Below are positions 1-64,000 of a stretch of DNA of 64,000 bases, piece after piece. The DNA is from an uncultured Pelagibacteraceae bacterium (GTDB taxonomy: Bacteria; Pseudomonadota; Alphaproteobacteria; Pelagibacterales; Pelagibacteraceae): NCBI GenBank assembly GCA_902582155.1, contig CACHRI010000004.1, positions 1 to 64,000 of the forward strand. The letters are read 5' to 3'. The translations under genes and the position numbers were made by a program. Positions within the stretch are counted from its first letter, which is position 1; every line of letters starts with the position of its first letter. The notes beneath the pieces are model-generated. The model searched no databases. It was given only the letters and a program-made list of their open reading frames with translations, and had not been told where the DNA came from.

Positions 1-1
1 G

Positions 2-412
2 CTTGAAATGTTAAAAGCTGCAAGAGAAGCAGTGAAAAAATATAATAAAAGTCTAAAAATTTTAGGCGTAACAGTGCTAACAAGTTTTTCTAATACTTCT
101 ATTAAGCAAGTAGGTCATACAAAATCTATAAAGGAAATAGTTAGAAGGCAAGTTTTACTCGCCAAAGATGCAAAACTTGACGGTATAGTTTGTTCAGCTC
201 ATGAGATTAAATACATTAAAAAAATCTGCAAAAAGATGGAAATTATCACTCCTGGAATAAGATTAAAAGGTGATAGAATTTATGATCAAACAAGAGTTAT
301 GTCTCCCAAGGAGGCATTTAAAAATGGAGCTACATCAATAGTTATGGGTAGAAGTTTAATTAAAGGTAACATAAAGAAAAACATTCAAAGATTAATTAAT
401 TCATTAAATTAG
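2..412 (+). CDS. pyrF: Orotidine 5'-phosphate decarboxylase, C-terminal part (5' end outside window)
   Basis: Frame open from window edge; motif TPGIRLKGDRIYDQTRVMSP typical of PyrF. Confidence 0.93.
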   Translation, partial: LEMLKAAREAVKKYNKSLKILGVTVLTSFSNTSIKQVGHTKSIKEIVRRQVLLAKDAKLDGIVCSAHEIKYIKKICKKMEIITPGIRLKGDRIYDQTRVMSPKEAFKNGATSIVMGRSLIKGNIKKNIQRLINSLN

Positions 413-415
413 TAT

Positions 416-1033
416 ATGAAATTAAAAGTTTGCGGTCTTTCTAATCCTATTGAAGTCGAAACTTGTATAAATATTAATGTTAGTTTCTGCGGGTTTATTC
501 TAAATTATCCTAAAAGTCATAGACATATATCGTACGAAAGAGCAGTAAATCTATTAAATATATCAAAGAAAAAAATTCAAAATGTCGGTGTATTAGTAAA
601 TCCAAGCTTAAGCGAATTAGAAAAATTTTCAAAACTTGATCTTGATTATTTTCAACTTTATGGTCAATACGATAACAATTCATTAACTAATATAAAGAAA
701 AAATTTCAAAAAAAAATTATTACAACTATACAAGTAAAACACAAAAGTGATGTGGATTTATACAAAATGGTTGAGGACCAGTCAGATATTATCTTATGGG
801 ATAGTACAGGATATGAAAAAAGTTTAGGCTGGAGTCATAATTGGATTAAAAATGTCAAAATAAAAGGTGAAAAAATGATAGCAGGCAACATAACAAAAGA
901 TAAACTTACCGATCTATCAAAATTGGCTGATATTGTTGATGTCTCTGGTGCTTTAGAAACAAATAAAGTAAAAGATATAAATAAAATTAAGGAATTCGCT
1001 ACACATATAAAGAAGATAAACAATGAGAATTAA
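416..1033 (+). CDS. trpF: Phosphoribosylanthranilate isomerase
   Basis: N-terminal KLKVCGLSNP motif, directly upstream of trpB/trpA. Confidence 0.93.
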   Translation: MKLKVCGLSNPIEVETCININVSFCGFILNYPKSHRHISYERAVNLLNISKKKIQNVGVLVNPSLSELEKFSKLDLDYFQLYGQYDNNSLTNIKKKFQKKIITTIQVKHKSDVDLYKMVEDQSDIILWDSTGYEKSLGWSHNWIKNVKIKGEKMIAGNITKDKLTDLSKLADIVDVSGALETNKVKDINKIKEFATHIKKINNEN

Positions 1034-2249
1034 AAAAGGCATACCATTAATAGATCAGCATGACAAAAATTTTATGTACGGGGGTAAATTTGGAGGCAAT
1101 TTTATTCCAGAAACTTTAAAAAAACCGATTGATGATCTCACAAAATTATTTGCCAAGTTGAGAAAAGACGAGAAATTTATAAAAGAGCGAGATTATTATT
1201 TTAAATCATATATAGGGGCGCCAACTCCATTTATAAAACTAGAAAATTTAACAAATTATCTTGGAGGTGCACAAATATATGCAAAAGTGGTATCTGAAGC
1301 AAATGGTGGAGCACATAAGATTTATAATGCAACAGTCCACTGTTTAATTGCAAAGAGAGCTGGTAAGAAATTTATAGTAGGGGATACTGGGGCTGGTTAC
1401 GCTGGAAAAATGCTCTCAATGGCTGCAAAAAAATTTGGTCTTAAATGTAAAATATTTATGGGAGCAAAAGACATTAAGAGACAACGGCCTAACGTTGAGG
1501 CAATAAAGAAAAATGGTGCAACAATCGTTCCTGTCACTTCAGGTAGTCAGACATTAGTGGATGCTGTTAGTGAATGTATGCGTTATTGGGTTGCAAATAA
1601 CGACACAACAAATATGTGTGTAGGTTCAACTGTAGGACCAAACATATTTATAAAAATATGTGCATGGAGTACTGCTCAAATTTCAAGAGAGTTAATTGAA
1701 CAAATTAAAGATGAGTTTGGAAGAATTCCTAAGAAAATAAAACTATTAAATTGTGTTGGCGGAGGAAGTTCTGCCATGGGGTTTTGGAATGAATTTATGG
1801 ACAGCGATGCCGAATTTATAGGTATTGAAGCTGGTGGTCCAAAAAATAGCAATTTACATGCTGCACCGTTGACAAATGGTTCTAAAATTGGAATTTTACA
1901 TGGGGCTGCACAATATGTTATTCAAGACAAAGAGGGGCAAATAGGAACAACAGAATCTATTTCTGCAGGTTTAGATTATCCAGGAATATCACCTCTCCAT
2001 TGTTTTCTTAAAGATTCAAAAAGAGCAAAATATACCTCGGCTACTGATGAGGAAGCCTTAAAAGCTTATAGATTAGTTTCTAAGTTAGAAAAAATTTCTC
2101 CATCTTTAGAACCCTCTCATGCATTTGCGGAGGCTATTAAAATAGCTCCAAAATTAAAATCTTCAGATATAATTATAGTTAACTCTTGTGGCGATAGCTT
2201 AAAAGATAAGGACATTATAAAAAAAAAATTAGGATCATACATAAGATGA
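1023..2249 (+). CDS. trpB: Tryptophan synthase beta chain
   Basis: GGKFGGNFIPE N-terminus, AHKIYNA PLP-lysine region, CVGGGSSAMG phosphate loop. Confidence 0.97.
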   Translation: MRIKKGIPLIDQHDKNFMYGGKFGGNFIPETLKKPIDDLTKLFAKLRKDEKFIKERDYYFKSYIGAPTPFIKLENLTNYLGGAQIYAKVVSEANGGAHKIYNATVHCLIAKRAGKKFIVGDTGAGYAGKMLSMAAKKFGLKCKIFMGAKDIKRQRPNVEAIKKNGATIVPVTSGSQTLVDAVSECMRYWVANNDTTNMCVGSTVGPNIFIKICAWSTAQISRELIEQIKDEFGRIPKKIKLLNCVGGGSSAMGFWNEFMDSDAEFIGIEAGGPKNSNLHAAPLTNGSKIGILHGAAQYVIQDKEGQIGTTESISAGLDYPGISPLHCFLKDSKRAKYTSATDEEALKAYRLVSKLEKISPSLEPSHAFAEAIKIAPKLKSSDIIIVNSCGDSLKDKDIIKKKLGSYIR

Positions 2250-3046
2250 AATCTAATATTGCAGTGACTTTTGAAAATTGTAAGAAAGAAAATCGAGCCG
2301 CCCTTATTACCTATACAGTCGCTGGTGATAATACAAAAAATATTTCTTTAAAAATTTTAAATTCAATTTCAAAACATGCTGATATTCTTGAGCTTGGCTT
2401 TCCTCATAATACTCCAATAGCTGATGGCGGCCAAATTCAGGGCAGCTCTTATCGAGCTCTTAAAAATGGGATAAAGCTTCAAAACGTTTTTCAAATAGTT
2501 AAAAAATTTAAAAGATATAATCCTAATAAACCTTTAATTTTAATGGGATATTTTAATTTAGTTTATCAGTGTGGAGAAAATAATTTCTTAAAAAAATGTA
2601 AATCTTCTGGTGTAGATGGGCTTATAATTGTTGATTTGCCTTTTCCAGAAAATAAAAATTTTGCTTATAAGTGTAAAAAAAATTCAATAAATTTTATTCA
2701 ATTATTATCACCTACCACGCCTATAAAAAGGGTAAAAAAAATAATCAATGTATCTCACGATATGCTTTATTATATTTCAATGTTATCTACTACGGGTGGA
2801 AAGCTTAAAGTTTCCCCGAAAAATATTCTTAAGAACTATAATAGGATTAAAAAAATCAATCGAAAAAAAAATATTGTAATAGGTTTTGGTATTACTAATA
2901 AAACGATAGCCTCACTCAAAAAAGCCGATGGGCTTGTTGTGGGTAGTCAATTGTGCAAAACTATTACAAATTCCTTAAAAAAACGCCTAAATACTGCCAA
3001 AGTGTTAGATAACATGGTATACAATCTTAAGAAAAAAATTATATGA
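2246..3046 (+). CDS. trpA: Tryptophan synthase alpha chain
   Basis: LELGFPHNTPIADGGQIQ motif; ATGA overlap with trpB. Confidence 0.96.
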   Translation: MKSNIAVTFENCKKENRAALITYTVAGDNTKNISLKILNSISKHADILELGFPHNTPIADGGQIQGSSYRALKNGIKLQNVFQIVKKFKRYNPNKPLILMGYFNLVYQCGENNFLKKCKSSGVDGLIIVDLPFPENKNFAYKCKKNSINFIQLLSPTTPIKRVKKIINVSHDMLYYISMLSTTGGKLKVSPKNILKNYNRIKKINRKKNIVIGFGITNKTIASLKKADGLVVGSQLCKTITNSLKKRLNTAKVLDNMVYNLKKKII

Positions 3047-3963
3047 ATTGGATAACAAAATTTATTAAACCAAAAATAAAGTCTTTATTTAAAAAAAAGA
3101 CTTCTACTGCTGATGAAACTCTTTGGATTTCTTGTGAATGCAAAAACTTAATTTACAAAGAGGACTTTGAAAAAAATTTTTATTGTTGCCCTAAATGTGG
3201 AGTTCATCATAAACTTTCTTGCAAAGATAGATTTAAATTGTTTTTTGATAATGGCATATATGAATTAATAGATACTCCACTTCCAATTGACGATCCTTTA
3301 AATTTCGTAGACAACAAAAAATATAAAGATAGATTAAAAGTTGCAAGAAAAAAGACAGGTCAGGATGATGCAATTTTAGTTGCTAAGGGAAAAGTGAACA
3401 ATATTGATTTAACAGTAGGAGCTCAAGATTTTAGATTTATCGGAGGATCATTTGGGGCAGCTTCTGGAGAGGCTTTTATAACTGCTGTCCAACATTCAAT
3501 AAGCAATAACACTCCATTAGTTTTTTTTAGTTGTAGTGGTGGTCAAAGGATGATGGAGTCTTCTATAGCCTTAATGCAAATGACACGTACAAGTTTAGCG
3601 GTTAATGAATTAAAAAAAAACAATATTCCCTATATAGTAGTAATAACAAATCCAACTACAGGAGGGGTTACAGCATCTTGGGCAATGTTAGGTGACATAA
3701 TTTTAGCAGAAAAAGGAAGTGTTTGCGGGTTCGCTGGAAAAAGAGTCATCCAAGATACTGTCAGGGAAACTTTACCGGATGAATTTCAAACTGCAGAGTA
3801 CGTTAAAGAACATGGATTCTTAGACTTAGTAGTAGAGAGAAAATATCTAAATTCAACTGTAGGAACGTTACTAAGTGTAATGTTGAAAAAAACAGAGACT
3901 CAGGCTAAAAAAGAAAATACGGATGCCATCACAATCAATCAGTCTCTACAATCTGCTAGCTAA
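3043..3963 (+). CDS. accD: Acetyl-CoA carboxylase carboxyltransferase subunit beta
   Basis: N-terminal Cys4 zinc ribbon (CECKNL..CCPKC), SCSGGQRMMESSIALMQM, NPTTGGVTASWAMLGD. Confidence 0.96.
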   Translation: MNWITKFIKPKIKSLFKKKTSTADETLWISCECKNLIYKEDFEKNFYCCPKCGVHHKLSCKDRFKLFFDNGIYELIDTPLPIDDPLNFVDNKKYKDRLKVARKKTGQDDAILVAKGKVNNIDLTVGAQDFRFIGGSFGAASGEAFITAVQHSISNNTPLVFFSCSGGQRMMESSIALMQMTRTSLAVNELKKNNIPYIVVITNPTTGGVTASWAMLGDIILAEKGSVCGFAGKRVIQDTVRETLPDEFQTAEYVKEHGFLDLVVERKYLNSTVGTLLSVMLKKTETQAKKENTDAITINQSLQSAS

Positions 3964-5188
3964 AAAAAAACAATTTAAGAAAACTGTAAATTTCGATCTT
4001 AAAAGAATCAAAAAAGCTTTAAATAAACTTGGAAACCCAGAGAGAAAACTAAGAAATGTAATAAATATTATTGGATCTGACGGCAAGTATTCAGTTTTAA
4101 ACTCATTAAAATATTTTATCGAGGGAAATAATCAAAAAACATCTGCATATATTTCTCCAAGTTTAAAAGATATAAGAGAAAGATTTTGGATGGGATCAAA
4201 ATATCTTTCATATCAGGAGATCAAAAAAACAATTAATAAAATTGAGAAATTAAAAATTCAGTTAACTATCTTTGAAGTGTTAACTTTAGTATACATCTTA
4301 AATGCTTCAAATCACAATAATGATTATAACCTAGTTGAAGCTGGCGCTCTATTTGCAAAAGATTCTACAAATGTATTTGATTTCCCATTGATTCAAGCTG
4401 TTGTAAATATAAATAAACAACATCTAAATTTTGTTAAAAAAAAAACTATTGATGAAATCATTTATCAAAAAGTTGGATTTTTAAGTAATTTTACTAAAAT
4501 TTATATTGGAAAACAAAATAGGGAAAATGAAAAAAAAATAAGATTAAGACTTAGAAAAAATCCAAGTGAAAAAGTATATTCGAACAATTGGAAGCTTGAG
4601 TGTAAAAATCAAAATTACTTCTTTAAAGATAAGAATAGTATTATTCCTATAAAAAATAAAAATATTAATTCTAAAGGACTATATGTAAATATTGCTATGG
4701 CAATAAAAATTGCATTAGATTTAGGAATTGATAAAAAAATTATTTTAAAAACTTTACCTAAATTGAAATTTGAAGGTAGAATTCAATATATAACTTCGGG
4801 TAAATTAAAAAAAAGACTTAAAGCCAAAGAGAGACTTTTAATAGATGGTTGTCACTCAACAGTTAGTGCAAAAAATTTATCAGACTATTTGAGAAAATTA
4901 AAAACACCAAAGTACGGTGTATGGAGTATGATGAAAAATAAAGAACCATCAGACTTTATAAAGCAATTTAAAGGAATATTTGAAAAAATTTATACTATTC
5001 CAATTCTTGGTGAAAAAGGTTCAATGTGTCCAAAGGTATTAGCTAAAATTGCAAAGAAAAATAATTTAGATGCTTTGCCGTTAAAAAACTTTGAATCAGT
5101 AATTAAAAATATATCTACAAAAGAAGAAAAAATTATTTGTATATTTGGTTCTCTTTATCAGTGCGGAAATATTTTAAATAGAAATTAA
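3923..5188 (+). CDS. folC: FolC-like folylpolyglutamate/dihydrofolate synthase (altered motifs)
   Basis: Mur-ligase-like fold and position after accD; P-loop-like GSDGKYS; overlaps accD by 41 bp. Confidence 0.8.
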   Translation: MPSQSISLYNLLAKKKQFKKTVNFDLKRIKKALNKLGNPERKLRNVINIIGSDGKYSVLNSLKYFIEGNNQKTSAYISPSLKDIRERFWMGSKYLSYQEIKKTINKIEKLKIQLTIFEVLTLVYILNASNHNNDYNLVEAGALFAKDSTNVFDFPLIQAVVNINKQHLNFVKKKTIDEIIYQKVGFLSNFTKIYIGKQNRENEKKIRLRLRKNPSEKVYSNNWKLECKNQNYFFKDKNSIIPIKNKNINSKGLYVNIAMAIKIALDLGIDKKIILKTLPKLKFEGRIQYITSGKLKKRLKAKERLLIDGCHSTVSAKNLSDYLRKLKTPKYGVWSMMKNKEPSDFIKQFKGIFEKIYTIPILGEKGSMCPKVLAKIAKKNNLDALPLKNFESVIKNISTKEEKIICIFGSLYQCGNILNRN

Positions 5189-5505
5189 ATATTTTCTTTA
5201 ATCCAATCTAAAATATTGTTTTTTGTGGTCGCGCCTACTTTAGTTGCTTTAAGCTCTCCACCCTTAAATAAAAGCATGGTAGGAATTCCTCTAATACCAT
5301 ACTTTGTTGGTGTGTTTGGCTCTTGGTCTATGTTGTGTTTTGCAATTATTATTTTGTCTTTCATTTCATCTGAAATTTCTTCCAGAGCAGGACCTATTTG
5401 TTTACAAGGACCGCACCACTCTGCCCAAAAATCAACCACTATGGGTTTATCAGATTTTATGACATCACTTTCAAAAGAATTATCTGTAACTGGTTTTGTA
5501 GGCAT
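5185..5505 (-). CDS. trxA: Thioredoxin
   Basis: VDFWAEWCGPCKQIGP and IRGIPTMLLFKGG. Confidence 0.96.
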   Translation of the reverse strand: MPTKPVTDNSFESDVIKSDKPIVVDFWAEWCGPCKQIGPALEEISDEMKDKIIIAKHNIDQEPNTPTKYGIRGIPTMLLFKGGELKATKVGATTKNNILDWIKENI

Positions 5506-5539
5506 ATATTCTAATTAATTATTTTTTTTTTAAAGTCAA

Positions 5540-6961
5540 CTAAACTTTTAAATATGTTTTTTCCAATTCTTCAACGTACGCGTTAATTTCATCTAAAATA
5601 ACTAATTTATCTTGATGATTTTCTTTCTCAAATTTTGCACGTAATGTGTCAATTTCAGCATAAGTTCGTGGGATTGTATTCCACTTTTCATTGTTTGTAC
5701 TGAGTAATTTCTTAGCTAAATCTTTGTGAATAAGATTGTAATCCTCCCTTGATAGTATTTCAGGTTTTTCCATATATAAAAGTTTTTTTCCGAAATACTT
5801 TAGTCTTTCATCCTTGAATTTAGATATTATTGACAATTTTTTATCCCAATCGACACTATGAAATTCTGGCATTATTTTATTATCATCTGCAGTTGTAAAT
5901 TTTGTATAAATACTCTCTTCTTCGTATAAATCTTCTTGTGATTTTGATTGATCTTTTTCTTCAGATTCTAAACGTTTTATTGTTGAAATTTTATCTGCAA
6001 ATTCATTATTTTCTCTTATTAGTTTTGCTCTTTCCTGAAGTTTAGAAGATCCAATAATCCTGTATTCATCAAATTTTTCTCCATACTGAGGATTCATAAT
6101 TACTGGGTGTTTATTATGTCTTATTGTCCTAATGAATTTAGGTTGTTTTTTCATAACAGTTGTTAGTTCCTGAATTGGCATTTTCAAATATATATTTGGG
6201 TCGTGTCTTAAATCAAAACATAATGGCCATTGATATTGGGGATGTTGGCAGACAAATGTTTGAACATAAGGTCTGCTTTTACCGTAAAAATATTCATTGG
6301 TACAAAAATAAGCTTCTTTTTTGATAAGCTCTAAAGTTTGATTTTTATCTAATGTCATTAAACTTGCTTTCCATACATTAGGGGCTTTCTTAGCTATCAG
6401 CTTAGCTATACCCAAAGTTGCGATAACATCGCCTATTGCACTGTGAGCGTCACCGTGATCAATTCCATTAAGAGGTGCCATTTGGTCCAATTTATAAACG
6501 TCATTTCCTTTTTCATTTTTAGAATTTTTTAGTGTATTCGGATAATAAAGATTAGCCGCTCTTGCCAAACTTAATATGTCTCCTCTTGTATTGCCGTTTG
6601 TACTTGTTATATAAGGATATTCAAGAGTTTGAAAAAGAGTGCTTCTTAAAAATTCCTCATCAAATTCAATACTATTAAATCCTATATAGGTTGCTTTTCC
6701 CCATTTTTTTAAAGTTTCTACAAATTGCCTTATCATTTCATAATGAGAAAGATTTGATTTTTTTAACATTGCGGGGGATGTTTTGTTAACAATAAGAGCC
6801 ATCGCCTCTGGAATTATTCCAGGACTTAGCCTGCACCTTGCATCAAAACGGTCAAGTTCGTCTAGATTATCATTAGTTAAAATGGCTCCAATTTGAATTA
6901 TTTGGCCCCAGTGTTTATTAGATGAGCTGGTCTCAAAATCATAAAAGACAAAGTTAGACAT
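5540..6961 (-). CDS. sbcB: Exodeoxyribonuclease I
   Basis: N-terminal FYDFETSSSNKHWGQIIQIGA DEDDh exonuclease motif, full-length ExoI-like architecture. Confidence 0.93.
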   Translation of the reverse strand: MSNFVFYDFETSSSNKHWGQIIQIGAILTNDNLDELDRFDARCRLSPGIIPEAMALIVNKTSPAMLKKSNLSHYEMIRQFVETLKKWGKATYIGFNSIEFDEEFLRSTLFQTLEYPYITSTNGNTRGDILSLARAANLYYPNTLKNSKNEKGNDVYKLDQMAPLNGIDHGDAHSAIGDVIATLGIAKLIAKKAPNVWKASLMTLDKNQTLELIKKEAYFCTNEYFYGKSRPYVQTFVCQHPQYQWPLCFDLRHDPNIYLKMPIQELTTVMKKQPKFIRTIRHNKHPVIMNPQYGEKFDEYRIIGSSKLQERAKLIRENNEFADKISTIKRLESEEKDQSKSQEDLYEEESIYTKFTTADDNKIMPEFHSVDWDKKLSIISKFKDERLKYFGKKLLYMEKPEILSREDYNLIHKDLAKKLLSTNNEKWNTIPRTYAEIDTLRAKFEKENHQDKLVILDEINAYVEELEKTYLKV

Positions 6962-6970
6962 ATTTCTTAT

Positions 6971-7999
6971 TTACTTTAATACTTTTATCTTTTCTGGATT
7001 TTCTTTCAAGGAAGCTGTTACTTGTTGTGGATCTTTAATATTTCCAAGTGTATTCATGATAGATCTAGCGTCTCTACCAAAACCATCGGTTACAGTAAGT
7101 GCTTGTTCTAATTTTTTCCTAAGATCTTTAATTCCATCAAAGTGCTTTTCAAACCTAGAGCTTATATTTCTTAAATCAGTGTAGATTTGAGTAGCGTGTT
7201 GTTGAACTTTTAGTGTCTGAAATCCTAAATAGTAAGATTGTAGCAAAGCAGATAAAGTGTTTGGTCCAGAAATCGTAACTTTGTATTTTGTTCTAAGCTC
7301 TTGCAATAATAGTTCTTTTGTTTTTGGGTCTCTGTAGCTTGAGAGTTCAGAAAATAATCCTTCGGTCGGAACATAAATAATTGCAAAATCTGTACTTTTA
7401 GGTGGAGCTATATATTTTGCATTTACTGTTTTAGCTTTTAATCTAAAAGCTGCAGCTAAATCTTTCCTAGCCTCAGCCTGTGCCTCTTTATTGTTAGCAT
7501 TGTAGGCATCGTCGATTGCTTTATATTTTTCAACTGGCCAATGACTATCAATTGGTAATAATACATCTTTTAGTTTAATGGCAAATTCAACTGTCTCAGA
7601 TGTATCGTCTTTCATTTTTGCATTAGCTATAAATTGAGATGCTGGAAGCAAGTCTTTGAGAAGAGCTCCTAAACCAAATTCTGCTAGTGTTCCATATGTT
7701 TTTACACCACTTAAAATCCTGCTAAAATTGTCCTGGCTTTTATTGAGCTCACTAACCTGCTGATTAAAAACTGAAACTTTTTCATCAACTTTGGTTAAAG
7801 CTCCTGTCATGTCTTTTGCAATTTCTTTGCTCATGTTTCCAAAAGACTGGCCGAAACTCTCTTTAAAAGAATTGAATTCATCCTTAAAAGCTTGTTCTGA
7901 ATTTAAAGGTTTTTCAGACTTACTTTTTATTAAAAAAAGGACAACACCAAGATTAATAATTACTAAAAATACAATTAATATTATGATTAACGAATCCAT
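6971..7999 (-). CDS. rmuC: DNA recombination protein RmuC
   Basis: N-terminal TM plus coiled coil, RmuC domain (LLPIDSHWPVEKY, FAIIYVPTEGLFSEL, SGPNTLSALL). Confidence 0.93.
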   Translation of the reverse strand: MDSLIIILIVFLVIINLGVVLFLIKSKSEKPLNSEQAFKDEFNSFKESFGQSFGNMSKEIAKDMTGALTKVDEKVSVFNQQVSELNKSQDNFSRILSGVKTYGTLAEFGLGALLKDLLPASQFIANAKMKDDTSETVEFAIKLKDVLLPIDSHWPVEKYKAIDDAYNANNKEAQAEARKDLAAAFRLKAKTVNAKYIAPPKSTDFAIIYVPTEGLFSELSSYRDPKTKELLLQELRTKYKVTISGPNTLSALLQSYYLGFQTLKVQQHATQIYTDLRNISSRFEKHFDGIKDLRKKLEQALTVTDGFGRDARSIMNTLGNIKDPQQVTASLKENPEKIKVLK

Positions 8000-8060
8000 G
8001 TTTTAATATACATTACAATTTCATTTTCCTCTAATGAGAATGGAAATTAATATTGTTGAT

Positions 8061-8082
8061 AGGGGTAGCTATGACTACCCCT
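8061..8082. terminator. Hairpin AGGGGTAG-CTATGA-CTACCCCT in gap between the 63-aa ORF and rmuC
   Basis: 8-bp perfect arms (9 with flanking T/A), GC-rich in an AT-rich background; no strong U-tract. Confidence 0.6.
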
Positions 8083-8089
8083 ACAAGAG

Positions 8090-8281
8090 TTAAATATTTT
8101 CTGAAGTCTTTTTTAAATGTTTAATAACTTTCCCAGCATTGGTCCCTTCTTTAATTCTATAACCAAAGGTACCTGAGTCGCCAGTATTTACGGCTTTTCT
8201 GGATTTGTTAAATTTTTTTAAAAGTTCAGCCTGTGTTTTACTTCGGCTGAATTCTTTTAACAATTTTGTATGTCTGTCCAT
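8090..8281 (-). CDS. Small basic hypothetical protein (63 aa)
   Basis: ORF with its own 3' hairpin and 5' divergent intergenic region. Confidence 0.65.
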   Translation of the reverse strand: MDRHTKLLKEFSRSKTQAELLKKFNKSRKAVNTGDSGTFGYRIKEGTNAGKVIKHLKKTSENI

Positions 8282-8317
8282 ACATTCTCCTTGTTAGTTT
8301 ATTCAACCTACTTTTAA

Positions 8318-8331
8318 CTCATGTAGATGAG
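8318..8331. promoter_or_regulatory. Palindrome CTCAT-GTAG-ATGAG
   Basis: Perfect 5-bp arms; same CATGTRGATG core as the site at 8342. Confidence 0.45.
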
Positions 8332-8341
8332 CCACTTTCTG

Positions 8342-8355
8342 ACCATGTGGATGGT
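8342..8355. promoter_or_regulatory. Palindrome ACCAT-GTGG-ATGGT
   Basis: Perfect 5-bp arms, 24 bp centre-to-centre from the 8318 site, overlaps the expected -35 region of the TATAAT at 8371. Confidence 0.45.
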
Positions 8356-8370
8356 AAATTAATTCTATTG

Positions 8371-8394
8371 TATAATATTGATACATGTCAATAT
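8371..8394 (+). promoter_or_regulatory. TATAAT -10 element overlapping FNR/FixK-like palindrome ATATTGA-N6-TCAATAT
   Basis: TATAAT at 8371-8376; TTGATACATGTCAA at 8378-8391 fits TTGAY-N4-RTCAA. Confidence 0.45.
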
Positions 8395-8401
8395 AAGATA
8401 A

Positions 8402-8563
8402 ATGATGAAAAATAGACATTTAGGTATTCTTTTGGTTTTGGCGGGTGTAATTACCATATTCGTAAAACACGAATCAGCTTGGATCATATCAGCTATTTTA
8501 ATAGGTGGGGGAACTGGAATATTTTTTTGGAAAGATAAAGTTGAAAGTGAAGAAGATAAATAA
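8402..8563 (+). CDS. Small membrane protein (53 aa; MMKNRHLGILLVLAGVITIFVKHESAWIISAILIGGGTGIFFWKDKVESEEDK)
   Basis: ORF not in supplied track; two hydrophobic segments, promoter-like sequence upstream. Confidence 0.6.
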   Translation: MMKNRHLGILLVLAGVITIFVKHESAWIISAILIGGGTGIFFWKDKVESEEDK

Positions 8564-8762
8564 ATTTTTTTTTATTAATGGATTAATTGGTTCTTTAATT
8601 TTCTATTATTTTGTTAGAAAAATTCAAACTTATTATGAAGTAGATATAAGCATTGACGGATATGGTTTAGCTGGAGCAGTTTGGTATGGAGCTGGTTTAG
8701 GATTTGTCTTTGGTGTAAAATTTATTAGAATACAGGAAATTATTGATTATTTTAGAAAATAA
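8547..8762 (+). CDS. Small membrane protein, likely GTG start (about 71 aa)
   Basis: Track ORF 8505..8762 overlaps the 53-aa ORF; GTG at 8547 gives a compact 17-bp overlap. Confidence 0.55.
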   Translation: MKKINKFFFINGLIGSLIFYYFVRKIQTYYEVDISIDGYGLAGAVWYGAGLGFVFGVKFIRIQEIIDYFRK

Positions 8763-8774
8763 GAAAAGAATTAT

Positions 8775-9350
8775 ATGAGTAGGATATTTGTTGTTTATGG
8801 ACATCACAATGTAAATAAAAGTTTCAATCAAGAAATTCGAGACACTTTTTGTTCTGAAGCTAAGAAACTTGGTCATGAAATTGATTTGATAAATTTGCAT
8901 GAGGAAAAACCTATACCTTTTTATGATGGTTCTGAACCAAGTGAACAAATCTTAGATTATAGAAAAAGATTAGAACTAAGTGATGTACTCTTTATGATTT
9001 CTCCTTGTTATAATTTAAGAGCGACAGCAATATTAGAAAACTGGATTGATCTTGTGCTTGCTCCTAAGTGGTTTTTTTCATTTAAAAGATTGGTCGGTAA
9101 TTGGGGTTATCCAGTTGCAGGTGCAATGAAAAATAAAAGAGCGATAATGAGTATGAGTTATGGAGGAAATTGGTTTAGTATACAAACGTGGTTTCAAAAT
9201 ATTCCATTTAGAAGAATTAAAGCTGGAGTTTTAAAGCTTGGAGGAATGCGTACAAGCTATATTAGATTTTATGAAGTTCTACCTGGAATGTCGCAGGAAA
9301 AATTCAAAAAGCACATGAGCAGAGTAAGAAATTTGGCAAGAAAATTATGA
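8775..9350 (+). CDS. Flavodoxin-fold NAD(P)H-dependent oxidoreductase (KefF/MdaB-like)
   Basis: FVVYGHHNVNKSFNQEI N-terminus and SPCYNLRATAILENWID. Confidence 0.8.
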   Translation: MSRIFVVYGHHNVNKSFNQEIRDTFCSEAKKLGHEIDLINLHEEKPIPFYDGSEPSEQILDYRKRLELSDVLFMISPCYNLRATAILENWIDLVLAPKWFFSFKRLVGNWGYPVAGAMKNKRAIMSMSYGGNWFSIQTWFQNIPFRRIKAGVLKLGGMRTSYIRFYEVLPGMSQEKFKKHMSRVRNLARKL

Positions 9351-9386
9351 ATTTTATTTTCAATATAAAAAGTATATAAGTCAATT

Positions 9387-9833
9387 ATGGAAAATTTAAA
9401 AAATTGGATGGTCGAAACAGCAAATATAATGTTTGACGACAGTAAAAATGATTTAAGATCGCTTCCAAAAACCGTCAGACTTCAAATTTTAATCGTATTA
9501 TCTTTTGTATGGTCTACTGTTTTTAGCTTATACGTATTTAGCTTAACAAGTTTTATTTGGGGATGGGCTGGTGTTGTATTAGCGCACATTGGTTTAATAA
9601 TCGCTGTATACATAACTTTTAAATTTTTTCACAAAGCAAATATCGAAAAAAAAAGTGTTTTTGAAACAGGAAATTATAATCCTGCAAAGATATTCGTAGT
9701 TTTTTTTATAATATTTTTTATTTTTATATTTACAAAAGGTGTTGAAGTTTTAACCACTTCAAATTCATATTCAATTAAATATGATGGTCCAAAAAAAAGT
9801 ACGATAGAACGTATAAAAGAATTCGTAAAATAA
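9387..9833 (+). CDS. Hypothetical membrane protein
   Basis: Three hydrophobic segments. Confidence 0.65.
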   Translation: MENLKNWMVETANIMFDDSKNDLRSLPKTVRLQILIVLSFVWSTVFSLYVFSLTSFIWGWAGVVLAHIGLIIAVYITFKFFHKANIEKKSVFETGNYNPAKIFVVFFIIFFIFIFTKGVEVLTTSNSYSIKYDGPKKSTIERIKEFVK

Positions 9834-9840
9834 ATTTTTA

Positions 9841-10476
9841 ATGTGTGGAAGATTTGCACAAACCAATATAATAAAAGCAACAGCGGATATAGTAAAAACC
9901 GTAATTGGAAAAGTAGATAGCATAGATAATTTCAATATAAGTCCAGGACAAGAGGCTTCTGTTATAAAAAAATACAGCAATGGAAGAGCTTTAGAGCTTG
10001 GTAGTTGGAGTATTTTTCCAAGTTGGGCAAAGGACAAAGAGGGTTTTAGACCTTTGCATAACACTAGATTGGAAAGTTTAGTCAAACCATATTTTAAAAG
10101 ATTAATTTCGACAAACAGATTATTGGTTCCTTGTAGCTATTTTTATGAGTGGTCAAAATCTGAGGAAAATAAAAAAGTTCCTTATTGTTTTAAATTAAAA
10201 GATGATAATGATTTAATGTATTTTGCTGGAATATTTGAAAATAATCAATTTAGCATAATTACAAGAGAGGCTGATGGTGAAAATTCTAAGATTCACCACC
10301 GCCAACCATTGATAATTAATAAATCAAAGATTAATGACTATTTAAATCTTAAAAATAATGCCCAAGAAATTTTACAATCTATTAAACCACCAGATCTCAA
10401 TTTTTATCAAATTGGGCTTGAAATTAATAACCCGAAAAATAATTTTAAAGAACTAATTAACCCATTGCCAAATTGA
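9841..10476 (+). CDS. SRAP (HMCES/YedK) family abasic-site processing protein
   Basis: MCGRFAQ N-terminus with Cys2, CSYFYEW, IHHRQPLII. Confidence 0.93.
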   Translation: MCGRFAQTNIIKATADIVKTVIGKVDSIDNFNISPGQEASVIKKYSNGRALELGSWSIFPSWAKDKEGFRPLHNTRLESLVKPYFKRLISTNRLLVPCSYFYEWSKSEENKKVPYCFKLKDDNDLMYFAGIFENNQFSIITREADGENSKIHHRQPLIINKSKINDYLNLKNNAQEILQSIKPPDLNFYQIGLEINNPKNNFKELINPLPN

Positions 10477-10499
10477 TATAATTTAGTTTACAATTTTAT

Positions 10500-11297
10500 A
10501 TGTCAAAAATAGAATTTGAATCAACGGACAATAAAGTAGGATGTTTTATTTACACTAATTTAAAAGAGGTAAAAAAAGACCAAATAGATGAAATAAAAAA
10601 ACTTCTTAATAAATACGGAGTGCTTTTTTTTAAAAATCAAAGCTTAAGTCCAGAGGAATATATGAATTTCTCATCAAATTTTGGAACACCAGCGGAATAT
10701 CCTATGCTCAAACCTCATAAAGATTTTAAAAATATCTATGTTATTGAAAGAAAAAAAACTGATACTGGAAAAAGTTTTGGTGAAGGCCCTCATACAGATT
10801 CTTCATACTTAGAAAACCCTCCTAGGTATACTTTTTTACAAGCTATTGATGTGCCTGAGGAAGGAAAAGGAAACACTATATTTTATAATCAATTTCTTGC
10901 TTATGAAGCATTGCAAGATGATATAAAAAAGAAGATTGAAAACTTAAAAGGTATTTTTTCCTCTCAAGGAAAAATAGCTCAAACACGAGAATTAAGGATG
11001 GCAGATCATGGAACTAGTGGGACAAAAGAAATAAAATCTGAGCATAAATTAGTGCAATCTGTTGATGGTAGAAAAACAATTTACTGTTCTCCAGGTCATG
11101 TTATTGGAATAGTCAATTTAGATTCAGAGCAAGAAGATTTAATAAGTTTTTTATCCTCTCATCAGATAAAAGAAAATTTTTCGTATAGTTTTGGATGGAA
11201 AAAGGGTGATATTGCTCTTTGGTCAAATCGTTCAATGCTACATGCTGCAACTGCTTTTAACGGTAACAGAAAAATGTTCAGAATAACTATTCAGTAA
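10500..11297 (+). CDS. TauD/TfdA family Fe(II)/2-oxoglutarate dioxygenase
   Basis: GPHTDSSYLENPPRYT (HxD) and distal H in WSNRSMLHAAT..GNRKMFRI. Confidence 0.88.
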   Translation: MSKIEFESTDNKVGCFIYTNLKEVKKDQIDEIKKLLNKYGVLFFKNQSLSPEEYMNFSSNFGTPAEYPMLKPHKDFKNIYVIERKKTDTGKSFGEGPHTDSSYLENPPRYTFLQAIDVPEEGKGNTIFYNQFLAYEALQDDIKKKIENLKGIFSSQGKIAQTRELRMADHGTSGTKEIKSEHKLVQSVDGRKTIYCSPGHVIGIVNLDSEQEDLISFLSSHQIKENFSYSFGWKKGDIALWSNRSMLHAATAFNGNRKMFRITIQ

Positions 11298-12344
11298 TTA
11301 ATCTTTCAATATTGTAAGATGACCCATTTTTCTTCCCTCTTTAGGTTCTTTTTTTTGGTAATCATAAAAAAATTCATTTTTTTTAAAAGTTTTTTTTCTA
11401 TATTCTAAAATCTCAAATCCTAAAATGTTATGCATTTCCGAGTTTGATATCTTTTTATTGTTGATAAAATCTAATCCACACACAGCTCTTACATGTCCTT
11501 GAAATTGGCTGATATTATGTGAGTTCACAGAATTCCAATAAGAGTTATGCGGACGGCAACTCTGCTCGTTGTATAAAAGTTCATTTGAATTTGTTATTAA
11601 AAACTCTATACATAAAGTGCCAACATAGTCTAAATTTTCACAAATTAATTTTGTGATTTCTTGTGACTTTTTAAATAAATTTTGATCTATATTAGCGGGA
11701 ATTTTCGAATATCTTAAAATTCCATTTTCATGTTTATTTTCTGAAGGTTCATAAATTGAAATTTTTCCATCTTGATATCTAGTGGCAGCTACTGAAATTT
11801 CTTGTTTTAAATCTACAAATTTTTCAAGAATATATTCTTTGCTAAAATCTAAATTGTTATCAATTTCACTTAAAGAATTTATTCTATACTGTCCTTTACC
11901 ATCGTAGCCCATGGTACAAGTCTTTAGAACTCCTGGAAAAAGATTAGTATTTTTCTTTAATTCTCTCAATGATTTTATATGTTTCCATTCAGTTGATTTT
12001 ATTCCCAACTCATTTGCAAAAGATTTTTCTAATATTCTATTTTGGGCTATACGAAGACAGTTTGGATTGGGGTAAACCTTTTTGATTTTATTAATTCTAT
12101 TAATTGTTTCAAGAGGTATGTTTTCAAACTCATAGGTGCACACGTCTATTTTATTTGTAAATTTTTCTATGTTTGAAACATCATTATAATCTGAGTATAT
12201 ATACTCATCGCAAAACTTTTGAGCAGGACCATCCTTATCATCGGAAAAGACAATAGTGCTTAAACCCATTTTTTTGGCTGATTTTACTAATTCGGTTCCC
12301 AATTGACCGCTACCAAATATTCCCAGCGTAATATTTTTTGACAT
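11298..12344 (-). CDS. purK: 5-(carboxyamino)imidazole ribonucleotide synthase
   Basis: ATP-grasp; IFGSGQLGTEL, CTYEFENIPLETI, RPHNSYWNSV; downstream of purE. Confidence 0.95.
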   Translation of the reverse strand: MSKNITLGIFGSGQLGTELVKSAKKMGLSTIVFSDDKDGPAQKFCDEYIYSDYNDVSNIEKFTNKIDVCTYEFENIPLETINRINKIKKVYPNPNCLRIAQNRILEKSFANELGIKSTEWKHIKSLRELKKNTNLFPGVLKTCTMGYDGKGQYRINSLSEIDNNLDFSKEYILEKFVDLKQEISVAATRYQDGKISIYEPSENKHENGILRYSKIPANIDQNLFKKSQEITKLICENLDYVGTLCIEFLITNSNELLYNEQSCRPHNSYWNSVNSHNISQFQGHVRAVCGLDFINNKKISNSEMHNILGFEILEYRKKTFKKNEFFYDYQKKEPKEGRKMGHLTILKD

Positions 12345-12827
12345 CTACTTTGGTCTTTTTTTAACAGATTTAGTTTGTTTAATTCTATAACTTTCAAGTT
12401 TAAGTCTTACTTTTTTATCTTGCAAAGCTATAATTGAAATTGCTAATAGTCCGGCATTGAGAGCTCCATTTATAGCAGTTGTTGCAACGGGAATTCCATT
12501 TGGCATTTCTGCAACAGAAAACAAAGCGGAGATCCCGTCTGTTTTTTTATCTTTTATTGGAACTCCTATTACTGGAATTTTTGTTAATGAAGCACACATC
12601 CCTGCAAGATGAGCAGCTCGACCTGCACCTGCACAAATAACCGAGTAATTTTTATGAGCATTTCTTGCAAATTTAAATAGTCTGTCAGGAGTTCTGTGGG
12701 CACTTACTATTAATACATCGTTTTTAATATTAAATTTTCTTAAAATTAACTCACATTTTTTCATAACTGGATAGTCGTTTCTACTACCCATAATTATTGC
12801 TACTTTATTTGGAGAATTTGCTTTCAC
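12345..12827 (-). CDS. purE: 5-(carboxyamino)imidazole ribonucleotide mutase
   Basis: VAIIMGSRNDYPVMKKC, VSAHRTPDRLF, GAGRAAHLAGM. Confidence 0.96.
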   Translation of the reverse strand: MKANSPNKVAIIMGSRNDYPVMKKCELILRKFNIKNDVLIVSAHRTPDRLFKFARNAHKNYSVICAGAGRAAHLAGMCASLTKIPVIGVPIKDKKTDGISALFSVAEMPNGIPVATTAINGALNAGLLAISIIALQDKKVRLKLESYRIKQTKSVKKRPK

Positions 12828-12877
12828 AGAATATTTTTAACAATTTTTAAGAAAAATACAATAGAGCAATTCAAAAA

Positions 12878-13267
12878 TTAAAGTAAAGATAAAAGATCAT
12901 CTGGTAATTTGGTAATTTTGCCCTTTGAAGAAACAACTGCTAGTTCTATTGTAGACATAAAAATCAGTTTATTAGCCTTTTCAATATTTTGCTCAAGTAT
13001 AAGTCTAACGGGGCTTTTTTCTATTATTTTTGAAACGACTACTAAATCATCTTCGAATTTAGCAGGGGCGATATATTTAGATGATAATGACTTTACCACA
13101 AAAATAACATCAAATTTCACTTTTAAGTCAAGATGTTTAAGTTTTAATTTCTCATAAATAAGTTCCGTTCTTGCTCTCTCAGTAAACTTAAAATAATTAG
13201 CATAAAATACTACCCCACCAGCATCTGTATCCTCATAGTATATCCTTATTTTATATTTGTGATCCAT
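12878..13267 (-). CDS. YbgC/FadM-type acyl-CoA thioesterase
   Basis: Hotdog motif YYEDTDAGGVVFYANYFKF. Confidence 0.9.
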   Translation of the reverse strand: MDHKYKIRIYYEDTDAGGVVFYANYFKFTERARTELIYEKLKLKHLDLKVKFDVIFVVKSLSSKYIAPAKFEDDLVVVSKIIEKSPVRLILEQNIEKANKLIFMSTIELAVVSSKGKITKLPDDLLSLL

Positions 13268-13378
13268 TAGACAAATATATGTTCTTATTTGTACAACTTC
13301 AACTTACTAAAATTTCTTTCTTATTTTGAACAATTTTATGACAACCAATTTGCTAAATTTGTAATTAAATAAGTTAAT

Positions 13379-13582
13379 ATGAAAATAATATCAATTGCAG
13401 CTTTACTTCTTATGTTGACAAACTGTGCCGGTGGTAACGTAGCAAAAATAAAATTAGGCAAAAAATGTACTGTTGCGAACTCTAAACAAATCCAAGAATC
13501 CTCATTTATTTGGTTTGTATCCAAAGAGGCCCTTAATGACTTTGAAGCTAGGGTCAACAAAAAGCACTGTTTAAATAGTTAA
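13379..13582 (+). CDS. Small putative lipoprotein
   Basis: Signal sequence with lipobox LLMLTNC. Confidence 0.6.
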   Translation: MKIISIAALLLMLTNCAGGNVAKIKLGKKCTVANSKQIQESSFIWFVSKEALNDFEARVNKKHCLNS

Positions 13583-13611
13583 ATAATTTAAAAAAAAATA
13601 AAAAATATGTT

Positions 13612-13640
13612 AATAAGGGATAATGTCATTATCCCTTATT
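13612..13640 (+). terminator. Perfect hairpin AATAAGGGATAAT-GTC-ATTATCCCTTATT followed by TTTAATTT
   Basis: 13-bp perfect inverted repeat, 3-nt loop, U-rich tail. Confidence 0.7.
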
Positions 13641-13793
13641 TTAATTTGCGTATTTATTTTTGTAATATTAATCATAGTACCGCTATTTTTTAGTAAAAAA
13701 GCTGAAGATAATTCTAAAATCAATAGTGAGTGGGATAAAATCAGAGAGTATGGAAAAAAATTGAATGAAAAATCAAGAAACAATAAAAATTAA
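13623..13793 (+). CDS. Small membrane-anchored protein (56 aa)
   Basis: ORF MSLSLILICVFIFVILIIVPLFFSKKAEDNSKINSEWDKIREYGKKLNEKSRNNKN; stop overlaps next start (TAATG). Confidence 0.6.
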   Translation: MSLSLILICVFIFVILIIVPLFFSKKAEDNSKINSEWDKIREYGKKLNEKSRNNKN

Positions 13794-14842
13794 TGAAATT
13801 ATATTTATTATATTTTTTAACAATAAATATATTATTTTCATATAATGTTATGGCGGAAAAACCTTACCATCACTTAGCAGACGGAACTTTTAGAAATCCA
13901 GAAGGATCGCCAGAAAGAGATCCTAATATTAAATGGTCATATAAAATTTTCAATGAAGAGAGAAAAAAAATCAAAATTGATTTTCCTAAAGATCATGTTG
14001 TTCCAAAAGATAAAGTTTTAAAAGATCTTAATGATAATTTAAATAGTGATTATATTGCCTGGATAGGACATGCTACATTTATAATAAAACTTGGAAATAC
14101 AACAATCATTACTGATCCATTGTTTTCAAAGAATACTGGTCCATTAATTTTCGGACCAAAAAGATATGTTAATCCAGCAATAAATTTAAGTGAAGTGCCT
14201 AAAACAGATGTTTTTCTTCTCACGCATAATCATTATGACCATCTTGATTTAAATACTGTTAGAAATTTTCCACATAAAAATACCAAAGTAATTACTCCTC
14301 TAAAATTATCTAAGTATTTCACCCGTTACAAAGATGTAAATGAATTAGACTGGTATGAAAAAGTAGTAATTAATAAAGAATTACAAATCACCTTATTACC
14401 TGCTGTCCATTGGTCAAAAAGAAGTTTGTTTGACACTAATAAAACTTTATGGGGAAACTACTTAATTGAATATAAAGATAAAAAAATTCTTTTTGCTTGT
14501 GATACGGGAGTTGGAAATATTTATAAAGACCTAGGAAACAAGTATGGTCCGATTGATATTACTTTTATAAATATTGGTGCATATAATTTTTTTCCAATAA
14601 TGCCAAAAAAAGATAAGTCTGTTTATCATACAAATCCCGAGGAAGCTTTAGGTTTAGCAAGAGATCTGAAAAGTAAAAAAGTAATAGGAATGCACTGGGG
14701 TACGGTTATCCTTTCATTAGAACCAATCATGGAGCCACCTGAAAGATTTAAAAATAATGCAGAAAAATTTGGTTTTAAAAAAAAAGATGCAATTATTTTT
14801 AAAATTGGTCAAGTAACTAAGCTATCTGAAATACTTAATTAA
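13793..14842 (+). CDS. MBL-fold metal-dependent hydrolase (UlaG/NAPE-PLD-like)
   Basis: LLTHNHYDHLDL, signal peptide, FACDTGVGNIYKDLG, IGMHWGT. Confidence 0.9.
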   Translation: MKLYLLYFLTINILFSYNVMAEKPYHHLADGTFRNPEGSPERDPNIKWSYKIFNEERKKIKIDFPKDHVVPKDKVLKDLNDNLNSDYIAWIGHATFIIKLGNTTIITDPLFSKNTGPLIFGPKRYVNPAINLSEVPKTDVFLLTHNHYDHLDLNTVRNFPHKNTKVITPLKLSKYFTRYKDVNELDWYEKVVINKELQITLLPAVHWSKRSLFDTNKTLWGNYLIEYKDKKILFACDTGVGNIYKDLGNKYGPIDITFINIGAYNFFPIMPKKDKSVYHTNPEEALGLARDLKSKKVIGMHWGTVILSLEPIMEPPERFKNNAEKFGFKKKDAIIFKIGQVTKLSEILN

Positions 14843-16014
14843 TTTAATTTTTTTTTGTACTCTCTGTCAATCATCGAAGTAAGTGAGTCAACAAGTGCGT
14901 CTGAAAACTTAAAAATTTCATTCGGCATATATTCGTTAGACTGATTATTTGTTGGATTAGTTTTATCTTCAACGATTATATTTGATGTTGGATCATTATC
15001 TTTCAAATATACTAACATAATCCAATTTTCATCTAACTCTTCATCTAATTTAATGAAAATTTCAGATGTTTCATATCGTCTATCAATAACTCTTAATAAT
15101 GACATTTTTTTTGGTAACCATCTTCTATTAAGTTGGAAAATACATGAAGCCATACTTCTATAAAAACTTTCAAGATTATTTTCGATTTTTTCCCTTGCTA
15201 TATTAAATTGTCTCTCTTTTTCTAATAAATCAGATCTAGTATCCTGATCTGATACTTCGATACCAAGTTGTTCAATTCTCTCTCTTATTTTTTGATCTCT
15301 GATTGCTTGATATTTAATTTTAATCTTCTCAATTCTTTCTTGGACTTCCTCGTAGTTTTCTCTTTCTTGCTTTAATACTACCCGCTCTAGATTTTTAATT
15401 TCTATGGCCTCTCTTTTTCTAAATTGTTCAATTTTCTTCTCTAGTCTAATTTTTTCATAAAACAGCCTTTGCTTTTCAGCTTGTTCTTTTCTTACCTGTG
15501 CTTGTTCTTCCCTAATAAACTTTCTTAGTTCAATTTTTCTTTCTTTAACTAATTTAATCTCTTCTTTTATCTCACTTTGTTTTGCTTTTAACTCTTCTTG
15601 CTTCATCATTTTATCTCTTCTAATAATTTCATCTTTTTCTTTTTTCATTTTTTTAAGCTTTTCTTTTCTTTTTCTATCTCGCTCTTCTTCAATCACTTCT
15701 TTGAAAGAGCTAATTTTGTCTGATATATTTTGAAAAAAACTTTGCAGTTTTTGATCTATATTAAAGTTAATTTTAAAATTAAAACTAAATTTATCAGTAA
15801 ATTTTATAATTTTTCTAAAAGTTTCTTTAGAGGAGCTTTTTTTCCTTTTAAATTTTATCTTTCTTTTTTTATAAATAAATTTTCGTCTTTTCTTAGAAAA
15901 ACGTTTTCTAATTTTTTTTGTCCTTTTTTTAAATTTTGTTCTTCTTCTTGATCTTCTTTTAATTTTCGGTTTTTTTTTAATTTTTGATTTTTTTCTTATT
16001 TTCTTTTTTTTCAT
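14839..16014 (-). CDS. Hypothetical protein: very basic N-terminus, long coiled coil, C-terminal globular region
   Basis: About 60 N-terminal residues mostly K/R, then K/E/R heptad-like coil, then non-repetitive C-terminus. Confidence 0.75.
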   Translation of the reverse strand: MKKKKIRKKSKIKKKPKIKRRSRRRTKFKKRTKKIRKRFSKKRRKFIYKKRKIKFKRKKSSSKETFRKIIKFTDKFSFNFKINFNIDQKLQSFFQNISDKISSFKEVIEEERDRKRKEKLKKMKKEKDEIIRRDKMMKQEELKAKQSEIKEEIKLVKERKIELRKFIREEQAQVRKEQAEKQRLFYEKIRLEKKIEQFRKREAIEIKNLERVVLKQERENYEEVQERIEKIKIKYQAIRDQKIRERIEQLGIEVSDQDTRSDLLEKERQFNIAREKIENNLESFYRSMASCIFQLNRRWLPKKMSLLRVIDRRYETSEIFIKLDEELDENWIMLVYLKDNDPTSNIIVEDKTNPTNNQSNEYMPNEIFKFSDALVDSLTSMIDREYKKKLN

Positions 16015-16040
16015 ACCTGATAATTATTAAATATCAGTTT

Positions 16041-17246
16041 TTATGAATATATATAGTCTCTTGTAGGTCGAGCTGCATCAAAGTTCTTCACAATTTGTAA
16101 TTGAAATACCGCTAGGTCTCTATATCTAAATGCTGCAGCACAACTTGCTAGATAAAAAGACCACATTTTTACAAATTTTTCATCAAACATGTCTTTTACT
16201 AGATCCCTTTTAGCCATAAATCTGTTCAACCAACTTAAAAGTGTTTTATCATAATGGCGGATAAGAGTTTCAGTGTCAGCAACTATTAGACCCGTTTTTT
16301 CTATAGGCTTAACTATTTGACTCAAAGTGGGACAAACTCCTCCAGGAAAAATATATTTATTTATAAATCTATTTGGTGGAGTGGGTTTGTCAACAACTCC
16401 AATAGTATGTAATAAAAATAATCCATCATTTTTAAGAAGTCTGTTTACTGATTTAAAAAACGCATTATAAAATTTTTTTCCCACATGTTCAAACATTCCA
16501 ACGGAGTAGATTCTATCATATTCTCCTTTGACTTCTCTGTAGTCAGCTAATTCAAATGAAACTTGATTATCTAGATTTAATTCTTTAGCTTTTTTCTTGC
16601 AGTAGTTAATTTGATTTTTGCTTAAAGAAATTCCCTTCACTTCACATCCCTTCTGTCTTGCTATTTCAAAAGCCATCCCTCCCCAACCGCAACCTATTTC
16701 GAGAATTTTTTGACCATTTTTAATATTTAATTTTTTAATGATATGGTCAATTTTATTTTGTTGTGCTTCTTCTAAAGAATTTGTTTCATCTTTCCAATAA
16801 GCACAAGAATACTGTCTATGCTTTGTATCTAGAAAAATATCATATAACTTTTCTCCCTTGTCACCTCCTATGTCATAATGATGCTCAACATTTTTTCTTG
16901 CTTTACCTGGTAAATTGAAATTTGATATGTATCTTATTGCTTGATAAATCTTTTTTGAAAAATAACTAGCTGTTGTAATTTCCTCCCGCCCAAGATTTTC
17001 AATTAGAGACATTAAAAATTCTTCTAAACTACCATTTTGAATTAAAATCTCGTTTCTCATATACGCCTCTGGAAATTCTAATTCTGGGTCAAGAATTAGT
17101 CTCCATTTTAAATTATCTTTTAGTAATTTGATAGTTATAGGATTATTTTTTTGAGGTGTCCCAATAATATATTTTTGACCTGAGGAGTCTTCTAAAATGA
17201 TTCCATTTTTTTTGTAAATTTTATTTAAAATTTTTGCTAAAATCAT
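16041..17246 (-). CDS. cfa: Cyclopropane-fatty-acyl-phospholipid synthase family methyltransferase
   Basis: EHHYDIGGDKGEKLYDIFLD, SAM motif ILEIGCGWGGMAFE. Confidence 0.93.
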   Translation of the reverse strand: MILAKILNKIYKKNGIILEDSSGQKYIIGTPQKNNPITIKLLKDNLKWRLILDPELEFPEAYMRNEILIQNGSLEEFLMSLIENLGREEITTASYFSKKIYQAIRYISNFNLPGKARKNVEHHYDIGGDKGEKLYDIFLDTKHRQYSCAYWKDETNSLEEAQQNKIDHIIKKLNIKNGQKILEIGCGWGGMAFEIARQKGCEVKGISLSKNQINYCKKKAKELNLDNQVSFELADYREVKGEYDRIYSVGMFEHVGKKFYNAFFKSVNRLLKNDGLFLLHTIGVVDKPTPPNRFINKYIFPGGVCPTLSQIVKPIEKTGLIVADTETLIRHYDKTLLSWLNRFMAKRDLVKDMFDEKFVKMWSFYLASCAAAFRYRDLAVFQLQIVKNFDAARPTRDYIYS

Positions 17247-17248
17247 AT

Positions 17249-18133
17249 TTATGCAGCGATATTTTTTTTTAAACTAAACTTTAAATTTTCAAGTTTTTTT
17301 AATAATTCTTTACTATCCTTAGAGTTTAATAATGTTAAAGGAGGCAACAAATTTTTAAATTTTGAATTTTGAGTTGACATGTAGCTGTGTAGACCAGATA
17401 TTAAATTATAATTATCAAAGGCGTGCCTTACCATAACCAATTTTTCATTAGAAGTTTGAGGTTTATTTTTTTCAAAGTTATCAAAAACTTCTCTTGCTAA
17501 TTTATGGGTTACGTTCGCAATAGCAGATATACATCCTGAGCATCCAATTTCTAAACCTTTTAGTAATTTAGATTCATCTCCCGGAAAAATTAAAAAATCT
17601 TTAATCTTAAGATTTTCATACAAATTATAGGTGGAGTCTTTGCATCCAACAATATTTTTAGGGAATGTATCAACCAATTTTTTTACAAAATTTACTTCAA
17701 ACTTAAAACCACTTAATTTTTCAAAATTATACAAAATAATTTTTACTTTCGGTATATTTTTGATTATTTTATTATAAAATTCAAAAATTCCTGCTTCAGT
17801 ATTACCTTTATAATAAGCTGGGGGCATTATGAGAAAATTTTGAAAATCATATTCCATTGAGTACTTTATAAATTCAATGGTCTCTTTTAATGAATTGCAA
17901 CCAGTGCCTAAATGAAAACTTTTTTTAAATTTGCTTATTGGGAGTTTTGATACCAATTCCTTTTTTTCAGCCATTGAAATTAATTGACTTTGTCCAGTTG
18001 AGCCAAAAAAGAAAACTCCATGCAAACCATCTTTAATTATGTTTTCAGCATGAGCTATTGTTTCATCAATATCTAATGAACCATTTTCATCCAAAACGCT
18101 TAGTGTTGCTGCATAAACACCTTTTTTAATCAT
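17249..18133 (-). CDS. DapA-family (dihydrodipicolinate synthase/N-acetylneuraminate lyase) aldolase
   Basis: GVFFFGSTGQSQLIS, IILYNFEKLSGFKF, VGCKDST. Confidence 0.88.
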   Translation of the reverse strand: MIKKGVYAATLSVLDENGSLDIDETIAHAENIIKDGLHGVFFFGSTGQSQLISMAEKKELVSKLPISKFKKSFHLGTGCNSLKETIEFIKYSMEYDFQNFLIMPPAYYKGNTEAGIFEFYNKIIKNIPKVKIILYNFEKLSGFKFEVNFVKKLVDTFPKNIVGCKDSTYNLYENLKIKDFLIFPGDESKLLKGLEIGCSGCISAIANVTHKLAREVFDNFEKNKPQTSNEKLVMVRHAFDNYNLISGLHSYMSTQNSKFKNLLPPLTLLNSKDSKELLKKLENLKFSLKKNIAA

Positions 18134-18180
18134 AATCTTACCTAAATTTATATGTCTAAGTTATAATAATATATTTCAAA

Positions 18181-19125
18181 ATGAAAGTTCTTGTTATACA
18201 GCAAAGATATGGGATAGGGGATATGATTATATTTTTACCCTATCTAAAGGCTTTAGCGGAAAAAAATAACGTAAAAATTTCTTTGCTAGCAAAAAAAACA
18301 TCAAGATCATCAGAGTTATTTAAAGCAGAGAATTTTTTGGATGAGATTATAGATTTAGATTCTACCAATGATGGAATTTCAGGATTTTTTAAATTATCAA
18401 AAGAAATTAAAGAGAGAAAATTTGATAAGATATATATTTTTAATGGATCTCTTAGATATAAGCTTTTAGCTATATTTGCTGGTATAAAAAACATCTATCA
18501 ATATCCGCTTTTTACTTCTAAAGATATTATATTTCAAACAGCAAAAATATTTACTGAATCGCTTGTTGGTAAAATTCTGTCTACAGAGCCTCATCTGTCA
18601 TTAAAGGTAGAAGATGTAAATGATGCAAGAAATATTTATAAAATAAATGAAAAAACCAAAAATATTGTTTTAGGTGTTTCTGCTTCTGGTCCCACAAAGA
18701 GGTGGGATATTGACCACTATATTAAATTAGCTACTCAATTAAGCCAGTATAAAGAATGTAGGTTTTTTATTGCAGTAGGTAAAGATGATTCAGAAATAAT
18801 AGATAAAATAAAAAAATCAAACATTAATAATATTTGTGTGACAATGGAAAAATTACCAATCTCAAATATTCTTCCTATAATTAAAAATTGTAACTTATAT
18901 ATTGGAAATGACACAGGGTTCATGCATATGAGTGCAGCCCTTGGAGTAAAGTCAATTGGTATTTTCACAGACTCACCAGCTTATTCGTACAGTGGTTACT
19001 CTAAAAATATAATTCCAATTGTCCCTGAAGGAGAAACAGTCGAAAGCACAACTCACGATACTTTAGGAAAAGATAGCATTTCATCGGAAAAGGTTTTTAA
19101 AACTGCGAAAAAACTTTTAAATTAA
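18181..19125 (+). CDS. Glycosyltransferase family 9 (heptosyltransferase-like)
   Basis: QRYGIGDMIIFLPYLKAL, CNLYIGNDTGFMHMSAALGVKSIGIF. Confidence 0.9.
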   Translation: MKVLVIQQRYGIGDMIIFLPYLKALAEKNNVKISLLAKKTSRSSELFKAENFLDEIIDLDSTNDGISGFFKLSKEIKERKFDKIYIFNGSLRYKLLAIFAGIKNIYQYPLFTSKDIIFQTAKIFTESLVGKILSTEPHLSLKVEDVNDARNIYKINEKTKNIVLGVSASGPTKRWDIDHYIKLATQLSQYKECRFFIAVGKDDSEIIDKIKKSNINNICVTMEKLPISNILPIIKNCNLYIGNDTGFMHMSAALGVKSIGIFTDSPAYSYSGYSKNIIPIVPEGETVESTTHDTLGKDSISSEKVFKTAKKLLN

Positions 19126-19622
19126 CTGAAATCAGTTTTTATAATTTTTTCTTTTGCTTCATTTACTAACTGGCTTAACCTCTCTGAATTAACGTCTCGA
19201 TTCATATCTGGGTGAATTTTTTTTTGTAATTTCGCTGCAGTTTTTAATACATCTTCCTTTGAACATCCCTTTTTTAAACCTAAAATTTTATAACTTTCCT
19301 CAGTTGAAATACTAGTGGTCGCTTGAGAGCTTTTGCTGCCAAATCTTCCTGAATTTCTTAAAACCTGAATAAGTCTCCATAGTTGGAATAATTGTAAAGC
19401 TGTAAAACCTTTTATTTTTAGACCACTTAATAAAATTAGTAAAAATGGTAAAGAAAATATATACTTTCCTCCTATAGCTAATATCGCAGCTAAAAAAATT
19501 GATAATATTATAGCTAATCTTTTCAGGAATTGAGCGATTTTTTTAGTACTTGTTTTTGCAAACCAGTTTAAAAACAAGTAAACAATGACAAATATGATAA
19601 TTCCAATTAAAAACCAATTCAT
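19122..19622 (-). CDS. Membrane-anchored J-domain protein
   Basis: N-terminal TMs; ESYKILGLKKGCSKEDVLKTAAKLQKKIHPDMN with HPD; start trimmed to MNWFLIG to avoid overlap with ptrB. Confidence 0.82.
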   Translation of the reverse strand: MNWFLIGIIIFVIVYLFLNWFAKTSTKKIAQFLKRLAIILSIFLAAILAIGGKYIFSLPFLLILLSGLKIKGFTALQLFQLWRLIQVLRNSGRFGSKSSQATTSISTEESYKILGLKKGCSKEDVLKTAAKLQKKIHPDMNRDVNSERLSQLVNEAKEKIIKTDFS

Positions 19623-19636
19623 ATATTTTCTATTAA

Positions 19637-21715
19637 ATGAATATACCAGAATTAAAAAAAATACAGAGTGAGAAAAAATATCACGATACATCATTAAAAG
19701 ATGATTATTCTTGGGTAGATCAGCCTGATATTTTGGAGGTTTTAAAAAATCCAAAGAAAATACATCCTGAAGTAAAGAAATATATAGAGGAAAATAACTC
19801 ATTAACTGAAGAATATTTTAAAGATGTAAAAGATTTACAAAAAAAACTTTTTGAAGAAATAAAGTCTAAAATTAAATTAGATGACACCTCCCTGAAATAT
19901 AAAGATCGAAGATATTTTTATTGGAGCAAAACTGAAGCAAAAGGAAATTATGGAAAAAGGTTGAGACAATTAATTGATAAATCTAATCCTGAGGAAGTTT
20001 ACTTTGACGGTGATTTAGAAAAAAAAAATTCTGGTTCTGAATATTTTGGTTTAGGTAGTGTTTGTGTTTCTCATAGTGATAGATTGATGGCATATTCTTT
20101 AGATTTAAAAGGCTCTGAATATTACACAATATATTTGAGAGACTTATCTAATAATAAAAATTTGCCTGATTTAATCGAAAATACTAGCGGCAGCATCACT
20201 TGGTCACTGGATAGCAAAAGTTTTTATTATTCAAAATTAGATAAATTTCATAGACCAAGACAAATTTTTAAACACATTGTAGGAAAGTCAGTTGAAACCG
20301 ATCAGCTTATTTTTGAGGAAAAAGATGAAACTTTCACTTGCAGTATTAGTCTTACTTCTGATGAAAAGTACTATATTATTTCAACCTCAGATCACATTAC
20401 TACTGAAGAATATTTTTTTGATTCATCAAGCAGTGTAATTAAGCCAAAACTATTTAGAAAAAGACAGAAAGATATTCGTTACTCTTTGGACTCTTGGAAA
20501 GAGTATTTTTATATTCATACAAATGAAAACGCTAGAGATTATAAAATTTTGAGATGTAAAAAAGATGATATTAATAATTTAGAAGAATTTATTCCTTCAA
20601 AAAAAGAAACTGTCATCGGAGGTTTAGATTTTTTAGATGAATATATTATTAGAGCTGAAAAATCTGACGCAATACCAAAGCTTTATGTTCGAAATATCAA
20701 AACGAATAAGGAGGAAGAAATTAAAGTTTCAAATGAAGCTATTGGTGTTCCAGGGGCTAGCTTAATGCAAAAAGACACCAATACTTCTAAAATAAGAATA
20801 AGTTGGGAAAGTATGGCAACTCCTGGCAAGATATTTGAGTACGATATCAAGACAAAAGAAAAAAAACTAGTTAAGGAAGTTGAAATACCTTCGGGTCATG
20901 ATCCAGATAAATATATTGTTGAGAGGATTAAAGCTAAATCTCATGATGGGAGAATGATACCAATAAGTTTAGTAAAATTAAAAAATTCAAAACAAAATGG
21001 AAAATCTAAAGTCTTGCTTTATGCATACGGCGCTTATAAACACAGCGTATCTCCATCTTTTAGTGCTTCAAGATTTTGTTTGATTGATAGAGGTATTATT
21101 TTCGCAATTGCACATATTAGAGGAGGAGGAGATTTAGGAGAGAAGTGGCATCTAGAGGGCAAGAAAAAATTTAAAAAAAATACTTTTTTAGATTATATAG
21201 CTTGTTCTAAACATCTTATTGAACAAAGGTACACTCATACAGGTGGAATTTGTTTTTATGGTGGTTCTGCTGGTGGTCTTACTGGGGGTGCCGTAGCTAA
21301 TATGGCACCTGAATTATTTTTTGCAATGCTTCTATTAGTGCCATTTGTTGATACCATTACAACAATGTTGAACGAAAAACTTCCACTAACACCTGCAGAA
21401 TGGGAACTTTGGGGGAATCCAATTAAAAGTAAAGAATACTTTGACTATATTTTATCTTATTCTCCTTACAATAATTTAGGTAAAAAAAAATATCCGCCAA
21501 TGCTCATCACATCATCAATATTTGACAACAGAGTTTTATATTCTGAGCCAGTAAAATACATTGCTAAATTAAGAGATGTTAAAGAGGATAATAATGAGCA
21601 ACTGTTAAAATGCAAAATGGAAGCAGCTGGTCATGGAGGAATGAGTGGTAGAGACAATGCTATTAAAGAACTAGCTGAAGAATATAGTTTTATTTTAAAA
21701 AATGCTAAGATTTAA
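19637..21715 (+). CDS. ptrB: Oligopeptidase B (prolyl oligopeptidase family)
   Basis: FYGGSAGGLTGGAVANMAPELF nucleophile motif, N-terminal propeller, GHGGMSGR His. Confidence 0.93.
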   Translation: MNIPELKKIQSEKKYHDTSLKDDYSWVDQPDILEVLKNPKKIHPEVKKYIEENNSLTEEYFKDVKDLQKKLFEEIKSKIKLDDTSLKYKDRRYFYWSKTEAKGNYGKRLRQLIDKSNPEEVYFDGDLEKKNSGSEYFGLGSVCVSHSDRLMAYSLDLKGSEYYTIYLRDLSNNKNLPDLIENTSGSITWSLDSKSFYYSKLDKFHRPRQIFKHIVGKSVETDQLIFEEKDETFTCSISLTSDEKYYIISTSDHITTEEYFFDSSSSVIKPKLFRKRQKDIRYSLDSWKEYFYIHTNENARDYKILRCKKDDINNLEEFIPSKKETVIGGLDFLDEYIIRAEKSDAIPKLYVRNIKTNKEEEIKVSNEAIGVPGASLMQKDTNTSKIRISWESMATPGKIFEYDIKTKEKKLVKEVEIPSGHDPDKYIVERIKAKSHDGRMIPISLVKLKNSKQNGKSKVLLYAYGAYKHSVSPSFSASRFCLIDRGIIFAIAHIRGGGDLGEKWHLEGKKKFKKNTFLDYIACSKHLIEQRYTHTGGICFYGGSAGGLTGGAVANMAPELFFAMLLLVPFVDTITTMLNEKLPLTPAEWELWGNPIKSKEYFDYILSYSPYNNLGKKKYPPMLITSSIFDNRVLYSEPVKYIAKLRDVKEDNNEQLLKCKMEAAGHGGMSGRDNAIKELAEEYSFILKNAKI

Positions 21716-21717
21716 TT

Positions 21718-22158
21718 ATGGAAATAACAGAAAAATTTGATTGGTTTTGTAAAACTACTTGGTCAAAAAGTGCATATAATACATTATGGTGCCTCATTGG
21801 ATGTTCTATAGGTGACTTTGGAACTATTTACTATTTTCAGATAACACCTCACTCTTTGTCAGTTTTTTTTGTAATGTTAATTGCAATAATAAATGGAATA
21901 ATAACTTCTATAATTCTTGAAACTATAATTTTATTTAGACAAAAATTTAAATTAATAGAAGCGTTTAAAATCGCTTGCGGTATGTCACTTATCAGTATGA
22001 TTTCTATGGAGGTGGCAATGAACTTGACAGACTACTTAATTGTGGGTTCAGCAAAATTAGTATGGTGGGTCATACCTATAATGTTGTTGGTTGGCTTTTT
22101 AACACCATGGCCTTATAATTATTGGAGACTTAAAAAATTTAATAAAGCTTGTCATTAA
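21718..22158 (+). CDS. DUF4396-like membrane protein
   Basis: Several TM segments; NTLWCLIGCSIGDFGTIYYF. Confidence 0.7.
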   Translation: MEITEKFDWFCKTTWSKSAYNTLWCLIGCSIGDFGTIYYFQITPHSLSVFFVMLIAIINGIITSIILETIILFRQKFKLIEAFKIACGMSLISMISMEVAMNLTDYLIVGSAKLVWWVIPIMLLVGFLTPWPYNYWRLKKFNKACH

Positions 22159-22460
22159 AAACAATTTTTACTAGTAAACCCAACGACTCTATTTTTAGGG
22201 TTGATTTCAAATATTCTTTCACACTTAATCTTTAATTTTTCTTTAGTATAAACGTAATACTTGTTTTTAGAACCTTCTTTTAATTCAACTCTATCAGGAT
22301 CACCGAACTTAACTTTAAGTTCATCCTCTTTTTTTTCTAGCCACTTGCTTAGTTGTGTTTCTTCTTCTGATATTTTCTCGTTAATTTTTTTTGAAACTGA
22401 CTGACACGAAGACAAAAGTAATAAATAAAATATAACTAAAAAAACAAATTTCATTTTCAA
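22155..22460 (-). CDS. Small putative lipoprotein
   Basis: Signal with lipobox LLLLSSC. Confidence 0.65.
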   Translation of the reverse strand: MKMKFVFLVIFYLLLLSSCQSVSKKINEKISEEETQLSKWLEKKEDELKVKFGDPDRVELKEGSKNKYYVYTKEKLKIKCERIFEINPKNRVVGFTSKNCF

Positions 22461-22588
22461 CTTATTGTAGAATATTTTTCAATTTTATAAACAGAAATAT
22501 TGATCTCAGGTTGTAATTGCTTAATAACGTTGTTTTTTCAAAGATTTAATTAAAGAATCATTGTATGCACAATCCATAGGAGGCTTTT

Positions 22589-23899
22589 ATGCTTGAAAAA
22601 TATTTTGAATATAAAAAACACAAAACAAATTTTAGAACTGAGGTAATAGCTGGTGTTACAACTTTTTTAACCATGGCTTACATTATGTTCTTAAATCCTT
22701 TCATCTTGTCTGGCGAATTTGCTGGTCCAGAAAAAGGTTTTTTTGATTTCGGAGCAGTGTTTACTGCAACAATAGTAGCAACAGCCATAGCTTGTTTTAT
22801 AATGGCGTTTTATGGAAAAACTTGGCCAATAGGTCTTGCCCCAGGAATGGGTATTAATGCTTTCGTAGCCTTCGGTGTAGTTGCGGGTATGGGTTATACT
22901 CCTCAGCAAGCACTAGGAGCTGTATTAGTAGCTGGAGTATTGTTCTTATTAATTTCTTTGACACCAATAAGAGCCTGGTTAATCAATTCAATACCAAGAA
23001 GTTTAAAGCTAGGTATAGGAGCGGGGATAGGTTTCTTTCTAGCTATAATTGGTTTAGAAATTATGGGCGTGGTTGGAGATCACCCTGTCACTTTAGTAAC
23101 TTTAGGAGATCTGAAGAATCCTTTAGTTTTACTTGGATGTCTTGCTTTTGTATCAATGATTGTAATGGAAAAAATGAAAATAAGAGGAAATATTATTATA
23201 GGTATTTTGTTGTTTAGTGTAATTGCATGGGTTACTGGATTAGCTAAATTTAATGGTGTTGTAAGTTCACCGCCTCCAATGACATATTTATTTGCTTTCG
23301 ATCTTGGAGCAGCTTTTACAGCTGGGATGTCGACTGTTATTTTTACTCTTTTATTTATAGACTTTTTTGATACAGCGGGAACATTAACTTCAGTAGCAAA
23401 TGTAGCTGGTAAGGTTGATAAAAGTGGAAAAGTGCAAGATATAAATAAAGCGATGATGTCAGATAGTGTTGGTACCGTTGCAGGTGCATTAATGGGTACA
23501 ACCACTGTAACAAGTTATGTAGAGTCCGGCGCTGGTGTAAAAGCTGGTGGAAGAACTGGTATGACATCGCTAGTAATTGGTGTTTTGTTTCTAGCTTGTC
23601 TATTTTTCTCTCCATTAGCAACTAGCTTACCGAAAGAAATAGATGGAGCAGCATTATTATATGTAGCGGTTTTATTTGTTAGAAATATAACTGATATAGA
23701 TTGGAATGATATAGCTGAGTCAGCTCCTGCAGTTTTAGCTATGGTTACTATGCCTTTAACTTACAGCATAAGTCATGGTATCGCTTTATCATTTATAGCC
23801 TACGCTTTAATAAAAATATTTACAGGGAAATTCAGTAAAACTTCTCCAGCAATTTGGTTAATCGCTGTGTTAAGTGTTGCAAGTTTTGCTGTAGCTTAA
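22589..23899 (+). CDS. NCS2/AzgA-type purine permease
   Basis: FRTEVIAGVTTFLTMAYIMFLNPFILS, TSYVESGAGVKAGGRTG. Confidence 0.94.
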   Translation: MLEKYFEYKKHKTNFRTEVIAGVTTFLTMAYIMFLNPFILSGEFAGPEKGFFDFGAVFTATIVATAIACFIMAFYGKTWPIGLAPGMGINAFVAFGVVAGMGYTPQQALGAVLVAGVLFLLISLTPIRAWLINSIPRSLKLGIGAGIGFFLAIIGLEIMGVVGDHPVTLVTLGDLKNPLVLLGCLAFVSMIVMEKMKIRGNIIIGILLFSVIAWVTGLAKFNGVVSSPPPMTYLFAFDLGAAFTAGMSTVIFTLLFIDFFDTAGTLTSVANVAGKVDKSGKVQDINKAMMSDSVGTVAGALMGTTTVTSYVESGAGVKAGGRTGMTSLVIGVLFLACLFFSPLATSLPKEIDGAALLYVAVLFVRNITDIDWNDIAESAPAVLAMVTMPLTYSISHGIALSFIAYALIKIFTGKFSKTSPAIWLIAVLSVASFAVA

Positions 23900-23905
23900 A
23901 AATTT

Positions 23906-23933
23906 AAAGGGCTGGGTAACTGGCCCTTTTTTT
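23906..23933. terminator. Bidirectional rho-independent terminator AAAGGGC-N10-GCCCTTT+TTTT
   Basis: Perfect 7-bp GC-rich stem with U-tract, between convergent genes. Confidence 0.88.
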
Positions 23934-24453
23934 ACTTATGATTTTTTTTTAAATCTTCAATCCTAATTTCTTCGTATTTTTCAAAAGGTTGTACTATCCA
24001 AGGATTGTCTTTTAATTTTTGTGCACAAAAATCTGGTTCAAAAGTAGAGTCTGCTTTTTTCCAAAGTACTGCAGTTTTAATTGATTTTATTTTTCCCTTC
24101 AAAGGAGGATAATTTTTTAACCAATCAATACTTTTATTTAATGTGACCCCTGTGTCAGATAAGTCATCACAAAGCAATATATTGCCACTCATTTCTTGTA
24201 CTGTAGAACTAAGCTCTCTTGAAAAAATTAACTCTCCTTGTTGATCTTCTAAATTTTCTCCCGAATATGACTCTACAGCTAAATAAGCGCATTTAAGTTT
24301 AAAGACTCTGCTTAAAACATCTATTATTGGTGCTCCACCTCGCATAATCCCTATTAATAAACTAGGTTTAAATCCGCTGTCATGAATCTGTATTGCAAGT
24401 CTCTCAACGATTAGATTATACTCTTTCCAATCTATGATTAATTTCTTAGCCAT
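23932..24453 (-). CDS. Purine phosphoribosyltransferase (Gpt/Hpt-like)
   Basis: LIGIMRGGAPIIDVLSR, ILLCDDLSDTGVTL PRPP loop. Confidence 0.88.
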   Translation of the reverse strand: MAKKLIIDWKEYNLIVERLAIQIHDSGFKPSLLIGIMRGGAPIIDVLSRVFKLKCAYLAVESYSGENLEDQQGELIFSRELSSTVQEMSGNILLCDDLSDTGVTLNKSIDWLKNYPPLKGKIKSIKTAVLWKKADSTFEPDFCAQKLKDNPWIVQPFEKYEEIRIEDLKKNHK

Positions 24454-24486
24454 AGAAAAAATTAATTTATTTTAAAGGAGTTGTAA

Positions 24487-24774
24487 ATGAAAGGTTATGT
24501 GGTTTGTGTATATAAAAGTATTAGTAATGATGAAAAGCTTAAAGAATATGCCGTTAAAGCTAGAGCAGCAGTTGAAAAGTATAAAGGTAAATTTTTAATA
24601 AGAGGTGGAAAATCTATAAATAATGAGGGAGAAAAATCACCTAGAACTGTTGTGATTGAATTTCCATCTTATGATGAAGCGAATTCTTTTTACAATTCAA
24701 AAGAATATCAAGATGCCCATTCGATTTTAAAAGGCTATGCTATGAGACAACATCAGACAATTGAAGGTGCTTAA
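24487..24774 (+). CDS. DUF1330 family protein
   Basis: GKFLIRGGKS..VVIEFPSYDEANSFYNSKEYQ. Confidence 0.88.
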   Translation: MKGYVVCVYKSISNDEKLKEYAVKARAAVEKYKGKFLIRGGKSINNEGEKSPRTVVIEFPSYDEANSFYNSKEYQDAHSILKGYAMRQHQTIEGA

Positions 24775-25397
24775 TACTGTATTGGCTCATCATCTATTGA
24801 TCTCCAAAGGTACCAGGTAGCAACAGAACAGTAAGGGCTAAATTTTTTATAAAGTTTTTTTAAAAAAATTTTTGGTGGAAAATATTTTTTTTTGTAATTG
24901 TTTGATATTGCTCTAAGAAGGCCTATATCTTGTAATGGCCAAATATTTGACCTATTGAATGTAAATAATAATATCATTTCTGCTGACCATCTACCTATTT
25001 GTCTCAACTTTGATAAATACTCTATAGCCTCTTCATCATTCATGTTTTTGATTAATTTTGGGTTAAATTCTTTATTTAAAGTTTTTTTTGCTAGCTCCTT
25101 TATCCCTCTAATTTTTTGTCTGCTTAACCCACAACTTTTTAGACTTGATATAGATAACTTATTTACAATTTTAGGACTTATTTTCCCATTGCATTTTTTT
25201 TTAAATTTTAAAAAGACTGAATTAGCTGCTGCTACACTTATTTGTTGTCCAATTATGCTTTTGCATAGTGAAAAGAATACATCGTTTTTTGTAATCAACG
25301 ATCCATCTCTATAATTTAAGATTAGCCTTGCCATTACTTTATCTCTCTTAGATAATATTTTTTTTGCTCTTGTCCAATACCTTGGCTGTTTTCTCAT
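24771..25397 (-). CDS. alkA: DNA-3-methyladenine glycosylase II family (HhH-GPD)
   Basis: SIIGQQISVAAANSVFLKF, LRQIGRWSAEMILLFTFNRSNIWPLQDIGL. Confidence 0.88.
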   Translation of the reverse strand: MRKQPRYWTRAKKILSKRDKVMARLILNYRDGSLITKNDVFFSLCKSIIGQQISVAAANSVFLKFKKKCNGKISPKIVNKLSISSLKSCGLSRQKIRGIKELAKKTLNKEFNPKLIKNMNDEEAIEYLSKLRQIGRWSAEMILLFTFNRSNIWPLQDIGLLRAISNNYKKKYFPPKIFLKKLYKKFSPYCSVATWYLWRSIDDEPIQY

Positions 25398-26275
25398 GAT
25401 CTTGGATTTATAATTTGTTTTTTAAGTTTATTTTCTCTCATAAAAATTATTAAAGAACTAGTTATGACAAGTAACGCTCCAAATAATGTTAATAATTTTG
25501 GTATTTCACTCCAAATTAAAAATCCAAATACTATTGCAAAAACTAAACTTAAATATTTTATTGGAGTTACTAGGGATGCCTCTGCCAATCTGTAACTTTG
25601 TGTAAGTAATAAATTAGCAATACTGCCGCATAAACCCATTATAACGAAAATTGCTAAGTCTATTTTTGTTGGCAAAACCCAATCTCCTTTGAAGATAGTT
25701 GCTATCCCTAAGATTGAACAAAGAAGTGTAAAATAAAAAGCAATTCTGTAGTTTGGTTCAGTTTTAGATAAAGATCTTACGCTAATAGCAACACAAGCAA
25801 AGAAAATACAAAAGATTATTGGTGTAATGTAGTAAAAATTTAAATCTATGAAGGCTGGCTGAACTATTAGCAGCATTCCGATAAAACCTAAAAATACTGC
25901 TGACCACCTTTTTATACCAACCTTCTCAGATAAAAAGAAAATCGAAGCAACTGTAACAAATATTGGTCCCCCAAAAGTTAGGGACACCACATCAGCTAAA
26001 GGTAATTCTCTTAGCCCAATAAACAGTGCAATGATTGCTGCTGCTCCGGTTAAAGCACGAAATGCGTGAAGACCTGGTCTCGAGGTTTTATAAAAACTTA
26101 ATAATTTTTCTCTAGGTATAATGAAAAAAATTGGAATAAAGCCAATAAAAAATCTTAAAAATAAAACTTGCCCTACAGGATAATAATCTAGCCATTTTAC
26201 ACAGATATCCATTATAGAAAAGCAAATAACACTTCCTACCATGTACAATACGCCTATTTGATTTTTAGTAAGCAA
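25394..26275 (-). CDS. EamA/DMT superfamily transporter
   Basis: About 10 TM helices in two EamA repeats. Confidence 0.9.
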   Translation of the reverse strand: MLTKNQIGVLYMVGSVICFSIMDICVKWLDYYPVGQVLFLRFFIGFIPIFFIIPREKLLSFYKTSRPGLHAFRALTGAAAIIALFIGLRELPLADVVSLTFGGPIFVTVASIFFLSEKVGIKRWSAVFLGFIGMLLIVQPAFIDLNFYYITPIIFCIFFACVAISVRSLSKTEPNYRIAFYFTLLCSILGIATIFKGDWVLPTKIDLAIFVIMGLCGSIANLLLTQSYRLAEASLVTPIKYLSLVFAIVFGFLIWSEIPKLLTLFGALLVITSSLIIFMRENKLKKQIINPRS

Positions 26276-26314
26276 TTTATTATCCTCATTACTTCATAAC
26301 ATATAAAATTACTT

Positions 26315-26764
26315 ATGCAAAAATGTTACTTAGCAATGGGATGTTTCTGGAAACCCGAGGAACAATTTAAAACTCAAAAAGGCATTATAAATACTGAGGT
26401 GGGGTACGCAGGAGGATATAAATCAAAAATAACCTATGAAGAAGTTTGTCAAGGTAACACAGGTCATGCAGAAATTGTTAAGCTTTCATTTGATGAAAAA
26501 GTAATAACTTTTGAAAAAATTTTAGAACTTTTTTTTAAACTACATGATCCAACTCAAAAAGATATGCAATTTCCAGATGTTGGAACTCAATATAGAAGTG
26601 AAATATTTTACGAAAATGATCAACAAAAAGAGATAGCAAAAAAGGTTAAAGAAAAATTTAATAGAATTTATAATAATAAAATTGAAACAAATATTTCTCC
26701 GATTAAAAATTATTGTAAAGCAGAGGAATATCATCAAAAATATATTGAAAAAAATCGAAGATGA
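26315..26764 (+). CDS. msrA: Peptide methionine sulfoxide reductase MsrA
   Basis: LAMGCFWKPE, EVGYAGG, GNTGHAEIVKLSFD. Confidence 0.95.
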   Translation: MQKCYLAMGCFWKPEEQFKTQKGIINTEVGYAGGYKSKITYEEVCQGNTGHAEIVKLSFDEKVITFEKILELFFKLHDPTQKDMQFPDVGTQYRSEIFYENDQQKEIAKKVKEKFNRIYNNKIETNISPIKNYCKAEEYHQKYIEKNRR

Positions 26765-27576
26765 ATCCTCTTAAATCTACAGAATGGCTTGAAAAAAATA
26801 TTGATAAAGTAAAAATTTTAGATGCAACTTGGCATATGCCAAGTTCAAATCGGCATGCATTTGAAGAATATCAAAAAAACCATATTAAAAATTCAATTTT
26901 TTTTGATTTAGATAAAAACTCTAATCAGAAAACTTCTTTGCCTCACATGCTACCTGAATTAAAAGAATGGGAAAAAATAGTTTCTAAATTAGGTATTGAA
27001 AATAATGATCATATAGTCGTTTATGATAATTCTGATGTGTTAAGTGCAAGTAGATGCTGGTTCACATTTTTATATTTTGGACATGATATAAACTTAGTAT
27101 CGGTCTTAGATGGAGGGTTAAAAAAATGGAAATTAGAAAACAGACCATTGTCAAAAGAAAATGTAAGTTCTGTAAAAACAAATTATAAAGCATCCTCAAA
27201 AAATAATTTGGTTATTAATATAGATCAAGTTGAAAAAAATATTGAAAAAAAAGAATTTTGTTTAATTGACGCAAGAGGTGAAGAAAGATTCAAAGGTTTA
27301 GTAGAAGAACCAAGAAAAAATTTGAGGAGAGGAAATGTAAAAGGATCAAAAAACCTTCCATTTTCAAAAATTATTAACCCTGAAAATAATACCTTCAAAA
27401 AAAAAGAAGAATTAGAGAATATATTCTTAAACAACGGTATAAACCTTAATGAAAAATTAGCTTTTAGCTGCGGAAGTGGTATAACAGCCTGTGTCTTAGG
27501 TCTAGCTAGTGCTGTTGTTAATAACAAATTACCGGTTATATATGATGGTTCTTGGGCAGAATATGGGCTCAAATAA
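26761..27576 (+). CDS. sseA: Thiosulfate/3-mercaptopyruvate sulfurtransferase
   Basis: Tandem rhodanese domains, FSCGSGITACVL active-site loop. Confidence 0.92.
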   Translation: MNPLKSTEWLEKNIDKVKILDATWHMPSSNRHAFEEYQKNHIKNSIFFDLDKNSNQKTSLPHMLPELKEWEKIVSKLGIENNDHIVVYDNSDVLSASRCWFTFLYFGHDINLVSVLDGGLKKWKLENRPLSKENVSSVKTNYKASSKNNLVINIDQVEKNIEKKEFCLIDARGEERFKGLVEEPRKNLRRGNVKGSKNLPFSKIINPENNTFKKKEELENIFLNNGINLNEKLAFSCGSGITACVLGLASAVVNNKLPVIYDGSWAEYGLK

Positions 27577-27577
27577 A

Positions 27578-28450
27578 ATGAAAACATCAACTAAAATAAA
27601 AACTTTTGTAATATTATTTATTGTTGCTATCACAGTTACAATCACTGCAAGACATTTTATAGGATTGCACTTTAAGAAAAAATTTAGTGTTAGACCAGCG
27701 CCTGGTGTAATAGTTAAAGAGGTTGAGAAATCACAATTTTACAAAAGTATTGAAACATTTGGTACTGCAATAGCTCAAAATTCTAAAACTTATAGAATTA
27801 AAAAAGATGACATTATCGGGAACTTAAGAATTGAAAATAGATTTGTAAAAAAAGGGGAGATCATAGCTGCTTTAAAGAATAGTAACAATATTATAGCGGA
27901 TTTTGCAGGTAAACTTGGAAAAAGAGAAATTGCCCAAGGGGTCTTAGGATCTGATAGTTTAATTATAACTCTTGATGATTTAAAAAAGATTTTAATAGAT
28001 ATTAAAATACCTGAAAGTTATGTCGGAATATTAAAACCGGGTTTAAAAGCAGAAATAACAAGCTCGTCATTTACTGAAAAAAAATTTAAAGGTAAAGTAT
28101 CCTCTATTAGTTCTAGAATAGATCCTTCAACTAGATCTATTTTAGCAAGAGTTTCTGTGAATAATAAAAATTTTCAAATTATTCCAGGCCAATTAATGAC
28201 CGTTAAAATAATATATGATGAAATTAATCAGATTGGGGTCCCGGAGAGTGCGGTAACAATTCAAGGAAGTACTTCGTTCGTTTATATTGTAAAAAATGAT
28301 ACAGCTGAAAAAAGAATTATCAAAATCGGAAATAGAAATTTTGGTAAGATTTCTGTTATGTCAGGGATAGAAGAGGGAGATTTTGTGATTTCTGAAGGTG
28401 TTTCTAAAGTAAGAAATAAATCAAAAGTAAAAGTTATCAATACTAAATAA
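27578..28450 (+). CDS. RND efflux periplasmic adaptor (short, apparently lacking the alpha-hairpin)
   Basis: Lipoyl halves and beta-barrel (GLKAEITSSSFTEKKFKGKVSSISSRIDPSTRSILARVSV); start moved from 27509 to 27578 to avoid sseA overlap. Confidence 0.88.
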   Translation: MKTSTKIKTFVILFIVAITVTITARHFIGLHFKKKFSVRPAPGVIVKEVEKSQFYKSIETFGTAIAQNSKTYRIKKDDIIGNLRIENRFVKKGEIIAALKNSNNIIADFAGKLGKREIAQGVLGSDSLIITLDDLKKILIDIKIPESYVGILKPGLKAEITSSSFTEKKFKGKVSSISSRIDPSTRSILARVSVNNKNFQIIPGQLMTVKIIYDEINQIGVPESAVTIQGSTSFVYIVKNDTAEKRIIKIGNRNFGKISVMSGIEEGDFVISEGVSKVRNKSKVKVINTK

Positions 28451-28454
28451 TAGA

Positions 28455-31400
28455 ATGTTTTTAACTGATTTATCAATAAAAAGACCTGTTGTTGCCTCTG
28501 TAATGAGTTTGGTTTTGGTCATTTTTGGTTTGTTTACTTTTAATGAAATACCTACAGATGAATTACCAGACGTTCAGGCTCCTGTTGTCACGATACAGAC
28601 TGAGTACAAAGGTGCGTCGGCAGAAATCATTGATACTCAGATAACTCAAAGGATAGAGGATTTTGTCGGAGGAACACCTGGATTAGAAACAATCGACTCT
28701 TTTAGCGAAGATGAAAGCTCTAGAATTACTCTTACTTTTGAAAACAATTTAGACTTAGACGATGTAGCTAATGACGTAAGAAGTTCTGTTGCTAGGGTAT
28801 TGGATAATCTTCCAGATGGAGCTGAGCAGCCTGAGATTTTTAAACAAAGTGCTGGTATGAGAACCACAATGTGGTTGTCTTTTAGTTCAAATACTATGAC
28901 AGATTTAGAATTAACTGATTATGCTGATAGATATCTTACAGATTTATTTTCAACTGTAGAAGGAGTTGGTAGAGTTCGATTAGGAGGAGAGAGAGAGCTT
29001 TCCTTAAGAGTTTGGCTTGATCCTCTGGCTCTTGCAGCAAGAGATTTGACTACACAAGAAGTTGAGACTGTCTTAAGGAAGGAAAATGTTGAGTTTCCTG
29101 CTGGAAGAATAGAGTCTAAGGATGTTGATTTAACCATTAAACTAGATAAAGCCTATAAAAATTTAGAAAGCTACAAAAAATTACCACTTAAAAGAGCAAG
29201 AGATGGTTCAATAATTACACTTTCAGATGTTGCTAGAGTTGAACTGGGAGCGGAGTCAACAAGAACTTTATTTAAAGGAAATGGAAAACAAGTTGTTGGT
29301 ATTGGTATTTATCAGCAATCAGATGCGAATACTATTAAAGTCGCAAATGGAATAAAGAGTAAAATTAAAGAAGTTAGGCCTGGATTACCCCCTGGAACAT
29401 CTTTAGAGGTTTCTTTCGATAGAAGCAATTACATAAAAGCTGCAATAAAAGAAGTTTATAAAACTTTATTTATCGCTTTAATATTAGTGACGATAATAAT
29501 CTATCTTTTTTTAGGTAATATCAGAGCATTAGTAGTGCCTCTTATTGCCTTGCCAGTTTCTTTAATATCTACTTTTTTATCAATTTACTTTTTTAATTTC
29601 TCAATAAATCTATTCACATTAATGGCTCTAGTTTTAGCAATAGGGATAGTTGTTGATGATGCAATAGTAATGCTTGAGAATATCGTAAGAAGAATAGAGC
29701 TAGGAGATACACCTCTAGTAGCCGCATATAAAGGTGCGAAACAAGTTTCTTTTGCAATTATAGCTACTACAGTTGTATTAGTTGCAGTATTTGTTCCACT
29801 CGTATTTATCAAAGGGATTACTGGTGTTTTATTTACTCAAACTGCAATTACTTTGGCTTCAGCAGTTGTTATTTCAAGTTTTGTTGCACTTTCTTTAAGT
29901 CCAATGATAGGCAGTAAAATTCTAAAGAAAAATATGAATAAGTCAAAGATTGTAATTAAATTTGAAAAATTTTTAAAAAATATAACATCCGTGTACAAAC
30001 AGTCTTTGGTAACTTGGGTAAGAAAAAGAAAAATTATAATTTCATTTTTAGGAATTGTATTATCTCTAACTATTTTTTTATTTAATTACACACCAAAAGA
30101 ACTAATTGCTCCGGAAGACAGGGGTGCTTTTTTTGTAATAGTAAAAGCCCCACAAGGATCAGGTTTCAATTTTACAAAATCTAAAGCTGAAGATATTGAA
30201 AATCTATTGTTACCTAATGTTGGCAACGGTGAATACAGGAAGTTAATTTTGCGGGTTCCTGGATTTGGAAAATCTGCAAAACAAGTGAACAGTGGTTTTA
30301 TAATAGTTCTTTTGGAGCCATGGGCTAAAAGAGATCGTCATGGTGTTAAGATTATGAGAGAGTCTTTTGGAAAAATTTCCCAAGTACCGGGTGTATTAGC
30401 GTTTCCAATAATGCCCCAAGGTATAAGAACAGGTGGTGTAGAAAGCCCTGTTCAATTTGTAATTTTAGGAAATACGTATGATCAATTAATAGAGTGGAAA
30501 AATATTATAAAAAAAGAAGCTAGAAAGAATCCAGGCTTAACATCAATACAGGATGACTTTGATTTAAACAAACCGCAACTTAATGTTCAGATAGATCAAA
30601 AAAAAGCTGCTGATCTAGGTGTTTCAACAGAAGATATAGGAAGAACAATTGAAACTATTTTCGGCTCTAAACGTGTTACAAATTTTACTAGAGATGGGAA
30701 AGAATACTCAATCATCCTTCAAGGAGACATTAAAGATAGACAGGAGCCTGACAGTATTAGTAAAGTTTTTGTAAGATCCAATAATAATGGTAAACTTGTA
30801 TCAATCTCAAATTTAATTCGATACGATGAGGAGGGTCAGTCACCTTTTTTAGCGAGATATAATAGGCAAAAAGCAGTAACGATTTCAGCAAGACTTGTTG
30901 GTGATTACTCTCTGGACGAAGCTTTAAATTTTTTAGTTAAAGTTGTTGAGGATAATACTCCAGAAGCAAAAATTGCTTACAAAGGAGAAAGTGAAGAGTA
31001 TAAAAAAACTAACACAGAATTATATATCATTTTTATATTAGCTTTAATTACGGCATATTTAGCAATGTGTGCGCAATTTGAAAGCTGGAGACATCCGCTA
31101 ACTATAATGTTAACAGTGCCACTAGCTATATTAGGAGGTTTATTAGGAATATTGGTAGTGGGATCATCTTTAAATATTTATAGTCAAATAGCTTTAATTA
31201 TATTAATTGGCTTGTCAGCCAAAAATGGAATCTTAATTGTCGAATTTGCAAATCAGCTGAGAAAAGAGGGAAAAAATTTAGAGACATCAATAATTGAGGC
31301 TGCATCCATTAGATTTAGACCTATTTTAATGACAAGTCTTTCGACTATTATTGGAGTACTTCCTCTCATACTTGGTTCTGGTCCAGGAGCTGCAAGTAGA

Positions 31401-31550
31401 CTTTCTGTAGGAATAACAATATTTGGTGGAATGCTTTTTTCAACTTTTTTTACTTTGTATGTGATTCCAACAATTTATTCTATTATTGGAAGGAATACTC
31501 AGAGAATCGACGCTGTTGAGATTGAATTAAACAAGCAGCTTAAAAAATAA
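28455..31550 (+). CDS. RND efflux permease (AcrB/MexF superfamily)
   Basis: 1031 aa, SIKRPVVASVMSLVLVIFGL, ALVLAIGIVVDDAIVMLENI, GLSAKNGILIVEFA. Confidence 0.96.
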   Translation: MFLTDLSIKRPVVASVMSLVLVIFGLFTFNEIPTDELPDVQAPVVTIQTEYKGASAEIIDTQITQRIEDFVGGTPGLETIDSFSEDESSRITLTFENNLDLDDVANDVRSSVARVLDNLPDGAEQPEIFKQSAGMRTTMWLSFSSNTMTDLELTDYADRYLTDLFSTVEGVGRVRLGGERELSLRVWLDPLALAARDLTTQEVETVLRKENVEFPAGRIESKDVDLTIKLDKAYKNLESYKKLPLKRARDGSIITLSDVARVELGAESTRTLFKGNGKQVVGIGIYQQSDANTIKVANGIKSKIKEVRPGLPPGTSLEVSFDRSNYIKAAIKEVYKTLFIALILVTIIIYLFLGNIRALVVPLIALPVSLISTFLSIYFFNFSINLFTLMALVLAIGIVVDDAIVMLENIVRRIELGDTPLVAAYKGAKQVSFAIIATTVVLVAVFVPLVFIKGITGVLFTQTAITLASAVVISSFVALSLSPMIGSKILKKNMNKSKIVIKFEKFLKNITSVYKQSLVTWVRKRKIIISFLGIVLSLTIFLFNYTPKELIAPEDRGAFFVIVKAPQGSGFNFTKSKAEDIENLLLPNVGNGEYRKLILRVPGFGKSAKQVNSGFIIVLLEPWAKRDRHGVKIMRESFGKISQVPGVLAFPIMPQGIRTGGVESPVQFVILGNTYDQLIEWKNIIKKEARKNPGLTSIQDDFDLNKPQLNVQIDQKKAADLGVSTEDIGRTIETIFGSKRVTNFTRDGKEYSIILQGDIKDRQEPDSISKVFVRSNNNGKLVSISNLIRYDEEGQSPFLARYNRQKAVTISARLVGDYSLDEALNFLVKVVEDNTPEAKIAYKGESEEYKKTNTELYIIFILALITAYLAMCAQFESWRHPLTIMLTVPLAILGGLLGILVVGSSLNIYSQIALIILIGLSAKNGILIVEFANQLRKEGKNLETSIIEAASIRFRPILMTSLSTIIGVLPLILGSGPGAASRLSVGITIFGGMLFSTFFTLYVIPTIYSIIGRNTQRIDAVEIELNKQLKK

Positions 31551-32136
31551 TATACTTATTTTTATCCAAGTTTTTTTTACAAGAAATTAATTGTTTCCTA
31601 TATTTTAAGGCCGTATCTTTTACTGACTTAGCGTAAATGATAGCTTTTTTATCTTTGGAATAATTTTTGTAATCACCCCAGCCTTTATAGTAAGCCAAGT
31701 ACTGTCTGTAAGCGTCCTTTTTTGAAATCTTTAATATTTTGTTAGTTTTATTTATATACCAACCAATAAAATCAACTGAGTCCTTAAATCTCGCTCTTGT
31801 CGCCAAAGGATTTTTTGTCTCTCTTTTATATTGTTCCCAAGTACCTTTTACAGCCTGTGAATATCCAAATGAAGAAGAAGGTCTTTTAAATGGGATAACC
31901 TTGAAAAGTTTTTTTCGGGGAGGCTTGGCTAACCAATTAAAATCACTTTCTTTTTTTACAAAAGCTAGTTGTAAATGTATTGGAGCACCCCATTTTTCAT
32001 AAGAGGCTTTAGCATGTTTATACCAAAGATATCTTTCTTCAAATATCGCACAACTATTCTGAGTGTTTTTTGGAATCGAAGAACATGCCGTTAAAATTAA
32101 AAAAAGAAATATAAATAGATTTTTATTATGAATCAC
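31540..32136 (-). CDS. Lipoprotein with transglycosylase SLT-like domain
   Basis: Lipobox LILTACSS, FVKKESDFNW catalytic Glu region, SSSFGYSQAVKGTWEQY. Confidence 0.82.
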   Translation of the reverse strand: MIHNKNLFIFLFLILTACSSIPKNTQNSCAIFEERYLWYKHAKASYEKWGAPIHLQLAFVKKESDFNWLAKPPRKKLFKVIPFKRPSSSFGYSQAVKGTWEQYKRETKNPLATRARFKDSVDFIGWYINKTNKILKISKKDAYRQYLAYYKGWGDYKNYSKDKKAIIYAKSVKDTALKYRKQLISCKKNLDKNKYIIF

Positions 32137-32156
32137 TAATCAATTTATACTAAAAA

Positions 32157-32648
32157 TTAATTAAGCTTTCTCCATTTTTCTGGATTTAAAAATTTACCTT
32201 GCCACAAACCTAGCTTATTTTCCTTCGCAAATTCTTCATCAGGTATATATTCTCTTGAATATCGTCTATAAGCTACAGCGTGACCGTTTCTTACCATCCA
32301 TCGATTAAGATTTGTTTTTTCTTTAAAACACCTGGCTAGATATCTTTCATATCTATCTTTAGAAGAAGAAATGCATTTAATCTTTGATTTATTAATTTTT
32401 GCCTCTAGGTTTTCTTTTGAAACCTCACCACAATTATAATCTTTATAAAATGTAAATCCGACAATTGATGAAATTTTAAGTTTCTCTTTTTCGCATTTTT
32501 GTCTTATTTCTGGAGCATCTATTCCCTCAAGCCTAATTTTGTATTCTTTAATATGAACAGTGTCACCATCAACTATTCTTGGAACTCCAATTATTTCTTC
32601 AGCTAAAATATTAGAAGTGAGTATTAAAAATAAAATTACTATTCGCAT
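32157..32648 (-). CDS. Secreted thermonuclease-like (SNase) protein
   Basis: RIVDGDTVHIKEYKIRLEGIDAPE, NGHAVAYRRYSREYI..EFAKENKLGLW. Confidence 0.92.
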   Translation of the reverse strand: MRIVILFLILTSNILAEEIIGVPRIVDGDTVHIKEYKIRLEGIDAPEIRQKCEKEKLKISSIVGFTFYKDYNCGEVSKENLEAKINKSKIKCISSSKDRYERYLARCFKEKTNLNRWMVRNGHAVAYRRYSREYIPDEEFAKENKLGLWQGKFLNPEKWRKLN

Positions 32649-32651
32649 AGT

Positions 32652-33044
32652 CTAGTTTTTAAATTTTATAATTATATTAAATATAAAAAAGGCAAATATA
32701 ACCCCTATACCGTTGGCAAACAAATCATTTAGCTCAAAAGCTCTATTTGGAATTATTAAGTGCAACAATTCAAATATTATTGAAACACAAAATAAAAAAG
32801 TGAAACTAAAAATTATTTTTTTATACTTGTTGTGAGCAATAAAACCAAGAATGCTCAAATAAAAAAAGAACATTAAATGGTTGATTGAAGTACCAAGTGG
32901 ATTAGCAATTAGTTTGGGCTGTTTTCCAAGATCTCCATAAAAAAGAAAACCAATTAGACTACCTGGAAATAAATATAAAAGTAATAAGACTATTAATGAT
33001 AAATAGTATGTATATTTTATGACTTTATATATAGTATTTTTCAT
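32652..33044 (-). CDS. VanZ-like membrane protein
   Basis: Multiple TMs, ELLHLIIPNRAFELNDLFANGIG; start at MKNTIYK. Confidence 0.78.
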   Translation of the reverse strand: MKNTIYKVIKYTYYLSLIVLLLLYLFPGSLIGFLFYGDLGKQPKLIANPLGTSINHLMFFFYLSILGFIAHNKYKKIIFSFTFLFCVSIIFELLHLIIPNRAFELNDLFANGIGVIFAFFIFNIIIKFKN

Positions 33045-33084
33045 TTTGATATTATTATAGTACAAAATAATTGAATTAACTATT

Positions 33085-33804
33085 ATGAGCAAATTAATCC
33101 TTACAAGACATGGTCAAAGTATTTGGAATGCAGAAAATAGATTTACAGGATGGGTGGATGTAGATCTTTCAGAAAAAGGTGTTGAGGAAGCAGAAAAATC
33201 AGGCGAGTTATTAAAAAAACTTAATATTAAAATAGATATTTATTATACTTCTTTTTTAAAAAGGGCGATAAGAACCTTAACTACTATACTTAAAAAAAAT
33301 AATCTTGAGCTTAAATTTAACACTGCTTGGCAACTAAATGAAAGACATTATGGATCGCTAACTGGACTTAATAAAGATGAAACTAAAAAAAAAATTGGTG
33401 AGGAGCAGTTTAAAAAGTATAGAAGATCATGGGATATACCTCCACCTCCTATGCCAGAAGATAGTAAATATCTTTCAAATTTCAGTCCATTAAATGGAAG
33501 TATTCCAATTGGAATGATACCATTTACTGAGTCTTTAAAAAATACTTATCAAAGAGTTATCCCATTCTATGAAAATGAAATTAAAAAAAATCTCTCTGAG
33601 GGAAAAAATATTCTAATCTCGGCACATGGAAATTCATTAAGAGCACTGTGCAAATTTTTGTTTAAAATTTCAGATAATAAAATTAACGAATTAGAAATTC
33701 CAACTGGCAATCCATTAGTAATTGAATTTGAAAAAGATTTAAAGGTTAAAAAATATTTTTATTTAGATAAGACTAGGGCTAAAAATATAATTTTTAATCA
33801 GTAA
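33085..33804 (+). CDS. gpmA: 2,3-bisphosphoglycerate-dependent phosphoglycerate mutase
   Basis: LILTRHGQSIWNAENRFTGWVDVDLSEKG, LNERHYGSLTGLNK. Confidence 0.96.
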   Translation: MSKLILTRHGQSIWNAENRFTGWVDVDLSEKGVEEAEKSGELLKKLNIKIDIYYTSFLKRAIRTLTTILKKNNLELKFNTAWQLNERHYGSLTGLNKDETKKKIGEEQFKKYRRSWDIPPPPMPEDSKYLSNFSPLNGSIPIGMIPFTESLKNTYQRVIPFYENEIKKNLSEGKNILISAHGNSLRALCKFLFKISDNKINELEIPTGNPLVIEFEKDLKVKKYFYLDKTRAKNIIFNQ

Positions 33805-34492
33805 TATTTAAATTTGATATTTTGTTATGCATATTTTTAGTATTAAGATGATAAAATTTTTGGCTACTTTCACAACCATAAAGCTTATTCTCACTTATTA
33901 ATTTATCCCAAACTTCATTCATTGAAAAAACTTTTTTAGTAATCGGATCTAAATAATTTCTGTCTAGCAACTGAAGGCCTGTAAAAATAAAATTTTTCTC
34001 ATTATCTCTAGAGATAATATTATTTTTTAAATTAAAATCTCCTTTAAAAGAAGTATCGAATGATAGTCTCTTATTAACCAAAAGCAGACATGGTTTTTTA
34101 TTCTCATGGTAGATTTTTTCTAGAGATTGCATTTCAACTAAATAATTACTTAACCATAGCGTATCTGGGTTCACAACAAAAAAAGGATTTTTACCAAATA
34201 TTTTTGTACCTTCTTTTACCCCGCCACCGGTATCTAGTAACAAATCTTTTTCATTGGAAATAGTTATTTTTACTTTTGACTTGAAATTTAATATAAATTT
34301 TTCAATTTGATCTGCTAGATGATGAACATTTATAATTATTTTTTCCACTCCATGATTTTCTAAAAGATTTAAAGATCTCTCTAATAAATTTTTACTTCCT
34401 ACCTTAATTAATGGTTTAGGTGTTTCTAAGGTTAACGGTTTCATTCTTGTGCCAAGTCCAGCAGCTAATATCATCGCATGTTTAACGCTCAT
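33794..34492 (-). CDS. murU: Nucleotidyltransferase, MurNAc-1-P uridylyltransferase-like
   Basis: MILAAGLGTRMKPLTLETPKPLIKVG; adjacent to AmgK-like kinase. Confidence 0.88.
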   Translation of the reverse strand: MSVKHAMILAAGLGTRMKPLTLETPKPLIKVGSKNLLERSLNLLENHGVEKIIINVHHLADQIEKFILNFKSKVKITISNEKDLLLDTGGGVKEGTKIFGKNPFFVVNPDTLWLSNYLVEMQSLEKIYHENKKPCLLLVNKRLSFDTSFKGDFNLKNNIISRDNEKNFIFTGLQLLDRNYLDPITKKVFSMNEVWDKLISENKLYGCESSQKFYHLNTKNMHNKISNLNITD

Positions 34493-34498
34493 AAAATT

Positions 34499-35449
34499 TT
34501 AATTTTTTAATTTTTTTATCTTAATGTGTTTGTTTAGTAGTAGTTGAAAATTTTTAAAAATAGGATTTTTAAGCCGTCTATTTATTAAATTCCAAGTATG
34601 TGGTAAATACTTTAAATAAGTTGACTTATTATCTCTTTTGCTCAATCTAACAAATATTCCTAAAATTTTAAGGTTTCTTTGAACTGATAAAATATCGTAG
34701 TCGTTTTTTAAGTTTAAAAATTTTTCATTTTTTAACTTTGATTTTAAATGGTAAAATTTAAGTAGTTTATTTTGCAAATTAATAGGTAATTTTATTCTGA
34801 CATCGTCAATTAATGAAACTACATCATAAAGTGGGTTACCAATTATTGCATCTTGACTATCAACTAAACCAAAAACTTTTTTATTAATCATGATATTAGA
34901 TGCATGAAAATCCCTGTGTACGAAAGTATTATTCTTAAAATAAAGCTTTTTAAAAATCTTATTTAATTCTTTTTTTAAAACTCTTTTAGTCTTGCTAATT
35001 TTTAATCTTTTAAAATTAAACTTGAGATACCAATCAAAAAATAAGTCAGATTCCTTATGGAGATTTGATAAAGAATATTTTTGAAGTTTAATATTGTATT
35101 TTTTGAAATTGTATTTTTTTTTAATTTTTATTTTTTGTAACTTTAAAATGATTTTTATTAAATCTTTATAGTAATTTAATTTATTTTTTTTTTTTATTAT
35201 TACATCATAAAAAGATTTTTCACCTAAGTCTGAAATTTCAATCATATTGTTTTGATAGTGATTGCTTATAAGTTTAGGGGCATTAATCTTATTCTCTCTA
35301 AGAATCTTGTTTATTATCACGTAGGTAATTAAATTTTTAAACTTTTCTTTGTTGGCTTGAACTATAATTGAAGTTTTATTGCCTTTTTTTAATCTATAAA
35401 ATTCTCTAAATGATGCATCTCCTGAAATCTTTTTTAGTCTGTAATTCAT
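34499..35449 (-). CDS. amgK: Aminoglycoside-phosphotransferase-fold sugar kinase (AmgK-like)
   Basis: FVHRDFHASNIMI, FGLVDSQDAIIGNPLYDVVSLIDD. Confidence 0.86.
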   Translation of the reverse strand: MNYRLKKISGDASFREFYRLKKGNKTSIIVQANKEKFKNLITYVIINKILRENKINAPKLISNHYQNNMIEISDLGEKSFYDVIIKKKNKLNYYKDLIKIILKLQKIKIKKKYNFKKYNIKLQKYSLSNLHKESDLFFDWYLKFNFKRLKISKTKRVLKKELNKIFKKLYFKNNTFVHRDFHASNIMINKKVFGLVDSQDAIIGNPLYDVVSLIDDVRIKLPINLQNKLLKFYHLKSKLKNEKFLNLKNDYDILSVQRNLKILGIFVRLSKRDNKSTYLKYLPHTWNLINRRLKNPIFKNFQLLLNKHIKIKKLKN

Positions 35450-35889
35450 TTAAAATTTTTCCACTTACCTGTTCCTAACAATCTTAGTTTTCTTTCGTTA
35501 TCGTGTTTAGCATAGTCTAAATGAATTTCTAGTTTATCAGATTTTGGAATTTTTATTAGACTTGGCCACTCTATAATTTTTATTGCATTTTCATTTTCTT
35601 GAAATATGCCTAAAGTATCGAGTTCCTTTTCATTTTTAAGTCTGTAAAGATCATAATGCATAATTTTAAATTTTTTCAAATCATACTCATATAATAAGTT
35701 AAAAGTGGGGCTCAAAACCTCCGTGGTATTTGAACCTTCTTTTTTTTGTAAATAATTAATTAAATACCTAGTAAATGTAGTTTTTCCTACACCAATTTCT
35801 CCAGTCAAACATATACAATCTTTTTCTTTTAATTGATCTGCTATTTTTTCAGAAAAAGAATTGAGTTGCTCTAAAGATTTTATAATCAT
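35446..35889 (-). CDS. tsaE: tRNA threonylcarbamoyladenosine biosynthesis ATPase TsaE
   Basis: LTGEIGVGKTTFTRYL, SPTFNLLYEY, HYDLYRL, EWP. Confidence 0.95.
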   Translation of the reverse strand: MIIKSLEQLNSFSEKIADQLKEKDCICLTGEIGVGKTTFTRYLINYLQKKEGSNTTEVLSPTFNLLYEYDLKKFKIMHYDLYRLKNEKELDTLGIFQENENAIKIIEWPSLIKIPKSDKLEIHLDYAKHDNERKLRLLGTGKWKNFK

Positions 35890-35900
35890 TTGCTACTAGT

Positions 35901-37193
<1,293 letters not shown>

Positions 37194-37242
37194 TTATCGG
37201 GTTTTAACAATATAACTTAAGCTAATCAAGAGTGAACTAAGA

Positions 37243-38757
37243 TTAAATTTTTGGCAACAAAACTTCTACTTGTGCTCCTTTCTGATTTAACCTATTTGAA
37301 GCTGCAATTGCGCCTTTATGTAGCTCTACAATATTTTTGGCAATATTTAAGCCTAAACCTGAATGCTCACCAAAATTCGAAGGTCTATTGCTATAAAACC
37401 TTTTAAAAATTTTTTGGGGAGAAGCCTCGGTAAAACCAGGACCTTGATCTTTAATTGTCATTACAAAATTACTGGATGTTTCGGTTAAGTCAATTTCTAC
37501 TTTTTGATTATTACCGCTGAAGGAAATAGCGTTATCAAGCAGATTGGCGATTACTTGCTCTAATCTATTTTCTATACCAATAATGAAATAGTTATTTTCA
37601 TTACTATTCGAAAAATGAGTTTTTATTTCAATATTTTTATTCTGGTTCTCAAGATCTTGTTTGAAATCCTCAACTACGTTTAAAATAATTTTCATAAGAT
37701 TTACTTTATGCATTTTTTCTCTAGATAGTGATGCCTCATCTTTTAACATTTGCGAGTAATCTGTAATAAGTCTCTCAATTCTTTCAACATCATGATTTAT
37801 AATTTTCATTAATTTGTTTTTATCACTAGGGTTTCCAGTTTTATCTAATAATTCCGATGCTCCCTTTAAAGAGGCTAAAGGATTTCTAATTTCATGCGCC
37901 AAGTCAGTAGAAAAAGTTTCAGCTCTATTAGTTCTTTTTTGAAGTTCTTTGGTCATTTCGTCTATCGATTTTGTAAGTTTTCCAACTTCATCCTCTCTTA
38001 CAAAAAATTTTTTAATATCAATATTTTGGTCAGATTTATTTTTTATAGCTTCAGTAAATGACACCAAAAACCCAATTGGCTTTAGTATATACTTATTTAA
38101 AAAAAGTGAAAAAATTAAAATTACTAATGCGACTGCTAAAACAGTTCTAATTATAAAGTTTTTTCTTTCTTCAACCGCTAAAAGAATATCATTTGCCTCA
38201 TTCGTAACCATAATAAAACCAACTCTGTTATCATCTACATTTAGTTCGCTAATGGTACTTACAAAAAAAGAATTGTTAACTTTGTTTTCTAAAGTAATTG
38301 GTTGATCTTTGTATTTTTTGTCTATTAAATTTTTAATTAAGTTAGAATTGCCCTTTTTTTTTGTTATAACACTATTAATTTCCTTTTTTATTTCTGCGCC
38401 TTCCTCTATTACTTCGTCAGATTTTTCAAATACACTTGAGTCTAAGTCGAGAATATTGGTATCTCCTATCAATTCTCCATCTATAGAAAAAAATTGTACT
38501 CTGTCTAAGCTTTGGAATAAAAATCTAGTAGAAAGTAAAAACTTTTTTATTCCCTCTTTATTAAACTCTACTCCCAGTCTTTGTATATGATCTGAAGTAT
38601 TATTAATTATTGTAAATTGATTTGCCGAAGTTTTTTTTACGAGATTGGGTTGTATTGCGTTAAGATAAATTAATGTAAACAATCCTAAAATTGAAAATAC
38701 CGATAAGTTAAATAGTAAAAATTTTCTTAAAATTGACGATGTTTTTTTCTTCTTCAT
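37243..38757 (-). CDS. Sensor histidine kinase, ChvG-like
   Basis: Periplasmic sensor, HAMP, H-box FSTDLAHEIRNPLASLKGASELL, GEHSGLGLNIAK; paired with response regulator. Confidence 0.9.
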   Translation of the reverse strand: MKKKKTSSILRKFLLFNLSVFSILGLFTLIYLNAIQPNLVKKTSANQFTIINNTSDHIQRLGVEFNKEGIKKFLLSTRFLFQSLDRVQFFSIDGELIGDTNILDLDSSVFEKSDEVIEEGAEIKKEINSVITKKKGNSNLIKNLIDKKYKDQPITLENKVNNSFFVSTISELNVDDNRVGFIMVTNEANDILLAVEERKNFIIRTVLAVALVILIFSLFLNKYILKPIGFLVSFTEAIKNKSDQNIDIKKFFVREDEVGKLTKSIDEMTKELQKRTNRAETFSTDLAHEIRNPLASLKGASELLDKTGNPSDKNKLMKIINHDVERIERLITDYSQMLKDEASLSREKMHKVNLMKIILNVVEDFKQDLENQNKNIEIKTHFSNSNENNYFIIGIENRLEQVIANLLDNAISFSGNNQKVEIDLTETSSNFVMTIKDQGPGFTEASPQKIFKRFYSNRPSNFGEHSGLGLNIAKNIVELHKGAIAASNRLNQKGAQVEVLLPKI

Positions 38758-39455
38758 TAACTAACATTCCATCTATATCCACTTCCGTACCTAGTTTCAA
38801 TTGCTGAAAATTTTTCATCAACTTTTTTAAATTTCTTCCTAATTCTTTTTACATGACTGTCGATAGTCCTGTCCTCAATTTCGGTATTTTCCTTATAAGC
38901 AATATCCATTAAATGCGCTCTTTCTTTAATTACCCCTGGTCTTTTAGCTAATTCCTTAACAATTAAAAATTCAGTAGTTGTGAGTTTGTCAGGTAGAGCC
39001 TTGCCATTCCATTCGCACTCTAACTGAGAAGGATCAAGTTTAAGTTTCCCATGTGAAATAATGTTCTTACCATCTTCGGATTTTTCAATTTTTTTTCTAA
39101 GTTGAACTCTTATTCTTTCAACTAGAACTTTCATAGAAAATCCTCCAGATTTTTTTACAAAATCGTCTGCTCCCAGCTTTAAGCCAAGAAGTTCATCAAC
39201 TTCTTCATCTTTTGAAGTTAGAAATATTATAGGTATAGACATTTTTTTTCTAATTTTTTTCAGCAGTTCTTCACCATCCATTCTAGGCATCTTTATATCT
39301 AAAATTGCAAGATCTGGAGGATTTCTTGTTAAGCCTATTAAAGCAGACTCACCGTCAATATATGTTTGAACTTTAAATCCCTCTCTTTCAAGGGCTATGC
39401 TTATACTGGTAAGAAGATTTCTATCATCATCTACTAATGCTATTGTGTTACTCAT
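38757..39455 (-). CDS. OmpR-family response regulator, ChvI-like
   Basis: [25 protein letters not shown], winged helix [14 protein letters not shown]. Confidence 0.92.
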
Positions 39456-39505
39456 AGTTTAATTTTCATAATTAAATTGTCAAAATTTAGGCCACATAAT
39501 ATTAA

Positions 39506-42277
39506 TTAGTGGGCTTCTCCCCAATTATAACCTGAATTTACACTCACTTCCAATGGAATTGAAAACATGTGATGTTCGGATGATGAAACAGAAGTCATCG
39601 CTTTTTTTATCAATTTCTCATTATTTTTTTGATCATTCACAGTACTTTCAAATACAAGCTCATCATGAATCTGTAATAGCATTTTTGCATTAATCTTTTT
39701 ATCTAAGTCTGTTAATTTATCAATTTCTATCATTGCTAGTCTGATAATGTCTGCAGCTGATCCTTGTATTGGAGCATTTATTGCAGCACGCTCTTGAAAT
39801 GATCTTATACTAAAATTCTTATCATTTATGCCTCTTAAGTGTATCCTTCTTCCAAAAATATTTGTAACGTATCCTTTTTGCCTGCAAGATTTTATAGTTG
39901 AATTCATATAATCTTTAATTTCAGGAAACTTCTTAAAATACTTATCAATAAATTCTTGAGCTTCTTGATTTGAAACTGAAATCTGCTTTGCCAAACCATA
40001 TTGTGTTATACCGTATATAATGCCAAAGTTTATTGCCTTAGCTTTTCTTCTTAGGTCATCATTAACTTTATTTAAAGATACGTTAAACACCTGACTTGCG
40101 GTGAGTGAGTGAATATCTTGATTGCTCTTAAATGCTTTTTTCAACTCTTTGACGTCCGCCATATCTGCAAGAATTCTCATTTCGATTTGATTATAGTCAG
40201 CAGAAATCAAAATATTGTTTTTTTCAGCTATAAAAGCTTTTCTAATATCCTTGCCATCAGATGTTTTGATAGGAATATTCTGTAAATTTGGATCACTTGA
40301 GGCTAATCGACCAGTATTAGTAGCCGCTAATAAAAAGGAAGTGTGAACCCTTTTTGTTTTTAAATTAATATGTTCTTGTAAAGCGTCGGTATAAGTACTT
40401 TTTAATTTTGAGTCTTGACGCCATTCTAGAACTAATTTAGGAAATTTATTTCCTGCTAATGCAAGTTCTTCTAAAATTTTTGCACTAGTTGCCAGACTTC
40501 CTTTTTTTGTCTTTTTTAATTTTGCAATCTTTAATTCATTATATATAATTTCACCAAGTTGTTTAGGTGAACCAATGTTAAATTCTTTTCCCGATATTTT
40601 GTAAATTTCTTTTTCTTTACTTTTAAGTCTTTTTTCAAATTTTTTAGATAAATTTTTCAAATATAAGTCATCGACTTTTACACCATTTAATTCTAACTTT
40701 GATAACAATTTAATCATTGGTTTTTCAAAAACTTCATAAATTTTATTGAGATTTTGGCTGTCGACACGTTCTTTCAAAACATTATATAATCGCAAAGTTA
40801 TATCAGCGTCTTCAGCTGCATATTTGGTTGCATCCTTCAAATTAACCTGTGAAAAATTTAGCTGTTTTTTTCCTGTTCCAACTAATTCTTTATAAGTTAT
40901 TGTTTTATGTCCAAGATGTAACTCAGATAAAACATCCATATTATGACGATTATTACCAGCATCTAGAGTATACGACAGAAGCATAGTATCTTCGATTGAG
41001 TTAATGTTAATTTTATATTTTTTTAGCACCATTAAATCATATTTTATATTTTGACCTACTTTTTTTATACTTGGATCTTCAAGAATAACTTTCATTTTCT
41101 CTAGAACTAAATTTTTATTTAAATTTTTATCCCCCTTATGTGAAACTGGAATATAATATGCTTCATTTTCGTCGCAGCCAAAAGATACACCAACTATTTC
41201 AGCATCTATTGGATTTAACGAAGTGGTCTCTATATCAAATGAAATAATCTCTTTTTCGTTTAATTTTTGTATTAGTTTTTCAAAATCTTTTTCATTTTGA
41301 ATGCATTTGTAAAAACTGGTATTTACTTTCGATGAACCAGTATTTTTCATTTCTTTCGTAAAAGATGACTTATCGCCTTCCCCATAAAAACTGATAGCTT
41401 GACTTAGCAGCCTATTAAATTCCATATCTCTCAAAAAATTAAAAAGATTTTCTTTATTCACATCTTTTAAAATAAAACTACTCAATTCATCCTTAACTGG
41501 GACATCATCCTTAAGTGTAACCAATTTTTTACTCAACAACGCTTTATCGCTATTTTCTAATAAAGTTTCCCTTCTTTTATTCTGTTTAATGTTTTTTACA
41601 TTTTTTAATAAATTATCTAAATTTTTATATTTATTAATTAATTCAGCAGCAGTTTTAATTCCAATGCCAGGAACTCCGGGAATATTGTCTGATGAGTCGC
41701 CTGCTAATGATTGAACGTCTACTACTTGGTTTGGTTTAACACCAAATTTTTCTATAACTTCTTTTTCACCAATGACCTTACTTTTCATTGGATCAAACAA
41801 TCGAATATCTTTTGATACAAGCTGCATTAAATCTTTATCTGAAGATATAACAGTTACTTTTGCTCCTCTCTCAGTAATTTGTTTAGCATATGTAGCTATT
41901 AAATCGTCAGCCTCATAATTTAAAAGTTCTATTGAAGGTAAATTAAAAGCCTTAACTGACTTCCTTATATACTCAAATTGTGGAGCAAGATCTTCTGGCG
42001 CTTCACTACGATTTGCCTTGTATTCACTAAAAATTTCATTTCTAAAATTTTTTCTTGCAGAGTCAAAGATTACTGCAAAGTGAGATGGCTTTTCCTTGCT
42101 ATTATCTGCTCTCGCATCTTCAAGTAATTTGAATAACATTGAACAAAATCCACTCACAGCTCCAGTTGGCAGACCATCGCTTTTTCTTGAAAGTGGAGGG
42201 AGAGCATAATAAGCTCTAAAAATATACCCAGAGCCATCTATTAAATAAAAATGATCAGTTTTTTTAATTTTGCTCAT
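39506..42277 (-). CDS. polA: DNA polymerase I
   Basis: FLIDGSGYIFRAYYALPP 5' nuclease, FDIETTSLNP 3'-5' exo, DYNQIEMRILAD and LLQIHDELVFE polymerase motifs. Confidence 0.97.
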   Translation of the reverse strand: MSKIKKTDHFYLIDGSGYIFRAYYALPPLSRKSDGLPTGAVSGFCSMLFKLLEDARADNSKEKPSHFAVIFDSARKNFRNEIFSEYKANRSEAPEDLAPQFEYIRKSVKAFNLPSIELLNYEADDLIATYAKQITERGAKVTVISSDKDLMQLVSKDIRLFDPMKSKVIGEKEVIEKFGVKPNQVVDVQSLAGDSSDNIPGVPGIGIKTAAELINKYKNLDNLLKNVKNIKQNKRRETLLENSDKALLSKKLVTLKDDVPVKDELSSFILKDVNKENLFNFLRDMEFNRLLSQAISFYGEGDKSSFTKEMKNTGSSKVNTSFYKCIQNEKDFEKLIQKLNEKEIISFDIETTSLNPIDAEIVGVSFGCDENEAYYIPVSHKGDKNLNKNLVLEKMKVILEDPSIKKVGQNIKYDLMVLKKYKININSIEDTMLLSYTLDAGNNRHNMDVLSELHLGHKTITYKELVGTGKKQLNFSQVNLKDATKYAAEDADITLRLYNVLKERVDSQNLNKIYEVFEKPMIKLLSKLELNGVKVDDLYLKNLSKKFEKRLKSKEKEIYKISGKEFNIGSPKQLGEIIYNELKIAKLKKTKKGSLATSAKILEELALAGNKFPKLVLEWRQDSKLKSTYTDALQEHINLKTKRVHTSFLLAATNTGRLASSDPNLQNIPIKTSDGKDIRKAFIAEKNNILISADYNQIEMRILADMADVKELKKAFKSNQDIHSLTASQVFNVSLNKVNDDLRRKAKAINFGIIYGITQYGLAKQISVSNQEAQEFIDKYFKKFPEIKDYMNSTIKSCRQKGYVTNIFGRRIHLRGINDKNFSIRSFQERAAINAPIQGSAADIIRLAMIEIDKLTDLDKKINAKMLLQIHDELVFESTVNDQKNNEKLIKKAMTSVSSSEHHMFSIPLEVSVNSGYNWGEAH

Positions 42278-42315
42278 AATTTATATTACCTAATTATATG
42301 TTATATTAAAAATTT

Positions 42316-43248
42316 ATGATTAAAACTGCATTATCTGTTGAAAACCTTTCAAAAGTATATTCTGGTGATAAAAAAAATTCTCCAAAAATAAACGCATTAA
42401 ATAATATTTCTTTTGAGGTAAAGCAGGGGGAAATATTTGGTTTACTAGGTCCAAATGGTGCAGGCAAAACAACGTTTTTAAGTATATTAGCTGGAACAGT
42501 TATAAAAACTAGTGGTAAAATAAATGTGTGGGGCTTTGACCTGGACAAAAATCCCAGACAAGTTAGAGCTTCAATAGGTATCGTTCCTCAAGAAGTTAAT
42601 TTAGACGCTTTTTTTAGTCCAAAAAAATTATTAGATTTACAAGCTGGTCTCTACGGAATCAAAAATAGTGAAAAAATTACTGAAACAATTCTAAAGTTAG
42701 TTTCTCTAGATAAAGAGGCTGAAAGTTACTCTAGAAATTTATCTGGAGGTATGAAAAGAAGACTATTGATAGCAAAAGCCATGGTTCATCAACCTCCAAT
42801 TCTAGTGCTAGATGAACCGACAGCGGGTGTTGATGTAGAACTAAGAAAAAATCTATGGAGCAACGTTAAAGAATTAAATAAAATAGGTGTTACTATCATT
42901 TTAACTACTCATTATTTATTTGAAGCTCAAGAAATGTGTGAGCGAATAGCTATCCTTAACAAAGGAAACTTAGTGGCTTTGGATACTACAAAAAAGCTAC
43001 TAGACAGAATAAAGACTAAAAAAATTTTATTTAAACTTAAAAAATTTAATACTGAAATAAAGCTTTTTTTACCTAATATAAATTTTTATATAATCTCAGA
43101 TAGTGAGATTTCCGTTCATTATGAAAAAGAAAATGTTGATTTTGAAAAATTAATAAATTATTTGAAAGAAAATGGCCTTAAAATCTTAGATATTTCAATA
43201 CATGAAGGAGATCTTGAGGACGTGTTTCTTAAATTAACAAAAAACTAG
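42316..43248 (+). CDS. ABC transporter ATP-binding protein (YadG-like ABC-2 type)
   Basis: GLLGPNGAGKTT Walker A, NLSGGMKRRLLIAKAMVHQPPILVLDEPTAGVD. Confidence 0.92.
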   Translation: MIKTALSVENLSKVYSGDKKNSPKINALNNISFEVKQGEIFGLLGPNGAGKTTFLSILAGTVIKTSGKINVWGFDLDKNPRQVRASIGIVPQEVNLDAFFSPKKLLDLQAGLYGIKNSEKITETILKLVSLDKEAESYSRNLSGGMKRRLLIAKAMVHQPPILVLDEPTAGVDVELRKNLWSNVKELNKIGVTIILTTHYLFEAQEMCERIAILNKGNLVALDTTKKLLDRIKTKKILFKLKKFNTEIKLFLPNINFYIISDSEISVHYEKENVDFEKLINYLKENGLKILDISIHEGDLEDVFLKLTKN

Positions 43249-43279
43249 ATTATTAACAAAAATAAAGGTAAGTTTAAAT

Positions 43280-43843
43280 ATGGAACTCGTAAAAAATTTT
43301 AAATATTCAGAAATATTTAAATACTCTTTAATTATTTTATTTACCACTATATTATTGGCTATATCTTCAAAATTTAAAATTCCATTTTATCCAGTGCCAA
43401 TGACTATGCAAACTTTTATGGTGCTTCTTATTGGAGTTTGTTTTGGATGGAAATTGGGAGCTACTATAGTTTTATTTTATCTTATTGAAGGTTTAATTGG
43501 CTTACCGGTTTTTTCAGGAACTCCTGAGAAAGGCTCTGGTTTAGTTTATTTTACTGGGCCAACAATGGGATATTTAATAGGATTTATCTTTGCAGTAATC
43601 TTAAGTGGTTTATTTAAATATAATAATAATATACTTTTCAATTTTGTTAAATTGTCTTTGAGTGTAAGTATCATTTATATACTTGGTTTATTTTGGCTTG
43701 GAATTTTAATTGGTTGGGATAAGCCCTTATTTGCTCTAGGTGCAAAACCTTTCTTATTAGCTGAAATTTTTAAGATATTTATTCTTACTGCGGTTATTTC
43801 ATTATTTAGAAATAACATAAAAAATTTTAAAAATTGGTTGTAA
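43280..43843 (+). CDS. bioY: Biotin transporter S-component BioY
   Basis: KIPFYPVPMTMQTFMVLLIGVCFGWKLGA, FTGPTMGYLIGF. Confidence 0.94.
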   Translation: MELVKNFKYSEIFKYSLIILFTTILLAISSKFKIPFYPVPMTMQTFMVLLIGVCFGWKLGATIVLFYLIEGLIGLPVFSGTPEKGSGLVYFTGPTMGYLIGFIFAVILSGLFKYNNNILFNFVKLSLSVSIIYILGLFWLGILIGWDKPLFALGAKPFLLAEIFKIFILTAVISLFRNNIKNFKNWL

Positions 43844-43845
43844 TA

Positions 43846-44418
43846 CTACTTCGGAGATCTCTTAGATAAAATTCTTTGAAGTGTTCTTCGGTGCATTTTT
43901 AACCTTCTAGCGGTTTCAGACACATTCCTGTTACACAGCTCAAAAACACGATGTATATGCTCCCATTTTACTCGATCGGCAGACATTGGGTTTTCTGGTG
44001 GTTTAGCCTTAGACTCGGGAGAGGCTAACAAAGCCGACTCAACGTCATCAGCATCTACGGGCTTTGCGATATAATCTATTGCTCCAGCCTTGACCGCGGC
44101 AACAGCTGTTGGCAAGTTGCCGTAACCTGTTAACATGACAATTCTACATTCTGACCTGTTTTTTGACAGCTCTTTAACCACATCTAATCCATTGCCATCC
44201 TCTAATCTAAGATCAATTACTGCAAAATTAGGGGGTATTTTCCTCGCAATATCGAGGCCTTCGACTATTGTTTTAGCTTCCTTTACTTTAAAGCCTTTTT
44301 TCTCCATTGCTCTAGAGAGTCTTCCTCTTAATGGATCATCATCATCCAAAATAAGCAGTGATTTATCCTCAAAATCAGCCAAATTCAGTTGTGGAGTTTG
44401 TAGATTATTCTTTCTCAT
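43846..44418 (-). CDS. regA: RegA/ActR-type redox response regulator
   Basis: LLILDDDDPLRGRLSRAMEKKGF, FIS-type HTH NVSETARRLKMHRRTLQRILSKRSPK. Confidence 0.94.
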   Translation of the reverse strand: MRKNNLQTPQLNLADFEDKSLLILDDDDPLRGRLSRAMEKKGFKVKEAKTIVEGLDIARKIPPNFAVIDLRLEDGNGLDVVKELSKNRSECRIVMLTGYGNLPTAVAAVKAGAIDYIAKPVDADDVESALLASPESKAKPPENPMSADRVKWEHIHRVFELCNRNVSETARRLKMHRRTLQRILSKRSPK

Positions 44419-44419
44419 G

Positions 44420-44453
44420 GAGACCTATATAGGGTCTCTTAGAGTAATTTCAA
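44420..44453 (-). promoter_or_regulatory. Predicted regA promoter (TTGAAA-N16-TATATA) with near-perfect palindrome GAGACCTATATAG(G)GTCTC directly upstream of ATG
   Basis: -35 at 44448-44453, -10 at 44426-44431, palindrome 44420-44438, ATG at 44418. Confidence 0.55.
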
Positions 44454-44504
44454 CCTCCTTCGAAGAAGATTTAAACATATCGGCAATGCATTTTTTTCTT
44501 TACA

Positions 44505-44546
44505 TAAGGTGAAAAAACCTTAAAAGCCGTCAAATAAGGGTTTTTT
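44505..44546 (+). promoter_or_regulatory. Two mutually exclusive hairpins (possible attenuator) upstream of the decarboxylase
   Basis: TAAGGT-GAAAAA-ACCTTA (44505-44522) versus AAAAAACCTTA...TAAGGGTTTTTT (44512-44546), then ATAAATTTTTT. Confidence 0.4.
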
Positions 44547-44595
44547 ATAAATTTTTTGAAAACTCTTTTGTGTTAATAAACGGGGTACACATGAA

Positions 44596-45774
44596 ATGGA
44601 AAAATTTAGTGACGTTAACGAACTAGTTAACACTCTTAAACCAGTAAATCCAGTATACTGTATACGCCCAGATACCATAAAAAATTCTATAAAATTATTT
44701 AAAGATAAGTTTCCTGGAAAAATCTTATATGCAGTAAAAACAAATCCGAATGAATTTGTTCTAAAAAATATTATTAAAAATGGTGTAGATAGATTCGATG
44801 TTGCATCAATTAATGAAGTCAAACTAATTAGAAAATTAAGTACTAAATCAAGATTGTACTTTATGCATCCAATAAAATCACGAGAAGATATTTCGTCAGC
44901 ATATTTTAATTATAACGTAAAAGATTTTTCTTTAGATACTAAAGAAGAATTAATGAAAATTTTAGATTCTACAAAAAATGCAAAGGACCTGAATCTTTTT
45001 GTAAGAATAGCAGTTTCAAATGAACATGCAGAATTAGATTTATCAAGAAAGTTTGGTGCATTACCTGCTGAGGCCTTAGGATTAATTAGATTGTGCAAAC
45101 ATCATGCAAAAAGACTTGGGATTAGTTTTCATGTTGGCTCTCAATGTATGCACAAGATTTCCTTTTCTAAAGGTTTAAAAGAAATATCGAGTCTTATTAA
45201 AAAGACAAAAATAATTCCTGACATAATAAATGTAGGAGGTGGTTTTCCATCTATATATCCAGATTTAAGACCGGAGCCAATCGAAAATTATTTCAACGAA
45301 ATAAAATCGGGATTAAAACATTTAAAACTAGAAAAACTTCCTGAAATTATTTGTGAACCTGGTAGAGCTCTTGTTGCTGAAAGCGGCTCTACTATTGTCA
45401 GAGTAAATCTGAAGAAAAAAAATAAACTTTATATTAATGATGGTACATATGGCTCTCTTTTTGATGCGGGTGTACCAAACTTTATATTACCTTCAAGATT
45501 AATAACAAGTGGTAGAATACAATCAAAAAAAATTACTGCATTCCAGTTTTACGGCCCAACTTGTGACAGCTTGGATTTTATGAAAGGTCCATTCTTGTTA
45601 CCAAACAATGTAAAAGAAGGAGACTACATAGAATTAGGTCAATTAGGTGCCTATGGAATAACTTTTAGAACAAAATTTAATGGTTTTTTCTCAGATAAAA
45701 TCGTTGAATTAAATGACAAACCAATTATGTCGCTATATGATGACTCAAGTAAAATTAATTACTTGGTTGCATAA
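44596..45774 (+). CDS. Fold-type III PLP decarboxylase (ornithine/lysine decarboxylase)
   Basis: LYAVKTNPNEFVLK PLP-lysine motif, EPGRALVAESGS, YGPTCDSLD. Confidence 0.93.
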   Translation: MEKFSDVNELVNTLKPVNPVYCIRPDTIKNSIKLFKDKFPGKILYAVKTNPNEFVLKNIIKNGVDRFDVASINEVKLIRKLSTKSRLYFMHPIKSREDISSAYFNYNVKDFSLDTKEELMKILDSTKNAKDLNLFVRIAVSNEHAELDLSRKFGALPAEALGLIRLCKHHAKRLGISFHVGSQCMHKISFSKGLKEISSLIKKTKIIPDIINVGGGFPSIYPDLRPEPIENYFNEIKSGLKHLKLEKLPEIICEPGRALVAESGSTIVRVNLKKKNKLYINDGTYGSLFDAGVPNFILPSRLITSGRIQSKKITAFQFYGPTCDSLDFMKGPFLLPNNVKEGDYIELGQLGAYGITFRTKFNGFFSDKIVELNDKPIMSLYDDSSKINYLVA

Positions 45775-46820
45775 TGAATAAAAAAAAGAGTCCAGGCGCA
45801 GGGCATAACAAAAAATCATTTTTAAATAAACCTATCGAGCACATTGATATCACGAAATTTGATGCTCGAAGCATAATTAGCTCTATGAGCAAAATGTCTT
45901 TTACCTCTAGAGACACTGCTAATGCATCAAAAATTTTTAATGAAATGATAGAAGATAAGTCTTGTTCAATATTTTTAACCTTAGCAGGATCAACTTCTGC
46001 TGGCGGCTGTATGAAACTGTATTCAGATCTAGTTAAATATAACATGGTAGACGCAATTGTTGCGACTGGGGCTTCTATAGTTGATATGGATTTTTTTGAA
46101 GCTTTGGGTTTTAAGCATTACCAAGGTTCTCAATTTGAAAATGATACTAAGCTTAGGGAGAATTATATTGATAGAATATATGATACCTACATTGATGAAG
46201 ACGAACTCCAAGCATGCGACCAAAAAATTTGTGATATAGCAAATTCTTTAAAACCTAAAAGCTATACATCACGAGAATTTATATTTGAAATGGGTAAATA
46301 TCTTAAAAAAAATTCAAAGAAAAAGGACTCATTAATTGAAACAGCTTTTGACAATAATGTTCCAATTTTTTGTCCTGCTTTCACTGATAGTTCTGCAGGG
46401 TTTGGGCTTGTAATGCATCAGGAGCAAAATCCAAAAAATCATTTGACAATTGACTCGATAAGAGAATTTAGGGAATTAACCGAGATAAAACTGAAATCTA
46501 AACAATCAGGATTGTTAATGATAGGTGGAGGCGTACCAAAAAATTTTATACAAGATACTGTTGTTTGTGCAGAATTATTAGGGAAAAAAGTTGACATGCA
46601 TAAGTATGCAGTTCAAATAACAGTTGCTGATACAAGAGATGGTGCGTGTAGCAGTTCAACTTTAAAAGAAGCAAGTTCTTGGGGTAAAGTAGACATTTCA
46701 AAAGAGCAAATGGTTTTTGCAGAGGCAACTAGTGTATTGCCACTTATTGCGAGCGATGCTTTTCATAGACAAAATTGGAAAAAAAGAGACAGAAGAGAAT
46801 TTTCAAAAATTTTCAAATAA
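45774..46820 (+). CDS. Deoxyhypusine-synthase-like polyamine synthase
   Basis: LTLAGSTSAGGCMKLYSDLV, GGGVPKNF, conserved SWGK near C-terminus; overlaps upstream stop by 1 bp. Confidence 0.92.
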   Translation: MNKKKSPGAGHNKKSFLNKPIEHIDITKFDARSIISSMSKMSFTSRDTANASKIFNEMIEDKSCSIFLTLAGSTSAGGCMKLYSDLVKYNMVDAIVATGASIVDMDFFEALGFKHYQGSQFENDTKLRENYIDRIYDTYIDEDELQACDQKICDIANSLKPKSYTSREFIFEMGKYLKKNSKKKDSLIETAFDNNVPIFCPAFTDSSAGFGLVMHQEQNPKNHLTIDSIREFRELTEIKLKSKQSGLLMIGGGVPKNFIQDTVVCAELLGKKVDMHKYAVQITVADTRDGACSSSTLKEASSWGKVDISKEQMVFAEATSVLPLIASDAFHRQNWKKRDRREFSKIFK

Positions 46821-46821
46821 G

Positions 46822-47718
46822 ATGAAATTTCTAAAACAAAAAGATGGTTTTTTGGGATATGATGCTAATACAAAAACTAAAAGTAAAGTTGTGGTGGTGC
46901 CATTTGGGCTAGAAAAAACAGTTTCATATGGAGGTGGCACAAAGAATGCACCAAAAGAGATTATTAAAGCTTCTCATCAAGTTGAATTATTTGATGAAGA
47001 ATTAAATAAAGAGACTTTCAGACATATAGGTATTAAAACTTTAAAACCTTTTAAAATTAAAAATCAAATCAAATCTGCTTTAACTCAAATAGCTAATATA
47101 AATGAACAAATTCTATATAAAAAATTATTTCCATTAGTTTTAGGTGGTGAACATTCTATTACAAGTGGCTCGATAAGACCTTTTGTAAAAAAATATAAAA
47201 ATCTTTATATTCTTCATTTCGATGCTCATGCAGATTTAAGAGAAAAGTACAACGGAGAAAGATATTCTCACGCAACAGCCATTAAAAGATGCTTAGATTT
47301 TAAAAATGTGAAAGTAATATCATTTGGTATAAGAAACTTATCAAAGGAGGAAATGAACTTTTACAATAATAATAGAAAAAAAATTAAAATTTTTTGGGGA
47401 AGCAAGAAAAATAAATGGAAAATATCTGAAATTCGCAAAATATTTAAAAATAAGAATGTTTATATCACATTTGACGTTGATGGTTTCGACTCTAGTTTAA
47501 TGCCAGCTACCGGCACACCTGAACCTGGTGGAATGTTTTGGGATGATGTTATGCCTATACTTAAAAATGTTTGCTCAGTTTCTAATGTAGTGGGTGCAGA
47601 TATTAATGAACTTTCACCAATTAAAAACTTTAATTCATGTAATTTTTTGACAGCAAAACTAGCCTACAAAATCATATCCTACGTATTTGAGTTTAAGTCA
47701 AAATACTTAAATCGCTAA
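46822..47718 (+). CDS. Agmatinase/arginase-family ureohydrolase
   Basis: GGEHSITSG, LHFDAHADLREKY, TFDVDGFDSSLMPATGTPEPGG; start moved to 46822. Confidence 0.92.
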   Translation: MKFLKQKDGFLGYDANTKTKSKVVVVPFGLEKTVSYGGGTKNAPKEIIKASHQVELFDEELNKETFRHIGIKTLKPFKIKNQIKSALTQIANINEQILYKKLFPLVLGGEHSITSGSIRPFVKKYKNLYILHFDAHADLREKYNGERYSHATAIKRCLDFKNVKVISFGIRNLSKEEMNFYNNNRKKIKIFWGSKKNKWKISEIRKIFKNKNVYITFDVDGFDSSLMPATGTPEPGGMFWDDVMPILKNVCSVSNVVGADINELSPIKNFNSCNFLTAKLAYKIISYVFEFKSKYLNR

Positions 47719-48982
47719 CACTCCATTTTATTTTTACTTTAGCTCCTTTTAAGGAACTGCCATTTTCAAATGATATAACAGCTGATTGCCTTTCTAGTAA
47801 AGTTTTGCCTAAAAAAGTTCCTAATCCTAATCCCTTATTCTCTTTCGATAGTTTTGATCTAGATTTGATATAAGGCTCTCCAAGGGCTTTAATAATATCT
47901 TCTGGAAAACCTGGGCCATCGTCTTCTATTAGAATATATATATTTATATTGTCGCTAATAATTGAGATGAGTATATTCTGATTTGCAAATTTGACTGCAT
48001 TACCTAAAAAGTTTCTCAATCCATATACAAGTTCAGGATTTCTTTTAATATCTATCTTATTTATATCTTTATCTGTATTTAATTTAATATTTTTTTCCGA
48101 TGACTCTTTAAAAGATTTTATTATTTCTTCTAATAAATCTTCAAAGGTCATGGAGCTTAAAAACTCATCGTTAATAATTTTTTTTTGTGATATTTTTTTT
48201 AGAATTTCACTACATCTTTTTGTCTGACTTAATAATAAGTCTAAATCTTTAGTGAGTTTTGAATTGTCTCCTACTTCTTTCCTCATCTCCTTAGCAACAA
48301 CTGATATTGTGGCTAAAGGGGTGCCTAAAGAGTGAGCTGCTGCTGCAGCTTGTCCTCCTAAAGATTCTAATTCATATTCTTTTGCTAATATTTGCTGAAG
48401 TTTGTTTAAGGCATCAGATCTTTTTTTTGTTTCTCCAGCAAAACGGATGCCGAAGTAACTTAGAAACAAAAGACCGATTATTAGAGAAATTAAAATTCCT
48501 GTTACATAATAATTTGGGAATGAAAGCACATATTCCTCCATTCCAGGTAATGGCAAGTTAAAAAATGTTAGAACAAAAAGTAATAGTATTGTCGACGAAC
48601 CAAGTATAATTGTACTACCCATACTTAAAAAAGTTGAAGAGACAATCGTTGGAACTATTAAAAGAATTGCAAAAGGATTAAATATTCCCCCTGTTAAAAA
48701 TAAAAGAATACTTAATTGAATGATGTCATACATTAAAAATGTAGTAGAATATAAATCTTTTAGTAAAGTTGCTTTAACTCCAAATTGCAAATAAATGTTC
48801 GTAAAAAAACCTACAAAAATAACTATATGACAAAGTAAAACTGGAAAGTTTAGGTCTAAATAAAAGTAAACTAAATTTATTGAAAAAAGTTGGCCAGAAA
48901 TTGCTATCCACCTTAATATAACTAGTGTTTTTTTATCTAAATTTAGGTTTTCTCCTAACCTGAAAATAGTAGCAAAATCCAT
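47693..48982 (-). CDS. regB: RegB/ActS-type redox sensor histidine kinase
   Basis: Six-TM N-terminus with GGIFNPF quinone motif, AAAAHSLGTPLATISVVAKEM H-box, conserved Cys in KRCSEIL. Confidence 0.94.
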   Translation of the reverse strand: MDFATIFRLGENLNLDKKTLVILRWIAISGQLFSINLVYFYLDLNFPVLLCHIVIFVGFFTNIYLQFGVKATLLKDLYSTTFLMYDIIQLSILLFLTGGIFNPFAILLIVPTIVSSTFLSMGSTIILGSSTILLLFVLTFFNLPLPGMEEYVLSFPNYYVTGILISLIIGLLFLSYFGIRFAGETKKRSDALNKLQQILAKEYELESLGGQAAAAAHSLGTPLATISVVAKEMRKEVGDNSKLTKDLDLLLSQTKRCSEILKKISQKKIINDEFLSSMTFEDLLEEIIKSFKESSEKNIKLNTDKDINKIDIKRNPELVYGLRNFLGNAVKFANQNILISIISDNINIYILIEDDGPGFPEDIIKALGEPYIKSRSKLSKENKGLGLGTFLGKTLLERQSAVISFENGSSLKGAKVKIKWSVSDLSILT

Positions 48983-48987
48983 GAGAT

Positions 48988-51063
<2,076 letters not shown>

Positions 51064-51192
51064 TTAATTAATCAAATTTTATATCATTTTTTGTTGTCAA
51101 TATACAATCGACAAACTTGAAGGCCTTCTATTTGTATTTAATATCAACAGTTTTAGATGATTTTTTAAAAAAAAAAACTAAAAGAGTTTTTT

Positions 51193-52308
51193 TTAAATTT
51201 TCATCGGCATTATTACATAAAAACTGTTTTTATCTGAATTATCTAAAACTAAAACTGGAGAGGTTGAATTTTTTAAACTAAAAGTAAGTTCTTTGTCTTC
51301 AACTTCAGAAGCTATATCTATTAAATATTTTGAATTAAACCCAATTACCAAATCATCGCCATCATATTTAGCCGGAACAATCTCGTTTCCATCTCCCGAG
51401 TTTGTGCTATTTACAGATAGTTTTAGTTTATCTTTGCTTAATTCTAATTTTACGCCTTCTTTTCTATCTATAGAAACAGAGGCAACTCTCTCAACAGAGC
51501 TAATAAAGTCAAGAGAAGAAACTATCAACGTCTTAGAGTTGTCTTTTGGAACTACTTTTTGATAATCTGGAAACTTTCCATCTATTACTTTTGAAATTAA
51601 ATTTATTTTTCCAATAGAAAACTTTATTTTATTCTCACTTGTTTTTATAAATAATTTCTCATTTGTCTCATCAATTAAAGAACATAGCTGAAATACTGTT
51701 TTTCTTGGAATTATCATTGAGGAAAAATTATTGATATCTTTTACATTTATGCTGCTTGAAGATAGCCTGTGACTATCAGTTGCAACACCAGTTAAAAATG
51801 TATTCTTATTAGACTCTGTGGCATGAAGATATATGCCATTTAAATAATGCCTCGTATCATCATTTGATATTGAAATCTTGGTTTTATTCAAAAGTGATAA
51901 AAAACTTTTCCTATCTAATTCTATCTCCTTGCTGACAAAGTCATCATCAAAGGTAGGAAAATTACTTGGAGGCAAACAAAGGAGGTTAAAATCAGAATTT
52001 TCAGTTTTTAAACTCAATTTATTCTCACTTTTTAATGTAAAATTTAATTCAGAATTGGAGGGGATCTTTCTCAAAATATCAAATAGAACGTTTGCTGAGG
52101 TCGTTGTACTACCTTCCTCTATTAGTTTTAAGTCCGAAATTTCATCGTTGAAAACAATATCTAAATCTGTTGCAACTATCTCTAGTTTATTATCTTTTAA
52201 ATTTAAGAGAACATTAGAGAGAATAGGTAGAGTATTTTTTTTTTCAACTACTCCCTGCACAAAATTTAGCGATTTTAATAAAAGATCTCTTTTTATATTA
52301 AACTGCAT
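51193..52308 (-). CDS. dnaN: DNA polymerase III sliding clamp beta
   Basis: KRDLLLKSLNFVQGVVEKKNTLPILSNVLL, C-terminal YVIMPMKI. Confidence 0.97.
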   Translation of the reverse strand: MQFNIKRDLLLKSLNFVQGVVEKKNTLPILSNVLLNLKDNKLEIVATDLDIVFNDEISDLKLIEEGSTTTSANVLFDILRKIPSNSELNFTLKSENKLSLKTENSDFNLLCLPPSNFPTFDDDFVSKEIELDRKSFLSLLNKTKISISNDDTRHYLNGIYLHATESNKNTFLTGVATDSHRLSSSSINVKDINNFSSMIIPRKTVFQLCSLIDETNEKLFIKTSENKIKFSIGKINLISKVIDGKFPDYQKVVPKDNSKTLIVSSLDFISSVERVASVSIDRKEGVKLELSKDKLKLSVNSTNSGDGNEIVPAKYDGDDLVIGFNSKYLIDIASEVEDKELTFSLKNSTSPVLVLDNSDKNSFYVIMPMKI

Positions 52309-52313
52309 TAATT

Positions 52314-53705
52314 TTAATTTTCCAATAAAAGACTTTTAATTTGAATTAAATTTTTTTTCATTTCATCATCTTTTTCGGAAAGTTTAGTGATTGTTTTAAC
52401 TGCGTGTATTACTGTCGTGTGATCTCTATTAGCAAATCTTCTTCCTATTTCTGGAAGGGACCTAGTAGTCATTTTTTTTGCTAGGAACATTGCTATCTGC
52501 CTGGGTCGCGCTAAAGGTCTTGATCTTCTTTGAGATAACATGTCATTAAGAGAAATATTAAAAAAGTTAGAAACAGTATTTTGAATTTTATCTACGGTGA
52601 CAATTTTTGCCTGATTAAAGACATCTTTTAAGATATTTTTACAGTCATTTATCGTCAATATTCTTTTATGAACTCTGCTAAAAGCAATAACTCTATTTAA
52701 TACTCCAATTAATTCTCTGATATTTGTTTTTGCCTCTACAGAAATAAAATCAACAACCTCGTCTGTTATATTTATATGTTCCTTAAATTGGTTTTGTAAA
52801 TTATTTATTTTATCTTTAATAATATTTTTTTTAAGATCTAAATCCGGAACATCAATGTCTATTATTAGTCCGCCAGACAGCCTAGATTTAATTCTCTCTT
52901 GAACTCGATCTAATTTCATTGGTGGCCTATCTGCTGATATAACTATTTGAGATCCTTTATCTAAAAGACTATTAAAGGTATGAAAAAATTCTTCTTGTAG
53001 GCTTTCTTTCCCTCTAATGAACTGTATATCATCAATTATAAATACTGAGGATTTTCGAAAGAAATCTTTAAAATTTACCATATCGTTTTTTTTAATTGAT
53101 TTTATAAAGTGATACATGAATCTCTCTGCAGAGATAAACATGACCTCCTTGATAGACTGAAGCTCGAGACCTATAGCATTTAAAAGGTGCGTTTTTCCAA
53201 GACCAACGCCTCCATAAATGTATAAAGGATTATATCGTGAAGCTTGTTCACAAACTTTTTTGGAATAAGAGAGAGCGACTTCGTTGCTAGTCCCTTTTAT
53301 AAAATTACTAAAATTTAGGTTTGGATTCAATCTATTATAATTTAATATTGAATCTTTTATCTCTGTTACTTTATTAAATTCATCAAGTCTAAACTCGTCT
53401 TTAACACTTTTTTGATCTTCAATAATTTTAAATTCTACTCTGGTTAAGCTTAATTTAAAGGTTTTGATTAATTCAAGGATTTTGTCGAGATATCGAGAAA
53501 CAATCCAATCTCTGAAAAATCTCGTCGGTACGCCCAAAACAAGATAGTCATTATACTCTTTAATTAAAGTTATATTTTTTAACCAACTAGAATAGATTTC
53601 TTCACCGAAATTTTTTTTTAATTCTGATTGGAAATCAGTCCAATTTATTACTTTTTCTTCCTCTGAAACAAAAAAGTTCTGTTGATTTGATGACTTATTT
53701 TTCAT
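52314..53705 (-). CDS. dnaA: Chromosomal replication initiator DnaA
   Basis: NPLYIYGGVGLGKTHLLNAIG, IDDIQFIRGKESLQEEFFHTFNSLL, GRRFANRDHTTVIHAVKTI. Confidence 0.98.
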   Translation of the reverse strand: MKNKSSNQQNFFVSEEEKVINWTDFQSELKKNFGEEIYSSWLKNITLIKEYNDYLVLGVPTRFFRDWIVSRYLDKILELIKTFKLSLTRVEFKIIEDQKSVKDEFRLDEFNKVTEIKDSILNYNRLNPNLNFSNFIKGTSNEVALSYSKKVCEQASRYNPLYIYGGVGLGKTHLLNAIGLELQSIKEVMFISAERFMYHFIKSIKKNDMVNFKDFFRKSSVFIIDDIQFIRGKESLQEEFFHTFNSLLDKGSQIVISADRPPMKLDRVQERIKSRLSGGLIIDIDVPDLDLKKNIIKDKINNLQNQFKEHINITDEVVDFISVEAKTNIRELIGVLNRVIAFSRVHKRILTINDCKNILKDVFNQAKIVTVDKIQNTVSNFFNISLNDMLSQRRSRPLARPRQIAMFLAKKMTTRSLPEIGRRFANRDHTTVIHAVKTITKLSEKDDEMKKNLIQIKSLLLEN

Positions 53706-53911
53706 GAGTTAAAATTTACTAGAAACTTAAAAAACCTTATTATCAATTGACTTGCAACAAATATTTTTTAATTTAGAAAAAAAAAACAAAGTTGGTTGTA
53801 TACTTAGCGTGTTGATAGAAAAATTTATTTTACAACCCTTAACAGAAAAAAAACTATATGTTGTCCTGTAAATATACGAACTTGAAATTTTAACAACTGA
53901 TGATTGTCGGA

Positions 53912-54166
53912 TTAAGAAATCTTTTTTGAAATTCTTGAAATTTTTCTTGAAGCAGTTTTCTTATTTACAATACCTTTTTTAGCAACCTGCGTTAGAATTG
54001 ATTGAAATAATGGAAAGTATTTCTTTATGGCTTTTTTATCACCTTTAACAAGTAAATTTTCCATCTGTTTTACAGCAGATTTATATTTACTTTTCCTAAT
54101 TCTGTTAACAGATGTCTGTTTTTTTACTCTACGAACTCTTCTTATGGCAGATTTTGTATTTGGCAT
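53912..54166 (-). CDS. rpsT: 30S ribosomal protein S20
   Basis: MPNTKSAIRRVRR N-terminus; ORF trimmed to this start. Confidence 0.95.
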   Translation of the reverse strand: MPNTKSAIRRVRRVKKQTSVNRIRKSKYKSAVKQMENLLVKGDKKAIKKYFPLFQSILTQVAKKGIVNKKTASRKISRISKKIS

Positions 54167-54205
54167 TGTTAAATTTTTATATATGTCCAATATATCTGGG
54201 TCAAC

Positions 54206-55072
54206 TTAATATTTTTGACATTTAGGACAAAAAAAAGTTGATCTGTTAGAGATTTTCAAAGCTCTAATTATACCCATACAATTTGGGTGCTTGCATCTCT
54301 CTCCTTTTCTTCCATAAACATTAAAATATTGCTGATAATTGCCGTCTTCACCCTCAACGCTGCTAAAATCCTTAATAGATGATCCACCCTCTTTAATTGC
54401 TTTTTTTAACACTTTTTTTATGTTTGCTATTAATCCTATAACCTTTTTTTTAGATATTTTGTTTACCTTAATTTTTGGGTTTATTTTAGATAGATATATC
54501 GCTTCATTAACGTATATATTCCCAAGACCAGATACAAATTTTTGATTCATTAATAAATCTTTTAAGTAAATTTCTTTCTTCTTAGTATTATTTATAAAAT
54601 AATTTATATTAAATTTATTTGAAAGTGGTTCTGGACCAAGTTTTTTTAAATGAAAACTATTATCTAAATTGGTTGTTTTTTCAATCTTAATAAATCCAAA
54701 TTTCCTCACATCGTTATAAATTAACTCAATGCCTTTGTTAAATTTAAATATGACATGGTTATGTTTGTTACTGCTACCCTTTAAATCAAAATAAAAACTT
54801 GAATTAAAATTATTTTTTTTGACGCGTATTATTATCTTACCTGTCATACCTAAATGAATAAGGATTGTGTGGTCGTTACTTAAGTTTATTAGGATATATT
54901 TAGATCTCCTATCAATTGATAAAATTTTCGAAGAAATCATTTTTTTCATCAAATTTTGATTAATTTCATATCTTAAATATTTGTTATGTATTTGAATCTG
55001 TTTTAAAGTTAAATGATTTATTGTCTTTTTAAGAGACTTTTTAACAACTTCAACTTCAGGTAATTCTGGCAT
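54206..55072 (-). CDS. mutM: Formamidopyrimidine-DNA glycosylase
   Basis: MPELPEVEVVKKSL obligate N-terminus, C-terminal zinc finger CKHPNCMG..CPKCQKY. Confidence 0.97.
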   Translation of the reverse strand: MPELPEVEVVKKSLKKTINHLTLKQIQIHNKYLRYEINQNLMKKMISSKILSIDRRSKYILINLSNDHTILIHLGMTGKIIIRVKKNNFNSSFYFDLKGSSNKHNHVIFKFNKGIELIYNDVRKFGFIKIEKTTNLDNSFHLKKLGPEPLSNKFNINYFINNTKKKEIYLKDLLMNQKFVSGLGNIYVNEAIYLSKINPKIKVNKISKKKVIGLIANIKKVLKKAIKEGGSSIKDFSSVEGEDGNYQQYFNVYGRKGERCKHPNCMGIIRALKISNRSTFFCPKCQKY

Positions 55073-55082
55073 ATAATTAATT

Positions 55083-55784
55083 ATGTATTTACGTAACAAT
55101 AAATCTAAACTAGTAGAAAAAGTTTTCAACAACGTATATGACAAATATGATTTAATGAATGATATTTTATCATTCGGAACACATAGAATTTGGAAAAAAA
55201 AATTAATTTCTTGGGTAAATCCTTTAAAAAATAACAAAATAATTGATGTCGCTGCAGGTACGGGTGATATTGCAAGGCTATGTTCTCAAGCAACAAACAA
55301 TGAAAGCTTGATAACATGTGTAGAACCCAATGAAAAAATGATATTAGAGGGGGAAAAAAAATTAAAAAATTTCAATAATATAAATTGGGTAAAATCCTCA
55401 GCTGAAGTTTTGCCGTTTAAAGATAACATTTTTGACTATTATGTAATAAGTTTTGGAATTAGAAATGTTAGCAATTTAGACAAATCTTTAAAAGAAGCTT
55501 TTCGCGTACTTAAAAAGGGTGGAAGATTTTTTTGTCTCGAATTTTCAAAAGTTGAAAATGAAATATTAAAAAACATATACAAAAGTTATTCAAAATTATT
55601 ACCATCGATAGGTAAGCTTGTTGTAGGTGATAATATGCCGTATGATTATCTAGTCAAAAGTATTGAGCAATTTTACAATCAAGAAGAATTTGTAAAAAAA
55701 ATAGAAGACAACGGTTTTTATAATGTGAAATTTAGAAATCTGACGAATGGTATCGCTTCAATACATACCGGTTGGAAAATTTAA
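55083..55784 (+). CDS. ubiE: Ubiquinone/menaquinone methyltransferase
   Basis: YDLMNDILSFGTHRIWKKKLI, IDVAAGTGDIARL, SFGIRNVSNLDKSLKEAFRVLKKGGRFFCLEFSK. Confidence 0.96.
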   Translation: MYLRNNKSKLVEKVFNNVYDKYDLMNDILSFGTHRIWKKKLISWVNPLKNNKIIDVAAGTGDIARLCSQATNNESLITCVEPNEKMILEGEKKLKNFNNINWVKSSAEVLPFKDNIFDYYVISFGIRNVSNLDKSLKEAFRVLKKGGRFFCLEFSKVENEILKNIYKSYSKLLPSIGKLVVGDNMPYDYLVKSIEQFYNQEEFVKKIEDNGFYNVKFRNLTNGIASIHTGWKI

Positions 55785-55786
55785 CA

Positions 55787-57352
55787 ATGATAAAAAGACT
55801 AATACAATTATTTAAGATTGCTAGAAAGCTTTCATCATCTGGTGCATTAGAAACTATAGACCAGATATATAAAATTCCTTTAATTCTAAAAATATTTTTT
55901 GATGTGATTTCTATTGGTGCCCCAAAAAAAATATTAATTAGCTCTAAGTCATCGGGAGAGAAATTATGTGATGCATTAGAGGGTATGGGCACTACTTTTA
56001 TAAAATTAGGTCAATTTCTTGCAACGAGGCCAGATATTATAGGAAAAGAGCTAGCGAACGATCTTGAAAAATTACAAGATAAATTACCTCCTTTCAGCTT
56101 TGAGGAGGCAAAATTAATTTTGAAAAAAGAGGTGGGCTTTAAACAATTTAACAATATCATTGACTTATCAAAACCCATTGCTGCCGCATCTATAGCACAA
56201 GTTCATCTTGCAAAAATAAAAATTGAGGATAAAGAGCAAGATGTTGCGATTAAAATACTAAGACCAAATATTGAGAAAGTTTTCAACGAAGAGTTAGATG
56301 CGTTGATGTTATTTGCGTATGTTGTTGAAAATACAATACAAAAAACAAAAAGACTAAAGTTAGTAGAAGTGGTTCACCTTCTCAGAGAAATAACAAATAT
56401 TGAGATGGATCTAAGGTTTGAAGCTGCTGCAGCAAATGAATTGTTTGAAAATACAAAAAATGACAATGGTTTTAAAGTTCCTAAAATATATTGGCAATAT
56501 ACATCCAAAAAAGTTCTTACTTTAGACAAAGTAGAAGGTGTTTCAATCAGAAGTCATGAAGCATTGAAGGAAAAAAAAATTGAGTTAAAAAAAATTGCTG
56601 AAAATTTAATTCAACATTTTTTAAGGCAGGCAGTTAGAGATGGTTTTTTTCATGCTGATATGCATGAAGGAAATTTATTTGTTGATAATGAAGGAAACAT
56701 AGTGCCGGTTGACTTTGGTATTATGGGTAGACTAGATAAATATAATAAAAAATATCTAGCTGAAATTCTCTATGGATTTATTAAAAGAGACTATGTAAAA
56801 GTTGCTGAGGTACATTTTCAAGCTGGGTTAGTTCCAGACACTGCATCTAAGGAGGAGTTTGCACAAGCTTTAAGGTCAGTAGGCGAACCAATATTTGGAC
56901 AAAACATTAAAGATATATCAGGCGGCAATCTGCTTTCGCAATTATTTGAAATTACAGAAAAATTTAATATGGCGACACAAACTCAACTTTTGCTCTTACA
57001 GAAAACGATGGTTGTGGTTGAGGGTGTAGCAAGAAAACTATATCCTGAGACAAATATCTGGAGTGTTTCAAGACCGATTCTGGAAAATTGGCTAGAAAGC
57101 TTGAAAGGACCCAAAGCTACAATATCTAGTGCAATTGATACATCAGGTGAAATATTGAAAAGAATTCCAGATCTACCTGAATTTATGGATAAAGCTAATT
57201 ACGCCTTACAACTGATAGCGGAAGGCAAATTAAACCTTATTAATAGCAATAATAATTCAATTGAAATGGAAAAGTTAAAAATAAAAAGTTTTAGAAATAA
57301 TATTTTAATTTCTATATTAGGTATTGTAATTGTATCATTAGTGGTATTTTAA
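55787..57352 (+). CDS. ubiB: Ubiquinone biosynthesis atypical kinase UbiB
   Basis: GTTFIKLGQFLATRPDIIG, PIAAASIAQVHLA, GFFHADMHEGNLFVDNEGNIVPVDFGIMGRL; start trimmed to MIKRLIQ. Confidence 0.96.
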   Translation: MIKRLIQLFKIARKLSSSGALETIDQIYKIPLILKIFFDVISIGAPKKILISSKSSGEKLCDALEGMGTTFIKLGQFLATRPDIIGKELANDLEKLQDKLPPFSFEEAKLILKKEVGFKQFNNIIDLSKPIAAASIAQVHLAKIKIEDKEQDVAIKILRPNIEKVFNEELDALMLFAYVVENTIQKTKRLKLVEVVHLLREITNIEMDLRFEAAAANELFENTKNDNGFKVPKIYWQYTSKKVLTLDKVEGVSIRSHEALKEKKIELKKIAENLIQHFLRQAVRDGFFHADMHEGNLFVDNEGNIVPVDFGIMGRLDKYNKKYLAEILYGFIKRDYVKVAEVHFQAGLVPDTASKEEFAQALRSVGEPIFGQNIKDISGGNLLSQLFEITEKFNMATQTQLLLLQKTMVVVEGVARKLYPETNIWSVSRPILENWLESLKGPKATISSAIDTSGEILKRIPDLPEFMDKANYALQLIAEGKLNLINSNNNSIEMEKLKIKSFRNNILISILGIVIVSLVVF

Positions 57353-57359
57353 TTAATAA

Positions 57360-58586
57360 ATGAAAATTAAAATGAAAAAAATTCTGTTAATAATTGGCGG
57401 TGGTGTATCCGCATATAAATCTCTTGACCTTATAAGACTGTTAAAAAAGAATGGATTCGAATTAAGAACCATACTTACTAAAAGTGGCAAACAATTTGTT
57501 ACACCCTTATCTTTGATTTCTTTATCAGGAAGTAAAGTTTATGAAAAATTATTTGATAAACAAAATGAAACTGAAATTGATCATATTTCACTTTCAAGGT
57601 GGGCAGATTTAATAATAGTAATTCCAGCAACAGCGAACATGATAAGTAAATTAAGTCATGGGAAAGCAGAAGACCTTGCAACTACCTTAATGCTTGCTTC
57701 GAATAAAGACATAATATTAGTACCTGCAATGAATGTGAGAATGTGGAATCACAAAGCCACTCAGGAAAATTCAAAAAAATTAGTATCTTATGGCTATAAA
57801 TTTCTTGGTCCTACTGAAGGATCAATGGCGTGTGGAGAATTTGGAAAAGGTAAAATGCTTAGTCCTAAAAAGATTTTTAGTGAAATTAAAAAATATTTTA
57901 ATGAAAAAGACCTCGTAAAAAGTAAAAGATTAAGAGCTTTAGTGACTACAGGGCCTACAAGGGAGTATCTAGATCCAGTTCGATATATTTCAAATGAGTC
58001 AAGCGGTAAACAAGGATATGAAATAGCTTTAGCCTTAAAACGAAGGGGATTTAATACTGTTTTGATCGCGGGACCATCAAATATTCAAAAAGAAAAAGGT
58101 TTAAAAATAATTAAGGTGAAAACTTCAGAGGAAATGTTTAAAGCTGTAAAAAAATATTTACCAGTTGATGTGGCGGTTTGCACTGCTGCGGTATCAGATT
58201 TTAAACCAATAAATTATAAAAAAAGTAAAATAAAAAAAATTAATAAAAGAGAAAACATTATTTTAGATAAAACTGTTGATATATTGGATTATATTGGAAA
58301 AAATAACCGGTACCGTCCAAAGCTTGTAATAGGCTTTTCAGCAGAAACCGAAAACTTGCTTGAAAATTCAAAAATAAAATTAAAAAATAAAAATGCTGAT
58401 TGGATAATAGCTAATGATGTTTCTAAAAATGATATTGGATTTAATAAAGAATATAACGAGGTAACAATAATAGAATCAAATGGTAAAATATCTCAAATTA
58501 AAAAAAATAAAAAAAGTTTTATAGCTTCAGTATTATCAGGAAAAATAATAAATAAATTGTTAATTAATGGTAAAAGTATTAATTAA
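57360..58586 (+). CDS. coaBC: Bifunctional phosphopantothenoylcysteine decarboxylase/phosphopantothenate-cysteine ligase
   Basis: IIGGGVSAYKSLDLIRLL, PAMNVRMWNH, TTGPTREYLDPVRYISNESSGKQGYEIA. Confidence 0.97.
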   Translation: MKIKMKKILLIIGGGVSAYKSLDLIRLLKKNGFELRTILTKSGKQFVTPLSLISLSGSKVYEKLFDKQNETEIDHISLSRWADLIIVIPATANMISKLSHGKAEDLATTLMLASNKDIILVPAMNVRMWNHKATQENSKKLVSYGYKFLGPTEGSMACGEFGKGKMLSPKKIFSEIKKYFNEKDLVKSKRLRALVTTGPTREYLDPVRYISNESSGKQGYEIALALKRRGFNTVLIAGPSNIQKEKGLKIIKVKTSEEMFKAVKKYLPVDVAVCTAAVSDFKPINYKKSKIKKINKRENIILDKTVDILDYIGKNNRYRPKLVIGFSAETENLLENSKIKLKNKNADWIIANDVSKNDIGFNKEYNEVTIIESNGKISQIKKNKKSFIASVLSGKIINKLLINGKSIN

Positions 58587-59004
58587 GAAACTAGATAAGC
58601 AGGCTATAATACCAAAATATGAAACATTTGGCTCTTCCGGTTTAGATTTATCTGCAAACATAAATTCAAGTTTAATAATTAAACCAGGAGAAAAATGTTT
58701 AATACCAACCGGTTTAGCTGTTTCAATACCAAAAGGATATGAGCTACAGATAAGGCCAAGATCTGGTTTAGCTATAAAAAATTCTATAACTGTCTTAAAT
58801 ACCCCCGGAACAATTGACTCTGATTATAGAGGGGAAATAAAAATAGTATTAATAAATTTAGGTAATGAAGATTTTAAAGTAACAAGTGGCTCGAGAATAG
58901 CTCAAATGATTTTGTGCCCAGTATCAATTGCAGAAATAGAAGAAATAGAAGATTTAGATAAAACAGATAGAGGTAGCGGTGGTTTTGGGTCAACAGGAAA
59001 ATAA
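58567..59004 (+). CDS. dut: dUTP diphosphatase
   Basis: GSSGLDLSA, RPRSGLAIKNSITVLNTPGTIDSDYRGEI, DRGSGGFGSTGK. Confidence 0.97.
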   Translation: MVKVLIKKLDKQAIIPKYETFGSSGLDLSANINSSLIIKPGEKCLIPTGLAVSIPKGYELQIRPRSGLAIKNSITVLNTPGTIDSDYRGEIKIVLINLGNEDFKVTSGSRIAQMILCPVSIAEIEEIEDLDKTDRGSGGFGSTGK

Positions 59005-59007
59005 ATC

Positions 59008-59751
59008 ATGAAGATTTCTGCAAATGAATACAAAAAATTTTCAAAACAAATCATTTTAAAAAAATTTGGTTTAGCCGGTCAAAAAAAAATATTTTCTTCT
59101 AAAGTTCTTGTTATTGGTATTGGTGGTTTAGGTTGTCCTTTATCAATTTATTTAGCTAGTTTAGGAATTGGTAAGATTGGCATCGCCGACAACGATAAGG
59201 TAGAATTATCTAATTTAAATAGACAAATAATTTATAGCAATAAAGACATAGGAAAATATAAAGTTGAGTTAGCAAAAAAAAGAATAAATTTGATAAACAA
59301 AAAAACAAAGGTAACTACTTATAAAACAAGGGTAAATAAAGATAATATTAAAAACCTAATTAAGGATTATGACATTATTTGCGATGGCACTGATAATTTT
59401 GAAACCCGATTTTTAATAAATGATTACTGTTTGAAATATAAAAAAATATTAATTTCTGGCGCAGTTAATGGGTTCGATGGGCAAATTTTAAAGTTTGATT
59501 TTAGAAAAAAAACACCTTGCTTTAGATGCTTTATGCCGCACTTACCAGACGAGACGAATAATTGTGAAACTGATGGAGTTACGCCTACTATAACTGGTAT
59601 AGTTGGTACATTGCAAGCCAATGAGGTTCTCAATACTATTCTTAATTTAAAATCAAATTTAGAAAAAAAAATACTAATTTTTAATTCTATAGATATGAAT
59701 TTTAGAAAAGTAAAGCTATCTATAAATAAAGAGTGTAAAAACAAATGCTAA
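59008..59751 (+). CDS. HesA/MoeB/ThiF family adenylyltransferase
   Basis: VLVIGIGGLGCPLSIYLASLGIGKIGIADNDKVELSNLNRQIIY, TPCFRCFMP. Confidence 0.94.
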   Translation: MKISANEYKKFSKQIILKKFGLAGQKKIFSSKVLVIGIGGLGCPLSIYLASLGIGKIGIADNDKVELSNLNRQIIYSNKDIGKYKVELAKKRINLINKKTKVTTYKTRVNKDNIKNLIKDYDIICDGTDNFETRFLINDYCLKYKKILISGAVNGFDGQILKFDFRKKTPCFRCFMPHLPDETNNCETDGVTPTITGIVGTLQANEVLNTILNLKSNLEKKILIFNSIDMNFRKVKLSINKECKNKC

Positions 59752-60182
59752 GAATATTTTTTTTGTTGTCTTTGTTTTTTCAATCAATTGCGTTATCGGA
59801 AGAAAGTTATTTTTTAACATTAAGAAATAATGAAGTAAATTTAAGATTAGGACCTTCATTTGATTATCCAATCAAAATTATCTACAAAAAAAAATATTTA
59901 CCAGTATTAATAACTGAGCGGTCTGAAAACTTTAGGAAGATACGCGATCATGAAAAAAACTCTGGATGGATACATATTTCTCAACTTTCAAAAAAAAAGG
60001 CTGGAATTTTATTAGATGATAAAATTTTATACCGTAAACCAACTATCTATTCAAAACCTATTGCAAAGATTAAAAGAGGACGATTAACGATTATTGCAAA
60101 GTGCAAAAAAGAATGGTGTAAGATTAAAACTGAAAATTATTCAGGTTGGATAGAAAAAAAGGATATTTGGGGAAAATTGTAA
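59745..60182 (+). CDS. Secreted SH3-domain protein
   Basis: Signal peptide, NEVNLRLGPSFDYPIKIIYKK and second SH3-like repeat GWIEKKDIWG. Confidence 0.85.
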   Translation: MLRIFFLLSLFFQSIALSEESYFLTLRNNEVNLRLGPSFDYPIKIIYKKKYLPVLITERSENFRKIRDHEKNSGWIHISQLSKKKAGILLDDKILYRKPTIYSKPIAKIKRGRLTIIAKCKKEWCKIKTENYSGWIEKKDIWGKL

Positions 60183-60185
60183 TAC

Positions 60186-60431
60186 TTATTTATTTTTAAC
60201 TTTTGAAGCCCAAAACTTGTCTAACAAAAAGTACCAAACAGTATTTGCCAGTGGTTCGACTATAGCGTCCGTTAACGCAATAGAGAAAGAAACGTCTGCA
60301 ATTAACATAAGTACTGTTATTGCAATCACAAAGTGACCAATTGTATAAACTAAAGTACGTAAAAGAGAGCCTTTATTATTTTCGTATATTCTCCTAGCTG
60401 CTCCATGTATGCCATGAGTAAGTTCAGTCAT
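60186..60431 (-). CDS. DUF2061-like small membrane protein
   Basis: 81 aa; RTLVYTIGHFVIAITVLMLIADVSFSIALTDAIVEPLANTVWYFLLDKFW. Confidence 0.82.
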   Translation of the reverse strand: MTELTHGIHGAARRIYENNKGSLLRTLVYTIGHFVIAITVLMLIADVSFSIALTDAIVEPLANTVWYFLLDKFWASKVKNK

Positions 60432-60432
60432 A

Positions 60433-62613
<2,181 letters not shown>

Positions 62614-62626
62614 TTAAGTTAATATG

Positions 62627-62649
62627 TAGTTTATAATAATTCTAAACTA
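62627..62649. promoter_or_regulatory. Inverted repeat TAGTTTA-TAATAATTC-TAAACTA upstream of katG; contains PerR/ICE-like TTTATAATAATTCTAAA
   Basis: 7-bp perfect arms, 20 bp upstream of the katG start; 14-mer ATAATTCTAAACTA also occurs upstream of the Fur-family gene at 63105. Confidence 0.55.
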
Positions 62650-62668
62650 GAAAGTCAATAAAAGATAA

Positions 62669-63088
62669 CTATTTTTGAATTCTGATTACAACTTCGAGAT
62701 TTTTTATTTTTTTACCTTTTGGAGGGACAGGAACTTTGCTTAGTTTTATTTGGCTATAATGAATATCAGTAAGTTCTTTACTACCTTCATCATAAAAGTG
62801 GTGATGCGACTTAATGTTCGTATCATAATAACTTTTATTTTTACTAGTTAGAATTTCTTTTAGGTATCCAGCGCTAGTGAATGCCTCAACTGTATTATAG
62901 ATTGTTGCTAAAGAAACTTTCATAGTTCTGTTATTATTTATTTTTTTATTTAATGTCTCAACAGTAAAATGAAAGGTTTTTTTTCTATCAAATAAAAACT
63001 GACAAATCTTTAACCGCTGTTTTGTGGGTCTAAGGTTTGACGATCTTAGTTTTTGAACGTACATTTTTGAATTATTACTGATAATCAT
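62669..63088 (-). CDS. Fur-family transcriptional regulator, Irr-like
   Basis: LRPTKQRLKICQFLFD, SLATIYNTVEAFTSAGYLKEI, KSHHHFYDE; no CxxC zinc motifs. Confidence 0.9.
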   Translation of the reverse strand: MIISNNSKMYVQKLRSSNLRPTKQRLKICQFLFDRKKTFHFTVETLNKKINNNRTMKVSLATIYNTVEAFTSAGYLKEILTSKNKSYYDTNIKSHHHFYDEGSKELTDIHYSQIKLSKVPVPPKGKKIKNLEVVIRIQK

Positions 63089-63164
63089 TGATTTTGCTTT
63101 CTTTATAATTCTAAACTATTTATATATAATTACTTAATTTTATCAAGTAAAACCATAATTTAAA

Positions 63165-63671
63165 ATGAAACAAAAGAATAGTTATAATTATCAAGATTTA
63201 ATTGATTGTGGAAATGGTATTCTTTTTGGAGAAGGAAATGCAAAACTACCACTACCTCCAATGCTAATGTTTGACAGAATTACTAAAATTGAAAATAATA
63301 CTGGATCTTTCAAACGAGGTTATTTAGAAGCGGAATTAGACATTAAAGATGATTTGTGGTTTTTTAAATGTCATTTTCAAAATGACCCGGTAATGCCTGG
63401 GTGTCTTGGACTAGATGCTATGTGGCAATTGGTTGGTTTTTATCTTGGTTGGACTGGAGAACCTGGAAAAGGAAGGGCTTTAGGAGTAAGCACTGTTAAG
63501 TTTACTGGCGAAGTACTAAAAAAGATTAAAAAAGCAACATATAAAATCAATGTAAAAAGAATTTTAAAAAAAGAGGGTGCTGTAGTAGGATTAGCGAATG
63601 GCACACTAGATGCTGATGGTAAAATAATTTATGTGGCAGAAAATTTGAAAGTAGGATTATTTAAATCATGA
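63165..63671 (+). CDS. fabA: 3-hydroxydecanoyl-ACP dehydratase/isomerase
   Basis: [43 protein letters not shown]. Confidence 0.97.
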
Positions 63672-64000
63672 GAAGAGTGGTGATTACAGGTCTTGGAATA
63701 GTATCTTGTCTTGGGAACAATCAAGAAGAAGTTTACAAATCTTTGTTAAATTCAAAATCAGGCATTTCATTTGCTGAAGAGTACAAAGAACATAATCTCA
63801 AAAGTCACGTACATGGAAAACCAAATATAAAACTTTCAGATTTTGTAGACAGAAAAACAATAAGATTTATGGGATCTGGTTCAGCATATAATTATATTGC
63901 TATGAAAGAAGCAATTTCTGACTCAGGTCTGGAAGAAAATGAAGTAAGCAACTTTAAAACTGGAATTATTATGGGCTCTGGCGGACCATCAATAGAAAAT
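63668..64000 (+). CDS. fabB: 3-oxoacyl-ACP synthase I, N-terminal part (truncated by window end)
   Basis: [37 protein letters not shown] overlap with fabA. Confidence 0.95.

Follow-up and report, generated by a model that had tools for sequence, protein, structure and literature searches.

An RNA hairpin around the first start codon downstream of a lipoprotein gene, conserved across a genus of SAR11 bacteria

The junction between a putative lipoprotein gene and the gene that follows it in a SAR11 (Pelagibacterales) genome carries a hairpin that, judged by sequence comparison, is a selected RNA element. Comparisons among relatives demonstrated its existence as a predicted sense-strand RNA structure, its fixed position and its persistence. 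Evolution has kept the hairpin while the downstream gene was repeatedly rearranged, which suggests that it is probably an RNA control point keeping the output of the second gene below that of the first. With a probability of about one half, we propose a dual role for the hairpin: it would end or protect the lipoprotein mRNA and also occlude the downstream start codon, leading to unequal expression of the two genes.

The window, the whole 64,000-nucleotide stretch of SAR11 genome DNA that we analyzed, contains on its forward strand and in this order the lipoprotein ORF, the hairpin, an ORF for a 56-aa membrane protein and a hydrolase gene (Table 1). The lipoprotein had no match in Pfam or NCBIfam, and homologues of it were present at 198 loci (overlapping loci counted). 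The 56-aa ORF, which is 53-67% identical to the first relatives found, was carried by Pelagibacteraceae single cells and MAGs, including 'Ca. Pelagibacter ubique HIMB058', and has nine invariant residues (L5, P20, S24, K26, E36, W37, K39, I40 and Y43). Its dN/dS of approximately 0.02-0.2 in most of the pairs compared is indicative of purifying selection and implies that the ORF is translated although its start is buried in the stem. A candidate assignment as a DsbG_N homologue scored 20.7 bits, below the cut-off of 25, and was deemed spurious. The stop codon of the small ORF shares a TAATG with the ATG of the hydrolase, an overlap that had been reported in the initial annotation and that we also saw. 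The hydrolase matched Lactamase_B_2 (PF12706, E = 1e-31), and its best solved relative was human NAPE-PLD (4qn9, E = 1e-49, residues 88-342). Positions 14839-16014 (minus strand) encode a 391-aa protein with a very Lys/Arg-rich N-terminus and without Pfam match; a similar protein is also encoded downstream of the hydrolase in L144, L145 and L149.

Table 1. Features at the lipoprotein/hydrolase junction (positions in the window)
Feature	Position	Strand	Remarks
Putative lipoprotein, 67 aa	13379..13582	+	ORF; first gene of the unit
A/T-rich spacer, 29 nt	13583..13611	+	Lipoprotein stop to stem
Foot RTG (here ATG)	13607..13609	+	Immediately before the stem; not in the reading frame of the 56-aa ORF
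Junction hairpin	13612..13640	+	5' arm 13612-13624, loop GTC 13625-13627, 3' arm 13628-13640
Apex AUG start codon	13623..13625	+	Hairpin tip
56-aa single-pass membrane ORF	13623..13793	+	Conserved protein
Metallo-beta-lactamase-fold hydrolase, NAPE-PLD-like	13793..14842	+	Signal peptide; start within TAATG

The hairpin (AATAAGGGATAAT-GTC-ATTATCCCTTATT) is the perfect 13-bp structure that had been described from the window, with the A and U of the start codon in the upper stem and the G in the loop. The in-frame TAA three codons upstream of this ATG was located at 13614-13616, and the hydrophobic segment has indeed no alternative start, the next in-frame ATG, GTG or TTG being a TTG at about codon 46, beyond the segment. 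The further claim that the apex ATG is the only start codon held in the subgroup of the window but failed in many relatives, in which an in-frame ATG or GTG is also present at the stem foot. Folding of the 98 nt around the hairpin gave a z-score of -3.0, and the predicted energy of its start-codon window (-13.8 kcal/mol) was far outside the range of the 61 other gene starts of the 64-kb window used as the null (mean -3.2, sd 2.1, minimum -9.9).

All 53 distinct orthologous starts carry the hairpin. A covariance model built from 42 variants detected it in 129 of 169 genus genomes, at essentially one locus per genome, and in all 14 of the genus genomes at least 90% complete; the same search found none in the sampled genomes of other genera. 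In the tested subset of genus genomes without the hairpin, most also gave no detectable match to the hydrolase or the lipoprotein. The two genes, when both were found in sister genera, are widely separated, and we saw no hairpin of this type ahead of the hydrolase there. In L265, L268 and L269, which represent other genera of the family, a cold-shock-protein-like ORF starting MSIKGKVKWFNG, not the hydrolase, comes after the lipoprotein homologue. We examined 93 distinct lipoprotein-downstream junctions for spacing, U-runs and the position of the AUG. The distance from the lipoprotein stop to the stem was 26-29 nt in almost all of them (median 27, range 18-51), and the spacer sequence varied between subgroups while its length stayed nearly constant. 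The loop also varied, both in length (3 to 16 nt) and in sequence (GTC, TGAATT, GCGA, TGTA and others). The AAGGG/CCCTT of the stem, on the other hand, was invariant apart from one clade (L005, L066 and L086), in which a wholly different stem sequence (GCACAGTAT..ATACTGTGC) brackets the same AUG. The initial annotation had staked its proposal on conservation of the hairpin together with its ATG, and both have been kept among relatives.

Selection for pairing was evident at the base pair above the GGG, which is G-C in 23, A-U in 13 and G-U in 6 sequences and never A-C. Its covariation score in alignment A2 exceeded that of all shuffles, and it switched between A-U, G-U and G-C at least 14 times on the hydrolase tree. 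The counts of changes are approximate, since this tree was built quickly, has long branches and may be affected by recombination. Across the core stem, gains of G-U outnumbered gains of A-C (12 vs 2, and 8 vs 0 at the variable pair), pointing to the sense strand as the one that folds. We relied on A2 and the tree because the pair count of alignment A3 includes antisense matches of the near-palindrome. Double compensations were identified at the stem foot of L223 (UUAAGGGG/CCCCUUAA) and L226 (AGUAAGGG/CCCUUACU). On the coding side of the stem, codon 5 (Leu) was CTT in 48 of 48 sequences, consistent with constraint at the nucleotide level, and codon 4, where Pro, was CCC in 18 of 18, yet Pro20 was never CCC. 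Codon choice, covariation and persistence in other ORFs ruled out a chance palindrome forced by coding. A dimeric DNA operator was likewise ruled out by the variable gap between GGG and CCC (10, 11, 12, 16 and more) and by the excess of G-U over A-C on the sense strand.

What lies downstream of the hairpin is variable. The stem may be followed by the 56-aa ORF and then the hydrolase, directly by a hydrolase whose signal peptide starts at the apex AUG (MRIPLIL.., MYRPLII.. or MKLPLNI..), or by a remnant of 20-24 codons that ends in TAATG (L171, L172 and L228). By an approximate count, the downstream architecture changed at least 12 times on the hydrolase tree with the hairpin retained. Where the 56-aa ORF was lost or shortened, the hairpin persisted and usually encloses the hydrolase's own start codon. 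An automatic test placed the AUG at the apex in 82 of the 93 distinct junctions, a count that misses the replaced-stem clade and L231 (ATG in the upper stem); the exceptions are L224, L229 and L230 and the junctions with a different hairpin. Thus, every junction examined has some hairpin, with the start at its apex in most. The comparison shows that, no matter which gene comes next, its first predicted start codon normally lies within the hairpin. L224, L229 and L230 keep the stem but have AUU as the apex codon and start translation, as predicted, at a foot GTG or just 3' of the stem. Their retention of the hairpin without an apex AUG suggests that gating of the start is not its sole role. In two related genomes (L141 and L242) the hairpin at the junction is a different one, a longer AT-rich inverted repeat without U-tract (GTGCTATTAAG..CTTAATAGCAC and CTAGTGTTATTA..TAATAACACTAG, respectively).

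In the dual role that we propose, the locus would be a transcription unit of two or three genes (lipoprotein, optional 56-aa membrane protein and NAPE-PLD-like hydrolase). Behind the ribosome terminating on the lipoprotein gene, the stable stem would form and end or protect the lipoprotein mRNA, the stop-to-stem distance being close to that required for a hairpin to clear a terminating ribosome and fold (PMC4824070). The stem may block 3'-5' exonucleases and perhaps also terminate some of the transcripts. In read-through mRNA, the same stem would bury the initiation region of the next ORF, so that output of the membrane protein and hydrolase would be lower or conditional, with the hydrolase translated by coupling at the TAATG. 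Because the stem is predicted to be too stable to breathe open at sea temperature, it would have to be opened actively, whether by a ribosome, a helicase or a binding factor. The natural variants argue against either half of this role acting alone: the apex AUU of L224, L229 and L230 counts against start occlusion as the essential function, and the apex AUG in most variants, together with the replaced stem, against a pure 3'-end function. Of the initial proposal that the hairpin is both terminator and translation gate, the double role at the lipoprotein 3' end and the next start fits best, though with an apex AUG that is dispensable in three relatives; canonical termination, a thermometer and an antiterminator did not hold up. 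No competing conserved structure was seen that could support antitermination, the spacer sequence is not conserved, and searches of Rfam returned no family at gathering score and only chance-level matches below it, offering no indication of a riboswitch.

Known systems provide precedents for parts of this role. The closest precedent comes from differential mRNA decay in Escherichia coli, where intra-operon hairpins without U-tract, mostly located inside the downstream coding sequence, protect the upstream genes of the operon and show wobble conservation (PMC5927463). The SAR11 hairpin resembles those of the malE-malF type in being stable, on the 3' side of the first gene and devoid of a U-tract, in overlapping the next coding sequence and in its wobble-constrained conservation at a cistron junction. 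Unlike the E. coli hairpins, which are on average 107 nt inside the downstream gene, it sits at codons 1-7 around the start, and protection of the 3' end would be by analogy. The E. coli galE hairpin also lies past the first cistron and within the next gene and sets a distinct mRNA for the first gene (PMC9239205, PMC11925234), but its distance from the galE stop is some 110-130 nt and initiation at galT stays exposed, whereas the SAR11 start codon is inside the stem-loop. Conserved cis-acting RNA structures have been proposed in Pelagibacter (PMC2704228), among them a hairpin with an inverted-repeat foot that is followed by poly-U in about half of the cases, yet those candidates are in different genes and a different clade. 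More tentatively, and with the odds somewhat against it, the junction hairpin could represent a lineage-specific class of cis-regulatory RNA, the 'apex-start hairpin', in which one stem ends the upstream message and locks the next start. Such a module would survive deletion, fusion, shortening or swapping of the gene downstream, with a stem open to complete rewriting and a constant architecture.

An alternative is that the hairpin is a dedicated translational switch, with an RNA-binding protein or small RNA using it as operator and any effect on the 3' end being incidental. The location of the AUG at the apex in most variants, replaced stem included, agrees with such a switch, as does the hydrolase start usually taking over the place of the lost small ORF in the hairpin. 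The invariant AAGGG/CCCTT is also in its favor and could reflect recognition by some factor rather than structure alone. The operator of the replicase gene in ssRNA phages is similarly a small hairpin on a polycistronic RNA, where it encloses the start codon of a gene further downstream (PMC3561173). The phage operator keeps specific unpaired purines for binding of the coat protein, however, while the SAR11 loop has no conserved loop or bulge nucleotides and varies freely in length and sequence, unlike a typical protein-bound loop. Given also the three relatives without apex AUG and the lack of any candidate regulator among our findings, we consider a dedicated switch unlikely.

The hairpin could also be a weak intrinsic terminator, or an attenuator, that serves the lipoprotein gene and overlaps the following gene as a result of genome streamlining. 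Like a terminator, it is a stem-loop after a gene (29 nt past the lipoprotein stop in the window), at a median distance of 27 nt that suits folding behind the ribosome (PMC4824070), and other AAGGG..CCCTT hairpins at gene ends of the window's genome are terminators. Further, L243 and L244 (their junction scored as L248/L249) carry at the homologous place a true T8 terminator (AAAAGGGCTAGATTTATCTAGCCCTTTTTTTT), with the start outside. Unlike intrinsic terminators, nearly all variants are missing the U-tract, which argues against the canonical terminator that had been proposed for the lipoprotein gene. The reported U-rich run (TTATTTTAATTT) does have 6 U in 8 positions, but the run past the last G-C pair is only 2 U, as in 80 of the 93 distinct junctions (tails such as TTATTCTGTGTA, TAAATTATG and GTAGCTAT), and one clade has no U tail after the stem. 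The foot pairing of L226 was kept by compensation as its U content dropped, and strong termination would shut off a downstream gene that is conserved and translated. These observations make a weak terminator quite improbable. Very improbable is a promoter in the 5' part, in which TRTGNTAATAAGGG would serve as an extended -10 with a G-rich discriminator and a leaderless mRNA without the 5' arm would begin at the AUG. The TG of the TRTG-like stretch is invariant in 50 aligned orthologues and the AUG is 5-7 nt past TAATAA in most variants, but the hexamer does not end in the T that is critical in TATAAT, the replaced-stem clade does not have the element, and the compensatory changes between arms and the G-U bias are left unexplained. 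An RNA thermometer that melts on warming would account for a sequestered initiation region but has a negligible likelihood, because the stem is predicted in silico to stay paired from 5 to 70 °C and has no four-U or ROSE-like imperfect pairing.

SAR11 bacteria are among the most abundant of the ocean and, to our knowledge, few regulators are known in them. If the dual role is correct, a genus-wide RNA element that sets how much lipoprotein is made relative to a NAPE-PLD-like (phospholipid-acting) enzyme would join a short list of known controls of this kind. The many natural variants, with the start inside or outside the stem, the stem replaced or a true terminator, provide a ready series to separate occlusion of translation from protection of the mRNA 3' end.

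The RTG at the foot of the stem is present as ATG or GTG in 50 of 50 aligned orthologues (alignment A2, columns 2-4) and is lost in L228. Its frame matches that of the following ORF only in certain subgroups, for which reason we rejected it as a universal upstream ORF, and its invariance is not accounted for by pairing. The frame that opens at the foot ATG of L230 (615-700; MIIRGIKLSLIFICKQ) stops just inside the hydrolase start, a possible variant of translational coupling. The body of the L229 hydrolase (266-1402, minus strand) is a clearly different metallo-beta-lactamase sequence, whereas the N-terminal region and the C-terminal tail are similar to their L224 counterparts, as though recombination had exchanged the sequence downstream of the same hairpin.
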